A DNA stretch of 64,000 nucleotides. Source: Muricea muricata (Eukaryota > Cnidaria > Anthozoa > Malacalcyonacea > Plexauridae). Both the position numbers and the translations under genes were made by a program. Of this stretch, positions 1 through 64,000 are shown piece by piece; the first letter of the stretch is position 1; every line of letters begins with the position of its first letter. A model generated the notes under the pieces. That model saw nothing but the letters and a program-made list of their open reading frames with translations. It ran no database searches and had not been told where the DNA came from. Where the stretch lies: contig OY979716.1 of assembly GCA_963855995.1 (NCBI GenBank), positions 88,809,042 through 88,873,041 of the forward strand. Direction: 5' to 3'.

Positions 1-264
1 CGACTCCTCAATAACAATGTTTAAGACTTTTTCGCTATTTTCTGCGAGTCTTTTTTCTTTACCAACCTTGCTGAATATTGATGTCGACTTGGGATAATCT
101 TTTGGTTCACCACATAGCCTGCATATGTTCAGGTTAGCCCTTGAATATTCTTTTTCTGGAGTTAATGTGGGACTAGCAGCTACCGCAATATCTTGTCGCA
201 ATATTTGCAAATTTCCAGGTGTTGACCCCCGCCAAAAGTTTGCAGAAGGGTGGGTAAAGAATAA
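1..264 (-). CDS. Partial coding exon with a CxxC motif, runs off the window edge
   Basis: An open minus-strand frame with no stop runs from about 264 to position 1 and continues off the window. It encodes about 85 residues, including ICRLCGEPKDYP followed by a lysine/glutamate-rich stretch. The Cys-x2-Cys and the surrounding pattern resemble the first half of ZAD-like zinc-binding modules found at the N-terminus of many invertebrate zinc-finger proteins. The second cysteine pair would lie outside the window, so this is only a resemblance. No start codon is visible, and the frame may begin at a splice acceptor near 240-264. The neighbouring helicase relic is divergently oriented. Function unknown. 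Confidence 0.4.
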
Positions 265-491
265 TTAAATTAAATAAATAAATGTTAATAAAATAAAAGC
301 CAGTTTGTAAAATTGTAACCATGTATTGCAAACAGAGATGTCTATTTTTTAAACTATATATTTTTTGATAAACTTTTGTATAATGATAAAATTTAGAATG
401 TGTTTATCATAACAACATCCCACCCCCCTTGTCGTATTGAATACATTATTCTTAATTAATTAAACAAGTAGAACTGCAATTGCTGTTGATA

Positions 492-2201
492 ATGAGGTCA
501 TTAAATTCGTTTTTCCATGCCATTGGTTTTGTGTTACAAAAATGCAAGTATGAAGACATATTTCTTAAGGTAAAACAGTACAGAATTTTAGATGCTTTAA
601 TGTCAGGACAAGATGTCATTGGTGTTTTACCAACAGGATGTGGCAAGTCCATCATTTTTCAGTTGCTGCCATTTCTTAATGAATATTACAGCATGACTGA
701 GTCCAATAGTATTGTGATAGTTGTCGCCACACTGAATGCATTAATGAATGACCAAATCAAGTTTCTTCGAAGTAAAGAGGTGAGTGCTGGAATGTTCAGA
801 ACAAAGCCAGTACAAAGAAATCCAACAGATGAAACAAATTATGACTCAGATTCTGCAAGTGAAGAGAATGAGAATGAATGTGAAGAAGATGTTGGAAATG
901 AAATTTTTCTTGTCCGTCAAGGTAAATTCAGAATCTTATTTATCCACCCAGAAGGATTTATTTCATGCAAAGAAGGTCGGAAAATATTGTTGAATGACAT
1001 ATATCAAAAGAATGTTGTGTGCTGTATTATTGATGAAGCCCATCTTGTGCAAGAGTGGGGAGAGAATTTTCGACTAGATTTCAGACAGTTTTGTCAACTC
1101 AAGGCATTATTTCCATGCACTCCAACTTTGGCATTAACTGCATCAGCACCACCAAAGAACGTCAGTTTATTGATTTCTTCCCTTCAAATGCAAGATCCTC
1201 TAAAAGTTATTGGCAACTTAGACAGACAGAACATATACATAGAGGTTCTCAAGAGAAAGCCATCTGTATTTGGCTCTGAAAGTTACAAGAGCATCCTAAG
1301 CCCAATTGCTGAAGAGCTAAAAACTAAACAAGTTAACTATCCATTAACAATTATTTACCTACCACTTAAATGGTGTGGGTATACATTTAAACTATTCATG
1401 CAAATCCTTCAGGAGAAAAGCTATTTTCCTACAGATAAAAGAGAGCCTTCACATTGCTTATTTGCTCTGTTTCATGCAGCTCAGACTGATAAGATGAAAA
1501 ACGAAATTCTCAATCAATTAACCGGAGCATGTGAATTTCATAATATTCGTGTAGTATTTGCAACAATAGCCCTTGGACCAGGTGTAAACATACCTGATGT
1601 TGGACAAGTAATACATGTTGGGTCTCCACGGGCAATTGAATCTTACTATCAAGAAATTGGGAGGGCAGGTCGAGATGGACAATAAGCCAAATCTATCTTA
1701 TATTACAATGGCTCAGATATTGCAACAAATATGCCTGGTATGACAGATGAGATGCGTGCATTTTGTTCAACAGTTAAAACCTGCTTGCGAGAGTATATGC
1801 TTGATTACTTGGGATCAACATGCCAGCACAAGTATTTGTCTCATTCATGCTGCACCAATTGTACTGCTGCATGCAACTGCCAAGAATGCCAGGGTATAAT
1901 GGCGTCACAGCTTCAACTGCCCCAAGAAACTGAACAAAATCAGGTTAGGAAAGTGTCACTTGATCAAAGAGATAAGCTTATAACTATGATGAAAAATTAC
2001 AGGCTAGAACTCGGATCCAAATATTGTCGTTTTGGAAGCATTGACTTAAACACTGGCTTTACATTAGCCCTTATTGACTCAATAGCTTCTGAAGCTAATA
2101 TTATAAGATCAGCAGAACATATGTCTGAAGTATGTCCCATGTGGGATAACGAACATGCTGTTGCATGCATGCAGATGATTAAGGATGTCTGTGAGGAATA
2201 A
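492..2201 (+). pseudogene. RecQ-like DNA helicase relic with one in-frame stop
   Basis: Superfamily 2 helicases of the RecQ type unwind DNA with ATP. The reading frame shows Walker A PTGCGKS (about residue 53), DEAH-type box IIDEAH (about 182), motif III LTASAPP, and motif VI QEIGRAGRDGQ at the end of the first open stretch. A TAA at 1683-1685 interrupts the frame. The same frame continues at once with AKSILYYNGSDIA and a cysteine-rich RecQ zinc-binding segment (CQHKYLSHSCC, CNCQEC) to 2201. A single-base change from a serine codon would explain the stop. I chose ATG 492; the open frame extends a little upstream. A polyadenylation hexamer AATAAA overlaps the terminal stop. Motif order and spacing fit a RecQ core of about 570 residues without HRDC. 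It could be a domesticated or transposon-carried helicase; a clear cellular RecQ is less likely given the isolation and the nonsense codon. Confidence 0.8.
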
Positions 2202-2960
2202 ACACATATTTTTCCTATTGGTTATATACACAGGGCTTGAAATGGCAGGTTGCAAATGGGCCAAACCAAGCAATGTTAATTTATAAAGAAAAGAGAGGTA
2301 AAAAAGAAATTTGAACTGCTATATGACATTGGAAATAGATATTCATTTTATTTAATTTGCTTACCTTAACATTGATCACCACTTTAGAGTGGGACAATAA
2401 AGATAATAAAAATGCGTGTCATTAAAATATTAATTTTGTAAATACCCATTCTTGTCCTTTTGCCAGTTAAAACAATGAAAATGGCAAGACCATATTTTTC
2501 ACTATTTCAGGCCCTGTATTTACCATCAAAGATATGATCCATTCTTTTTAATTATATAAGATATTATAATAAAGTACATGTTTCCATAAACGTTCATATT
2601 ATATCACTTCAGTGTTATTTGCAATCCATAAAAAGTACAAATAAACAATAGTGCTTCACAAAATCCAAGACAAGCCATAATGCCATATTACTGGTATCAA
2701 CATCATGGATGGACAATTACAGTAATAATGACAGCCAAACTTTGATTGAACCATAATACGATTTAGTCCTGCAAATAAAATATAATTGAGCGGCTTGAAT
2801 GAACTACAACTATTAAAAGGAATGTGCAATATGTGTGTTTATTACAACTTTACAAGCAACAACTTTACCAACAATTTTTAAAAGGTTATTCACTTATTCT
2901 ATTCTAAAACTTCTATCAGAGAACACTAAGACATGCTTCTCCTATTTATCATCTAATTAA
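2202..2960. other. AT-rich stretch with no recognisable gene
   Basis: Downstream of the helicase relic. Contains several AATAAA/ATAATAAA hexamers and no open frame, tandem repeat or TIR that I can support. Confidence 0.5.
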
Positions 2961-3236
2961 TTACCACTTGAACAAATGATAAAACAACCAGGAATACTTA
3001 TTACCAGGAACACGTTTCACATCAATGATACAAGGAGATTTAGGTCTGTTCACTTTCAAGATATTGAAAGTAATTTTGTCTCTCAGGCAATTACAGAAAC
3101 CCCGCGCGCAATGCCAAAATAGTATACTCGGATCAGTAAAAGCCACATCGTAAAAAGAATCGTAGAGACAAAGTGGCATAGTGCTATTTTCTTGGAGAAT
3201 TACAGCCCGATAGTCTCGTTTTTCGAAAACTTCCAC
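2961..3236 (-). CDS. Possible single exon of an unknown gene
   Basis: An open minus-strand frame of about 90 residues containing YDVAFTDPSILFWHCARGF and a cysteine pair (FCNC). There is no ATG in frame: the first in-frame start-like codon is GTG, so if real it is probably an internal exon. A good donor (CCTG/GTAATAAGT) lies about 30 bp before the stop and would end the exon after RVPG. Upstream on the same strand, 3401-3412 carries a start-codon-type motif, but that ATG leads to a stop within seven codons. I do not recognise the protein; it may be chance. Confidence 0.25.
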   Translation of the reverse strand: MEVFEKRDYRAVILQENSTMPLCLYDSFYDVAFTDPSILFWHCARGFCNCLRDKITFNILKVNRPKSPCIIDVKRVPGNKYSWLFYHLFKW

Positions 3237-3400
3237 ATTCTAGAGATGTTTACTTCGCTGAGGTCAACCCGTGAATGAAGCCAATCAGCAAAGCGCATGC
3301 AAATTTCCCATGATGCTTTGCGAGTAGCTGTCCAACCTCCTCTGATGACCCCTCTTGCACTATCATTTCAATGACATCATGCTGAATCTATAATAAGAGC

Positions 3401-3412
3401 GCCGCCATCTTG
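3401..3412 (-). promoter_or_regulatory. TISU/YY1-type motif
   Basis: On the minus strand this reads CAAGATGGCGGC, a full match to the TISU consensus SAASATGGCGGC (YY1 site combined with a short-leader start codon). The ATG opens a frame of only six codons, so here it may mark a promoter remnant and not a used start. It lies between two minus-strand relics. Confidence 0.4.
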
Positions 3413-3454
3413 AATTTATAATCAGGGGCTATACGGGCGGGACAGTACTACTGT

Positions 3455-4163
3455 TAGCAATTATCTTCATTGCATCTGCTTTATCACCATGAATAACTCT
3501 TGACCCACCAACTGACTCTTTAGATCGAACATCACCACCCTTCAAAATGTTCTCTCTTCTAACCCAACCACCATGTTCTCGAACAGAATCCAAATCGCTT
3601 TCATCACAATATTTCTGTAGTTCTTCAGAGCCACTTTGAGTTTCTCCATCACAAATGTTTTGTACACTAGTAAATTGACTCCCACTATTTAAAGACCAAA
3701 AGTGCTGAAGAATCTGTTGCTACAATTGTTCTGATGCTTGGTGAAAATGTGCGTTCGTGCTGAATACATCGTAACCAATAAGTTTACCCCATGACTGTTT
3801 GATTGAATAATGATAAAAACTGATGGACCTTGTCATGCCAAATTGCCTCTCCAAAATGACTTCTTTCTTCTGTCGGGTATTTTTTACTTCGGTCTTGGTA
3901 TAACAAGCTTCGACTAAACGTAATACGTCTTGCAAAAACTCTTCCTAAAGATACACTTATTTTCATCCAACATTGCTTCTGATGCCAATTCTAAAATATC
4001 TGCATTTAATATGTTGCCTTCACGAAGTGTTTTTAAAACTGACACCAAATTTTTTGCTGTAATAATACTTGAGGATTTCCCGCCTGAACTCAGCCTAGCT
4101 CCCAGGCTATGCATCACACATCGCTCAGCCTTTTGTAAGCGCGTTTCCCCGCCCAGTATATAA
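3455..4163 (-). pseudogene. Broken gene of unknown function (transposon-type cnidarian ORF)
   Basis: Three minus-strand stretches read as one damaged protein. 4163-3914 gives SSGGKSSSIITAKNLVSVL and an acidic helix. A frameshift near 3935 moves reading to 3935-3720 (LVEACYTKTEVKNTRQKKEV, then aromatic-rich sequence ending EQL). A TAG at about 3720 interrupts that same frame, which continues to about 3455 with DSVREHGGWVRRENILKGGD and a lysine-containing C-terminus. Total length is about 235 residues. The pattern recalls ORFs linked to mobile elements in cnidarian assemblies, but I cannot name a family or an activity. The adjacent LINE relic ends at about 4235, so this is probably a separate unit. 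Confidence 0.4.
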
Positions 4164-4556
4164 GAGCCCTGATCTCACGTGATACGCTTTTCACCAATGA
4201 AACACATGAAAAGGAGAACTTTGACGATTAGTATACAATAATACTTTTTATTTTTGTCAAGTAACATCGGAGATATGAGAACGTCTTAAATACTACAACA
4301 GGAATTCGGTCTAGAGCTGGGCAAGGGGACGAACTTGCTGTCATAATAATCTCCCGACAGTAATTTTCTGATATGTTGGTGAAGATTTGTCAAAAGCATG
4401 GTCTGGTTCGTTGAATCGAGATATCCATGATGGAATACTAAAGCTACGGATTGGGTTACAGCATCGTAAGAATTTTTTAAAGCAATTCGTGCAAGTTAGT
4501 TCACAGAAAGTCGGTTTCAGTTTCTCACCGGCTTCCATAAACCTTTTTGTGCACGC

Positions 4557-7500
4557 CATAGAAATAATAGACGTAGAATGCGTACTCCTAGCATTTCTCA
4601 GTCAAAATTATGTTTCCACAAAATGGCGGATTTCGAAGGGCATTTCAACGAGTTCCAATCTTCTGTGTCAAGGAATTTCACGCGGTCAAGAGCTCGTTGC
4701 ACGAGGAGCGGAGATCAAATTGATGGACTTTAGAGCTTTAACTCCTGTTTTTTGCCGGATTTGTATTAACGTATACAATTTGCAGCTTTAACTTTTCTAT
4801 CTATCATGGCAATAATGAATGGTTCATTGCTATGGCCTCTTTTGGAGTTTTGGTACTGATATTTGAAGTGGAACTATCAACTATTTATATGTCCGTATTA
4901 TAAACAAACTGATTTAATTTTGAACGTCATTATGAAAGGGAATTTCCGTACGTGTATTTCCACGCTAAATCAACAATCATACAGAGTTTGGTAAAATGGA
5001 TTATTCGGACAGACTGGAGTGGAAGGGCAGGTGTTGTGACAGCAGGTACAATAATTTTTGTGCCATTAATATTTTAGAATAATTCTGTAGTAAATGACTC
5101 ACCTGATTTGTCTGACAAGAAGTTATTTTTAATCCGGTGTTTTAAATCATTTTAATTCTTTTGAAAATAATAGCGGAATTTGAGAACAAGATGTAAACTA
5201 CATATAACAATGTCAACATGATTTTTTATTTATTTCATTTTTTACAAATTCATGAAATATACAGAAAAGGCAATCGAGCTTTGGAGGATTGTAGTCAGAA
5301 CAGAGTACACTTAACATAAACATTGTCATTCATCTTGTGAATGATTGACTTAAATCTTATGAATGATTGGCTTAAATCTAAATATAAATGATTGACTTGA
5401 AAATATGTAGATATGAATGTTATGTTCTATTTATTGTTTTTGTGTTTTAATGATTTGATAGAAAATTCCCATTCCAAAGTTTAATACACAGTGTTAATCA
5501 TTTATTTACAATTCAACATTATAATTATACATTATTGTAATTAATATTATAAACCCAATCTAGCATTTAATTTGAATTTACACTGCAGCAATGTTCTTTG
5601 GTGTTTGGATGTTATTTCCCACATCCAGGGCACCATTCCCAACCAATAGTGCAAATGTTATGCACTTCTTGGGGACCAGGTTAGTTAACCGCCGCCCGGC
5701 GGATAAGATTAGTAATATGATCATCCCTCATGTATTCATCAAGTAAATGACTTTGTTGAGAGTGTTCAAATAACTCATTGAAGGTGCTTGACTTGGTTTC
5801 TTGAAGCACATCAGAAAATATTTTATCTGCCTTCTTTTTCTTTAGTGACGTCCAGCAGGTTAACTGTTTTCTTGCAAATGTGTCAGTTGAAGTGATAATT
5901 CTAACAACTGAAGGTGATGGAACAGACAGTTTGCCATATTGTTTACAAGCTAAAAGGGAAAAGGCATCTGGAACTTGATTGATTTCTTCAGATGGTTGGA
6001 ATAATGCTGTTGCACATTCACAGCATTTCATCTTCTTGCATAACTTTTTTGCAACATAACCAGATATGTAAAAGAGGACATCAGGTCGCCAAGTAGTGGA
6101 AGTATCCAGCATATATGAAACTTTCTTGTCTTCTTTATCTATTGCACTTGTATCAGGTACTACATCATCATCATTATTTTCCACTGGAACACAATTTGCT
6201 GTGGAAGAGCTTTCTATTTTGTTTGCTAATAGTAATGATCGTAATGCATATTTAAATTGTAGTGTATTAGGGTTGTTATTCCAGCCTAAACGCCCTCTGA
6301 TTTTGCTGAAAAACATTTCCAATTTATCTTGGGAAAATTTGTACGTTAATACAAACTCATAGGGACTGTTAGACCTTTGCAAAAGGTCCTTTGCAATGGC
6401 TAGTATGGACTTTGCTGAAATTGCAAATCCTCGAATAAACGTTTTTCTTGGACCACTGACAATCTTCAGTCCATTTTCATCAGTCAGAGATGTTAAAGTT
6501 TTTATACCATTTGTTAAATAGCTTGAGATTTCTTCATAATTTTTTGTAGTTATTGGTGCTTTAAAATGCTTGCCACCCTTGCTTTTTGAGTTTAGTATGT
6601 CAAAAAGATTATTAATTAGCAAGATAAATTCACATGTGGCATTGCTGTCTTTGAAATTGGGATTACCATTCTTTCTCAAAAAGGTTATTGCAGATGCCAC
6701 AGATGCACTTAATGTCTGGGCAGCAACAGAAACATTCATTTTGTGTTTTTGCCATTGTACATGCTTTGTTTTGAGTTTATTTCCAATGTGCAAAATGTCC
6801 TGTTTTTGAATGTCATACAGAGATTTTATATGCTCCCATGAAATTGTGTTCCCTGTGGGTGTCACAAAATATTTCATGTCTTCTAAAGCATTTCTACCTA
6901 ACTTGAGCATATGGCAAATGTCTAAAACTATGTAGACTTTTAAATCTGGTTTGCAAGGATGGGGAAACGAGCCTTCCAAATTATCAATATTGCAGCCGAG
7001 TTTTCGGGCAGTTGCTACGTTTTTTGTTGGGCCATCAAAAGTTAGCGACTTAACTATTATGTTTTCATGACATAAAACGATTATAGCTTTCTTTATGATT
7101 TGTGCTTGAATTTGGCTGTTTGTTTTGTTGGTTAAAAAGTATGCTATTGGCTTTTGCCATAACCACTAAGACATTTGAGGCGATGTTCTCAGCATCTTCG
7201 CCTTTTATTTCGCCATAATCAATATTGCCAACAAATTGGGACTTTTTCTTGTCCCATTGCGTATCGCTGCGGATGGAAATTTCGTCCAAAATTAGCGCAC
7301 ATTCTGTCTCTCTACTGAGGTGTAGTTTAGCAGAAAGACTACTAATAACGTTAGAAAGAAACCCTGGTTTGCAGACCACATTTCCTGCCCACGATCAAAT
7401 TGTTGCAGGATGCGGCAAATGAAGTGTTTTACGCACAAATTTATAGGCCCTAGGGCTGTAAAAATGCAGAGAAATTGTAAATTCTTTAATATCTTTGCTA

Positions 7501-8741
7501 TATCTGGAACCAGTTTTAAGACTTTTGTTGCTAAATTCGTTTTTGAACAATTCCATGTCGATATGCCCGAAATTGCTGCCCAAAATTTCAGCAAGATCCT
7601 TTGAGAGCAGATTTTTCTTGTCAAGAGTCTCCATCAGACTTTGGTTTTTTCTTGCCTTAAAACTTTTTTCTGGAGTCGCTTAATTTTTTTATCCTTTATT
7701 TTGACAAGTTGTTTTAGTTTCCGTGTTTTAGGAGAAATTAAATTTTCACAATTTAAATCACTAGCTTTGATATCTTGATTGATATTATTGTGATTTGTGA
7801 AAACTGGCGAAGCCGAATCGAAATGACAATATTATCATCACAAATAGGATTATTTTCTTTTTCAGCATTGTTTTTAACGTCATAAAAAATGCTGGGAACG
7901 GCATGCCGTTTCAAAACTTTTCTTGGTAAATTGTCGCTTGGATATCGGCTGAGGATAAAATCGTCGTTACAAAAATGTCTTCCGCATAGTACCGCAGTTT
8001 TTGACGGAAACCAGTTTTCCCTTCCGACAGCTTCAGTCCATTTTAGTAAGTGTTCTTTGTTTTTGTGCGGAAATCTATTAAAATTTATAGCAGTTTGAAA
8101 CTTGGGTTTACATGTAGTTTGAAACAAGGTCACAAATCACAAGGTCAAATACATTAAAAAAATTCCAAGGTCAAGTGTCTTAGTAACAATCTAAGCGCAA
8201 TGTGTAAACAATTACTATCGAGCAAGAACAAAACAAATTGTAAAAAACAACACGAAATATATTTTCATGAAAGCTGCAATAAGTAAACCAACTTAATTAA
8301 AACTGCAAAGCGTAAACAATGATGCAGTATACACATTTTGCTTTAAAAATACGAGAGACTTGGGCTACTTCTACAGTATAAAGACTGAACTCAAATATTT
8401 GTTTTACGACTTATATGACAAGCGACAAAAATTTTATTTACTTACTTGTAAAAAGATTGGCAACCTTCCGGACTAACGTTTTCTCGTTTTTTAAATCTGC
8501 TTGTGCAACCCAATGCCGAACACGAGTTTGGCATTGTTAATTCGTGTGCAGAACAAAAACAAATGCTTAATATATGAATATTTCATGTTTGCAAAATATT
8601 TTTTCAGAAAGCCAGCTTTCACATCACGAAGCACACCACTCCTGGTCAAATTCAATATGGCGGATTTCGAAGGGCACGCTCAGGAAAAAGTAGAGACATG
8701 ATTCGTGACCGAGTACGCATTCTATATCTATTATTTCTATG
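4557..8741 (-). mobile_element. P-type DNA transposon with 31-bp TIRs and 8-bp TSD
   Basis: Left TIR 4557-4587 and right TIR 8711-8741 match inverted at 29 of 31 positions; each starts CATAGAAATAATAGA. They are flanked by GTGCACGC (4549-4556) and GTGTACGC (8742-8749), an 8-bp TSD with one mismatch. A 31-bp TIR beginning CAT and an 8-bp TSD are the hallmarks of Drosophila P elements. The only gene inside is a THAP9/P-type transposase on the minus strand (8133-5681). The 1.1 kb between the left TIR and the transposase end (4590-5680) holds no other gene. A GGCGGATTTCG motif sits inside both ends (4623-4633 and 8659-8669). Total 4,185 bp. Confidence 0.9.
5681..8133 (-). pseudogene. P-element/THAP9-like transposase, frameshifted
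   Basis: Cut-and-paste transposase with an RNase H-like DDE core. Reading leftward: a THAP-type DNA-binding region at 8133-7865 (FNRFPHKNKEHLLKWTEAVG, AVLCGRHF, ending AVPSIF); a basic coiled coil (about 7735-7640); the conserved SRYSKDIKEFTISLHFYSPR and LPHP region at 7634-7395; the first catalytic strand ILDEISIRSD at about 7300; and the 432-residue part 6979-5681 with DICHMLKLGRN, RGRLGWNNNPNTLQF and YISGYVAKKLC. The N-terminal C-x-C pair of the THAP zinc site is not in the first exon, so an upstream exon or loss is possible. At least three frame changes or stops separate the pieces; some may be introns, but the element looks inactive. Confidence 0.85.
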
Positions 8742-9330
8742 GTGTACGCCCAGAAATTCTTCCTGATTTCTTTACCGTGGTCAATATTGCGAGTATTGTA
8801 AATTGCATTTTGTTTTCCAGATAACGTTTCACGTAATAGCTTCGCTACAAACTTAATCGACCGTAAATCCTCAGGGGTGTTCCGCTTCAACTTTCTATAT
8901 TCTTGTTTGAGCTGTTGTTTCAAAAACTCTTTGTATTTTAACAAGAAACTGTTTGCTTCTACATGCTCTGGGTGTTTGATTATGCCAAAATTGTCAGCGA
9001 AATAATTATACATTGTGTTTGACATGTTAAGAATTATATCATTAATGTCATAGTTATCGCTATTATCCATAGACAGTTCTAACCTGAAAATATTTCGGAA
9101 GATGCCCATTCGCTGTCTGATTTAGGTAGTTTTATGCCTGGTTTACGTTCTGGATGCTCAGTCGATATGGATTCAGTAATATCAACTTCCCCTACCTCGT
9201 ATCTCTCGTCGTTCATTGCAGCTATTTCTTGGCTTAGTCCAGAACCGCATGTTCGTTGATGCATTTTTAACCCTCTTAGACCTTTGCAATGTTTGCCACA
9301 TACACATTTAAAACCACTCGTGTTACTCAC

Positions 9331-10080
9331 TCGTCTTTTTACTTCCTCACTTGCCCCATCTAGTTAGCTGCTTTGCTCTGATATTTTTGAACTCCTTTCA
9401 TTCGCTTTAGTCCCCGAATCTCGTTCTCCAAGCTTCGCTTTACATTGCCACTGATGTCGTCGAAGACGTAAAATCTAATCCACAAAATGTGCATACAACG
9501 AGAACCACAAGCAAAGCAAGTATCGCAATCTTCGTTTCGTAGTAACCAATAAATAAAAACAACTATAAAATTAATATAACTGTAAATATATTAACTATAT
9601 AAATATAACTATGACTATAACTATGACTATGACCATGCAACTGTGACTGCGACTGCGACTGCGACTCGAATGCGACTGCGACTGCGAATGCGAATGTAAA
9701 TGTAAATGTAAATAATTTTTGAAACTTTAATGCATTGTTACCAAGCAGTAAATTAATGTATTAAAATACTCAAGTTAGTTACCCTACGCAAGATAAACAA
9801 TACATACGTCTGCAGGAAAGATGATGGGCATGTTTGTTTTTGCCAGTACATAAAGGAAATTAGATTGGTATCTTGCACAAAGTCAGTTATCTCTTCCGTT
9901 AGCGTCACAGTATAAGTAATGATACTTGAACGGGTCAATGTTTGATAGAAAGGAAATACTGTTTTGTTGTAAATAGAGAAAATTCCAATGTAACTCAAAC
10001 TTTGTACTTACGCGTGCACAGGTTTGACGCTTTCCCGTCAATCATTTGTATAGGTAATTCGCACGGTCAGGTAATAAAAG
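9331..10080. other. Non-coding; includes degenerate simple repeats at about 9595-9715
   Basis: From 9595 to 9715 there is an imperfect hexanucleotide array: AACTATGACT-type units, then GCGACT units, then AATGTA units. The rest shows no gene. Confidence 0.6.
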
Positions 10081-10592
10081 TGTTACGTCATAAAAATGTA
10101 GTATTGTAAAATTAAAGGAAAGTAAAAGTCAAACATTGAAGTTGAGCTAATATATATAGAGATATTAAGTTTTACAAAAGAAGTAAACGAAATAAGTTAA
10201 GTTTTGAACATTTTTTAAATAATATTGACGGAGCATACGACCGACCGAGACAGTGCGACAACGCCCTAAAACAAACAAAGGAAGAGAGCTAGCAGAGAGT
10301 TCAGAAGCCAACAATCTAGAACCTGATTGGCTGAGCCCACATCAGCGCGCCATTCTGTTCACATGCACAAAAACTCCTACGACCGTTAGTATAAAAGACC
10401 GCCACAGCTGAATCTCAACAGTAGTTGCTGAGTATAGCCGAGAAGTGAAAACTCTACTGAAACGAACAGGGAGCAACAGACAAGACAGACCAACAAACTC
10501 AGGAGAAGAAGACGACTATTGAACTGCAGAATTAATACCTGTAAAGATCTCCTACCTCGCGTAGATGTAGTCTGAATAAAGAATACATAACA
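10081..10592 (+). mobile_element. Probable solo LTR (or LTR-like promoter segment)
   Basis: The segment begins TGTTACG and ends CATAACA, giving the inverted TGTTA/TAACA termini typical of LTRs. It contains a TATA box (GTATAAAAG, 10389-10397) about 180 bp before a polyadenylation hexamer AATAAA (10575-10580), as expected for U3-R-U5. No clear 4-6 bp TSD flanks these exact borders, and no primer-binding site or polypurine tract is evident, so the boundaries are uncertain. Confidence 0.4.
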
Positions 10593-11340
10593 CCATAGTT
10601 AAAACTATGGGTCAAAACCGGTTGATATATAAATTATATTCAATAGAATTAAATAACAGTTCTCATAATACACAGGTGCATTATCTACACAAATCATAAC
10701 TATAGGCAGCTAAAGGAACCTCAATAGTTCTGGGCAAGTCCAATTAATATAATTGTAGTCCACTTATTTGTACGTTGAGTAATAGCCTATATAGCCTATA
10801 TACGAAATTCTCGTATATTCTCGTGACAAGACTAAGTGTCGTAATTTCGAGGGTTATAACTTTGAATTTATCGCATAATGCAAGTAACTGCGATCTCAAA
10901 TCTCGATATTTGTCTTGCTTACGTCTCCTTGCACTTTTGCAGATTGTATCATGTGGAACGGTTAATTCTGCAGTATCACATAATAATCTCGTTTCGTTCG
11001 AACTATACTATATCAGGCCTTAACTTTCCAAACAGATTTGATGTACATTGTTAACCACAGTCAGCGCAATCAGCGAAAATCTCTATATCTTCCGACGCCG
11101 CTCTCCGTAAGTAATGCAGTAGGGTATTCGTCATTGAATCATGCCTCCACGTATATCTCTTTTGCTGTAATGAAACTTTGCAGCACGAAACTACATGAAA
11201 CTGTGTTTGGATTTTGGTACAAAGGTCGCAACTGGAAGAATCACAAATTAATGTTCTACAGCTTCAGATTGAATTGTTGCTCAAGGTAAGTACAAGAGCT
11301 CGCCTGGCAAAACAAGTAATATTTCTAGGCAACTTGCTAA
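10593..11340. other. No recognisable gene
   Basis: Starts with a short palindrome (CCATAGTTAAAACTATGG) directly after the LTR-like segment. Remaining sequence is AT-rich with short chance frames only. Confidence 0.5.
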
Positions 11341-11347
11341 CTACTTC

Positions 11348-12140
11348 CTACCATAAATCCAAGATTTTCTTATGGCATACTTCTACCAGATGTTTTACAA
11401 TAAAACTTTGTTTCTTTAATTCAGTAAAGTTTGCCCAAACCTCTTGGTTCTTTTGCACTTTCAACAGTTTATTTGTTTCGGACATAACTTCATACCTTTC
11501 CGTTATATTAGGTGACGCTTTCTCGATTACTTCATCCAATTTGATGTATTTAGATGATGTTACAGCATAGAGGTGTTGAATATCATTGTTTTTTGATGAT
11601 TGCAAAATGCGTCTTATCGAAAGTTTGCATTGTAAATATGAATATGAAGCAGAAAAAAAATTAATGCCTAGTTCTGATTTCGGGGGTTTTAAATGAGTGA
11701 TATTGCCACTAACTGGGATTTGTATTGCCATTTCCGGACATACTTTGAAATAATGGGATCGATGTTCTGTTTTATCAAAGTTTCAGAGACATCGTAAATA
11801 AAAAATCGTTACCAAATCTTTGAGTAAACACAGTTTTGAATAGTCCATATTTTCGAAAAAGATCTATTTTCTTTAAATACTCTTCGATCTCACAGAATAA
11901 CTTAACCTTAATTGATTCACGGACCATACCAAAATTAAATTGTTTTTCTAGATAGTTAAATCTTTGCTCATTTTCTATGGGTGGTACTCGTTTCCCTGAG
12001 ATAATAATAACTGGCTGGTATTGAATTTCTTTTGAAGCTTGTTTCCCTAGGTAGCCCAAAGCTCGATGTTTTATATAAATTCAAGCATCTATTCAGTTTC
12101 GAATATTGCGGTCTTGGCGTAGCGGTGGTTGCGTAATTGT
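11348..12140 (-). pseudogene. LINE reverse-transcriptase C-terminal tail, 5'-truncated
   Basis: Minus-strand frames 12059-11775 and 11731-11348 encode the thumb and C-terminal region of a non-LTR reverse transcriptase: GKRVPPIENEQRFNYLEKQF followed by FGMVRESIKV, then IPVSGNITHLKPPKSELGIN, KLSIRRILQSSKN and an alpha-helical tail ending KKILDLW. The two parts are in different frames, with a frame change near 11750. The RT palm and upstream parts are absent. It resembles the family of the LINE at 4235-9330, but it sits upstream of that copy on the same strand, so it is a separate truncated insertion. Confidence 0.65.
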
Positions 12141-12370
12141 ATATAACTATTAATAAGGTTGGCAATTAAATACAAATGTATTATTACAATTTTACGATTT
12201 ACCGCCTCAAAAATATCGTCAAAAAACAACGAAAATATACCAGGTAATACAAAACAAACAACATAACTATAATATTTGATGTTTTTACTTGTTTTCTAGC
12301 AGGTTTTTGCCTGAAAACAACCCGAAAAGTAATGAAAATTTACCAAAGAATTGCGTGTTGTTATATTTTT

Positions 12371-12970
12371 GAGGCCCTGTTAGGGGGGTCTTGAATATAC
12401 CTTATACCTATTATTAAAAGGTCATTTATACCTTACCTAAAATGGCAGACCCATTTGTACCCAAAAGTACCCCAACAACTCTTGTTTTCTTTTAGTTGCG
12501 TTGTACACTATTTCACCCCTTGCAAAAGCATTTACCGGGTTGTTTTCATTCTTTGGACATCACCTGTGACACCTGTGAATTTAGAGAGTCATTTTGCTCG
12601 AAGTTTCCAGTGTAGAAGCGAGAATGTGACAGTTTAATTGCAACTATAATCCGAAAAGCGTGTAGCAGTAACACCTACTTTTAGCAGATTTTATATTCTC
12701 ACAAATACCGCCGTGGAGCTCTGCAAATTCAGGTTGATGCTGTCGCGATATTAGAAGCGATCAGTATTGGTAACTATTGACAAATAAATGCTCCCAAATG
12801 CTTCGAATAGCTGACACAAAATGTCTTGTGGTCAGTTTTTGTTATACCTAAAAGTATAACGCCAGTGATCATTTATACTTTATACCCAAAAGTCTAACGT
12901 TATTTACACTTTATAACCAAAATACTTTAGCTAAATACACCTTATACCTAAAACCCCTAACAGGGCCTCA
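12371..12970. mobile_element. 600-bp MITE, TIR GAGGCCCTGTTAGGGG, TSD ATTTTT
   Basis: Starts GAGGCCCTGTTAGGGG and ends with the inverted CCCCTAACAGGGCCTC. It is flanked by ATTTTT on both sides (12365-12370 and 12971-12976). The opposed copy of the host repeat (around 13858-13882) lacks the insertion and has a single ATTCTT at the matching place, so the 6-bp duplication is directly supported. The interior has short repeats of ATACCTTATACC/AAAGTATAAC type and no coding capacity. Confidence 0.85.
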
Positions 12971-13550
12971 TTTTTTTCAGTGAAACGATGCGGGATGCTT
13001 ACAACATGTAACATGCATAGCCAATAATATGCATTTTAGCTGTGCTATCTTGATGACATGATCAAAACAAACCATGAGTCATCACTACACTTTATTTTCG
13101 AGTAGACAAATTGAATTCTGACGCTGTCCTTTTTCATAAAGATAAGCTAGACTTAATCTACGATGGCAATAGTTTAAAATGGAACAAAAGCTTCGAAGAT
13201 CTTAAGTTCAATGAGACAACGGTAAATACTAATCACTGCCTAAGAAATTCCGGCGAGAATTAAACAGCGAGCAGGGAAGCTTTTATCCCTTCCTCCTCCA
13301 GCAATTTTGCTATTTTGTAAGGTTAATTCCGGCAGAATATAAAGCAATCACTCTCTGTCTCGCATAGTGCGATAATTTTGGCATTTACATACACAAATAT
13401 TGAAATTTTTAAACCGATCCACAAGCCACAACAAACTCAGTTGAGTCTGAAATTTTAATATGGACGCGCAAATTCGGAAACGGTCGCCGCTTGCCGATTA
13501 CGAGCCGAATAGCCATACAATTTCGTGATGGTTGCGGTCAGGCAAGAGTC

Positions 13551-13670
13551 ACCGCCGTCACACCGCGGTTACACCGCGGTGTGAACTCGGTCTAGCCGCG
13601 GTGTGACCGCGGTGTAGCCGCAGTGCGACCGCAGTTCAACCTCGGTCTAGCCGCGGTGAACCTCGGTTTT
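13551..13670. repeat. Tandem palindromic CCGCGGTGT array
   Basis: About ten overlapping copies of CACCGCGG/CCGCGGTG and variants alternate in orientation (AGCCGCGGTG, ACCGCGGTGTAG, CCGCAGT). GC content is far above the surroundings. No gene. Confidence 0.7.
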
Positions 13671-13695
13671 GTTGGGTTATTCCTGGACAGTACTG

Positions 13696-13841
13696 TAGCA
13701 CTGGTTTTTGCTTCAAATCATGAAGCAGTGAATTCATTGACTGCTGAAATTACTGAAATTTCAGCAGCCAATGAATCAAATGAAATCATTTCAGCAGCCA
13801 ATGAATTCACTGCTTTGTCATGTGAAGCAAAAACCAGTGCT
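13696..13841. repeat. 146-bp hairpin (snap-back repeat)
   Basis: The arms pair AGCACTGGTTTTTGCTTCA with its complement at 13820-13839 and extend inward through GAAGCAGTGAATTCATTG. The loop has direct repeats of TTTCAGCAGCCAATGAA. It abuts the right arm of the larger inverted repeat. Looks like a palindromic MITE. Confidence 0.7.
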
Positions 13842-14248
13842 AGGAGGTAAGCATCCTGCATCGTTTCAACGAAAAGAATATAACAACACGCAATACTTTG
13901 GTAAATTTTCATTATACTTTTCGAGTTGTTTTCAGGCAAAAAACCTGCTAGAAAGCAAGTAAAAACATCAAATATTATAGTTATGTTGTTTGTTCTATAT
14001 TACCTGGTATATTTTCGTTGTTTTTTTTTGACGATATTCTTGAGGTGGTAGATATGATATTACGGTTCGTTGTATTTTGAGCAAACAGTTCTCCAAAAGC
14101 CGTGCTATCTTGATGTAGAAAATTTGTTTTGCCATGTAACCCTGTTACAGTAGGTGTCATTGTCAACCCTGTCCCAGCCAATATGTTCAAGATAATACAT
14201 TGTAACTGGTAGTATTTAATGTTGTGTATTGTTTGATTTTTTTTAAAG

Positions 14249-14937
14249 ATTTGGCCCTATGATACGTAGTTGGTGTGCGAGATACGAGGCAAAACACAGC
14301 TACTTTAAAAGATTGGCATCATACTTGGGAAATTTCACCAACGTTGCTGTGAGCTTGGCAGAACGTCATCAAAAGCAAATTTGTTACCTCATGAGTTCTC
14401 AGAATGGTCAAGCTACGAAAAAACCTCTAGCAAAGAAACCTAAAATTGGTAATTTCAAATTTGTAATCGTTTTCCAGTTTCCACCTATCAAAATGTTGTT
14501 CAAGATATGACTTATATAACAGTTTTATTCTAATGTATTGTAGAGTCTACAAAAAAGTTGTTGCCGGTGACAGTGAACATTTTGACCTGTTAAAAGAAAA
14601 AGAACCATTCCTAGTTGATACCAAAGTCTTGTGCAAGTAAATATAGAGTTCGGGTATATTGTCAGACTGCCATCATACAGTGTACAAACTGTGGTCCAGG
14701 TGAGGGAGGGGTGTCTCATGATCCGGAGATTACTTAGGAAATATATCTATTTCCTAAAATATTAATTACATACATAAGTATTTCAATACATCATTTCCCC
14801 CCTTATTTAGGCTGACAACTGTATCAGTCCATGGTACAAGGTACAGAGTTGTTGCTGTGGTGTTTGTTGGATACAATGATGATAAGCTTCCAGATTTTGC
14901 ATCTGTTCAGGGAATTTTTGTACTTGGTGAAGGGAAG
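14249..14937 (+). pseudogene. Three small spliced exons of an unknown transposon-type gene
   Basis: Exon 14249-14448 follows a TTTTTTTTAAAG acceptor and ends at ATTG/GTAATT; it encodes GPMIRSWCARYEAKHSYFKR, LASYLGNFTNVAVSLAERHQ and a lysine tail. Exon 14544-14636 (acceptor TATTGTAG, donor CAA/GTAAAT) encodes VYKKVVAGDSEHFDLLKEKE. Exon 14811-14937 (acceptor TTATTTAG, donor AAG/GTATAT) encodes TVSVHGTRYRVVAVVFVGYN. Introns are about 95 and 174 bp. The first exon strongly resembles a motif (YWxxRYExKHxYFK) seen in multi-exon predicted proteins repeated in cnidarian genomes. Its function is unknown to me. No start exon or terminal exon is identified. Confidence 0.5.
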
Positions 14938-15300
14938 GTATATTTTATTGTAAAGAAACTCAAAACAATTATGTTGTCAAGCCATTTTCACTCGTACAAG
15001 GTACGAAGACCAGACACAGTAATACTTTGGTAAGACGAGCAAACAGTAAAGGCATCTGTTTGTCAAAGTAGTGCATTATATGTGACACCAAGATACTTTC
15101 CCCCCAAAGCAATGTAAATATTGTGATAATTTTTTATTTAGCTATTAAAATTAGGTCGCATGCATGTAGAATTAATGATAATTATAATTATTCAAACAAT
15201 TGATAGGCACATTTTCATTTTGATTGCATGTGCCGAGAGTTGACAGTGGGTATTACCAATTTATAATTGCACATAACTACTGGGGAGCTGATAAATTTGA
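14938..15300. other. No recognisable gene
   Basis: Possible continuation of an intron from the exon cluster upstream; AT-rich, no motif found. Confidence 0.4.
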
Positions 15301-15309
15301 CCGATTAAT

Positions 15310-15680
15310 GGATGAATGGTTATGTATTTGACCAATTTAGAATTGGTTATGCATTTGCCCAATTTAGAATTGGTTAACTATATGCATTTGACCAATTTAA
15401 AATTGGTTATGCATTTGCCCAATTTAAAATTGGTCAAATATATAACCAATTTAAAATTGGTTATGTATTTGACCAATTTTAGTATTGTTTATGTATTTGA
15501 CCAATTTAGAATTAGTTAAACTAACCAATTTAAGTTGGTTGAAAATCGCAACCAATTAAGTATTGGTCAAAACAACCAAAATTTAATTGGTCATGTCAGA
15601 CTGACCAAGTCTTCGATTAGTTGAAATGACCACTTTAAATTGGTTGCATCCAATAAAAATTGCTCATTTTAACCAATTTG
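15310..15680. repeat. Palindromic AT-rich minisatellite
   Basis: Imperfect tandem copies, about 27-33 bp each, of GTTATGTATTTGACC plus AATTTAAAATTG. The core CCAATTTAAAATTGG is itself a palindrome, so units read alike on both strands. Later units decay to ACCAATTAAGTATTGGT-type motifs. A short frame through the array is a by-product of the repeat. Confidence 0.8.
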
Positions 15681-15714
15681 TTTTTACTGTGCAGTAAAGG
15701 TTAGCTACAGTTGT

Positions 15715-16012
15715 ATGCCAAATATTAAGCAAACTATTGACAGACATAACAAGTCCAAATTATCCAAATCATCTTCGACTGACAACGAAACTGCGTGCAA
15801 TTGCCAAAAGAAAACTAAATGCCCTCTGTCGAACAAGTGTGAGATTAAATCAGTCATATATCAAGCCACAGTCACAACCAACAATGAAACGTCCGACAAG
15901 ACCGCTCAAACATATATTGGACTCACAGAAAATCATTTCAAGACAAGATACGCGAACCACAAAGCGTCTTTTAATTCCTACAATAAACGTAATTTCACTG
16001 AGTTAAGTGTTT
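15715..16012 (+). pseudogene. Penelope-like element fragment with GIY-YIG endonuclease
   Basis: Penelope-like retroelements carry a C-terminal GIY-YIG nuclease that nicks the target. The frame shows the cysteine-rich linker CNCQKKTKCPLSNKC, then VIYQATV, and the GIY-YIG core TYIGLTENHFKTRYANHKAS. Homology stops near residue 99, where the expected W-ELK region is replaced by unrelated sequence, so the 3' end is lost. The reverse transcriptase is absent. It is related to, but diverged from, the copies at 58.7-60.1 kb. Confidence 0.75.
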
Positions 16013-16105
16013 TGAATGTGAACTCTTACTCTCGATATCACTTTATTAAAACAGATCCTTAACTATGTACATCAGTTGTTTTTATACGGTAGTACCACAG
16101 GCTAT

Positions 16106-16380
16106 AGGACAGTCGCATTGCAATACTGTTTACGTACGTAAATAAGAAAATTATTAAAATTTTATAAACCGTATTGTACTTACTCATGAATTATTTAGAT
16201 ATTCAAATGATGGGAGTGTTCTAAACGTCGTTATTTCGTTCGCAAATAGTGAAATACAAATCCTTGTTGGCTTGTTCATCGTCGCCATATTGAATCAATC
16301 ACAATTTCGTTCCCCCCCTGGCAAAATAATAAGACGGCGAAGAAAAATTGGGAAAAATAAGAGAGGAACAATGTAGGCAT
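16106..16380 (+). repeat. Dispersed repeat, copy A (upstream of the PIF1-like gene)
   Basis: About 275 bp matching 36686-36993 in inverted orientation, with small indels. Shared blocks include ACAGTCG, AATTATTAAAATTTTATAAA, CCGTATTGTACTTACTCATG, TTTCGTTCGCAAATAGTG and a C-rich tract followed by TGGCAAAATAATAAGACGGC. It also carries a TATGGCGA motif near 16282. It lies 230 bp upstream of the helicase ATG and could be its promoter region or the end of a mobile element. Confidence 0.8.
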
Positions 16381-16610
16381 GTTCTGGGCGTGAGCTTTGA
16401 GCGAATCAACGTTCGCAATTCCGTGTCACATGACCGGTTTAAATCGTTATAGGCGGGAAGAATCATCACTGTTCCGTGAAATATATCGCTCAGTGTTGCT
16501 AGGCCACGAACATGGTCACGAAGCACTCGGTTTGGCCTGGAAACTATAAATAAATTATTGAATTGTTTTGTGCGTGAATTTTATATTAATATACATTTTA
16601 TTTATCTGAG

Positions 16611-17949
16611 ATGTCAGAACATAACAGTATAAATTTTACGGTTGAGCAATACAAAGTGTTTTCTTTGTATTTGAGTGGGTTCAGCTTTTTGACCGGTCAA
16701 GGAGGAACTGGGAAGTCATTTGTCTTGAAACAAATCATTCAGCACGGACGAATAAAATTTGGAAACGACGAAGTGGCTGTTACTGCTCCTACAGGTATAG
16801 CAGCAGACAACATAAGTGGCCAAACTGTTCAATCTTGGGCAGGCATTGGGCTTGGAAAAGATATCAGATATCAATTACTTGATAAAGTTTTGGCTAACGA
16901 ACAATCTGTGACTCGTTAAAAGAAATGTCAGCTGCTTATCGTCGACGAAATGTCCTTGCTAGAGTTGAGCTTGTTTGAAAAACTAGAATTCATCGCAAGA
17001 CGGTCGAGACAAAAAGATTCCGTATTTGGTGGAATTCAAGTGATCTTTTCTGGGGATTTTTTTCAAATTCCACCAGTTACCGAATACGGACATGGCATGC
17101 AGTTTTGTTTTCAGTCACCTGTGTGGGCGAAATGTTTGGATTATTCAGTTGAGATTTGAGAGGTGGTCAGGCAGTCGGATCCGATATTCGTAGCGTTTTT
17201 GAACGAAATTCGACAAGGAGGTGCTCTATCATCATCAGTGACGAGCCTGCTCAACCAGTTAACGCGGCCAATCGAATGGTTGGAGAGTGAGCAATGTGTG
17301 AAGCTGTTTCCGACTCCGACTTTCCGGAGATGAAAACAATAAAATTTTAAGTTTGCTACCCGGGGAAAATCGTGTTTTCAAAGCAGTAGACGGAGGGCAA
17401 TCGAAATACAATATCAACAAGAAATGTCCAACACCAAAAACACTCTTGCTTAAAGAAGGTGCGCCTGTTATGCTACTCATCAACTACCCAAAGGCCGAAC
17501 TGGTAAATGGTTCAATAGGAGTCGCCCAAGGTTTTGTTAACAACTACCCACATGTACGTTTTAGGAATGGACGTTCATTAATCGTGCGTGAAAACACCTG
17601 GACAGTGGATGTCGGGCAAGGTAAAATGGCAACACGACGACAGTTACCAATTGCAATTATTTTAGGCTGGGCAATTACAATCCATAAGTGCCAGGGTCTT
17701 ACTCTTGAAAAAGCCGAGATAAGTCTGTCGAAGTTATTTGTTCAAGGCCAGGCCTATGTCGCTTTGTCTCGTATGAAGTCTTTGAATGGTATTCAAATTC
17801 TGCCTGGGTTTGACACAAAAATACCAGAAGTAAGTATGCACGTGCTTCAAATGTACGACAAATGTGTTGTTCCTTTGAGCACCGTGAACTGTTCCGATTT
17901 GAAGCCCGTTCGAATGATCATGACACGAGATGAACAGATATTAAATTAA
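16611..17949 (+). pseudogene. PIF1-like DNA helicase, intronless, with two stops and a frameshift
   Basis: PIF1 helicases are 5'-to-3' SF1 helicases. From ATG 16611: Walker A GQGGTGKS (about residue 33), motif Ia TAPTGIAADN, then a TAA at 16917. In the same frame follow Walker B LLIVDEMSLLE and motif III FSGDFFQIPPV, then TGA at 17157 and about 40 more codons. A frameshift near 17315 moves reading to 17353-17949, with GAPVMLLINY, motif V AITIHKCQGLTLE and motif VI YVALSRMKSL. All helicase motifs are present, but no Rep/HUH domain is seen on either side, so this is not evidently a Helitron. The gene lacks introns and sits beside a dispersed repeat, which suggests a retrocopied or mobile-element helicase. 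A LINE tail begins at its 3' end. Confidence 0.85.
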
Positions 17950-18132
17950 ATTAAATTTTTTAAATTAAATTAAATTTTATTATAAAATTCTTGAATGGCA
18001 GTCAACGCAAAGAAGACTGAAAAACTCAAGATACAATTAGGATTAAATATTTACTATATTACAACAATCAAGAGTTCAGATATAAAAATACTGAAATAAT
18101 TACTTAGAGTATAATAAGTTAAAAAGTACAAG

Positions 18133-19698
18133 TTAAAAAGCATCCCATTTCTTTACACAATATGGCAGACAACTATCACTAAAACGTTTGGTATGACATT
18201 TGAAGAGTGGAATGGTCCGTGCATGTCTAAAGTTGTGCTGATGGTAAGTTGGATGAGGCAATAACTCCGACAGTTTACTTGACGTATCACATAAATTCTT
18301 TTTATAAAAACGCATGCACAACAATTCTCTCCTTTCGGTAAGTGTGGGCAACTTTAACATACTCAGGCTCTCCTGATATGACATATTTGGCAAGATAATT
18401 CTCAGCGCACGTTTTTGAATATGCTCAATTTGGTCGCTGAGTAAAATCGGTAAGGAAGAGTGCCATACCGGGCACGCGTATTCAAGAATAGGACGAACAA
18501 AGCTACAATAAACCCTCTGAAGATCACGAGATTGTACGCCATTACGTTTAAGCAGCCTGAGCGCATATAAACGTTTGCTTGCTTTGGAACAAATATGGGT
18601 GACGTGCTTCGTCCATTTAAGATCGGATGTCAGGTATACACCTAGTAGTTTTGTAGTTTGAACCATCTCAAGGTACTGATTATCAATCATCAATGGCTGG
18701 AGTGATGGTTGGTTTTTTAAAAATGATACAATAAATTCTTTCGTTTTTTTAACATTTAAATTCATATTGTTCGCAATTGACCATTGGTTAACCCTATCTA
18801 CCTCAGTCTGTAAGGTTGATAAATTCAATTCGCCGACTCTAACAACCTCTGACAAAGCGCTGTCATCCACATATTTATATAAGGGTACCTGGCTAACCAA
18901 ATCATTCACCATTATCAGGAAAAATAAGGGTCCAAGTTTGGTTCCTTGTGGTACACCAGCATTTATAGTTCTCCAGTTCGAAGTACAACTCTGTAATTTA
19001 ACACGTTGTTGACGTTGTCGAAGAAAACTAGCACACCAATTCAAAAGCACGGGTGGAACATTAAGTAACCTTAATTTATCAATCAAAATGTTATGATCAA
19101 TTCGGTCAAACGCTTTCGAAAAGTCTCTCATGCACGTCCGAATAAAAGTGTTAGGTTCCTCAAGAGCAGATAACCAATTATGAAGGAGATGAACGAGGGC
19201 ATGCGTTGTTGATGATCTTTTGACGCTTCCAAATTGATAAGGATCGATATGAGGCATTACTATGCGTGCAATCCAATTAAAAACAAAGCCTTCGAGAACT
19301 TTGCTTATCACAGGTGTCAAGGATATAGGTCTAAGGTCGGAGTCAATAGACTGTGGTTGGGAAGTCTTCGCAAGTGGCAGGACTTCCGCACTCTTCCAAA
19401 GCTTAGGGACATGGCCTTCTCTAATGGAAGAATTAAAAATGGAACAGACAGGATTGGAAATGATTGATGCGCAATCTTTTAAAACCCAATTTGGGATTTT
19501 ATCAGGTCCCACTGATTTGCGTTCATTAATAACAGATAGAGCAAGTTCTACAGCTTTTGAAGAAATAATGTACTCATCAGGGACATCTATCACCGGGATA
19601 GGGGTATAAGCTAAAGGTGATAAATCATCAGTGACACGGCTGAAGGATTCACTTATCAACTCCGCAAGATCAACGTCCCTTAGTATTGTATCATTCAC
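18133..19698 (-). CDS. LINE reverse transcriptase (L2/CR1-like)
   Basis: 521 codons open without a stop. RT landmarks in order: LRPISLTPVISKVLEGF, FRDFSKAFDRIDHNIL-type palm motif (here MRDFSKAFDRID), GVPQGTKLGPLFFLIMVNDL, the catalytic YVDDSALSE, NVKKTKEFIVSF, and KLLGVYLTSDLKW, followed by a thumb and cysteine-containing C-terminus (ILEYACPVWHSSL, HIQKRALRIILP). The frame continues upstream past a TAG at about 19731, so the real protein begins at the endonuclease. RT itself looks intact, implying a fairly recent insertion. Confidence 0.88.
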   Translation of the reverse strand: MNDTILRDVDLAELISESFSRVTDDLSPLAYTPIPVIDVPDEYIISSKAVELALSVINERKSVGPDKIPNWVLKDCASIISNPVCSIFNSSIREGHVPKLWKSAEVLPLAKTSQPQSIDSDLRPISLTPVISKVLEGFVFNWIARIVMPHIDPYQFGSVKRSSTTHALVHLLHNWLSALEEPNTFIRTCMRDFSKAFDRIDHNILIDKLRLLNVPPVLLNWCASFLRQRQQRVKLQSCTSNWRTINAGVPQGTKLGPLFFLIMVNDLVSQVPLYKYVDDSALSEVVRVGELNLSTLQTEVDRVNQWSIANNMNLNVKKTKEFIVSFLKNQPSLQPLMIDNQYLEMVQTTKLLGVYLTSDLKWTKHVTHICSKASKRLYALRLLKRNGVQSRDLQRVYCSFVRPILEYACPVWHSSLPILLSDQIEHIQKRALRIILPNMSYQESLSMLKLPTLTERRELLCMRFYKKNLCDTSSKLSELLPHPTYHQHNFRHARTIPLFKCHTKRFSDSCLPYCVKKWDAF

Positions 19699-20084
19699 TG
19701 TGATGCTTGTTATAGGTGGTGTTTTCGTTTAGCCAGAAAGCATTTTGATACCATCCCACCACTTGTGGGGATCTGTGTCGTGTGTATGGCTGATTTTATC
19801 AGCAGAAAATCGATGTCTCGCCTTTTTACAAAGTTTTATCACCTTATTACGGTATACTTTGTAATTTTGCGAATCCTTTTTCACCCAAGCTTGCTGGCGC
19901 TTTTTGATGTTGTCTTAAATGAGGGGAGTGATCCACGGTTTGTCATTGGGGTGTTTTTTGACTGAAACGATAGGGAGATAGAATTCGATCGCATCATCAA
20001 TTACGGTCTGGAAAGCTTCTTGCTGGTGCTCACACGAATTTAACCGCATAATGGGTGTCCAATTAAAGTTTTCTAAGGCGACAA

Positions 20085-20936
20085 TCAAATGTTTCTTATT
20101 GGATGCTCTACTATCACGTTTATGAAATCGCATTGTTGGTAAACTTGGGGTTTTCCCGTAGGTTGGAGAAGGACACTAGAATGATCAGATGATGCAACAG
20201 GCGGTAGAATGATAGATTCATAATACGGTAGTAGGGTTGAAAACGCTTGATCCAAGGTATTATTTCCCCTAGTAGGCTTTGTCACAAGTTTCTTAAGTTT
20301 AAACGAGGAGCACAAATTAGCTGGTTTAAATTGGTTAAAGTCCCCAAGAAGCATAATCGCAGAATTCGGGTAAGTAGCAAGAAGAGAATCAAGGGAGTTA
20401 AAAATATGTGAGCGAAGGATACGATCGTCGCTTTGAGGAGCGTGATAGACAGTTCCCAATACAATAGAATTGATTCCTCTTGGTAGACGGTCCGTTTTTA
20501 TTAGGAACCATTGAGTTTCAATCTCAGGCTCACACAGGTCGCCTAATTCAATAACGTTAAGTCGTGAACTTATATACGTGCAAAGGCCTCCTCCTCGTTG
20601 ATTATTAGATCTATCTTTTCGATAAGTCACGTATCCAGGAATGCGGATGAGTTCATCGCTTATCTGTGAACAAAGCCATGACTCGGTTATTACCACGATT
20701 TCAAAGGAGTTTGCAGAAACAATTGCAAAAAGTTCATCTAATTTGTTGACCATTGACCTAAGATTACTAAAAAAAATCTTTGGAAAGTTCGGCTTTGTGA
20801 CTGGTTTTCGCAAAGGGATGAGTAAACGATGATTCGGGGCTCTTTGTCGATATGGTACCCTAAATAGATGGGAATACTCAACATGAACAAGCAACTCCTT
20901 CCAAAGCAATGAATGACTAGAAACATGTTCTTCCAC
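20085..20936 (-). CDS. LINE AP-type endonuclease domain
   Basis: Endonuclease/exonuclease/phosphatase fold that nicks target DNA for target-primed reverse transcription. Motifs: FSNLRSMVNKLDEL, VITESWLCSQISDELIRIPG, RGGGLCTYI, VYHAPQSD, LLGDFNQF, KPTRGNNTLDQAF and the active-site SDHSSVLL. The frame departs from homology after about residue 268, where a frameshift near 20120 moves reading into the linker to the RT. Confidence 0.85.
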   Translation of the reverse strand: MEEHVSSHSLLWKELLVHVEYSHLFRVPYRQRAPNHRLLIPLRKPVTKPNFPKIFFSNLRSMVNKLDELFAIVSANSFEIVVITESWLCSQISDELIRIPGYVTYRKDRSNNQRGGGLCTYISSRLNVIELGDLCEPEIETQWFLIKTDRLPRGINSIVLGTVYHAPQSDDRILRSHIFNSLDSLLATYPNSAIMLLGDFNQFKPANLCSSFKLKKLVTKPTRGNNTLDQAFSTLLPYYESIILPPVASSDHSSVLLQPTGKPQVYQQCDFINVIVEHPIRNI

Positions 20937-20959
20937 TCCCAGCAGAAGTTAGCCTTAAA

Positions 20960-21280
20960 ATGATGATGGAAAAAATTGTCAAAGACGAGCTGATATCCAA
21001 AGAAACAAAGCTATCACTATCTACCATTGGTTTTGAAAGTGATCACATACCTAAAATGTTGGTTGATTTTGTGCGTCACACTTGGATGAAGTTGGACAAG
21101 CTGATAACCATCCCTGAAACAGACGAAGGGACGAAGTTCGTCGTATCAAAGAAGAATTGGGTTGGTCATGCAAGATCCTTGCATCAATTTAAGATATCAC
21201 CTGACTTGTTAAACAGATGGCTCGAAGTGATAACATCTTCTGGAGTGCCAGTCATTAATGGGAAACTAAATGCATCATAA
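20960..21280 (+). CDS. Unknown ORF, possible exon of the transposase-like gene that follows
   Basis: 106 codons from an ATG run. It is hydrophilic and helical, with IPKMLVDFVRHTWMKLDKL and WVGHARSLHQFKISPDLLNR. It begins just after the LINE 5' junction, so its own 5' part may have been removed. I do not recognise a domain. The same-strand exons at 21453 and beyond belong to a THAP9-like transposase family, so it could be part of that gene. Confidence 0.3.
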   Translation: MMMEKIVKDELISKETKLSLSTIGFESDHIPKMLVDFVRHTWMKLDKLITIPETDEGTKFVVSKKNWVGHARSLHQFKISPDLLNRWLEVITSSGVPVINGKLNAS

Positions 21281-21545
21281 AGATCTGTTATGGCCAGGCT
21301 AGTTGATGTATTGCATACAACATTAGTAGGTCAGTTTACTAAAGGTCTAATTTAAAAACTGCTGTCAATTTATATCATTTAACATAATCATAAATTTATA
21401 TCATAAAACATACTAACACTTTATTTCCACTCACCCTCATGTTTCTTTTTCATTTAGATTTCATCAGTAAGAAACATAATCTTGGTAGCAATACTGGATG
21501 CAATTTTGCCATAACAGGAGACATACCCCTCAATGATCCAACCAC

Positions 21546-21775
21546 AGAAAACATACCACCAAATGTTGCCATCTTGGAAGACATGTCATCAAATGTTGCC
21601 ACCTTGGAAGACATGCCATCAAATGCTGCCACCTTGGAAGACATGCCATCAAATGTTGCCACCTTCGAAGACATGCAATCAAATGTTGTCCCCTTGGAAG
21701 ACATGCCATCAAATGTTTCCACCTTGGAAGGCATGCCATCAAATGTTGCCACCTTGGAAGACACCCCAGAAAACG
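21546..21775 (+). repeat. 30-bp coding minisatellite (VATLEDMPSN-type repeat)
   Basis: About seven head-to-tail copies of a 30-bp unit (AATGTTGCCACCTTGGAAGA plus CATGCCATCA) with few substitutions. In the exon frame each copy adds ten residues, SNVATLEDMP. Open frames on the other strand and frame are side effects. Confidence 0.9.
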
Positions 21776-22229
21776 TTCATGTTTACACAAAAGAATGTCA
21801 AGGAAAAATCAGGTAACATCACAAAAATAATCTCAAAATTAATACTACCACTGTATTTGTTACATATAAGTATTCACTGACAGACATGCTTTAACTGCAT
21901 GTTACTAATAACAATTATGCCCTTTGTTGGTATTACAGATATTTGGCTGGATGGGTGGTAAGGAAAGAGATATTTTCATGCAACTGCTACTGCACTAAAA
22001 ATCATGGATCACAGTCAGTTAAAGTGAAAAACAGGCTGAACAAAGAATATTAAGACTGTTCTGAAGGTAAAATTGTTTTTCTCGTATGTCTGTCCCTATG
22101 CTTAGTATGCTTGTCGATCCTCTGGTAGAAGCTAGTCACCTATAGCTAAATATGATTAAATCCAGCAAATTTTAATTGGTATTGCTTGATTAAAAATATT
22201 TCTAAGGAGTGTATACTTGCCAGATGAAC

Positions 22230-22567
22230 CAGGCTCGGACTGGCCTATGTGCCACTGTGCCATGGCACATGGGCCCCTACTGGGACATCAAATGGGCCCT
22301 TGACAATTGTTGTTTAATTTCCGTATTTGTAAACATTCAAAGATGTTTAAAACAGACTATCAGGCAGTACGAAACGAAAATAAAAGGGACCGGATGGGAA
22401 TGATTTGGAATTTTTAAACTCTTCAGGGAAGCAGTTAAATAATTCATCATGTTCTCTCCAGAATACCATAAAATCTTCACCTAAAACATTCAGGACAGTA
22501 AAAAATTTCAGGGCTCCGCTCAGTGCTAGAATGGCAAGGTCCCTTAATTGGGGCCAGTCTGAGTCTG
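22230..22567. mobile_element. hAT-like MITE, 338 bp
   Basis: Left end CAGGCTCGGACTGG and right end CCAGTCTGAGTCTG are inverted at 12 of 14 positions; CAG...CTG ends and the GGACTGG core suit the hAT superfamily. Flanking 8-mers (AGATGAAC and CAAGATAC) do not match well, so the TSD is decayed or the borders are slightly off. It interrupts a transposase-like gene. Confidence 0.6.
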
Positions 22568-23389
22568 CAAGATACAGTGATAACATAACAATAATAGCTT
22601 TCTATTTTTCTTTACAGTAAAATTATGTATTTTATATGATTCAGAAATTAACTGAAACACAGAACACACTAGAAGATGCATCTAAACACCAAGAAAGTCT
22701 CCAGTATGTACAGTCCCACAATAGAGGAGGACTGACGAACATTACAGATGGGTTCTATGAATTCACTCTGCCTACGGAAACTTCATGCAAACAACATTTT
22801 ACAATAGATGCATTTCATAACCACAAGTGAAATGCATGCCAGGTTGTGCGTGATCTGGTAAAAAATGATCCTTTGGTAATTTTAGCATTTAACCGACTTA
22901 TGTCCTCCACCATCCTAAACATGGATGACAGCAGTGGTTTGAAAGAGTTAATTCGAACACGGATAATGAAAAGATACTTAAATATGAGATGCAATGAATT
23001 TGTGAAAGTGGTAAAGAGGGAGTTAAACCGTCAGAAAGAGAAGGAACATAGGAAGAAAGTACAGGAGAAAGCAAGTAAAGGACCTAATAGGTCTTTAGGC
23101 CTTTAGGTCTGGGGCCTAAACCTTTGTTATCATATGTCATGAGCAAATAGCCTATTGACTTGAAGGTTTAACTGTAAGTTGTCATTGACCAATTTGAAAA
23201 CTCATTTAATTTATATTTTTATGCATGCACTAACAATATATAATTAATTTCTTGAAAGCATCTGCTACATACAGTGTATAGATGGCAACATGTAGCTAAG
23301 GTACAATATGATGGTCCATGAACATGATCTGCTTTCTAGTTGAAATTAATTTGAAGATAAAACTAATATTAAACTATTATTGTATTTAC

Positions 23390-25039
23390 CATACTGCGAC
23401 TCTGTTGGGTTATTGTTTTGCCCATTTTGAGCCCTTTGCCTGCCAAAGAACTGTTCGAGATTATCCTGATTGGTTCGGTTAGTTTTGACTTCACAACCAG
23501 GGAACAGGTGAAATAACACTTCACAGTATTTTTGAAACCCAAATACCATGGAACGTATGCCAAAATGAAGCTTTTTCGATATAAACATTTTTTCCAGTTG
23601 TTTAGCCTGAATTTCTTTGCTCTTTTTTTGTGACACTCATCTTTCCCACTCATCAAACCAAGACACACATGCAAGATTCTCCGAAAACCTGGAATCATCT
23701 AATGACCTAGAAGTGGTGGAAGATAATTACATGTAATTATTCTTAAATGTAATAAAACACCCCCTATTAGGAACGTTATAAAAGGCAAATACCCACCCAC
23801 ACTGGGAGGGGGGGGGCACGATTGATTTGCTTGTTGACTATTAGAATCTAAATGCATTACACCACAATGCTGGTGTTTGTGATTCAGTTACTTCAGACAT
23901 GTTTACAGGAAATGTCTATTAGGTTTCTTACCTGTAAGGGGCCTTGCTTTTGAAATTCTTGAGTAGTGTGTATGTGATTTTCAGTAGCTAGTTCAATTGT
24001 CTTGTCGAAACATGTCATGGTTTCTTCGCCTTTTTTGGTGACATGTTCTTTGTAGACCTATGGAATAAAATTAAAAGTTGATTATGAATACTGTATTAAA
24101 TTTAGGCAAATCAAAGAACTCGAAATTTGGAGCAACTATTCGGCAATTATTCTTGACTTGCAACCAATCTCTTGGGACACACCTGACAATGCTTCTTGCC
24201 CACTTTGGTTGGTGCTCACAATAGAACTAATAAAATATTCTTTTGTGCTTCACCACCAATAAAATAATATTTGTATGTTTTTATTATATTCGTACATCAT
24301 GACGTATTGGATAAAAAATACCAAGCATCTATCATATCACGTGATGGTATGTTGTTTTTACCTGCATGAGCTCCAGCATTTCTGTCCCCAGAACATCATC
24401 AGCAAGATGGTTTCGCATTCAACTCGCCGAATTCAGAAAAAAGTGATCATCTGTTAATTTCTGGAATGTGCTTATGGATTTATTATGTTTGTCGTATGTG
24501 TCCACCCATTGCTCCCCGACTATCTCCTCTTCATAAATAAAATGATGCGGTGTTTTGCCTCCTGAACTGCTCTTCTCAACATTATTTCTGATCTTTTTGA
24601 AATTGTGCTGTCAAAGAAATCAATATTTCAGAGCAATGTTAAATTTGAAATTAGTTTACTGGTAAATATTTATTTACTTCACAAGTCTGCATTCTTTAGT
24701 TTTAACCCTTTCTTTGTAATCTCGATTATTCGATCATTTTATTTATATTCAAAAATGATATCTCAGTTCCCCTGGATACGAGGAGAATCTCACTGCTTGC
24801 AACTATCGCATTCTTGGTTATTTATTGGTGCATAATATATTGATAATTGAAATAACTTACTGAAAAATCCATCATGAAAGAGTGTGGGTGACCACTATAA
24901 GGATTTGTTGTTGTGAATGAAGAAGAAACGGCATGCTTTTCATCTTGAAAGTGCATAGCAATAAATGCTCGGTTTGCCTGTGCTCCATCGCAAATTGCCA
25001 TATGAACATAAAAGCTCATTTGTTGTAATGCATAAATTA
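23390..25039 (-). pseudogene. THAP9-like transposase gene, 3' part (after the 8.5-kb insertion)
   Basis: Exons read leftward with good splice sites. 25039-24861 continues the split exon and has MSFYVHMAICDGAQANRAFI and ends MMDFS/GTAAGT. 24607-24362 has HNFKKIRNNVEKSSSGGK, a TGA, then MRNHLADDVLGTEMLELMQ. 24057-23932 encodes a linker (VYKEHVTKKGEETMTCFDKT). 23706-23390 has SLDDSRFSENLACVSWFDEW, a TGA, LHFGIRSMVFGFQKYCEV and the conserved KTNRTNQDNLEQFFGRQRAQ and NNNPTESQYG. These are the RNase H-fold insertion and downstream conserved regions of P/THAP9-like transposases. Two in-frame stops make it inactive. The terminal exons expected next are missing here but exist in opposite orientation at 21.4-23.1 kb. 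Confidence 0.7.
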
Positions 25040-25609
25040 GGGACCGTTCATTATTTATTAGGGAGGGGGGATGGGTTATTTTTAAATTTTTTATTTTTTC
25101 CCTCTCTTACCCACTAATGATCATCCCAAAAACTTCAGGTCCCCGCTTTAGATAGCAACAAATTTTCGAGACCCCCCCCCCTCGAGAAATAATTATGAAA
25201 TTTTAAATAAACAGTACCTTAAATGGTTTGTTCTAATCAGGGGCGGATCCAGACCGATGCAACCGATGCGAATGCATCGGTCAGAATTTCACGTTCATTT
25301 AATACCTCCAAGTCAAGTTTCAATAAAAACTCCAAAAAATAACAATATAAACATTTTAATCTCAAACGTGTGCGCGTAGGGCCTATTGTGGTATTTCAAT
25401 CAATAATTTTATCGATAAAAACAATGATTTCAAATGAGGAGAATTTTGATAGCCATTTTGCGTGTTTTTTATTTATCGTCTTTTTATCGATATATATAGC
25501 GAATATTATAGCGTCAGGTTGTTGTCAAAAATGTCTGGACATCATTGTGCTTACTTTGCATTTTTGAGTAAGCACATGGCTAGGGTAGATTGCAGAGGGT
25601 AGGTTACTT

Positions 25610-25890
25610 CGCACCGATGCATGCATCGGTCATACGAGACGGTACCGCGCGATTCTATTGTTTGAAGGGTAGATTGTCCCGACTGACCGATGCATCGAGA
25701 CAGTACCGCGCGATGCCTATTGTTTGAGGGTAGATTGTGTCTCGACTGACCGATGCATCGAGACAGTACCGCGCGATGCCTATTGTTTGAGGGTAGATTG
25801 TGTCTCCACTGACCGATGCATCGAGACAGTACCGCATGATTCTTATTGTTTGAAGGGTAGATTGTCTCAACTGACCGATGCAACGGGCAT
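25610..25890. repeat. 62-bp minisatellite inside the hAT-like element
   Basis: About four and a half tandem copies of a unit with GACTGACCGATGCATCGAGA, CAGTACCGCGCGATGCC and TATTGTTTGAGGGTAGATTG. First and last copies are partial. The GACCGATGCATCG core matches the element's subterminal repeats. Confidence 0.9.
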
Positions 25891-25929
25891 CGGTGACCGA
25901 TGCAAATTACTAGTTATTAATGTTTCGAT

Positions 25930-27000
25930 TTACCGTGGAAGTATAAATTCGAGCGTTTCCCGCAACTGCACGAAGGTTTTCTCCAAGGCATGGCGTTTGA
26001 CGCGACTATGCAAATTATTGTGATCTCTCGACCTTACTACGAGAAGGAACGCAAAACCTTGGAATCCGTTCGCAAAGGGCAGGAAGGGGAGAGATCTTGC
26101 TTTGAAATTGTTGATTCCTAAACAACTTACGAACGCAAGTGGCGAATTGAGAGCTCTATAGTAAGTATCATTCATTTTATATGAAAGGTTCTGCTGTGCT
26201 AGTTATATTTTAATGTGCTAGGCTTTATATTCAGTATTGTGAGATTAAATTTCTGCTATTTAAATTGATGGACATTGTATAAAGTAGGTATATTGATGAA
26301 ATACTATAATAATACTAATGTATAAATAGCAATATTGGGTAAGTTGCATAGGAGGTGGAGGGCATTGGAGACCTGGGAGTACCTTACAAGCAAGAATCCT
26401 TATTATTAACCTTTTGCAGTTGTCTTATTTACTTCTTTTGGCCAAGATATTTATGTATTGTAGATGATAATGGGATGAGTGGTCTATGGTAGTGGGGTGG
26501 GGTGGAGGGGGTAGTCCTAATTCTTGATAATTTGTTATATTTAACCATTGACTAGTACTTTCATCAAATTTGCACAGCTTGAAATTTAACACAATTATTA
26601 TATTTATCTTTCACACATATAATGATTGCTGTAATAGCACTTGTGGTGATGGCAATTGTCTCTATAGAGGCTGCTCAAAATTATTATGTGGCAAGGAAGA
26701 TTTGTGTTACTTCCTGAGAGGCTTTACTAGCATTGGACCTTATTGCCACTAAGAGTTTTATCATTCAATGCTTTACATCCATATGTGTGAAAAAATACAC
26801 ATATATTTTGGTGTGAGAATACTGCATTCTCTGTGACTTAGTTGGATAGTGTATTAGGTGATGGGTAGCTACATCACACAACATGTGATGTGTCAATTTG
26901 TAAGGGGGTAATCTATATACACACAAGCTTTAGTTTATTATACTTGTTTGTGTTCATGATTAATAATTGATTGCTAATTAAACTTACATACACACTAGAT
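25930..27000. other. Interior of the hAT-like element, no gene supported
   Basis: Short frames occur on both strands (such as 26175-25930 minus) without conserved motifs. The sequence is AT-rich with GGGTGGGG-type stretches near 26495. Confidence 0.5.
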
Positions 27001-27019
27001 ATCTTTTTTTTGTTTGTTT

Positions 27020-27585
27020 ATTTTTTGGCCTTCCGATCTCATACACTTACAATGAGTCACTCACAACTAGCCGGCATGCTATATAATATTTCATATTCTA
27101 TATTTACTGCCTCATTAGGAACAAAGGGACTGTTGTTACTAAATATTTTTTGTGTTTGCATGACACCAACATGGTCCCTATTACCTATTTGAATATTTAC
27201 ATTACTAAATAATGTTTTTTACCTTCCCTATCTCATACATTTACAAGTCATTCAGACTCAGCTTTCATGCTATATCATACTTCATATTGCAGTTACTGCC
27301 TCATTACAAACATAGGGACTGTTGTTTCAAAATATTGTCTGTTCTACATGATACAAATATGCTTCCTATTACCTACTTGAGTATTTCCATTACTAGATAT
27401 TGTTTTTTACCTTCCCTATCTCATAGATTTACACTAAGTCAGTCAGGCCTGACCCGCACGCTATATAATATTTCATATTACATGGAGGCTGCCTCATTAT
27501 GAACAAAGTGGCTGTTGTTACAAAATATTGTTTTATTTTGCTAGACACTAATATGGTTTTTATTACCTATTACTAAATACTAAAT
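27020..27585. repeat. Three tandem copies of a roughly 190-bp unit
   Basis: Units share CCTTCCCTATCTCATA, TTTACA, GCTATATAATATTTCATATT, ACTGCCTCATTA and GGGACTGTTGTT, at about 27030, 27222 and 27410. Divergence is about 20 percent, indicating an old amplification. Non-coding. Confidence 0.75.
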
Positions 27586-27946
27586 ATTCATGCCGAAAAC
27601 TGTGAGTATATTATATCTTTCAATGCGCGTTAGGTTATAAGCATTACAAAAATTTTAATTTTCTATCTTTTATAAGTTTTAATGAGATTTATGAATGCAT
27701 CTGAAAATCAGAAGTATTTATAAAAATTCTTCATTTTTAAGCATTGTTTTGGGTTAAATATTGCTCTAAAAATTCAGGAAATCACATTTCCCAGGCTCCA
27801 TATTACAAAATTTTCCCGGGGGAGGAACCCCCCGGACCCCCCTAATTGTCTCGCGCCTCCGGCGCTCGGCGTCGCGCCAATTGTTAATTGAATTTCCGGT
27901 TGATGCATCGGTCAGAAATTTGCCTAGATCCGCCCCTGGTTCTAAT

Positions 27947-30911
27947 TATATTTTAAAAATGCATTTCTCCAAGACGCCGCAACTCTGCCGCTTCGAGTTG
28001 TCGTTAGAAGCATTTCACCATCGGACGATGAGAAATCTCCTCCTGAGCTTTGTACTTCTACTTCATCTTCAGTGGTTTCTATTTCTCCTCTCACCACCTC
28101 TTCTCCAGAACTCTCACTACTGCTACTCTCTGTGTCGGGCTTTGCAGTTTGTCCTTGTTTTGAAGTGACCAAAGGCAGTGTTTCTACACTTCGGGAAACG
28201 TGACAGATGATACGTTTTACTTTATCTGACTTTCTGCCTGTTTTTGGAAGCTTATGGTAGTTGAGGTATTTGTCTAATTCTAATACTGTCAGTTTCTTTA
28301 GGTTACCATCAATAACAAGTTGTTGCCAGTCATATTTATCATACGGCTTCTCATGCTTTTCTTGTTGATTTACTTTACGTTGGTTGTTACGAATGTGCTC
28401 TCTTCTTTCAATGTCAACAAGGTGTTCGATGGCTTTTTTTATTAGATCTTCTTCAACAGCATAGTTTGATGCAAAATCCTCAATAGCTTCATTGTTTTCC
28501 ATGTTAAGGCTTCCTTCCTTATATAAACGAGCAATCTGGACACGAGGCTGGTAGTCATCGGCAGGTCTTGGTTTACCTTGTAGGTCTGTGAGCGGGGTTT
28601 TCCAAACTGGTAGATAGTGCGGTAAATTTGAATTGTCTGGAATTGGCTGAGGTATCCTGGAAATTGCAGGTCCAGTCCAAGAATGAGATGAGCAGTAGTC
28701 ACACAGAATCCCGTCAAGGTGCTCCAAGCAGCCTTGCTTCACATATTCTGTGAACAATTCCCCACGTCTGTTGTGACTTTTCTGAAACATGCAAATTTTT
28801 TGTATGTAAGCTGAACCTGGAACATTGTTTCTCGAAGCATCAGAGTTACATTTGTGGTAAGACGCTAGGTTTTCTTCATTAAAGAAAAATAAACTGTCGA
28901 TTTTCTGTGAAGTGTATGCTGTGATGTACTCCGATAAGACTGGTGCATCGTCTACTCTCTTTTGAACTTCATGTACAACACTCCAAGCGTTTCCCTCCAT
29001 TCTTGCATATTCATATTCTTCGTATTCTTGTAAAGAAAAATTACCAATTTCTTCAGAAGTCATGCCTTGAAATCTTTTCTCATGTTCCCATTCAATTGTA
29101 CTGCCATCTACAACAGCGTCCCCGATCGCGCTGTTCGTTCTTTCCGCCTCATTCTGTCCACTGTCATCCCTCGATCGATGACATCTTTCATGTAAATCTA
29201 AGCTAAAAAGTCGGGCAAGCTCTGCATCGCGGAAATTCACAGCAAAATTTGATACCCCAACCCCTGGGCCTGCATCTGTAAGTTTCACCCATCTGGGTTT
29301 CACAGGTGGCAGCTTTAGCTCTCTCATAGTAACCTGGATTTGTTTGCTTGATTTCAGTATACAATTATTGATCTCAATAAGATCGTTTGTTGAACTCTCA
29401 GCAGAACCCTCTAAAAAATCCATGATTACTTGCAGTTGATCAAGCAATGTACCAAGCTGTGGCAAGATACGGCTTTTAAATATAGCCATTTCACTTTCTT
29501 TTATAGCTTCTGAAGAAGTTTCAAATTCATCACGAGCATTTGATAAGTGCTCCCAACAATGAGCTGCGCGTCGTTTTTCGTACTGGTTGTGAGGGCATCC
29601 AGGGTGTGAGGTAACATTTGCAAGATCGCCTTTTTCTGACATGTCACAATATTGATAAATGTAATCATTAAACTGTGCACACAACTTTCGGAATTCTTTA
29701 GAATAGGTTGTTGATACCATACATTTGGCTTCGAAAACATCAGGATGATTATGACAAAGCATGACGGTCTCACTAGCCCATACAGAACCAGTACTCGGAA
29801 CAAAAGCTTTTGGTCTTATGATAACAAAGTGATTGTCTTCCTTGTTTGTCAACACTAATTCCTCATTCTCCATTTGTACTTCCTTCGTGAATATTCTATG
29901 TGCAGCTGGGGTGACGTAGACCAACTTTTCCGGCCAGTCATACTTTGGTAGTTTTTTTGCTTTCTCTGCATCAGTGAGGGTAATGATTCTCTCATTTCGT
30001 GTCTTTGACAAGCCCTCGGACGGGCCTGGTCTTATGTAATTCTTATCATCGGCACTGTACAAAATTGCCAGGTCATCTGTTGCATAATGTTCATTTGAAT
30101 CAGTGAAGTACTGCATTCTACTTTCATTTGTCTGGTCGTCATTAGCTACTTCTTTGGAAGGACTCTTCGCAAATAAGGCATACTTAAGGTTTTTTACATC
30201 GCCGCGTTGATATTTTGTGTTTTCATTATCTCGGTCCTCTGCTTTAGGTGGCTTTTTAAAGCAGAATAACCCTTTCCCTTTGTGCTTTTTAGCCTGGATT
30301 GACCTCTTATTCTTCGGTCTACTTCTGTTGTATACAGTAGTATATGACTTTACAAGCTTTCGCCCTCCTCTTTTCAAATTATAATTGACAATGTTGAGGC
30401 AATCTCTGGATTTCACTCTGCGATTTGTGTACATCACTGTGTCTTTCCTTCTGCCATGATATGTGGCTTTGTCCTCGATAGCCTTTGCCAGAAATTCTTC
30501 ATCTTCACTGTCAAGTAGGCACGGTCTTCCCTGGTTTGAAGTGCTCTTCTCTTTACTCTTCTTTCTTCGAAAAGTTCTTGGGCTTTCCTTTTAACTCTCT
30601 GTTTCCACTTCTGATCATTCTTGTTTGAGAGTAATGCTTCAAAAGAAGCTATTGTATTTTTAGTTTTGCATATGTTGTCCTGGATTTTATCTCGACCACT
30701 TCTCCAGGTTTTAGATTTTTTTGTATAAAGAGATTGCAGATCTTCCAATTTCTGTTGTGTATTCTTAAGCTTTTCTTCAAGATGCGAGTGCTCCAGATCT
30801 TCAGCAGCAGTTATAGTGTTTTTCCAATCCTCTGTTGTTTGAATAATTCTATCTGTTGCTCGTTAAATTTCATCTGATTTTATTTCAAGATGATTCAGTT
30901 CAGAACGGGAT
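27947..30911 (-). CDS. Putative transposase: DDE-like core plus SAP domain (last exon)
   Basis: An 831-codon frame (30437-27942, open further upstream to about 30600) encodes the bulk of a large protein. Within the 831 residues: VMYTNRRVK and GKGLFCFKKPPKAE (N-terminal, basic); LYSADDKNYIRPG (about 127-139); a Cys/His region HNHPD...CPHNQ...HCW (229-295); LTDAGPGVGVSN (387-398) followed by HRSRDDSGQNEAERTNSAIG (420-439); an acidic region; CDYC (579-582); and a SAP-type motif LKKLTVLELDKYLNYHKLPK (713-732) with GRKSDKVKRI. I infer a triad D130 or D131, D388, E430 or E432 from the RNase H-fold logic; this is not proven. Upstream in the exon (30911-30600) lie a coiled coil, a TAA at about 30868 and a frame change near 30580. 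The exon starts at acceptor TTTTTTAAG. The last codon overlaps the TSD of the hAT-like element. Confidence 0.7.
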
Positions 30912-31123
30912 CTTAAAAAATGGGGAGAGAAACTAGAATGGTGATGGTTGCATTAACTTATTGTCATTACTGTACATCATTAACATGCTATGAAAAATAT
31001 TATGCACATCTTATATTCAACAAATCATTAAAATTTTAAAAGGTACAAAGCTCATATAGCATAAAATTTGTAAAAATAACTGTTTCTTTGACAGTTCGTG
31101 TGGTGATAATACATTAAAATCAC

Positions 31124-31724
31124 CTGTTAACACCAAGGAGAACACATGCAACCTTTTTATCCCATTCTGAGTCCATTGTTGATAAAATGGAATGCACAGT
31201 TTCTGAATTTAAGTCAAATCTGTTTTTTCTTCCTGTTGGTTGTTCAATTCTTCTAAAATAAAATCAAGTGCTGGTTCCATATTTCCATCAGGTGGTCGTA
31301 GAACGATGTAGGATTTGCCTTAACTTGATAAGCGAATAATAGAGACAAACAAACCAGTATTTGAATTAAGCAGAGTTTCGGTAAACTATCATTCGATAAT
31401 CGTAATTCGATAATCTAATGCATAATCAAATGGTAGAATAGCAGTCGCATATTCTCTACCATCGCGGGCCTGAAACTGTGCAGTAAGCTCGTTGAGGAGT
31501 GCCAAAAGACCACTTATTTTATCTCTTTGCTGTTTAGACTCAGCGATGGCTAGTTTTTGCACAAGTTTCTCACGAAGTTCAGAAGTAGATGACAGAGTTT
31601 GCACGGATACTTTGATGCACTGACTGACACCAAACTTCACACTTGCTCTTAGACTTGAGCGAGCATCATGCGGCCCAGCTTTCTTCTTGCTAGGTTCTCC
31701 ACAATTATTATTATGTCCAGACAT
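31124..31724 (-). CDS. N-terminal exons of the putative DDE/SAP transposase
   Basis: 31724-31389 starts with ATG and encodes MSGHNNNCGEPSKKKAGPHD, an arginine-rich segment and a long helix (LREKLVQKLAIAESKQQRDK). 31318-31124 has an acceptor GTTAAG and a donor AACAG/GTGATT; it encodes GKSYIVLRPPDGNMEPALDF and, in a shifted frame, DLNSETVHSILSTMDSEWDK and KVACVLLGVNR. The shift is near 31235. The exon joins in phase to SRSELNHLEIKSDE at 30911. The first intron is not certain. Transcription starts within about 105 bp of the divergent plus-strand gene. Confidence 0.5.
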
Positions 31725-31828
31725 CTCAGTATGAAATTGAAGGCACTTTCAGTATTATTTTACATCATTCACAAAATTCATTCACAAAATTCATTAAATG
31801 CCACAAAGCTGACACAAACTATTCCACT
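31725..31828. promoter_or_regulatory. Divergent intergenic spacer, likely bidirectional promoter
   Basis: 104 bp between the two ATGs of the divergent genes. It contains a 14-bp tandem duplication (ATTCACAAAATTC twice) and no TATA box at the expected distance. The plus gene has a second in-frame ATG at 31883 inside AAAAATGGCGGAT, a YY1-like context. Confidence 0.4.
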
Positions 31829-33274
31829 ATGGCGAGTTTACTGACCTCATTATATGCAGGCGCATCAGATCAAACAACAAAAATGGCGGATCTTAATGTA
31901 TTATTCATGTTTGAGGAGCAAAATATTGCAACAAAACTGCTCCAAGGGACTTCTTTACCGCTTCTTCATGAACGCTTTTGTCAACTTTTTGGCCATGAAT
32001 GTGGTGCTTTGCAGATATACGATAAAGATTGGAGCGAATGGGTCAATATACCAGAGGACTTCACTCTGACAACAGATCGACTGATACTTAAAGGTGTTGT
32101 ATTTCACAAGAATGTCACGGGGTCGGGGAGTATAGTTCCAAAAAGCAGCAAACAACAAGCAACACTGAAATCAAGCAATGCCTGCCTAGTTGTCAATACA
32201 GATAGACTTATTACAGCAAACCCACCTTACTTTTCTTTACTTATTCCTAATCCACATTCACCAAGACTGAGGTACTATAATGAAATCACCCCGATCCTTT
32301 ACAATGAAACATCAGAAGAATTCGTGAGTGCAGAAAGATGTCAACATTATGTAATTACTCAAAGGAGATGGAGATATGATACTAACAATTTGATTTTTGG
32401 ATTCACATCTTTTACTGATAATATCAATGAGTCAGATGATCACAGTGGACTGAAGCAAAATGTTATTAGATATCAAAGCGTTCCTGGCAACCTCAACAGT
32501 GGTGATGTACATCGTTGTGGTAACACCATTTCAACACTAGAGAAAAAAATCTCAGAAGGTGAGAAAATTAAAACTCAATTGGTAAAAGAAAGGAAAACCT
32601 GTTATTCACTGGACATGAATGTTCTCCCTGGGGGAAACAACACACTACAGTTTATAGAGCAAAAGATTTCTGCTTTAACAGATTCAATACAAAAGTTGAA
32701 GTAACTATCTGGAAAGGCAAATGAAGTTTACAATGTACTATGCAGGAAGTTTGATAAGACATCTGCTGAGAAATCTGAACAAAGAAGAAAGAAACGAAGG
32801 AGAAAAGAACAAAACAAAAAGAAAAGACAAAAACGACAGAGGAACCTTGAGAAACATACCATAAACTTACTGTCAGTTATTTTAATTGAGCCTCCAAGCA
32901 CTTTTTCATTAATGCAAGAACATTTTGAGCCATTTATAACAAAAGACTCTTTAAATCATAGCAACTTGAATTTAGATATCTTAAAACCAAGATTTCATCT
33001 CCAACCCATAAAACAACTTCTTGAAAAAGGGTATGTTAGCAAAGATGCAGAGGAAAGCATGAAGTCTCTCATGTTAAGACTAGTTTCAAAGAAGGAAGAA
33101 AGAGAAAAAAAAAATGGTGAAAAAAAGACGAAAATTAGCAAGAGTAGCACTCACCCTACTTTGCCTTCTTACTTCAATAAGCCAGCTAGAGATACATGCA
33201 AAGATGATGAATATCTGAGTGACCAGGAATGCAGCACTGACTCATCATGGTGTCAGGACAGTAACAATGAATAG
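31829..33274 (+). pseudogene. Second gene of the 8.5-kb element: basic coiled-coil protein
   Basis: Same-frame sequence of about 481 codons with a single TAA at 32702. ATG 31829 is possible; ATG 31883 (MADLNVLFMFEEQN) has the better context. N-terminal residues of about 19-90 include FGHECGALQIYDKDWSEWVN and IPEDFTLTTDRL, which recalls a PB1/ubiquitin-like fold. The middle contains YFSLLIPNPHSPRLRYYNEI and a coiled coil (STLEKKISEGEKIKTQLVKE). After the stop follow a strongly basic run (KRRRKEQNKKKRQKRQRN), FHLQPIKQLLEKGYVSKDAE, and HPTLPSYF (33152-33175), a PIP-box-like motif with H in place of Q. It ends in an acidic tail. Function unknown; a DNA-binding partner of the transposase is plausible. 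Confidence 0.55.
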
Positions 33275-33571
33275 TGTACAAAAAATTAAAAAACGAGCAA
33301 AAGTTGACATTTGTGATTTATGAGAACATGTTATTACATAATAAAGTTTTTTATTGGATAAAGAAGAATTTATTGCATAATGAAGCATTTCTAGTTAGTG
33401 TTACCCACAGACAATTTCCTTTCTCCAAAAAATTCACAAGTTTTATGAAGAAAGAAATTTTTTCAGGTCCCTCCCCATTTATATTTGAAAGAATTGGAGG
33501 CCCCCCATTCTTCTTTCTGAAAAACTTCAGGTCCCCCCATTCTCACACCCATACCCCCCCCCCCCCATCCC
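33275..33571. other. Right subterminal region of the 8.5-kb element
   Basis: Contains a polyadenylation-prone AT stretch, repeats of AGGTCCC(T/C)CCC, a run of about 13 C at 33555-33567, and no gene. Mirrors C-rich sequence at 25145-25190 inside the left end. Confidence 0.6.
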
Positions 33572-33590
33572 ATAAATAATGAACGGTCCC

Positions 33591-36299
33591 TTATATCCCA
33601 GTACATATGAAACAATGTCACAGGATCTACTTGAGCTGCTGGGTAATATGCAACTGGAAATTCAAAACCTTCACACCCAACAGATGTGAATTGTAAGATG
33701 TGTGTGGCCAATTCTGCATTTGTTTCATTACCTACAAAATGTTTGTAGTCATTACTAACATTTGTTTAAAATTATACACTAGATCTTAACCTATTGAGCT
33801 ACAATAGCTCCCAGATGCATGCTACTGTAGCATTTTGCTCATTCAAGGACTTATCATGAAATACATAGGCAACATGCATGTTAATACATTTAATTGTTTT
33901 TTTTTTATAATCTGCCAAAATAATACATTTCAATAAAAAACGACTTCATGGGGGATTTACAATGTGAACTAGCTGTCATCATAGGTTCTTTTAGAAAAAT
34001 GTTGAGTACTCACTTAGGTTACTTACATTTGTGTATAAGTGACTGAATCTTTTCATTTGTCTCCCCAAGATAAACCAAGCCACATAGCTCAAATGTGTCT
34101 CCAGACTTTCTTAGCTGTACATCTCCCTGAAAATTAATATTTTTACAATATGGGTGATTCTGGAAAACGTGGGCATACCTCAATCCCATAGGAAATTGGG
34201 TGTCAACTCCTTACCTCTTCGAATGTCCTCCCTCCCTAGATATGGCCCAGGAGCTTCCTCTGGGGGGAATACATTTTTAATACATGCTTTGTGTAATTAC
34301 AGTTTCTAAAAGTATGTGCAGTACCTGTACAGACATTTCATCAAACATAATGTAGCCATGTCTTCCAGCCACACTTATTTGTTCTTTTTCAGTTTGTGTA
34401 TTCATCCACAGGAGGTGATCCTTACAAATACCATGCTTTTGGACAACTTTGTTTTTTATGTTTCTCAAATATCTGCCTATATAAATACACAGTAAGTTGG
34501 TATTTTAGTATTAAACAATTTTTTATTTCTATATTTTGTTATTCTCACACTTTAATGCATAAACACAGTCATTACCAGATGGTAGTTTTATTAATCTGCT
34601 GTCCCTGAACTCCTCATATCCTTGTTTACTTCTCTGCCACAACCGAAGACAAATTTCAAGAAATCTGAAAACAGAAAACATGTGACAAGCTTATTTGAAT
34701 ATTTACAATAAATATGCACCAACCCCTCAGACTATGTTGCAGATGATCTGACATACAAAAATAATGAACAAAGAGTTTCTAAGCTCACCTTGGATGCCAA
34801 ACTGTTTTTCCTGATTGGAGTACTTCTCTTTGCATTGCCCAATAATACAAATCATTATCATGGGTACCAGAATCATCACACTCTAATTCTTTCATTTCAC
34901 TATCTAACTTCTTAAACATAGCCTGTACATCATCATTGTCAACTGCAGCCAGTTTTAGCATTTGCTTTTCTTCTTCCATCTTCCTTTCAGCATATTTTGC
35001 TCTCCTTTCAGCATTGAATCTTCTTCTCTGTTGATCTTTGTATCTTTCTCTTCATCAGATAACAATTTCCAGTTAACACTGCTAGAGCTAATTGGTTGTT
35101 TATTCTCTTTATCTTGGTTGTCTACTGCAGCCTTTAATTTGTATAATACATTGCATATACTTCTGTTTAATTGGGAGCATGATTGGCATCTGATGGTTTT
35201 GTGATTTGTACCATACATGAGATGTTTGCATGTTGATGACCGCCTGGTTTGCCAAACCTCAGAGCTAGTGTTTGACATTGTTTCTATTTTTCCTTTCAGA
35301 TTACCTCTCTTGTCTAAACATGGCATTGCAATTCTGTCAAATTCTGGGTTGTTGCATCCAGGACATAATGCACTTCTCATGCCAACAGCATTAAGTAATA
35401 TGACCAAGTCTGATTTGTGAACAAGTTTGCTAGGAGGGTCATTAAAGCTTGTGCTTGTGAAGGCTTCGTGATGTAAGGTGGAATTATGAACATTCACTTG
35501 CCATGTGAGATCTTTATGGACAGTAACACATCTTGTTACTTGTATTTCATTTATGAAGTGCTTGTCAGAGTACATAAATTTGAACACTCATCACAAATTT
35601 CAGTCTGAAACCGGTCAATCATGAATAGTTCATTCTTAGTGTGATTTGCAAGCAATGCAATAGTTAAAACATTTGCTGTGTGTTGATGACATGTTGCCAC
35701 TGGTGCAGTATCCTGTACCACTGGTTCAGAGGTTTGGCAAACTAATGAAGCTGAACAATGTGAAGCCTGCTGGAAATTTTGTTGCAATTCCAGGTTCTCA
35801 ATAACTTCCAGATTTGAGTAATATGCTATATTGGTATGTATAGGTATATGTTTTAGCACTTAAAAACCAGAAATTCATTTCAAAAAATATGTACAGTGTA
35901 ATCAATTCAAAAAATAAGTGCAGACAACGATATATTGGTGGCTGTCACATTTCGGTGGACAAATGCTTTCAGACAACGGAAAATCTATAGATTATTTGCT
36001 TTGAGGAGCGTAGCAACTTTAATGAATAATGTAGTCTACCAGCATTGCTCCCACAACGTAACGTGAAAACCATCAAATGCATGCACGCCTTACTCGCTTT
36101 TGATCCATGTTCAGTTCTGACTCTCTTGCTGGATAAATTAGGGAACACATCATGCAGTAACCTTGCGTAGAGAAGTTTTGTAATGGGATTTCTGTTGTAT
36201 CTACCACATGTCTCTAAGTATTGTTGATAAACTGTAACTAGATGGACTCCTTTACTTTTCTCGTTGATTCTGACACACTTACGAGTTATATTGGCATCG
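33591..36299 (-). pseudogene. THAP9-like transposase gene, 5' part (before the 8.5-kb insertion)
   Basis: Exons read leftward. 36299-36078 (acceptor TTTCCAG) encodes VYQQYLETCGRYNRNPITKL, LLHDVFPNLSSKRVRTEHGS, an RFX-like winged-helix pattern. 35858-34789 has a Cys-rich part (SALCPGCNNPEF, CQSCSQLNRSIC), a coiled coil and ends KTVWHPR; frameshifts lie near 35570 and 35045. 34664-34576: LEICLRLWQRSKQGYEEFRD. 34476-34325: GYIMFDEMSVQ, with the first catalytic Asp. 34126-34027: KSGDTFELCGLVYLGETNE. 33731-33591: ELATHILQFTSVGC to the insertion point. Donors and acceptors are canonical throughout. The order and motifs match P/THAP9-like transposases with introns. It continues at 25039. Confidence 0.7.
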
Positions 36300-36309
36300 C
36301 TGGAAATTA

Positions 36310-36600
36310 TATTAAAATTTAAAAATCATAAAATATCATTAAAAAGTCGATCGAGGACGAGGTTTTTCGTAATTTGTTCGTAATTTTGTTTGCTTGTAAT
36401 TTTGTAATTTGTAGCACAACTCATTTGGAAACTTACGTGCTTAAATTTTCTTTATTATAGAAATGGCTATTCATTTGTAGTATTTATTTATATATGTATT
36501 TTCATATATAGCATTTATCACATTTTGCACAGTCATTTTCATTGCATTTTTGCCCGCGCGCTTCTTTCAAGATAATCAAATTTACCGCCAAACACGGAAT
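36310..36600. other. No recognisable gene
   Basis: AT-rich, with GTAATTTTGT-type short repeats near 36370-36410. Confidence 0.4.
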
Positions 36601-36607
36601 ATTAAAT

Positions 36608-36667
36608 ATGGGACACGTTTGTGCCATATATGGAAGTATGGGACACGTTTGTGCCATATATGGAAGT
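36608..36667. repeat. Exact 30-bp tandem duplication
   Basis: ATGGGACACGTTTGTGCCAT plus ATATGGAAGT occurs twice head to tail without a change, indicating a recent duplication. Confidence 0.9.
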
Positions 36668-36685
36668 GTCACTGCATCCAGCCTC

Positions 36686-36993
36686 TTACGAAACACGCCT
36701 ACATTGTTCCTACCCTCTTATTTTTCCCTATTTTTCTTTGCCGTCTTATTATTTTGCCAGGGGGGGGGGCGGAAATTGTGATTCAATATGGCGAGGATGT
36801 GTAACAGAACAAGGATTTGTATTTCACTATTTGCGAACGAAATCACGACGTTTAGAACACTCCGATCATTTGAATATCTAAATAATTCATGAGTAAGTAC
36901 AATACGGTTTATAAAATTTTAATAATTTTTTTATTTACGAACGTAAACTGTATCGCAATACGACTGTCCTTTAGCCCGTGGTAGTACGCCCAC
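36686..36993 (-). repeat. Dispersed repeat, copy B
   Basis: Inverted copy of 16106-16380 (see that entry). It abuts the truncated 3' LTR of the Gypsy element at about 36995, so the two were joined here, or the repeat lies within an LTR-derived unit. Confidence 0.8.
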
Positions 36994-37257
36994 AAAGTAG
37001 AACAATAATTATGCTTAATTACCAAATTACAATATTCTAATACAACATCTCCCTCCTTTGAGAGGTGATAATTTTTTTTTTGTGTTCTTTTCTAACATGG
37101 ACTTTGCTACTATACTAATGTTTTGTATGATCATATTATAATATCTATAATCTATCTAATATATACTTAATTAAGGTTCATAATCCAAGATGCTAATATA
37201 CGTATTCAATATCAATATCAATCGATTAATAAAGAGTTCAGTATCTCTCAACATTCT

Positions 37258-39045
37258 TCAATGTATCTTTTTGGTTTCTGTATGACTCGTACGATTCGGA
37301 GTGTTCTGTACTGATACTTGTGGATTTCCCTGATCAATCACTCTTCTTGTCAATTCTTTCGTTTCTGGAACTGAGTTGTTCTCAGCATCTGCTTCAGGAA
37401 TAGCTTGAAGATGCCTTCTGTTCCTCGTCAACGTCTTCCCATCTGAAGTTCCCACAATATATGATCTTGGTGTAGATCCAAATCCACTGACAACACCAGC
37501 TGGACTCCATTGGTTCTGACCATCATGTTTCACTCGAACAGTTTGACCTGGTTTTAATCCCGACAAAGATCTAACTCCATGCTTTCGATAATAGGCATTA
37601 CTACATCTTCCTTTCATTTTCTTATCTACTTCTCGTACTGTTGAAGAATCCGGCCAAGCTGGCAACAGATTACGGCTCAACGTCGGAACGGTCGTGCGTA
37701 TCTGTCTTCCCATTATCAATTGGCTCGGGCTAACTCCTGTCGCTGGAATTGGAGTTGCTCGATACGCCGTCAACGCCAGAAATGGATCTTTTTGTTTCAA
37801 AATCCTCTTGGCTATCTTGACGGCACTCTCTGCTTCTCCATTCGCCTGCAGGTAATGTGGACTCGATGTAACATGAGCGAACCCGTACTGACCGCTGAAA
37901 GACCTGAATTCCTCCGAGAAAAATGGTGGACCATGTCACTGATTAGGATTTCAGGAATTCCCCATCTTGCAAAGATATTCTTTAACTTAGCTATCACCGT
38001 CCTACAAGTTAAACCGGATACATAAGCAATCTCAAGATAACGGGAATAATAGTCTACTACGACAATATATTTCTTCCCGTCTAATTCAAGTGCATCAACA
38101 GCAACTTTTTGCCAAGGACGCTCCGGCAACGGTGTTGGTCTCAACGGCTCTCTTCTTTGTGATGGTCGATTGACTTGGCAAAAATCACAACGCGAAACTC
38201 TCTCTTTGATGTCCTTGGAAATGCCAGGCCACCAAACGGACGAATTTGCTCGCTCCAAGCATTTTGTCACCCCAAGATGACCGTCATGAATTCTTTGGAG
38301 GATTTCCTCCCTCATAGAAGCAGGTATGACAATCTGGTCACGATAAATTAACTTCCCGTCGACATACGAAAGTTCACCACGATAAAAAAAGAAACTTCGC
38401 ACATTTTCAGGAACCTGCGTCTGATACTTCGTCCAGCCATTTAGAACTAATTTAGTTACTTCCTGAAGCTCTTGGTCTTCACGAGTCGTTTTCTCTATTA
38501 GATGAATCTTCTCTTCCGATGCTGGTCTGCTCGATTCAACTGCGTTCAGAAATACTTGTACTTCGTCATCAAGATTATCGCAACCATTGGTGCTGAAGGG
38601 CAACGGACTTCGAGAAAGAGCATCAGCAAGAACAAGATCTTTCCCAGGAATGTACACAGCGATGACATTGAATCTACGTAAACGCATCAAAAGGCGTTGA
38701 CATCGAATTGGAACTCTGTCCAAGGATTGTTGATTTATCAGTGGTACAAGAGGTTTGTGGTCTGTCGGCAACTCAAATACATGAAGACCAGCCAAATATC
38801 GATAAAACTTCTCACAGGCCCAAACTGCTGCAAGACATTCCTTTTCAATTTGTGCATCATTTTGTTCTGATTGTGCCAACGTTCGAGAGCAAAATGCGAC
38901 AGGCCGAAGGGATTTATCATCTCCTTCTTGAAGCAACATCCCACCAATTCCATAGCTGCTGGCATCAGAACTGACTACCGTTTTGCGGTTAGGGTCATAA
39001 AAGTTAACACAGGAGCAGTAGATATCAGCTGCTTCATTCGCTCGA
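37258..39045 (-). pseudogene. Gypsy RNase H and integrase, frameshifted
   Basis: RNase H: VVSSDASSYGIGGMLLQEGD, the EKECLAAVWACEKFYRYLAG glutamate motif and LPTDHKPL, ending ADALSRSPLP. Integrase: the HHCC zinc domain (IHDGHLGVTKCLERANSSVW, then CDFCQVNRPSQRRE), and the first catalytic Asp in VAVDALELDGKKYIVVVDYY. The second-Asp region (ILISD) is followed by a single-base frameshift at about 37935; the glutamate region and C-terminal chromatin-facing part (LTAYRATPIPATGVSPSQLI, VRVKHDGQNQWSPAGVV) are read in the other frame down to the stop at 37258. A second frame change is near 39000. Confidence 0.85.
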
Positions 39046-39098
39046 AGGCTTCTGCTTGGGGCCAGCCCCAAACCCAGCCAGAACTTATTTTTAACAGA

Positions 39099-39854
39099 TC
39101 ATTGTAATATTGACGAGAGGTCTGGCAGAAACTTCCCCAGATAATCAATCATGCCAAGTAATCTTCGTAATTCGGACACATTACTTGGGGGTGATAACTC
39201 AATAATCGCCCTAACCTTCTCACGATCGGGTTTGATGCCATCCTGGCCCACACGATGACCAAAAAACCCTAAATCTTCTTTACGGAACTCGCATTTTGCT
39301 TTATTCAACTTAAGCCTAGAATATTGGACTGTATCTAGAACCCCGTCCAAACGAGAATCGTGTTCTTCAATCGATTTCCCATAAATTGAAATATCATCCA
39401 TAATAACTTTGGTACCAGGAATTCCCTGAAGAAGATCGGTCATCAGCCTTTGAAAAATTTCAGGGGCAGAAGATATCCCAAACGGAAGTTTTCGAAAACA
39501 AAATCGACCAAAAGGGGTAATGAAGGTCGTTAATTTAGAACTTTCAGTGTGTAACGGAATTTGCCAAAATCCACTGGCTGCATCTAGTTTCGAAAACACT
39601 TTTGATCCCTAAAGTGATGGAGCAATATCATCTAAACTAGGCAAAACGTATCTTTCCCGTTTAACAGCCTCGTTTAGTTTCTTTAAATCAACACAAATTC
39701 TTACTTGACCGTTCTTCTTGGGAACTGGGACTATTGGGGCACACCACTCAGTTGGCTCAGTGGCTTCTTCTATAATCCCCTCTTCTTTCATTCGTTTTAA
39801 TTCAGCTTCGACTAGGGGCAATAGGGGAAATGGTATACGCCTTGGCGTGTTCAC
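39099..39854 (-). pseudogene. Gypsy reverse transcriptase
   Basis: Fingers: EGIIEEATEPTEWCAPIVPV and VRICVDLKKLNEAVKRERYV. A TAG at about 39609 interrupts; the same frame continues FSKLDAASGFWQIPLH, FCFRKLPFGISSAPEIFQRL and the catalytic VIMDDISIYG (Met before the DD pair, where Val or Tyr is more usual), then FFGHRVGQDGIKPDREKV and the connection region. It ends in a stop at 39099 before the RNase H linker. Confidence 0.88.
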
Positions 39855-39900
39855 GCTATAGGGCTTAGCAGTATCTTAACAGGTTCACATTTCAATAACC

Positions 39901-40620
39901 CTATATCTCCAAATACGTTGTGATCAGTGATTTCACGCACCCTCTTAACAGACCCATTTGACATGAATGTTCTCGACCGAGCAAACAGTTTACATTTTCC
40001 CCACGAACAACAAAAATACGAACTGAATAATTCACTGATTTATACGACAAGACTACAGGGATTTCGCCAATACATGTAACTGTTCCCCCAGGACTGCAAA
40101 GGACGGCCGTTGTTAATTGAAGTCGTAGACGTGGTACTAAACTATTGTAAACAGCTTCTGGTATAACTGTTATATATGCTCCAGTGTCTATCTTAAATTT
40201 GGTTAATTTCCCATTCAACTCAAGCTCGACTAGCCAGGGATCTTTTTCCCCGTTACTTGACATTACTGAACCCAAAAAGAATGTTTCGTCCCACTCTTGG
40301 ACGTCATCGTCCAACTTTCTTAAAACTTCACCAACAGCTTTCTTTTGCATAGTTTTAGTTGTACAAACTGCGGCAAAATGCCCTAGTTTAGCACACTTTC
40401 TACATTTCTTACCTCTTGCTGGGCATTGTGACTCTTTAGCATGCTTTCTATTGCACCTACCACACAGCGGTTGTTGTTGTTGTTGTTGTTGTTGTGGTGA
40501 TAGTGAGTGTCTTTTGTTCCAATTCCCGCGGCGGCAATATCGTCGTCGTTGCACTTCATCGATCTGCTTTGTTTGCAATGATTCTTGCTCGGTTGATTGG
40601 CTTTTGACTAACTCCGCTTG
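39901..40620 (-). pseudogene. Gypsy gag C-terminus with zinc knuckles, and protease
   Basis: A polyglutamine run (QQQQQQQQ, from a TTG repeat on the plus strand) precedes two CCHC-type knuckles (CGRCNRKHAKESQC and CRKCAKLGHFAAVC). The retropepsin follows: FKIDTGAYITVIP with the catalytic Asp-Thr-Gly, and LLGREHSCQMG near the end. The frame separates from the RT frame near 39870. Residues upstream of 40621 derive from microsatellite sequence, not from gag. Confidence 0.85.
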
Positions 40621-40628
40621 TCTGGTAA

Positions 40629-40638
40629 GTACATACAC

Positions 40639-40669
<31 letters not shown>

Positions 40670-40672
40670 CTG
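40629..40672. repeat. CATA tetranucleotide microsatellite
   Basis: About ten CATA units with one CACA variation, at the truncated 5' edge of the Gypsy element. Confidence 0.95.
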
Positions 40673-40746
40673 CCAATCCCGAATAGATTGTCCAGGCGAA
40701 ACATACTATAATATATATATATCGATCACGTGGTTACTGTAATATA

Positions 40747-41186
40747 CACACGTAAAAACGCACAAGTTGCTACAGACCTGTAAACAAGTTGTAACAAGTC
40801 TGTTCACAAGTTGTTGACAAAATGTATTCGCACTGCTTGTTCCGAATTTGTTGGAACAAGTTTGGAACAAGCTGTTGACAAATTGTAACAAGCTTGTTGG
40901 GACTATCAGACCTGTTACAAGATTGTTCCAACAAGACTGATAAGCATGATATAACAATATTGTTACAGCCTTGTGTTATCAATCTTGTAACAAACTTGCT
41001 ACAACAGGATTGTATCAGAGTTGTTAGAACAACCTTGTAACAAGTCTGTGATATTTTCGTCAAGCTTGTTACAAGTTGTCAACAAGTTTGGAACAACTTG
41101 TTGACAACTTGGTACAAGCAGTGCGAACACATCTTGTTGACGGCTTGTCTGCAGACTTGCTACAAGTTGTGAGATTTTTACGTGTG
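40747..41186. mobile_element. TA-flanked MITE built of ACAAGTTGT repeats
   Basis: Starts CACACGTAAAAA and ends TTTTTACGTGTG, flanked by TA on each side, as for Tc1/mariner-type elements. The inside is a dense array of degenerate ACAAGTTGTTGACAA/TTGTAACAAG motifs on both strands, with AGACCTG/CAGACTTG near the ends. Length 440 bp, no gene. Confidence 0.75.
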
Positions 41187-41280
41187 TATGCGTCAACATG
41201 AAGGGTTTTTATCGTGCGTGTTAATTGCGCGTTTGATTAGCGTGGAAATTAAAACCTGTTTGCAGTATATACTGTACACA

Positions 41281-41995
41281 ATGCCGAGACCATATTCGGC
41301 GCATGATTTGCGTTGGAGAATGGTTTATCAAAGACTATTTTATCTAAGGAGGTATGAAGAAATAGCATCACAGTTATTTGTTTGGCCAAAAACTGTGTAC
41401 CGGACGATTACGTTTTTGAATAGCGGTGATGTGAAGCCGGTATCGTCTTGGTCGGTCTACTGGAAGCGCGAGTTTATTCCATCATGAAGAGTCAATCCAT
41501 AATGGATTGTATTCTTCGAACACCTCAGATACGGCTACATGAAATAGCTAACTACATTACCAGTGCTACTGGCTCTTCATTTCGTCCACAGACATTGTGT
41601 CACGCTGTTCACATGCTTGGAATGACGCGTAAAAATGTAGGTCATTGAACCGATTGAAGTATTGACATTGGTTGGCTATTGACTAACATTGCAAGTTTTT
41701 TTATCGTCAGTGCAACTAAAATATTAAAATACTACAGATACAACGTATTGCTCTTCAAAGAAATGATGACCTCAGACAGCAAATTAAAGCCGAAATAAGC
41801 GTATATTCAATCCAAACCAACTCGTATATCCTCGATGAAACAGGCATTGTAGCTACGTATTAAGGAACGAGCTATACCGCTGTCATAATATATTTTGATG
41901 GTCAACATTTTTGTACATTAAGTTATACTTTTTGTTGAAGGATAAACGAATTGCTCGTCTCTATGGATATAGTACTCGTGGGTTGTGAGAGATTG
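41281..41995 (+). pseudogene. Tc1-like transposase, N-terminal half (left arm)
   Basis: ATG 41281 starts MPRPYSAHDLRWRMVYQRLF, a helix-turn-helix (EIASQLFVWPKTVYRTI) and, after a frame change near 41455, a second helical region (MDCILRTPQIRLHEIANYIT and AVHMLGMTRKN). After a likely intron (about 41640-41737) follow IQRIALQRNDDLRQQIKAEI and ILDETGI, which carries the first catalytic Asp. A second possible intron ends at GTTGAAG/GATAAA, then DKRIARLYGYSTRGL. The remaining two catalytic residues are missing because the palindrome centre follows. It cannot encode an active enzyme. Confidence 0.7.
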
Positions 41996-42239
41996 TACCT
42001 TAAAGTGTGCCCTTTAGATGTGATACTATTGTTGTTAAATATCGTTACTATGTCTCTGTGAATTTGAATTAGCTTCTACGTGTAAAACGAACAGCAACAC
42101 AATAATTACGTCAAATGACAAAGTATAACAATGAAAATACTTCTGCCATTCATGTAGACAACTCGTTTAAATTCCCAGAGGCATAATAACACACATTTAA
42201 TATCTTGCACAACCCACGAGTACTTTATCCATACTGACG

Positions 42240-43321
42240 AGCAATTCGTTTATCCTTCAACAAAAAGTATAACTCACTAAACAAAAATGTTGACCTTCAA
42301 AATATTTTATGACAGCGGTATAGATCGTTCCTTAATCCGTACAATGCCTGTTTCATCGAGGAATACGAGTTGGTTTGGATTAAATACACTTATTTCGGCT
42401 TTAAATTGCTGTCTGAGGTCATCATTTCTTTGAAGAGCAATACGTTGTATCTGTAGTATTTTAATATTTTAGTTGCACTGACGATAAAAAAACTTGCAAT
42501 GTTAGTCAATAGCCAACCAATGTCAATGCTTCAATCGGTTCAATGACCTACATTAGAGACCTTAAGAAGTAGGACGGGAACACGACGACGACGGCAAATG
42601 CAAACTGACTCAAATAAATTGTTGTACAATTTTAAAAGCATATCATTTGTTATCGATCTTACAAAGTAGCGTTTGAGATGATAAAATTGATGTTTTTCTG
42701 TTAAAAAAAGTTCCAGTGTAGTTTTGCTCATACTCTAGCATTCTTGCGGTTTGCCGGAAATGCCGACGTTGTAGACACGGCTTAAAACTGCGTGTTCTAG
42801 CGTTGTAGCTTAAGCAAAGACTACATCTTTATCTCCCCTGGGACTTTCATTATTGATATCTTTGGTTGAATAATTTTAAGTCTATTGTATTGCTAGCCGT
42901 CGTCGTCGCGTTGCCGTCCTTGCATCTTAAGGTCCCTATTTTTACGCGTCATTCCAAGCATGTGAACAGCGTGACACAATATCTGTGGACAAGTGTGAAA
43001 TGAAGAGACAGTAGCACTGGTAATGTAGTTAGCTATTTCATGTAGCCGTATCCGAGTTGTTCGAAGAATACAATCCATTATGGATAGACTCTTCATGATC
43101 GAATAAACTCGCGCTTCCAGTAGGCCGACCAAGACGATACGGCTTCACATCACCGCTATTCAAAAACGTAATCGCCCGGTACACAGTTTTTTGGCAAACA
43201 AATAACTGTGATGCTATTTCTTTATATCTCCTTTGATAAAATAGTCTTTGATAAACGATTCTCCAACGCAAATCATCCGCCGAATATGGTCTCAGCATTG
43301 TGTGCAGTATATACTGCAAAC
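42240..43321 (-). pseudogene. Tc1-like transposase, N-terminal half (right arm)
   Basis: Mirror copy of the left-arm gene: MLRPYSADDLRWRIVYQRLF, EIASQLFVCQKTVYRAI and, after a frame change near 43110, the second helical region. Here the RPYRLGRPTGS-type linker is read in frame for longer than in the left arm. A 383-bp MITE splits the copy at the equivalent of TRKN. The C-terminal catalytic part is again absent. Confidence 0.7.
42555..42937. mobile_element. 383-bp MITE inside the palindrome, TSD ATT
   Basis: TIRs of about 40 bp begin AGAGACCTTAAGAAG (left) and AGGGACCTTAAGATG (right, inverted) and both contain CGACGACGACGGC. The intact left arm of the palindrome shows the empty site CTACATTTTTACG, so the 3-bp duplication ATT (42552-42554 and 42938-42940) is directly read. 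Confidence 0.9.
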
Positions 43322-43436
43322 AGGTTTAATTTTCCACGCTAATCGAACGCGCAATAGACCTTACCGATTATTAATTACGTCATTCTGGCCGATGCCTGAA
43401 AAGGAGGTCATTGGGTATGCAGAAGATGTAAACATA

Positions 43437-43448
43437 CAAGATGGCGGC
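43437..43448 (+). promoter_or_regulatory. TISU element at a start codon
   Basis: CAAGATGGCGGC is a full match to SAASATGGCGGC, which in animals drives transcription through YY1 and directs initiation on very short leaders. The ATG (43441) is exactly the start of the SWIM-YqaJ reading frame (MAAASASLPEPPRSFPL). Confidence 0.6.
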
Positions 43449-44835
43449 GGCTTCGGCGAGTTTGCCAGAGCCGCCGCGTTCCTTTCCTTTAAACGGATGG
43501 AAAGCGATGATTTCACACGAGTTTCAACTCAGTCATGATGACATTATGACTTATTCAAACCCAGAAGTTGCCGAAAGGAAGTAATGAGAAGTAAAACAAA
43601 AGGGTATAAGTTTTTTGTGGAGGGCTATTGTCACTCGCTGCTTTTTAATGCATGCATGCCAACATTTCCTGATGAATTGGTACAATTGTATCTTAAACTA
43701 CGTTGTCATCGTTCAATGAAGAAAAATGACTCAGCTCATGAAATTCAAATTCATTTGGAGTATAATACTGCTGGAAAAACTGTTACCGTTAAACATGCCC
43801 GCTGTTCTTGCGTTGCTGGACAACAAGGATCATGCAACCACTGTTTTGCTGCTCTTTATTTAATTAGTCACTGTTCTATGTGTGGTATAAAAGCTGTTCC
43901 TGAGTACTGCTGCACAATGCTACCTCAGAAATGGCGCATTCCTAGAAGTATAATGAAGGCTGAGACGGTTATGCAGTCTGCTAGACTGGACCCTCTTAAA
44001 GACAGATATACTGTAAAGCTGGGAAAAGAGAGGCAGCAATAACATGTACTTTGTATGAAGCACGAAGAAATAAAATACCTATCCATCCGGATACCATCAG
44101 CAATGTTCAGCAGCGCTTGGCTAACATCAATGCAAGAATTCCGTTCGTTCACCTACTGCAGACAACACCAAATAGCCTTGTTAATACTCAGCTTGGTGCC
44201 TTTCCAGAGGGCTCTGTTTGTTCTTATCAACTTGCTAACATGGAACCAGGGTTTGAAGTAATAGGATCATTTGATGCTATATTCTTGATGAGGTTACTAT
44301 TCCGCCTGAAACTGTAAATGTTATTGAAGCTCAAACGAGAGAGCAAAGGCAGTGTGAGGACTGGGCAAATGTTAGGAAGTTTCGGTGGAACTCATCAACT
44401 CATAGACAGATCATTCATCGCAGAAAAATCACAAGGAAATTTTGTGTTGAGCTGAATAAACCTATTCATCCTACAAGGGCAATGCAACATGGTATCAACA
44501 ACGAAAACAAAGGAAAATATTATTATTTTAGAGTCACTGGCAATACTGTTCTCCCGTGCGGATATGTGGTCGATGAGTCATCGCCATGGTTAGGTACAAG
44601 CCCTGATGGGAAGGTTGTCAACACCAGACTATCCCAACTTTTTGGTTTGCTTGAGGTGAAGTGCCCATACAAATGGAAAGACTCAAAGCCATCTGATGCA
44701 TGTGCAGATCCCTCATTTTACTGCTCAATTGATGAAAATGGAAAGCCCTTCCTTAAAGAAAACACTGACTATTTTCAGCAAGTGCAAAGTCAAATGGGAA
44801 TCACTGGTGCACAATGGTGTGACATTGCGTTATAG
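43441..44835 (+). pseudogene. SWIM zinc-finger and YqaJ-type nuclease gene, frameshifted
   Basis: From ATG 43441: MAAASASLPEPPRSFPLNGW, SNPEVAERK, then a frame change at about 43580. Frame 43584-44042 has KGYKFFVEGYCHSLLFN and a SWIM finger ARCSCVAGQQGSCNHCFAAL. A second change at about 44035 leads to LYEARRNKIPIHPDTISNVQ, and a third at about 44285 to EVTIPPETVNVIEAQTREQR and the YqaJ/lambda-exonuclease-like fold: MQHGINNENKGKYYYF, SSPWLGTSPDGKVVN, FGLLEVKCPYKWKD and YFQQVQSQMGITGAQWCDIA. The D and ExK residues of the nuclease core are present. Similar SWIM-YqaJ proteins recur in cnidarian genomes, and YqaJ nucleases are reported as partners of ISL2EU transposases. It lacks introns and is probably dead. 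Confidence 0.85.
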
Positions 44836-45009
44836 TATGATAGTTTTTATTAATAAAACTGATTTGGTAACCAAAAGGTTAAATTACATCAGCAATTTAC
44901 AAAATTTGTGTTTAGTGTTAAGAAGTATTAAGTTATTGTTATATTACATTATTAAGAATATTAAAAATTCAAGAACTAACAAAGTCAATAGGCCTAAATT
45001 TATACTCAG

Positions 45010-46917
45010 TCATTTACTGTTTTCTTTGGAGATGATTTGAGAAAAGAATGATTTCCCAAAGCGTTCAGTTCTGCATAGATAATTGTTGTATTTGCATCTT
45101 GGTCGCATATCATAGTCTGTTGTTGCTTTGTGGTGCAATAGTTCGCTTAATTTATCATTGTTCTCATTCTTTTCAAAAAATTGTTCGCATAACGTTTCTC
45201 TTCTTTCTTTTAGTAAAGGGATGCCAGTAAAATCCCGAGCTTCTCTGTAACTCATTAATGGGAACAAGATTCGGAAAGCACGCCGCTGAATCTGTTCAAT
45301 GTCCTCACTCAAATACTTTTGGATGTTAAAATACCAAACTTGGCAAGCGTATTCGAGGACAGGTCTTATAACAGTAGTGTACACACTGATTAACGTATTC
45401 GTATCAGCGTTTACTCGTTTCAACACTCTCAACATATAGAGTCTTTTTCCTGCTTTTTTAACAACATTGGTGACGTGTTTGTTCAAGTTCATATTATCCT
45501 GGGGCCGGTTGTATCAAAGGCGTTTAGCTTAAACGGTGGATAAGTGAAATTTAAAAATCACTTTTACACCAAGTACAGAACCGAAATTATGAGTTAAGTA
45601 TAATTAATATTTAGTTTTATATATAATTGCTCTTCTCAGGTCAAATAACTTTAGCTGGTTTGTTTTTACAACATGCAAACTTGTTTTATATTTTTGACTT
45701 ATCCAGCGTTTAAGCTAAACGCCTTTGATACAACCGGCCTTTGAACAATTAATCCCAGAACTTGAGCTGAAGATACGCGCTCTACAGCGGTGCCATTTAT
45801 AATTAAAGGTGGAAAATCCTGTTTATGTTTCGCAAAGTCTATTATTAATTCTTTGCATTTACTGATATTCAATGTCATATTATTAGCGATGGTCCATTTA
45901 TAAATGATATCTACAAGCTCTTGAAGCGTGCTATTAGTATCAGGTGTAACACTTTCAGTAATAGTACTATCGTCAACGTATTTCCATCGATTATTCCAGT
46001 CCGTGAGAAGGTCATTTATCATGACAAGAAAAAGGACTGGTCCCAGAACTGTTCCTTGTTGTGCACCTCCGTTTAGAATTTTCCAGTTTGACACACAGTT
46101 TGCTATCTTGACGCATTGTTTGCGTTCAAAAAGGAAACTTCGAATCCAATTTGTAATTTTCGATGGTAGTTTCATTTCGTATAACTTGTGCAGCAAGATG
46201 TTGTGATCAATAAGATCGAATACTTTCGAAAAATCGAGCAAGAAAACCCTTACAGCGGTTTTTGGTATATCAGTTTCATATAGCAAGTGGTGTGCTTAAT
46301 AGAGCATGAGTTGTCGAAGTCTTTTTTAAAGAACCAAATTGTCGTCTATCAATTTTTTCTTTAATATGCTCGAGTAGCCAATCCGTAACAAAACGTTCGC
46401 AGATTTTAGACAGAGTAGATGTAAGTGAAATGGGGCGAAGGTCTTTGGTGATGTCCTGAGGTGATGGTATTTTTGGAATTGGAATGACAGCTTTTTTCCA
46501 GATGGTCGGAACGGTCGCTTGTTGGATAGAAGCGTTGAAAATTGATGCTACAGGGGAAGCGAGTGCATGGGCGTAAGACTTCAAAACCCAGTTTGGTATT
46601 CCATCTGGACCAGGGGATTTGGAAGTTGATATAATGGATAGTTTGTAGTAAACCTCTTTCTCCTTGATGATGAACTCAGGTGAAATATCAAAATGGCTGT
46701 TTTCTGGTGAAATATCAGTATGAAGACGATTCAAAGGAGGGATTTCTTTAGTGATTGAAACGAAAGCATTATTAACGTTTTCGGCCAGGGTTTTTCCTGA
46801 CACCACCTGATTGCCTACGACAAGGGTTGATAGGTCTTTCTTCCTAGGGTATCCTAATAACTGTCTTATTGATTGCCACCACTTTTTTGGGTTAGGGTTT
46901 AGCTTCAACTGTGCCAA
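45010..46917 (-). pseudogene. LINE reverse transcriptase, split by a MITE
   Basis: 46917-46290: KKWWQSIRQLLGYPRKKDLS, SPGPDGIPNWVLKS and DLRPISLTSTLSKICERFV. Frame change at about 46290. 46286-45745: RVFLLDFSKVFDLIDHNILL, AQQGTVLGPVLFLVMINDLL, catalytic KYVDDSTITE, LNISKCKELIIDF and QVLGLIVQ. A 239-bp MITE follows, then 45492-45010: NKHVTNVVKKAGKRLYMLRV, YACQVWYFNIQKYL and the C-terminus. In the second palm motif the usual GVPQGT reads GGAQQGT. About 40-50 percent similar to the RT at 18133-19698 by eye, so related families. Confidence 0.85.
45502..45740. mobile_element. 239-bp MITE with GGCCGGTTGTATCAAAGG ends
   Basis: About 40 bp at each end are inverted copies: GGCCGGTTGTATCAAAGG, CGTTTAGCTTAAACG(G/C)TGGATAAGT. 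It splits the RT frame of the LINE. A TSD cannot be fixed; the flanks CAAA and CCAGG do not match cleanly. Confidence 0.85.
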
Positions 46918-47248
46918 CTTTTTTCAAGAAAGGTTGGCCTGAGCTTCTTAGTTTCTCTGTTTATTTGATTGCGTAGCCGCCGATAATGTGAACTTTTTCC
47001 GTCATGGAATGTCTTTTGTCTGGCTTCAATTATTTTCTTAAATTCAGGAGTTACCCAAGGTTTGTCTTTTTCATGTAATTTACAGTTTTAGCCGGGAGAA
47101 AACAATCCAATCCGGCATTTATGATATCTTCGAAGAGTTCTAATTTTTGTTCACAAGAATAAGTGTGATATAAACCGGTCCAATTTAAATCGGTTAACCA
47201 CTTTCCGAAAGCAGTTTTTGCAGCATTATTTCCTTGTTTGATTTTCAC

Positions 47249-48372
47249 TTTCGTGCGGGCGTTTTTAGTTGCAATGTTCTTGTGTGAGCATAACACTGAA
47301 TTGTGGTCACTAAGGCCAATAGGCGGGAGAACCAGGGGGTGTTACAAAAATTTGACATGTTTGTCAGAATTAAGTCTAATATGGCATTCCCCCTCGTAGG
47401 TTGTTTAACAATCTGCTTTAACGTAAAGTGTCTGAGAATTGTAGAAACTGGACATCTGTTAAAATCCCCAGCTAATATTATGCCTGCATTTGGGTGCATG
47501 GAAAGGGCAACATCAAGCTTTGTAGTAAGGTGTTCGATAAGTGCGTTGTTATCGCGGATGATAAACTATGCTGACAACCAAACATGAGAAACCTCGAAAC
47601 AATTTATATGGTCTCAAGTAGAGCCACAGAGTTTCAAAACGAACATCTTGCAAACAAGTTGGGGTTTTAAAGGGGATCTGTGACTTTATACAAGCACACA
47701 CGCCACCTCCAGATGTATAATTTCTATCACGACGTATCAGGGAGTAGCCAGGATTATGGACTGCATCGTCATCAAGATTTTCATCTAACCATGTTTCAGT
47801 GATAAAAGCCAAACTGGTATGATTTAATTTAAGAATGGCATCTAATTCATCAACTTTTGGCAGAAGTGATCTGACATTTTAAAGAAAAAATGATAGTTTT
47901 GTGTGTCTTTCGAGGTTTGGGTAACTTAGTCTTCGATTTTCATGGTTTAAAATAGGGACTTCAATTAGATTATTATAGTTGCGGTTAGGGATACAATTAT
48001 AAAAATTCGATGCAATATTTAACATCGAAACGGTCGTGTCCATCAAGGGTTGAGGGTACGAGAAATTGAGAAAAGGGTGATAGATTGGGTAATTCATCAA
48101 CGGTTGAGGAAAATTTAGTGGCAAAGTCCGCTGTTGTGCAAACTGAAAAGGTTGTTGAACATTAATATTATGAGAGAAATCACACTTTCCTCCCTTCAAG
48201 CAATGTCCTCTCCGCAAATATGGACATGGGACCAAATGCTTGGGAATACTAGTAGCTTTACGATTTGCCAGATTGCCTGATTGAGTTGCAGTGTTGCTCC
48301 GATCAGCACAGTTTCTAGGCTCAGAGGCATCTAAATTGTTGGCTTCATTAACATCAATAAAGGCATTAACAG
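47249..48372 (-). pseudogene. LINE CCCH-finger segment and AP endonuclease
   Basis: 48372-47882 (frame continuous): NQVGDAVNAFIDVNEAN, a CCCH zinc finger CPYLRRGHCLKGGKCDFSHN, then a proline/asparagine/tyrosine-rich region. TAA at 47879. The same frame continues NVRSLLPKVDELDAILK and the endonuclease: FITETWLDENLDDDAVHNPG, GGGVCACIKS and VYHP. Frameshift at about 47545, then IILAGDFNRCP, QPTRGNAILDLILTNM; another at about 47330 before the SDHNSV motif (47325). CCCH fingers in the ORF preceding a LINE endonuclease are unusual. Confidence 0.75.
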
Positions 48373-48378
48373 CATCAC

Positions 48379-48948
48379 CAACCTGATTCTTAGGGTCTTC
48401 ACCTCCGCTACCCGCGCTACGGCGAAAACCCTGACACAGGCAGGTCACGTGGCACCCAAATTTTAGGTGCTTGACATTCGTACTTAGCAGGGGTAGGTAG
48501 AAATGTGTTATCACAAATTATTGACAAACAGCAAGGGAGACCGACGAAGCGGAAAGTTATCTGACTCTAAAACCGTGTCTTTGCTTTCTTTTGTGTTTGC
48601 ATCACACTGTTGTAATCTAAAGGCCTGTTCAAACGAGGATAACATGTTGCATCCAACAATGTTGGGTGATGCTGGACCAACATGTTGGCTTCGCTTGAAC
48701 AGGCCTTTAGATTATAACAGCGTGATGTAAACACAAAAGAAAGCAAAGATACAGTTTTAGAGTCAGATGACTTTCCGCTTCGTCGGTCTCCCTTGTTGTT
48801 TGACATTAATTTGTGATTACGCGTTTTTACCTACCCCTGCTAAGTACGAATGTCAAGCACCAAAAATTTGGGTGCCACGTGACCAGCCTGTGTCAGGGTC
48901 TTTGCGGTAGCGCGGGTAGCGGAGGTGAAGACCCTGAGAATCAGGTTG
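48379..48948. mobile_element. 570-bp foldback element with perfect 9-bp TSD
   Basis: Two arms of about 270 bp are inverted copies (CAACCTGATTCT at 48379 to its complement ending 48948; ACCCGCGCTAC/GTAGCGCGGGT; AAGGGAGACCGACGAAGCGG; TTGAACAGGCCTTTAGATT), meeting near 48664. Flanks are CAGCATCAC at 48370-48378 and 48949-48957, identical. Removing the element and one copy restores the LINE frame. Long TIRs and 9-bp TSD suit Mutator-like or foldback elements. Confidence 0.92.
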
Positions 48949-49282
48949 CAGCATCACCGGCTTCCATAACCTCTTTAGAACCATTAACGATCTTATTTAT
49001 GCCAATCCCATTATTATTATTTCCATTAGATATTTTTTCCACTTGACTAAGCGTTGTTTTACCCCCAAAACAAGTACCGCTTATGTAAAAGTCCTTCATG
49101 AGCGTACCTTAGAATGGCCATTCATTCGCCTCAACTTTGTTTCGTTACCGAGATATTAGACTTTGTGTCACTGATTTCATGGCCATTTCGCCGCGGCCAT
49201 GTTTGTTGAGCTGGGGGGCGCCAATATTGCTAATCGTTTGAGTGCTGTGACGTAATTGTGTGATAGAAAACACAGAAATATA

Positions 49283-49641
49283 GTGTGAGCACTCTTAATG
49301 AAGAAGCTGTGACAATTGACAAATTAAAAGAGCCCCTTACTTGTGTAACTGATAATCCAGCATTTGCTGCAGTATGTCTAAATCACTGGGCACTCAGAAC
49401 AGCCTGGTATCAATACAGGCAGGAGTATGAAAACCCATTCGAAGGACCTGAACACCAAAGAAGCAGACATGTCGCATATAGGCAACTTGCACGATTGGGT
49501 TGGGGTGTTCTTGGGAGACATGTAAGGGTAGTCTTACCATCCTGTGCAGTAAGTTGTATCAGAGCACATTTTCCACCACCTGGACCCGAGGATGAACACA
49601 CTTTTGTTGGTTTTAGGCCACCATCCGAGGAAGATGACTAA
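49283..49641 (+). CDS. P2X7 ballast-like domain exon inside the Kolobok element
   Basis: Open frame from an AAATATAG acceptor-like site at 49282 to TAA at 49641, about 119 residues. It contains ITDNPAFAAVCLNHWALRTAW-type helix (here VTDNPAFAAVCLNHWALRT), AWYQYRQEY, HVAYRQLARLGWGVLGRHVR and VVLPSCAVSCIRAHFPPPGP, then an acidic tail. The pattern AxxxYRQxxxWxxGxLGxxxRxVxPSCVVxxIRxxFP is that of the cytoplasmic ballast (C-terminal) domain of P2X7 receptors, which also occurs without the channel in many invertebrate proteins. No in-frame ATG is near, so it is probably a last exon. It lies 70 bp inside the left TIR and is oriented against the transposase. Confidence 0.7.
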
Positions 49642-49896
49642 ACACTTCTCGAGTTTGAGAGCAATCAGTTAGGACCACTGATTTGAATAATACTGGATTA
49701 TGCATCCTATATTAAATTTTGAATAAGTAAATGTTACTTTTGACTAAGTGAAGTCATCACAGCATTAGAGTAAAGCATTTGCCACAAAAAATGAATGGTC
49801 TGGCTTCAGTATGATAATAGTAATTATAGTCACTTTGAGTGGAATCGACTGATGTGTGCTTTAATTGCAGCTTGTTTTTCCGGCTTTTCTTTGGAT

Positions 49897-49918
49897 TATT
49901 ATTATTATTATTATTATG
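49897..49918. repeat. ATT trinucleotide repeat
   Basis: Seven to eight ATT units, downstream of the nested LINE reverse transcriptase; may be its 3' tail. Confidence 0.8.
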
Positions 49919-50092
49919 AATATTTACATGCAGGATAAACACTTCAGTAAAAAATTTACTGCTATTACTGTGTGTCCTGTCAGATTAATAACAATACAAT
50001 TAGATATTATATAAAAAGTTACTATTTATATAGTATATATAAACATATACTATGCATGCATTAAGATGAAAACCCCCCAACAAACTAGATAT

Positions 50093-51163
50093 TTACAAAT
50101 ATAAGTGTTTTACTCTGTTTCTAAAATCAGAAAAAGATTCTGTTCGTCGTATCTCAATGGGCAAGGCATTAAAAATTTTTACACCCATTGAAAAAAACCC
50201 TGATTTGGCGAGTTTCAGCTTTACTTTCGGAATACAAAGCAAAGCCCCATTATTTCTCGTGGGTTTGTCATGTACTTTAAGTGTGAAGTAATCTGAAAAA
50301 TGTTCGTTGGTAACCCCTAACATACATTTCTTAACAAGCAACACGGCATGTTTATGAATTTCGTTGAGGGTACTGGGTTGTTTTTCCCCAAGGATCTTCT
50401 GAACTCTGCAATCAATTGATTCCAGCATCGTTAGTTGGGTATTTGAATAGTTAAGGTTTACAATGCAGTTGAATAAGACTGTTGGCAGAATTATCCCCTG
50501 ATAGATCATCCCCAAACTTTTCTTTGTTAAACAGGGCTTCAAGGAAGAGAGTAGACGTAACTTTGACGATAGTTTCCTATAGGTCACTCTGAAATTTTCA
50601 CCCATGTTCAGTATTTTGTCTAAGGTAGTTCCGAGGTATGTATATGTGGTGGTTGAAATTATTTTTGTATCGTGGTAGCGTAAGTCTAATTCATCTGGGC
50701 AACTGCTTAATCTTTTTGCTATTCCAAACAACATTGATTCGGTTTTATTCTTCTTAAGGTTGATAACTAGTTCATTTTCTGTAAAGTATTTATACAGATT
50801 TTTTAAGTCGGCATTCAATTTACTTTCGATAGTGGAAAATGATGGATCAGCCACATGAAGAACTGTATCATCAGCAAATAATACAGCTCTCGAATGAATG
50901 AGATTTTCTTCCAGATCATTAAGGTATAATAGGAACAGTACTGGTCCCAAAATCGACCCTTGCGGCACTCCACATGTTAAAGCGAATTCATCTGACAATG
51001 TGTTTTTATAGCTGCATACTTGCTTACGTTGAAATAAGTAGTCAGAAAACCATTTATGTTCTATACCCACGATACCATAACTTTCGAGTTTCACCAGTAA
51101 CATACTATGAGATAACGTGTCGAAAGCTTTTGATAGATCAACAAATATAGCTCCTGTTTGCAA
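50093..51163 (-). CDS. Intact LINE reverse-transcriptase fragment, 5'-truncated
   Basis: 356 codons with no stop: FVDLSKAFDTLSHSMLL, GVPQGSILGPVLFLLYLNDL, catalytic LFADDTVLH, INLKKNKTESMLFG, YTYLGTTLDK, then a C-terminal domain ending FSDFRNRVKHLYL. The beginning matches the palm, so the endonuclease and RT fingers are missing: a typical 5'-truncated non-LTR insertion. The FADD active site and the IFNALPIEIR C-terminus set it apart from the two L2/CR1-like LINEs with YVDD. It inserted just after the transposase C-terminus of the Kolobok element. Lack of stops suggests a young insertion. Confidence 0.88.
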   Translation of the reverse strand: MQTGAIFVDLSKAFDTLSHSMLLVKLESYGIVGIEHKWFSDYLFQRKQVCSYKNTLSDEFALTCGVPQGSILGPVLFLLYLNDLEENLIHSRAVLFADDTVLHVADPSFSTIESKLNADLKNLYKYFTENELVINLKKNKTESMLFGIAKRLSSCPDELDLRYHDTKIISTTTYTYLGTTLDKILNMGENFRVTYRKLSSKLRLLSSLKPCLTKKSLGMIYQGIILPTVLFNCIVNLNYSNTQLTMLESIDCRVQKILGEKQPSTLNEIHKHAVLLVKKCMLGVTNEHFSDYFTLKVHDKPTRNNGALLCIPKVKLKLAKSGFFSMGVKIFNALPIEIRRTESFSDFRNRVKHLYL

Positions 51164-51169
51164 TGTTTT

Positions 51170-53087
51170 TTGCTGTGGATTTTTTTCTTTTCGCCCTCTT
51201 TGATTTTTTTTGTTTCAGGATGCTTTCCATTAGTGCATCAAGGTGACCATAGCTTTTTTCTTCCTTTATTGGTTTAACCACCCATGTTTTCCGCACTTTA
51301 GGAAAGACCAAGTTGTAACGGAGGGAACCCAATGATGAACCGTGCTTGACCACAGCTTGCTTCCTAGAACAATTGTGATTATGATCAAGGGCAGCAAGTT
51401 GTGTTCTGGCAACCATCCCCTCATGGCTAAAGTGCTGTCTTTTAGGACAATATTTAAGCATCATGGAATGGTAAACTTCAAGATTTCCAGTGTGATGGAA
51501 CTCTGTGACCAACTTGAGATCCTTCAGAAGCTTTTTGTTGAAGACAACCTCCTCAAGGGCCACATGAGCAACAGTGCCAAATTTTAGCCAAACTTTCTCT
51601 TTTCTTTCCCGTCTTGACAGTTCACGATGGGCACATTTCTTGAAATGTTTTGCACCTCTCCATGAATGCTTATTGGCAACATGGTTCACAATAGACGTCC
51701 ATTTCTCTAATAAAACATCATAGCTGCCATTACATTTAGCTACACTCCACCAGAAATGAGAAGAAACAGACCGGATCCATGCAGTTAGATCCTGAAACTC
51801 TTTCTTCTTGCTCTTCTGTGACAACTTCTTAACCACCCATTTGGAGAGATGCCAGACATCATACTGGTGCATTATTTTAGAATGTTTTTTTCTCATTTCT
51901 GATGTAATGGTTGTGTGCCTATCGGTTGTTAAACATCTTACTTTGACTCTTTTACTTTTTAAATTCTTTAGTACTCGATTGCACCCTTCTGCTTCCATTG
52001 CGTTGGATGATGAAACTTCGGTAACCTGGACAACTGAGAAATCTAGAATTTTATTGGTACTCTCAGCCATCACAGTGTATGTGCCATATTTTGCGTTATG
52101 CCCCGGGCTGTCACACCGTCCATCACCACATATAATTTTTTTGATTTTTTTACTTCTTCAAATAGGTTTTCTTGGTGGTCTCTCCAAGCCTTGTTAACTA
52201 CCGGAAAAAGAAATTCCTTCTGGATATCGTAGAAGAAACTCTTACCAATGAAAGCCAAGTTTAATCGGTGTGCAAAAGAGTTTATATTTTGAAAAGAATT
52301 CCCACTAAAGAGTATTGAGCCAGCAAGTAACACATTCCCAGCTTTGTTTGCATCTATTTTTGGTTGTGATTGCCATTTGTTCTTGTGTCCATCCACACAT
52401 AATGTATGGATCTCCACCATGCTACCAACCAGTGTTTTAGAGACCTCAGCATTGGGCTTGAAACAGGTAGAGCAGGTGACAAACAGCTTATCAAGATTTT
52501 CCTCAAAAACTATAAACTTTTTTTGCTCAGCGGGACTTCTCTTTGTTTCGTCATCACTTTCAGAATCTATGTCATCTTGACTCTCTGCAGAACTTCCAGG
52601 CATGTAGATATCATCCGAATCTGTGTCACTACCTGTGCATGTAAGTTCTGAACAGATGCTTTTTTGAGGAGAGACTAATGTATTTCCAGGAAATGTACTA
52701 GTAGAAGGTTGTGTATCAATAAAACTAATATCAGAATTGGGCTTCAAACAGTCAACAACAGCAATAGGAGTGCCTTGTGTGGCAATATCACTGACATCAA
52801 CACTAGGTGGACAAACATCTGCAGTTTGGATGGCGACACTTGTCATTGCTACCTGATTTTCACACACTAAAAGTTCACATTGAATGCCAACTTCCTTAGT
52901 TAATCTCAAATTTTCTGTTGGATTTACAGTTACAGAACTTGAACTTGGAGCCTCTGAACATGCATCTGTCTGAGAATATTCAAATACACCACAGCTAGAT
53001 GGGCTGTCAATTTGGCATTGATCGCCCCTGACAGATGATGGAAATTGTTGTCCAACAAGACAGTCTTCTATCATCTTTAACAAAGAG
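51170..53087 (-). pseudogene. Kolobok transposase, second exon, with a frame change in an A7 run
   Basis: Exon begins after acceptor TTTGTTAAAG at about 53088 (MIEDCLVGQQFPSSVRGDQC). The first 300 residues are acidic and variable, with CSTCFKPNAEVSKTLVGS and FSGNSFQNINSFAHRLNLAF. Then comes the frame change at about 52135-52141. In the new frame: ICGDGRCDSPGHNAKYGTYT with the first catalytic Asp, VMAESTNKILDFSVVQVTEV, LTTDRHTTITSEMRKKH, the DVWHLSKWVVKKL second-Asp motif, and HHTGNLEVYHSMMLKYCPKR with the glutamate. The C-terminus is basic (KQKKSKRAKRKKSTAKN), where the nested LINE begins. The heptamer at the frame change is A AAA AAA in the upstream frame. Confidence 0.82.
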
Positions 53088-53456
53088 AAGAATTATGTGC
53101 AGACCCGAACCATTTTTTGTGCATTTATTACTATAATATGTTAGGTTTATTGTGTACATTTATGTAATTCATGATCATAGTTCGTGTGTGTGCGTTGTGT
53201 GTGTGATTTTATGATTTTTAACCTCAATAAGTATTGACTTATTTTGAAAATGTTGTTCTCCCAAGTGTGTATTATTTTATGTCTAATTGAGGAGAACATG
53301 CAATTTTCATACACAGAATTTTGTACATGTATCGAACTAAGAGTAAGTTTATCTATATTTGTGTATATTTGGGTGTTTATATACGTTTTAACTGTTAATG
53401 AAATTACATGTTCAATTGTACATTTGATACTGAAGTATTTTAAAGACCAGCGCTTT

Positions 53457-53779
53457 ACCTCTCGCTTAGCTTGTTCAGAGCGCATTTGTGTTCTCATGCG
53501 ACCTGTCGTTCGTGGCGTTGTGGGCTTACTACGGGGAAATATCGAAGGAACTGAGTTCGGTCTTAGCCTTGCTCTACTTCGGTAGCCGTGTTCCTCAAAG
53601 CAATCAGGCGTGAAATGCTCCGAACAAACACACGAATTATCAAGGTTGCGTGGATTTGCTCGTCGAATTCTTGCCATCCATGCTTGACGCAAACGTTCAT
53701 CTTTCGGGACTCGGTGGTAGGTAATGCCTGTAGTTTTCCGTGAGTTGTTGGTACATCCCGGAACCATGCAATGGGGCAT
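53457..53779 (-). CDS. Kolobok transposase exon 1: THAP domain
   Basis: ATG 53779 starts MPHCMVPGCTNNSRKTTGIT. The C2CH zinc site is complete: C-x4-C (CMVPGC), then CVCSEHF with the last Cys and His, and the AVPSIF-equivalent SVPSIFP. The exon ends AKRE/GTAAAG at about 53457, and a roughly 370-bp intron separates it from exon 2. The THAP module binds the transposon ends. The exon looks undamaged. Confidence 0.85.
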
Positions 53780-54399
53780 TTTAAAAAGTATTTTACTGCG
53801 TTTATAGAAATTGCCTAGCTAAAGATGTAAAGCGCTGACTTGAAATTAATAAAGCTTTCCGCTTTGTATCACACAATGACGTCAAAGCGCTCAAAAGTAC
53901 ACGCAATCCCCCCCCCCAGTTCAACAAATATGGCGGCGATAATATGCGCAAAATTCAGTGAAACAAAGTCTAATATCTCGGTAACAAAAGAGAGTTGAGG
54001 CGAATGAATGGCCATTCTAAGGTATGCTAGTGAAGGACTTTTACATAAGGGGCACTTGTGTTGGGGGTGGACTGTCCCTTTAACTTGACTGTTTGAATTG
54101 ACCGCATCACTGACATCTATTTCTTTAGGACCATTAGTGACCTTATTAATGCAAATCTCTTTGATGTTATTTTCGTTAGGAATATTTTGCACATGACTAG
54201 GCGTTGATTTTACTTGACTATTTGAGCAATTTTGTTTTTGAAGTTGTTTTATAAATCCAGCAATTAGTGCAACAGTATCAGACAGAGATAGGATAATCTC
54301 TCTGTCAACAGCTTGACTAGTTTTAAGCCCCTCAATTTCCGACGTTTAAGCTCCTCAATTTCCGCGTTTCTTTTTAACAAAGGTTTGCTTATAATTAGA

Positions 54400-55785
54400 G
54401 TGTTATTCTTGAAACAGCATTGGCTTGACTGTATAGGAAACTTAACTTCTTTTTATTTCAGGCATTTTTTAAAGCATTTTTCGTCAGAAAATGCTTGATG
54501 TACATGTATTACTGCTAATAATGTTGGTAGCGTTGGTAAATTTGGAAAATGTTATTAAAATTAACAATATACAAGGCTGAATTATATAAATGTAAATATA
54601 TTATTGAATTATTTAAATTATTGAATACAATTATTGAATTATTTAAATACATGTTACATAGTTAGTTATTTACATGTATACTTGCCACAGAATGTTGACA
54701 AGAATTGGGTGAGATTAAGTATTTTTGTATCTGCGAATGCAGATATATTGTTGTCGTGCGCGTGCTGTTAGCTGTTAGCTGTTAGCTTGTAGCCAATCAC
54801 CGAATGCGTAATTAGAAATAGCCAATAGTCGAGAAGATAACATTAAAATGGCGTATTACTTAATGATCATTCAGACCATAGTATGTTTAACTGGAGTGAT
54901 TTTCCAAATTCCAAAATGGCGTGTGCCAAGACTGTTAAAGAGTGAAGAGTTAATTAAGCCTTACTGGACAAGGACTGCTTAGGTTTATTGAACTGAAGAC
55001 TTTTCGTAGCGTGACTGGATATTCTATTTCTATGTCTAAATATGTCTAAGCAAGATGATGGTTCGATAACTGGGGAAATATTGCATCGGTTGAATAATCC
55101 ATCTGCTTAAAACAGTCAACAAACCGATTTGACAGAAGCAGTGACATTGATACAATGATAACGAAGGTACAATAACAACATGGACTACATGTACGTAATT
55201 TTTAGAAGTCCAGTTAACTTGTTTAAAACGGGTTTGAGTATACTGTATGTTTTGATGGATGGGCTTGTTGTTTTCATTATGTGCATTGTGTTTCATTTCA
55301 CTAGTTGTTCTTGCAGTGTACACTTGCATTATCTAGTATTTGTCTGTGATTGCATTTATTTGGTACACACCTTATGCTTGTGTACAATTTCTTGAACTTC
55401 TTGTTCTTTTGAATAGTTAATGTATATATCATGTATAGAAACCGTGTACCAGCACTTAGTAGCATTCGTGCTTAAAGTCTATTAAGGCTTAGATCTGAAA
55501 TCCGAATAATAGGCCGACATTTTCCCTTGGGTAATATTATCAGCTTGAGTCGCTTTATTTGTTAAATCTTAATCACCAGCAATTGCATTGAAACAAAAAA
55601 TATCCATATGAGACAAAGCTAATTTTGCATGAATGATTGATGTTAAATTGATCATCAGTTAATCATGAAATTTTGGTTGCACAGAGTGTATAAAAAAAGT
55701 AGACCCTTTGAAGTAGCTGCAAATTTGATTAACTGCAATCTGTGCATTAATTTGACAGTTCAGAATGACTCGATTTAAAATTCAC
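54400..55785. other. No recognisable gene; AT-rich with short tandem repeats
   Basis: Holds TATTGAATTATTTAAAT-type repeats at about 54597-54650, three GCTGTTA units at 54766-54787, and AAAATGGCG motifs at 54846 and 54913. Frames present are short and without motifs. Confidence 0.5.
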
Positions 55786-55789
55786 TTAA

Positions 55790-57013
55790 GGTGGCCCCAT
55801 AGGGTTTTAGTTAAAAAGTGCATTGTAGCCGTTAAGGCCGTCTCATTTCCACATCTTTCATTATAAAACTATGAAATTCAGTACAAGTGTTATTGAAGTC
55901 TTGCTGAAGATTTTAAAGTGGTGATTTTGCGCTAAAACATTGTTGCCATGGCAACAAGTGGATAAGAACATGGCTTGCGTTTCGTCTTCTTTCCGCAATT
56001 TTCGAGATTTCCTTCGGTGAATTATTTTTTAATTGAACATGTTGTATGGTACTGACGTAAGGGTTTCACTTACACACTTTAAAAAGATTCTATTAATAGG
56101 TTTTTTTATTATCCTACAAAATGTCAAAAATCAATGTAAAAAAAAATCCCTTTGATAAAATTTTTCAAAAAAATCACATTTCAAGCACTTAAGCGATGGT
56201 AATTGATGAGCAAAATTTTAAAAAAATTCACCGAAGGAAACGGGTAAAATTCACAGTTTAATTTCATTATATTTTTTTGCTTTGACGTCATAAAATTTTT
56301 GAAACCAGTTTTTCACGCGTGGAGTCCGGCACATTTCGTGGACAACAACCAGAACAGCGAGAAATGCGTGTTTTTGATAATAGCCGCAGTATTTTTTCGT
56401 TTGAACGGTGCAACCTTATTTAGAAAGAGGTTAAAAGACATTCATATTGCCAAAAAGTAAAAACAAGACATAATAAGGCATCAAATCAAACCACTGCTTC
56501 TTAAATTTATTCTTGTCATTAAAAACCGATGTACGAAAATATTCTCAAAACTCATGACTGCATGCACGATAGTTATAAGACTATGTTATTAAGACACGAC
56601 AGACATCCGACCTTAATTAAACAAGAAAACTTACATAAGCTTCGGTAACATTTCAGAAGAGCCATGAAGTCGATAAAGACAATACAAAATGGCTCAGTCG
56701 GAGTCCATACACTTTCGTAAAATTTCGAGCATGAAAAATTACATTACCGGACATATAAAAGCGCCTAAAAATCGTTTTAAAACTGATCGAAATCACCTAA
56801 TACTTGAACTTGGAAACACAAACGATTGTAAGCAAGAACTGTCGTCTTTTTTGTGTGTAGAAACACAAAAATATCGGCGAAAACAATGTTTTCAACTTTG
56901 AACGTGAAAAATTTTATTATAGCTGGCCACGAACATTCCACGCGTGATTAGTGCGGACAGCGTCTGATCTCTATAAATCCGGTTATAACTGAACAAAACC
57001 ATAGGGAGCCACC
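55790..57013. mobile_element. 1,224-bp TTAA-flanked non-autonomous element
   Basis: TTAA at 55786-55789 and 57014-57017. Ends begin GGTGGCCCCATAGGGTTTT and, inverted, GGTGGCTCCCTATGGTTTT (16 of 19). TTAA targets are used by piggyBac and Kolobok elements. A 70-codon frame at 56689-56901 (MAQSESIHFRKISSMKNYIT) shows no known domain. Confidence 0.8.
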
Positions 57014-57017
57014 TTAA

Positions 57018-57780
57018 CAGATTTAATTCGTTCTTATTTTGAATACACCTTGAATATCTTTAACAATATAATGAATTACAAATTCACATTTTTGTACAGC
57101 GTGTTTTGTTTGCTGAAGTTATTCTACCTTATCCCATGATTATACAATCATGCATTTCTACGCATATATTAATTTGACCGAATTAAAAAGCATTCCAAAA
57201 GTATACTTTTTTATATACATCCTGTAGTAAACCATATTTGTAAAACTAAAGTTATTTGATTTATGCATTGTATACTCGACATGCATTTTTATATCGATTT
57301 TTAAAAATAACAATTAATATCCATTAATATCCATGCAAATTTGGTTCCAACAATTGTGATAAATGTTAAAATATTTCAAGTATTTACCTCTGAAATGATA
57401 CTGTTATCAAAATTTTATGTCATGATAATTTCATATGTTTTTATTAAAAACTTTATATTATAAAGTAATAATTTCAAACACATTGGACTATTTATATCAA
57501 TATTTATTGCAATCATTCTACTACAAAAACATATTTATGCTGTGCGAAGCTACCTGTACGCGTAGCGTACCTTTTTTTCGCAGATACATGTACGCTAGCG
57601 TACCTATTTTTAAAATGTTGTGTCACACGAGATGTATCACTTTACACACGTACAGCATTAATGCATTTACTAAAGGATAAATATCAGAGACATGACAATT
57701 TTAAATTATGTAAGACTAAGATACCAATTCCATCCATATCAGTGTGACATACATCCTTGGATAGTCTTGAATATGCTGTA
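57018..57780. other. No recognisable gene
   Basis: AT-rich. Two neighbouring near-palindromes, GTACGCGTAGCGTAC at about 57556 and GTACGCTAGCGTAC at about 57590. Confidence 0.5.
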
Positions 57781-57781
57781 T

Positions 57782-58680
57782 TCAAGCTTTAATCAGTGGA
57801 TCCATGAAGTTAGTAAGCAAACAGCAAACTGACCAAACCTGGTTGATGGACCCATACATCGTTGCATCAATTACACCGTCCAAAATGTGGAAACCTTCCA
57901 CTCGTCTAATTGCTCTCTCAACGTGGATTCGAACAGATGCAATTTCTTGTGTTTCAACTACTTCTGCTGGAAGAAGGCTACTTCGGTCCTTAAGAAATGG
58001 TGGTTTGTTTAACTTCAGTCCTCGCGCTTCAAGAAAATCCAAAATTAAATAGCGAAACCTTTATCTGCCATAATGTTGTCTCCCCTATCATATGGTAACT
58101 CGAGTACCCTAGACCTTTCAGTAAGTTCCCTGTCACTTATGGACCCAGTGTATAACTGTGATACAAAACTAACGGCTAGTGTAGGAGAAATTCCAATAAG
58201 TCCTTTCAGTGTGTTTCTTTGTTTGTATGATGAAAATGACATGGACTGTTTACACAGAGAGGAAGGAATCTCTGTGATGATTTCTGTAGCATCAAGTATG
58301 ATTCTTGTGTCAGGATATAAAGCTTTGAAGCAACTAGCCATATTCTCGCTTACTACTTCTTTGTTGGGAAAAATATTTAGGCAGCCAAGTTTGAGAAATA
58401 AAAAGTTCACAAAAGTGATGATAACAGTACTTATTGTACTTTATGATAAACCATACAAGTGTGCCAATGTGGACTCTGCCATACCACGCCTTAGTCGGAC
58501 AAAGGTTATAAATAATGCCTCCTGTAAATCCAATGCTCTTGGTCGTCCTGCTGAAGATTTTGGTTTGTTGCTACTGCAGGCCCCACAAAAATATAAAAGT
58601 TGAATAATGAAACAAATCAACGGGGAAATTAGGCTATGCATCATGACTAATGCTTGATTGTACATCAAAAACTTTCCTTG
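57782..58680 (-). pseudogene. IS5/ISL2EU-like (DDE_Tnp_4) transposase relic
   Basis: Reading leftward: LYFCGACSSNKPKSSAGRPR and LDLQEALFITFVRLRRGMAE, STLAHLYGLS, a helix-turn-helix of the HTH_Tnp_4 type; then, after a frame change near 58440, LFLKLGCLNIFPNKEVV, RIILDATEIITEIP (first Asp), NTLKGLIGISPTLAVSFVSQ, LYTGSISDRELTERS (second Asp), and NIMADKGFAI. A frame change near 58045 leads to MDFLEARGLKLNKPPFL and IASVRIHVERAIRRVEGFHI with the glutamate, ending NFMDPLIK. This is the DDE superfamily 4 order. The N-terminus and TIRs are not found. Confidence 0.8.
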
Positions 58681-58736
58681 TAAGACTTTGTTTTATAAGT
58701 ATACCACTTAAATTGTTACTCACCTGAGGCCATCTT

Positions 58737-59617
58737 TCAAGCCAACTTCTTTATATATTTTTTTCTGAGGGTTATACCATCATCACACCCAGCTTTGTAA
58801 ACAGGAACCTTCTTAAGCAATGACCATTTGATAGTGAATGACTTTTCTGCTGCCTTCAATTCCCATACATTTTTTGATAGCTCCGTTTCCGTTGAGTACT
58901 TTTTGTGAGTGAGTGACTTGGCATGGTTTCTAAATCTTGTTTTAAAGTCATCGGCGGTGACTCCAATGTACTTTACTGGCTTATTGTTGTCTGTTGTAAC
59001 TTCGGCTTGATATACCACGCGTTTTGTGAGACATTTACCTTCGGCCGGGCATTTGTTGGGTTGTCTACAGTTGCACTGTCGCGTGTTCTCTGTGTTGCTT
59101 ACGTTCGTTTGTCTCGTGTGTTTGTTTAGTATTTCCCTGTTGTGTCTGTTTATGAACGAGCTCATGTTGTCTAGGCAACTGTAGCTAATTTGTACGTTGT
59201 GTCGATTAAAGATTTTGTGTAGTTTGTTAGAATGGGGGAAGTGTTTGTCAATCAGTTGGAGGAATCGTTGTCCTACATTTGTTTTTACGTTCTTGCTGTA
59301 AGGGGGGTTGTACCATATAAGTGTTTCGTTGTCTGTTTCGTCTTTGCGTTCTGTTGCTGTCGCTGTTTTCGTTGCTTGTAAAATTGCTCGTAGGTTAGAG
59401 TTGCGTTGAAGTTGCTTTGTCTTAAAGCGTCATTGTACAGTTGGGATGAGTCATCAAATGTTTGTTTGTTGCATGAGAGTTTGTTGATACGTTTGTTAAT
59501 GGATGAAGGTAGCTGCTTTACGATAGCAGGTGGGTGGTTTGAAAGACGGTTAATGTACAAGGGTTCGTCATTAGGTTTTCTGTACGGTCTGTATGTGCCG
59601 TCCGTCAAGTCAAGTGT
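58737..59617 (-). pseudogene. Penelope-like element tail, minus copy
   Basis: From 59617 leftward: the post-RT region (YRPYRKPNDEPLYINRLSNH, PPAIVKQLPSSINKRINKLS), a frameshift at about 59330, YNPPYSKNVKTNVGQRFLQL and IDKHFPHSNKLHKIFNRHNV, then the linker CNCRQPNKCPAEGKC and GIY-YIG core VKYIGVTADDFKTRFRNHAK, ending at YKAG near 58780 where unrelated sequence begins. The reverse transcriptase upstream of 59617 is missing. Confidence 0.82.
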
Positions 59618-60142
59618 TATGACAACATGAGCTCGTTCATAAACAGGCACAACAGGAAAATACTAAACAAACACACGAGACAAACGAACGTAAGCAACAC
59701 AGAGAACACGCGACAGTGCAACTGTAGACAACCCAACAAATGCCTGGCCGAAGATAAATGTCTCACAAAAAGCGTGGTATATCAAGCCGAAGTTACAACA
59801 GACAACAATAAGCCAGTAAAGTACATTGGAATCACCGCCGATGACTTTAAAACAAGATTTAGAAACCACGCCAAGTCACTCACTCACAAAAAGTACTCAA
59901 CGGAAACGGAGCTATCAAAGCATGTATGGGAATTGAAGGCAGCAGAAAAGACATTCACTATCAAATGGTCATTGCTTGAGAAGGTTCCTGTTTACAAAGC
60001 TGGTTCTAGAAGGTGTAACCTATGCCTTGAGGAAAAACTTACTATCATGAAAAACAAAGATAATGCCTTATTGAACAAACAAACCGAACTATTTACCAAG
60101 TGTAGACGTGTAACGCGATACCTAGTATCAAACTGTAAATAG
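59618..60142 (+). CDS. Penelope-like GIY-YIG endonuclease domain, plus copy
   Basis: 171 open codons: FINRHNRKILNKHTRQTNVS, cysteine linker CNCRQPNKCLAEDKC, GIY-YIG core VKYIGITADDFKTRFRNHAK, STETELSKHVWELKAAEKTF and the C-terminal AGSRRCNLCLEEKLTIMKNK, ending RRVTRYLVSNCK. It is about 94 percent identical to the minus copy in the shared part and has the full C-terminus that copy lacks. In the linker, P in the minus copy (NKCP) is L here. The two copies start at the same place, 59617/59618, facing away from each other. Confidence 0.85.
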   Translation, partial: YDNMSSFINRHNRKILNKHTRQTNVSNTENTRQCNCRQPNKCLAEDKCLTKSVVYQAEVTTDNNKPVKYIGITADDFKTRFRNHAKSLTHKKYSTETELSKHVWELKAAEKTFTIKWSLLEKVPVYKAGSRRCNLCLEEKLTIMKNKDNALLNKQTELFTKCRRVTRYLVSNCK

Positions 60143-60779
60143 AGAGTAGCTTCACCAGATCTGTCAGTTGCCTGACGATCGCTTTATAGCGTGAAACTCG
60201 GAGTAGCACAGCAGGTCTACAAAATAAATAAATATATCCGCTCTACCAGTAATGGTATTGAGCGCTCTAAAATCATTGACAAGTCTCGTAACCATTCTGG
60301 TACAGTTAATTCTTGGTTTTTGATTTTTCCTTTAAATAAGCGAAGAATACAAAGCCTATCTTTTCAAAATCTCAAAAGTGAGTATAATATAAATGCAACT
60401 TACCTAGTTGTTTGCTTTGGTATAACTGCCGTGCCTTTTGCTTGCATATTTCTCTTTCAAAAATATATTTCTGGTTTTTATAGAATTGTAAATCTTTGTA
60501 AACATGGTAATTTGCCCAACGTGTCCAATTTAAATCTAAAATAGACTTTCGGCCAAAAGAAACAACCAGCAACTTGAAAAAAATCTCGCCCAAAGCTTTG
60601 CCGGCTGTGAACAAATTCACTGCTACGTAAACACAGGCTCGCACTGATTGGACGAAAAGGTTTTTGCACGTGTGAAAAAATGGTTTCATGATCCTGATTG
60701 GATAACGGTCGTTTACAGCAAATCACGAAACGGCTTTTCACACGAGAAAAGTCGTACGTAAATATCAGTATGTATATAA
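60143..60779. other. No recognisable gene
   Basis: Includes the Penelope 3' flank (to about 60200). Frames on both strands (60191-60544 plus; 60741-60372 minus) have no motif I recognise. Confidence 0.4.
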
Positions 60780-61270
60780 TGAATAATTTTCCTTGCTCTT
60801 GAACCTCTCAGGCAGGTAAGTGCAGATCCGATAAACCGAACGAAATTCTGGCTCTTATCCAACTCTAGGTTGTCGAATAATCTTCGCCATTCTTTATGGC
60901 TACGAACGCTGCTAATCGACTATGGTATCTTACACATTCTTTGTCCATACCGCCTGTGGTAGTGAATACGAGTGGTGTATATAAATGTTCTTTGCTCTAT
61001 TTCGAGGACTCTAGTTGCATAGAAGCGCTTCTTCTCGTTTTCGTGTATCTTGTAAACTTGGCATAGTCCCAGGTCCTTGTATGAATCAGCATTGGGGTGA
61101 CACACCCTTACATCAAAAAAGGCTGATCGTTGAATTTTCCTGAAACCACGTGCACGAATGTCAAGCCAAGCATCGGGTGCTGTATTAGAACCATGGAACT
61201 GTGATAGATCTGGAACGATTACTCGGCAATATCGTCCTATGAGTGCTTGAAGCCAAACATGCTACAAGTT
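60780..61270 (-). pseudogene. Retrotransposon polyprotein C-terminal fragment
   Basis: From about 61270 leftward: [20 protein letters not shown]-type start, [60 protein letters not shown], then, in a shifted frame after about 60990, [20 protein letters not shown] and [16 protein letters not shown] before a TAG. This pattern ends many reverse-transcriptase ORFs annotated in cnidarian genomes. No RT core is present. Truncated at its 5' end. Confidence 0.6.
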
Positions 61271-61505
61271 TTTGTCAACTGCGCACAAACCTTCGCGGCC
61301 AACGTTCCTTTCGGTTCGTCGACAATCGAAGAGCGTGCAAAATGTTTTTATCGTCGTTTTTTGCAAATTTTGTGCTTTGAATCTGCCACTCATGTCTCTT
61401 AGTTTATTGGAAGGCAAGAAACTGTGGAGGAAAAGCAAAATCGATAAGAATCAAGAACAATTAGACAAGCAAATACAAGACGGAAATATAAAAAATGAAT
61501 ACTAG

Positions 61506-62160
61506 TACATTAATATTTGTATATTCTTAGTTTTGTACACAACAATGTTCGTGCAATGAAACGGTTATGAAACAATTTGAAACGTCGATATTAAAATAAG
61601 TGCATCATATTTTTATTTATAGCGTTTGAATATATCATAATGTTTATTGACCGCTTAACAAAATTTGTTTTGTCGACTGATGTCTGTCGCTTGGTTTTCC
61701 TGCTTGTAGTACAGACTCGCAATGACGCTTCCTGTACGTAAACAAGCCAAGAGGGAAATATCTGTCAGCCGTGTGTTTAATTAGTTTTATTCCGTGATCG
61801 TCATTTGTTTAGGGTAAGTAGATTAACGTTTTTTGACATTAACAACATTGCATGTTTTGTTGGCATGACGTCACTTGTTTAGCGCAAGTGTAATTTAACA
61901 CTAGTAAATATCGAGACAAGTATTGCAGTTTAAAAGGAGACCAGCTTTCGCAGCAAAGAAAAGACAATTAGTTAGAGAGTCACAGACGCAAGAGATCCAC
62001 CCTTCAGAATCTTATATACATAACATTAAAAGGAAATCTCCTCTGCGTCGCCGTTTCGTCTTCCGGGCATGTGTCTGAACCAAGTTCTGAAGGTTGATAC
62101 AGTTAAGTGCCGATTTAGCAGGCAAACAAAGCGACAGACATTCGCGTTTAATGTAATTGA
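61506..62160. other. Upstream region of the BEL/Pao-like element, possible LTR and leader
   Basis: Contains repeated GACGTCACTTGTTTAGCG/CGTCATTTGTTTAGGG-type words at about 61800 and 61866 and purine-rich sequence. I could not fix LTR borders because the 3' LTR lies outside the window. Confidence 0.3.
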
Positions 62161-62168
62161 AAAGCACC

Positions 62169-64000
62169 ATGCCTGAAGAATCAAGCGCTTCGTCTTCAAG
62201 CAATAGCGAATCTGAGTTAAAGAATAAGCGCACACAAGCTAGAGGAAGAGTAACTCGCGCAACAAAGAGGCTAAACGAGGCCATAGCCAAAGAAGACAAA
62301 AAGTTCAGACGTTTTGAGAAAGAAGTCGAACATTGCGAAAGGATTTCGAGATTGCACACGAAGTTCATAGTCAATTATACGATGGTAGTGAAGTAGATCT
62401 CGAGTCCATGGGCAAATGGAAATAAGGTTTGACAAATGACGTTAACGGTATCGAGGAGAAAGTTGAAGATTACGTTAAGAATAGCTCAAACGTGAATAAT
62501 GAGACACCTGATTCGCAAAAGAAGAAAGTTGGCGATAAGGCAAAACAAAGTCAACAAAAGCGTCGACGCCAGAACTACTGCCCATATCTGGACAAGCTTC
62601 GTCCCAAGAAGTTGATGGAACGTCCCCAAGTGCCTCTAAAGAGCACTAACAACAAAGCCCCCCTCTCGAATGTAGTCTTGCTGGGAAAACATCTAGTTTC
62701 GATCCTTGGATCGATGAACTGACGGAATTTGAAGAAACCAAGATAGCACCAAAAGTTGGAGAGGCTCAAGTTTCGATTGAAGATGCACTCATCAAGTTGG
62801 AAGCGAACAGAGATATACCAAACGTCGTTCCAAAAAAGTTCTCTGGAGATCCACTGGGTTATGCAGATTTTATCGACTGATTCAAGATCCACATCCATGA
62901 TAAACCCTATATTACCGACGATGTCCGAATGATTCAACAGAAGATGCATACTACCGATGATGCAGAGACAGAGAGCGATCTCCGGCTTGGGGTCAAAGGG
63001 AACAATGTACGCAACCGCCCTGAAAACGATCAAAGAACAATTTGGACGACCGACTGTGATTGCACGATGGTTAATCAACAGCCTAATAAAGGGAGACAAA
63101 ATTGGCAGAAATTATAGAAAAGGGCTACGCAAGTTCTCGATCGACCTTCCCAACTGCATGGTGACAATGCAACGAATCGGATTTTCTGCTTACATCAATG
63201 ACGATGAAAACCTACGAAAGATCGTTGTGCGTTTACCTGGTAATCTAATCGAAAGGTAGAGAAGTACTGTGGCAGATATTCGAGAGAAGGGAAAAGTACC
63301 CACTGTCCGTCATATCCGCGAATTTGTAAGAAGAAGAGTAAAGGCTAATTTTGACCCCGATTTTGGAAATTTGCGAGGAGAATCGAGAAAAGCGAAAGAC
63401 AACGAAAGCGGAAAGAGAAACGGAATTTATGCAGCTGATTCTGAGCGGAAAAGAGCTCCCTTGAAGTATTATGTATGTGGAGAGGAACACCGAGTCATTG
63501 AATGTCCAAGCATGTTAAAGGCCACTATCCCAGAAAGATTAGAATTAGTAAAAAGAGCTAGACTCTGTTTCTCCTGCCTAAATCACGGACATTCGAAGAA
63601 AGACTGTAGAGGAAAAAGGAAATGCGACAAGAAAGAATCTTGCCTATACTTCCATCATGCCCTGCTGCATTCCGACTTACCACCTACGGCCTCAGTGAGC
63701 AATGTTACAGAACCAACAACCTCATCTACTGTAGGATCAATCCTTGACAACTCGAGTATGATGCCAGTAATCAGAGCTCAGTTTCGAGCACCTAACGGGA
63801 GAATACGTCAGGGAAATATTCTAATAGATAGGGGAGCAGGCACAACTGTCATACGGAAGGAATTCGCCAGTAATCTTGGTCTACAGAAAAGGAAAGAACG
63901 TATCGGCCTAACAGCAGTCGGAGGAAAGAGGCTCGAGCAACCGCACACTAGGAGAGTCAACTTTTATATATCAGGACTCAAGAGTAATGAAGAATTCAAG
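62169..64000 (+). pseudogene. BEL/Pao-type gag and protease, running off the window
   Basis: ATG 62169: MPEESSASSSSNSESELKNK, a helical basic region, with frame changes near 62395 and 62705. DUF1759-like gag: VVPKKFSGDPLGYADFID, a TGA at 62878, then DKPYITDDVRMIQQKMH and, in another frame, ISGLGSKGTMYATALKTIKE, FGRPTVIARWL, RIGFSAYINDDENLRKIVVR and TAG at 63256. The frame continues RHIREFVRRRVKANFDPDFG, LKYYVCGEEHRVIECPSM and a zinc knuckle CFSCLNHGHSKKDC, then a DUF1758-like protease, GNILIDRGAGTTVIRKEF. The protease has Arg where the catalytic Asp-Ser/Thr-Gly has its hydroxyl residue. RT, RNase H and integrase would lie beyond 64000. Confidence 0.85.

Follow-up and report, generated by a model that had tools for sequence, protein, structure and literature searches.

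The window, the 64,000-nucleotide stretch of Muricea muricata DNA analysed here, carries a transposon with the traits of cut-and-paste mobility: inverted ends, a target site duplication of fixed length and a matching empty site. It is probably a DDE DNA transposon whose superfamily corresponds to none of those described, being set apart by Pfam models and by family descriptions, with Academ compared only through its described features. As the large protein of the element matches no named transposase family testable here, the element is perhaps an undescribed kind of animal transposon. Its features are listed in Table 1.

Table 1. Features of the element and its surroundings, in window coordinates.
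Feature	Position	Strand	Remarks
Left target duplication, TTA	25037..25039		single TTA in empty site L042
Left terminal inverted repeat GGGACCGTTCATTATTTAT	25040..25058	+	19 bp; G-rich tract on its inner side
Nested hAT-like insertion, ends CAGGGGCGGATC...GATCCGCCCCTG	25238..27938		foreign to the transposon proper; no long reading frame
Gene 1, candidate DDE transposase, two exons	27942..31724	-	start codon 31722-31724; frame-shifted in this copy
C-terminal SAP-like domain of gene 1	28188..28436	-	profile match to Ku70 SAP domain
Gene 1 catalytic core, modelled RNase H fold	28911..30224	-	helical insertion between helix 1 and strand 4
Candidate catalytic residues of gene 1	D 30048-30050, D 29274-29276, E 29142-29144	-	from conservation and model
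Intergenic region between divergent start codons	31725..31828		presumed two-way promoter
Gene 2, partner protein, basic, coiled-coil-like	31829..33274	+	in-frame stop 32702-32704 in this copy
Right terminal inverted repeat	33572..33590	-	long G tract adjoining on inner side
Right target duplication, TTA	33591..33593		single TTA in empty site L042

The inverted ends of the element are exact over 19 bp, as originally predicted, where shuffling gives a mean expectation of 0.00, and TTA adjoins the element on both sides. A related locus that lacks the element, L042 (G000:C1:69573004-69573209), is 99% identical to the joined flanks along 206 bases. Exactly one TTA is common to both flanks in this locus, so the duplication measures 3 bp, in agreement with the prediction. 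The proposed in-frame rejoining of the interrupted exon is likewise confirmed, since the interrupted reading frame, which we take to be that of a 'P-like transposase', runs through in L042. The ends of the unit therefore stand as first drawn, but its span of 8,551 bp in the window is swollen by a nested hAT-like insertion of 2,701 bp, flanked by the 8-bp duplication GTTCTAAT at 25230-25237 and 27939-27946 and absent from copy L007, where the site is uninterrupted. Without this insertion the element measures about 5.84 kb, and copies L006 and L007 measure 5,855 and 5,873 bp. The hAT superfamily is ruled out as the identity of the element proper by the 3-bp duplication, the unit with the 8-bp duplication inside being a separate nested insertion.

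The element encodes the two divergent genes of the original prediction, and gene 1 is the likely transposase. The 831-residue protein first taken as the whole product is only part of it; gene 1 includes one more exon and extends past frame breaks towards about 1,100 residues, and its length in relatives is about 1,100-1,200 aa. The predicted structure of gene 1 shows the anticipated RNase H fold with acidic residues D, D and E (D430, D686 and E730) that are conserved among its relatives, and by prediction and conservation only gene 1 would be an RNase H-fold transposase. The SAP motif noticed earlier corresponds to a C-terminal SAP-like domain. No Pfam transposase model matches gene 1 in the full lists for seven gene-1 proteins, nor among the families displayed for 29 members (25 of 29), and a PDB sequence search with P0001 returned nothing at E <= 1. 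Neither model had a Foldseek match at E <= 0.001. The only transposases among the 50 PDB structure matches listed are Mos1 and SETMAR/Metnase, a list in which the lack of others excludes nothing, and Mos1 stands no higher there than unrelated helical bundles that cover mainly the insert. The 118 relatives of gene 1 include cnidarian, hemichordate, amphioxus and mussel proteins, the species named being presumably of these phyla, and their database entries are without function or misnamed, for example as TRPA1. Viral relatives were sought as well: IMG/VR scans with the protein and the ends found none, PHROGs gave nothing at E <= 0.1 for five proteins, Foldseek against viral models gave nothing at E <= 0.001, and no viral Pfam match exceeded its cut-off in the five scanned reading frames of the element.

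Gene 2 fits the basic coiled-coil partner that had been proposed. Its frame is open in L006 and L007, and it comprises 463 aa counted from the second ATG in L007; the candidate starts in the window are 31829 and 31883 (+). In its second half the Pfam model hAT-like_RNase-H matches below threshold (E = 0.099, with 13.3 bits where the cut-off is 27). A PIP-box-like motif occurs in three of the seven gene-2 proteins scanned (P0125, P0123, P0128) and is lacking in a degraded form (P0124), in a protein that ends in another frame (P0121) and in two without the tail (P0126, P0127). The scan covered seven of 13 gene-2 rows, those left out (P0122, P0129-P0133) all being without the tail. In the window copy H replaces the first Q of the motif, no such motif turned up in the candidate tails at five divergent loci, and as background it also appears in 4 of 118 gene-1 homologues. 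The motif weakly suggests that gene 2 might dock on PCNA. The expected conserved pairing of the two genes was not seen in four further, more divergent gene-1 loci, where gene 2 was found in none, so the pairing is not universal.

Copies elsewhere in the genome bear out the target preference. TTA or TAA precedes 218 of the 228 exact copies of the end (about 95%), and short non-autonomous derivatives of the element are also present. In a sample of 17 copies, consisting of the window element and 16 fetched loci, both ends were found in 14 with at most 5 mismatches. The duplication expected in other copies was found as matched TTA/TTA or TAA/TAA flanks in 11 of these 14, but not in L010, whose ends are degenerate, or in L016 and L017, which probably represent one event because their flanks are identical to each other. 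The right end was not found within the 9 kb fetched for L008, L009 and L021; L008 has a facing end about 12 kb off that is likewise flanked by TTA.

The ends also travel with gene 1 in more divergent families, as the original prediction would have it. Two families about 50% apart (L032, L033) carry gene 1 between their own GGGA..GTTCATTA ends with TTA/TAA duplications. A single end was recognised in L034, L035, L038, L039 and L040, that of L038 being flanked by CTA/TAG instead of TTA, and recognisable ends were not found for L036 and L041. The presence of gene 1 between ends peculiar to each of two such distant families argues against genes 1 and 2 being passengers captured by another transposon, such as a Tourist/Harbinger element, that owns the ends. 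Such a capture is hardly credible even though TTA/TAA is the target of PIF/Harbinger, which is abundant in this genome, and gene 2 has its faint hAT-like match, as the acidic residues of gene 1 are conserved and no other transposase exceeds its Pfam cut-off in the five scanned reading frames.

The closest resemblance is to PIF/Harbinger. Elements of this superfamily have GG-starting ends and Tourist-like short derivatives, and Pfam includes Myb/SANT models. One source (PMC4482050) gives PIF/Harbinger a TWA duplication and two ORFs, and describes the PHIS subgroup Pangu as having inverted repeats that mostly begin with AG or GG, with no known motif in its second ORF. The TTA/TAA target, the GG start and the two genes are all shared by the present element, which could on these grounds be a very divergent PIF/Harbinger (PHIS) lineage with transposase and partner beyond profile recognition. 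This is nevertheless improbable, as the Pfam lists of the two genes, which for gene 2 extend to three relatives, contain neither a DDE_Tnp_4 nor a Myb/SANT model, whereas the DDE_Tnp_4 model works in this genome, with at least 150 matches over its cut-off (150 of 1,218 candidates scored). The transposase of about 1,100 aa further differs in its helical insert and SAP-like tail. The lack of a PIF/Harbinger signature noted originally thus holds for the proteins, while the target and the two-gene layout do resemble that superfamily.

Somewhat less improbable, though still unlikely, is that the element is already known and belongs to Academ, Zator, IS3EU or another Repbase superfamily that is missing from Pfam or unrecognised by it. 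Transposons have been sought for years in animal genomes, Nematostella among them, and Academ, a superfamily with a large protein, makes duplications of 3-4 bp; both points speak for such an assignment. The XPG nuclease, helicase and Cys8 finger of Academ are absent from the gene-1 Pfam lists. The lack of any Pfam transposase match for gene 1 argues against a known superfamily, as does a literature search in which none of the papers listed describes the element; neither bears directly on Academ. Pfam presumably contains a Zator/ISAzo13-type model and a KDZ transposase model, and the gene-1 lists show no match to either type. KDZ (Kyakuja, Dileera, Zisupton) and Plavaka have large transposases, at times with extra domains, as here, and Tc1/mariner elements (Mos1, SETMAR) have one gene and are not known to carry an insert like this one after helix 1 and before strand 4. 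Repbase does include Academ and others (PMC4455052). The 3-bp duplication is shared with Zator and differs from the TA of Tc1/mariner, as these are given in PMC10045372, and Tc1/mariner shows no sequence match. PMC12730594 lists an 8-bp duplication for Zisupton, a 7-bp duplication with CA..TG ends for Kyakuja, and a 2-3-bp duplication with TGT..ACA or CATCA..TGATG ends for Plavaka; the 3 bp of the element depart from the 7-8 bp of KDZ.

Under the preferred reading of an unmatched DDE transposon, the gene 1 protein would bind the GGGACCGTTCATTA ends and cleave at the GGG/TTA boundary by means of the three acidic residues of its RNase H fold. Each of the 3′ ends would then be joined to one strand of a TTA target, at points staggered by 3 nt, and gap filling would produce the duplication. 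The SAP domain may assist in holding DNA or an AT-rich target, and gene 2 may be an accessory factor aiding assembly or nuclear entry of the transposase, which in the closest relatives might dock on PCNA via the PIP-box-like motif. In its fullest form the proposal is evenly balanced: a novel DNA transposon superfamily found in animals of at least four phyla, whose DDE transposase has helices inserted between helix 1 and strand 4 of its RNase H fold, ends in a SAP-like domain and bears a PHD finger as well in some relatives. This transposase would often act with a divergently transcribed partner, equipped in some families with a PCNA-docking motif, and the TTA/TAA target would be convergent with that of PIF/Harbinger.

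The eukaryotic DDE transposons are divided among a small number of superfamilies, and any addition contributes a catalytic architecture and, potentially, tools and domesticated genes. Use of a TTA/TAA target by an element that lacks a recognisable Harbinger protein would make convergence in target choice testable, and it would caution that not every short TTA-flanked element of an animal genome is Tourist/Harbinger.

For the two-gene transposon in the window, the insertion event is documented by a related locus that lacks it. In the 453-Mb genome containing the window (G000), the element's flanks are present and the element is absent at L042, which matches the left flank at 96% over 1,523 alignment columns and the right flank at 98% over its first 288 bases. 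At the L042 junction the two flanks overlap by exactly three bases, a single TTA, and an uninterrupted reading frame crosses the site, indicating that the element's entry into a TTA both duplicated this triplet and interrupted a coding frame. The empty site thus bears out the original prediction of a TTA duplication and of an interrupted coding frame that rejoins. The split frame carries the motif SFYVHMAICDGAQANR, also present in L042, and presumably resembles a P-like transposase, so that one transposon seems inserted in another. Judged by eye, further reading frames in the window resemble elements of RecQ-type helicase, PIF1-like helicase and reverse-transcriptase kinds, and mobile DNA seems to be densely packed here.

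Features of the element and its surroundings (window positions)
Feature	Position	Strand	Details
Inserted element	25040-33590		ends are exact 19-bp inverted repeats; TTA adjoins both ends
Nested hAT-like insertion	25238-27938		2,701 bp; ends CAGGGGCGGATC...GATCCGCCCCTG; 8-bp duplication GTTCTAAT
Repeated segments in nested insertion	about 25600-25910		
Gene 1	31724 to 27942	minus (leftwards)	frame-shifted in window copy
Gene 2	31829 or 31883 to 33274	plus (rightwards)	one in-frame stop in window copy
Frame with SFYVHMAICDGAQANR	24822-25036 and 33594-33765	minus	
Further reading frames	456-2201, 17302-17949, 18133-20948, 37258-40725		

The predicted ends hold as exact inverted repeats, and the window copy reaches 8,551 bp because a second, separate insertion lies inside it. 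Copies L006 and L007 measure 5,855 and 5,873 bp, and L007 is uninterrupted at the nested-insertion site. With the nested insertion removed, the window copy differs by 1.7% from L006 (99 of 5,813 positions) and L007 (98 of 5,832), and L006 and L007 are 0.63% apart (37 of 5,852 positions). The nested element is without a long reading frame. The start codons of the two genes are spaced 104 or 158 bases apart. Gene 1, the candidate DDE transposase, has two exons separated by a GT...AG intron in L007, and its long relatives span about 1,100-1,200 amino acids; gene 2 is open in both L006 and L007, with 463 amino acids counted from the second ATG (P0125).

Target duplications recur in further copies. 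Both ends, allowing up to five mismatches, are present in 14 of 17 loci (16 fetched loci plus the window copy), and equal TTA or TAA flanks border 11 of these 14, eight of the 11 being miniatures about 335-423 bp long. G000 contains 228 instances of the exact 19-base end, preceded by TTA in 114 cases and TAA in 104 (218/228), against a background of 4.8% for the two triplets together among window trinucleotides; controls with the reversed pattern gave 0 matches for the end alone, TTA plus end and TAA plus end. Many of the listed exact-end sites form facing pairs about 350 bp apart and are therefore short non-autonomous copies. The short copies L016 and L017 have identical flanking bases on different contigs, without a matching duplication, and are probably one copy duplicated together with its surroundings.

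Scoring 51 of 151 candidates in G000 gave at least 72 matches to P0001, the gene-1 query protein. Nine divergent loci were fetched, L032-L036 with gene 2 nearby and L038-L041, L037 being an extension of L034. L032 (5,700 bp; gene-1 core about 50% identical to the relative P0005) has perfect ends, GGGAGTGTTCATTATTTATA, flanked by TAA/TAA, and L033 (7,002 bp; about 47% identical to the P0005 core) has ends GGGACCGTTCATTAAATA, with one mismatch between them, flanked by TTA/TTA. Single ends, some degenerate, adjoin TTA or TAA in L034, L035, L039 and L040; the sole recognised end of L038 adjoins CTA, and no ends were recognised in L036 or L041. As two of the nine loci are two-ended with the duplication and four more are one-ended, the ends travel with gene 1, a result that favours the predicted unit over the refuting case of ends separate from the genes. 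Some 20-35 bases in from the tip, the window element, L007 and L033 have a run of 6-13 G inside their ends, as do L039 and L040 inside the left end, whereas L032 has none; the run could form an unusual DNA structure or be a recognition-site component.

Relatives of gene 2 number four by sequence search and 12, including those four, by profile search, and are far scarcer than those of gene 1. At L033, L034, L035 and L036, gene-2 matches of 25-33% identity lie adjacent and opposite to gene 1; L032 has one weak match (E = 7.5e-5) that was not reproduced by tblastn, and gene 2 was found in 0/4 of L038-L041. Pairing of the two genes was thus found at L033-L036 and not at L038-L041, making gene 2 a common, not universal, partner. 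Equal lengths of the longest contig suggest that P0004/P0122 and P0005/P0124 are gene pairs on single contigs. A Pfam match of the second half of gene 2 to hAT-like_RNase-H stays below threshold (E = 0.099) and is taken as chance. In three relatives the gene-2 tail carries a motif resembling the PIP-box (QPTLPSYF and variants); H replaces Q in the window copy, the motif is degraded in P0124, and none was seen elsewhere. The PIP-box consensus is given as Qxx[I/L/M]xxF[F/Y], and pogo transposase is described as binding PCNA (PMC5371812). Docking of gene 2 on PCNA through this sequence motif is a lead only.

Among 5.8 billion proteins, with the best 7,996 candidates scored, gene 1 has 118 matches at E <= 0.001. 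Named sources include the cnidarians Nematostella, Porites, Pocillopora, Stylophora, Oculina and Paramuricea, together with Ptychodera (hemichordate), Branchiostoma (amphioxus) and Mytilus (mussel). The majority of these matches bear no given name, and those named are mostly 'uncharacterized', 'unnamed' or 'hypothetical'. No Pfam transposase model matched P0001 (E <= 1) or six relatives (E <= 0.1), nor was one among the 25 listed of 29 families matching 29 aligned members (E <= 0.5); PHD and SAP each occur in 2/29 members. The Ku70 SAP domain (1jjr) matched a 51-sequence profile at E = 1.9e-4, with 0.015 for the best stretch, and none of the 13 PDB sequences at E <= 5 is named transposase. Two relatives, P0034 and P0044, have a C-terminal PHD finger and are a possible chromatin-targeting variant. 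The distant relative P0119 (24% identity, 1,274 amino acids) keeps the DDE residues and differs in its C-terminal part. P0062, P0092 and P0083 match the gene-1 protein under public names of TRPA1 channel or X-element reverse transcriptase, which points to mis-annotated or fused gene models. Precomputed Pfam labels, PF26960 on gene-2 proteins P0121 and P0122 and PF27108 on P0034 and P0044, were not reproduced in a rescan of P0121, P0122 and P0034.

Alongside the demonstrated ends, duplication, empty site, copies and gene linkage, a cut-and-paste mechanism can be proposed in which gene 1 would bind the element ends and its predicted RNase H active site would cut and join at TTA with a 3-nt stagger, the gaps presumably being filled by host repair. 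The SAP domain may aid DNA handling, as may the poly-G tracts that the ends contain, and gene 2 would probably be an accessory factor for assembly or targeting. Among named groups, PIF/Harbinger resembles the element in target and two-gene layout, but the element did not pass either protein test for this assignment, namely a relationship to DDE_Tnp_4 and a Myb/SANT partner. DDE_Tnp_4 itself exceeded the cut-off at least 150 times in G000, where 150 of 1,218 candidates were scored. The target duplication speaks against both mariner and KDZ. Zator also makes a 3-bp duplication, and no Pfam transposase model matched P0001 or the six relatives. On these comparisons, and as no description was found in open papers, a coverage outside which Repbase Reports and many journals lie, the element probably represents an undescribed superfamily of DDE cut-and-paste transposons.
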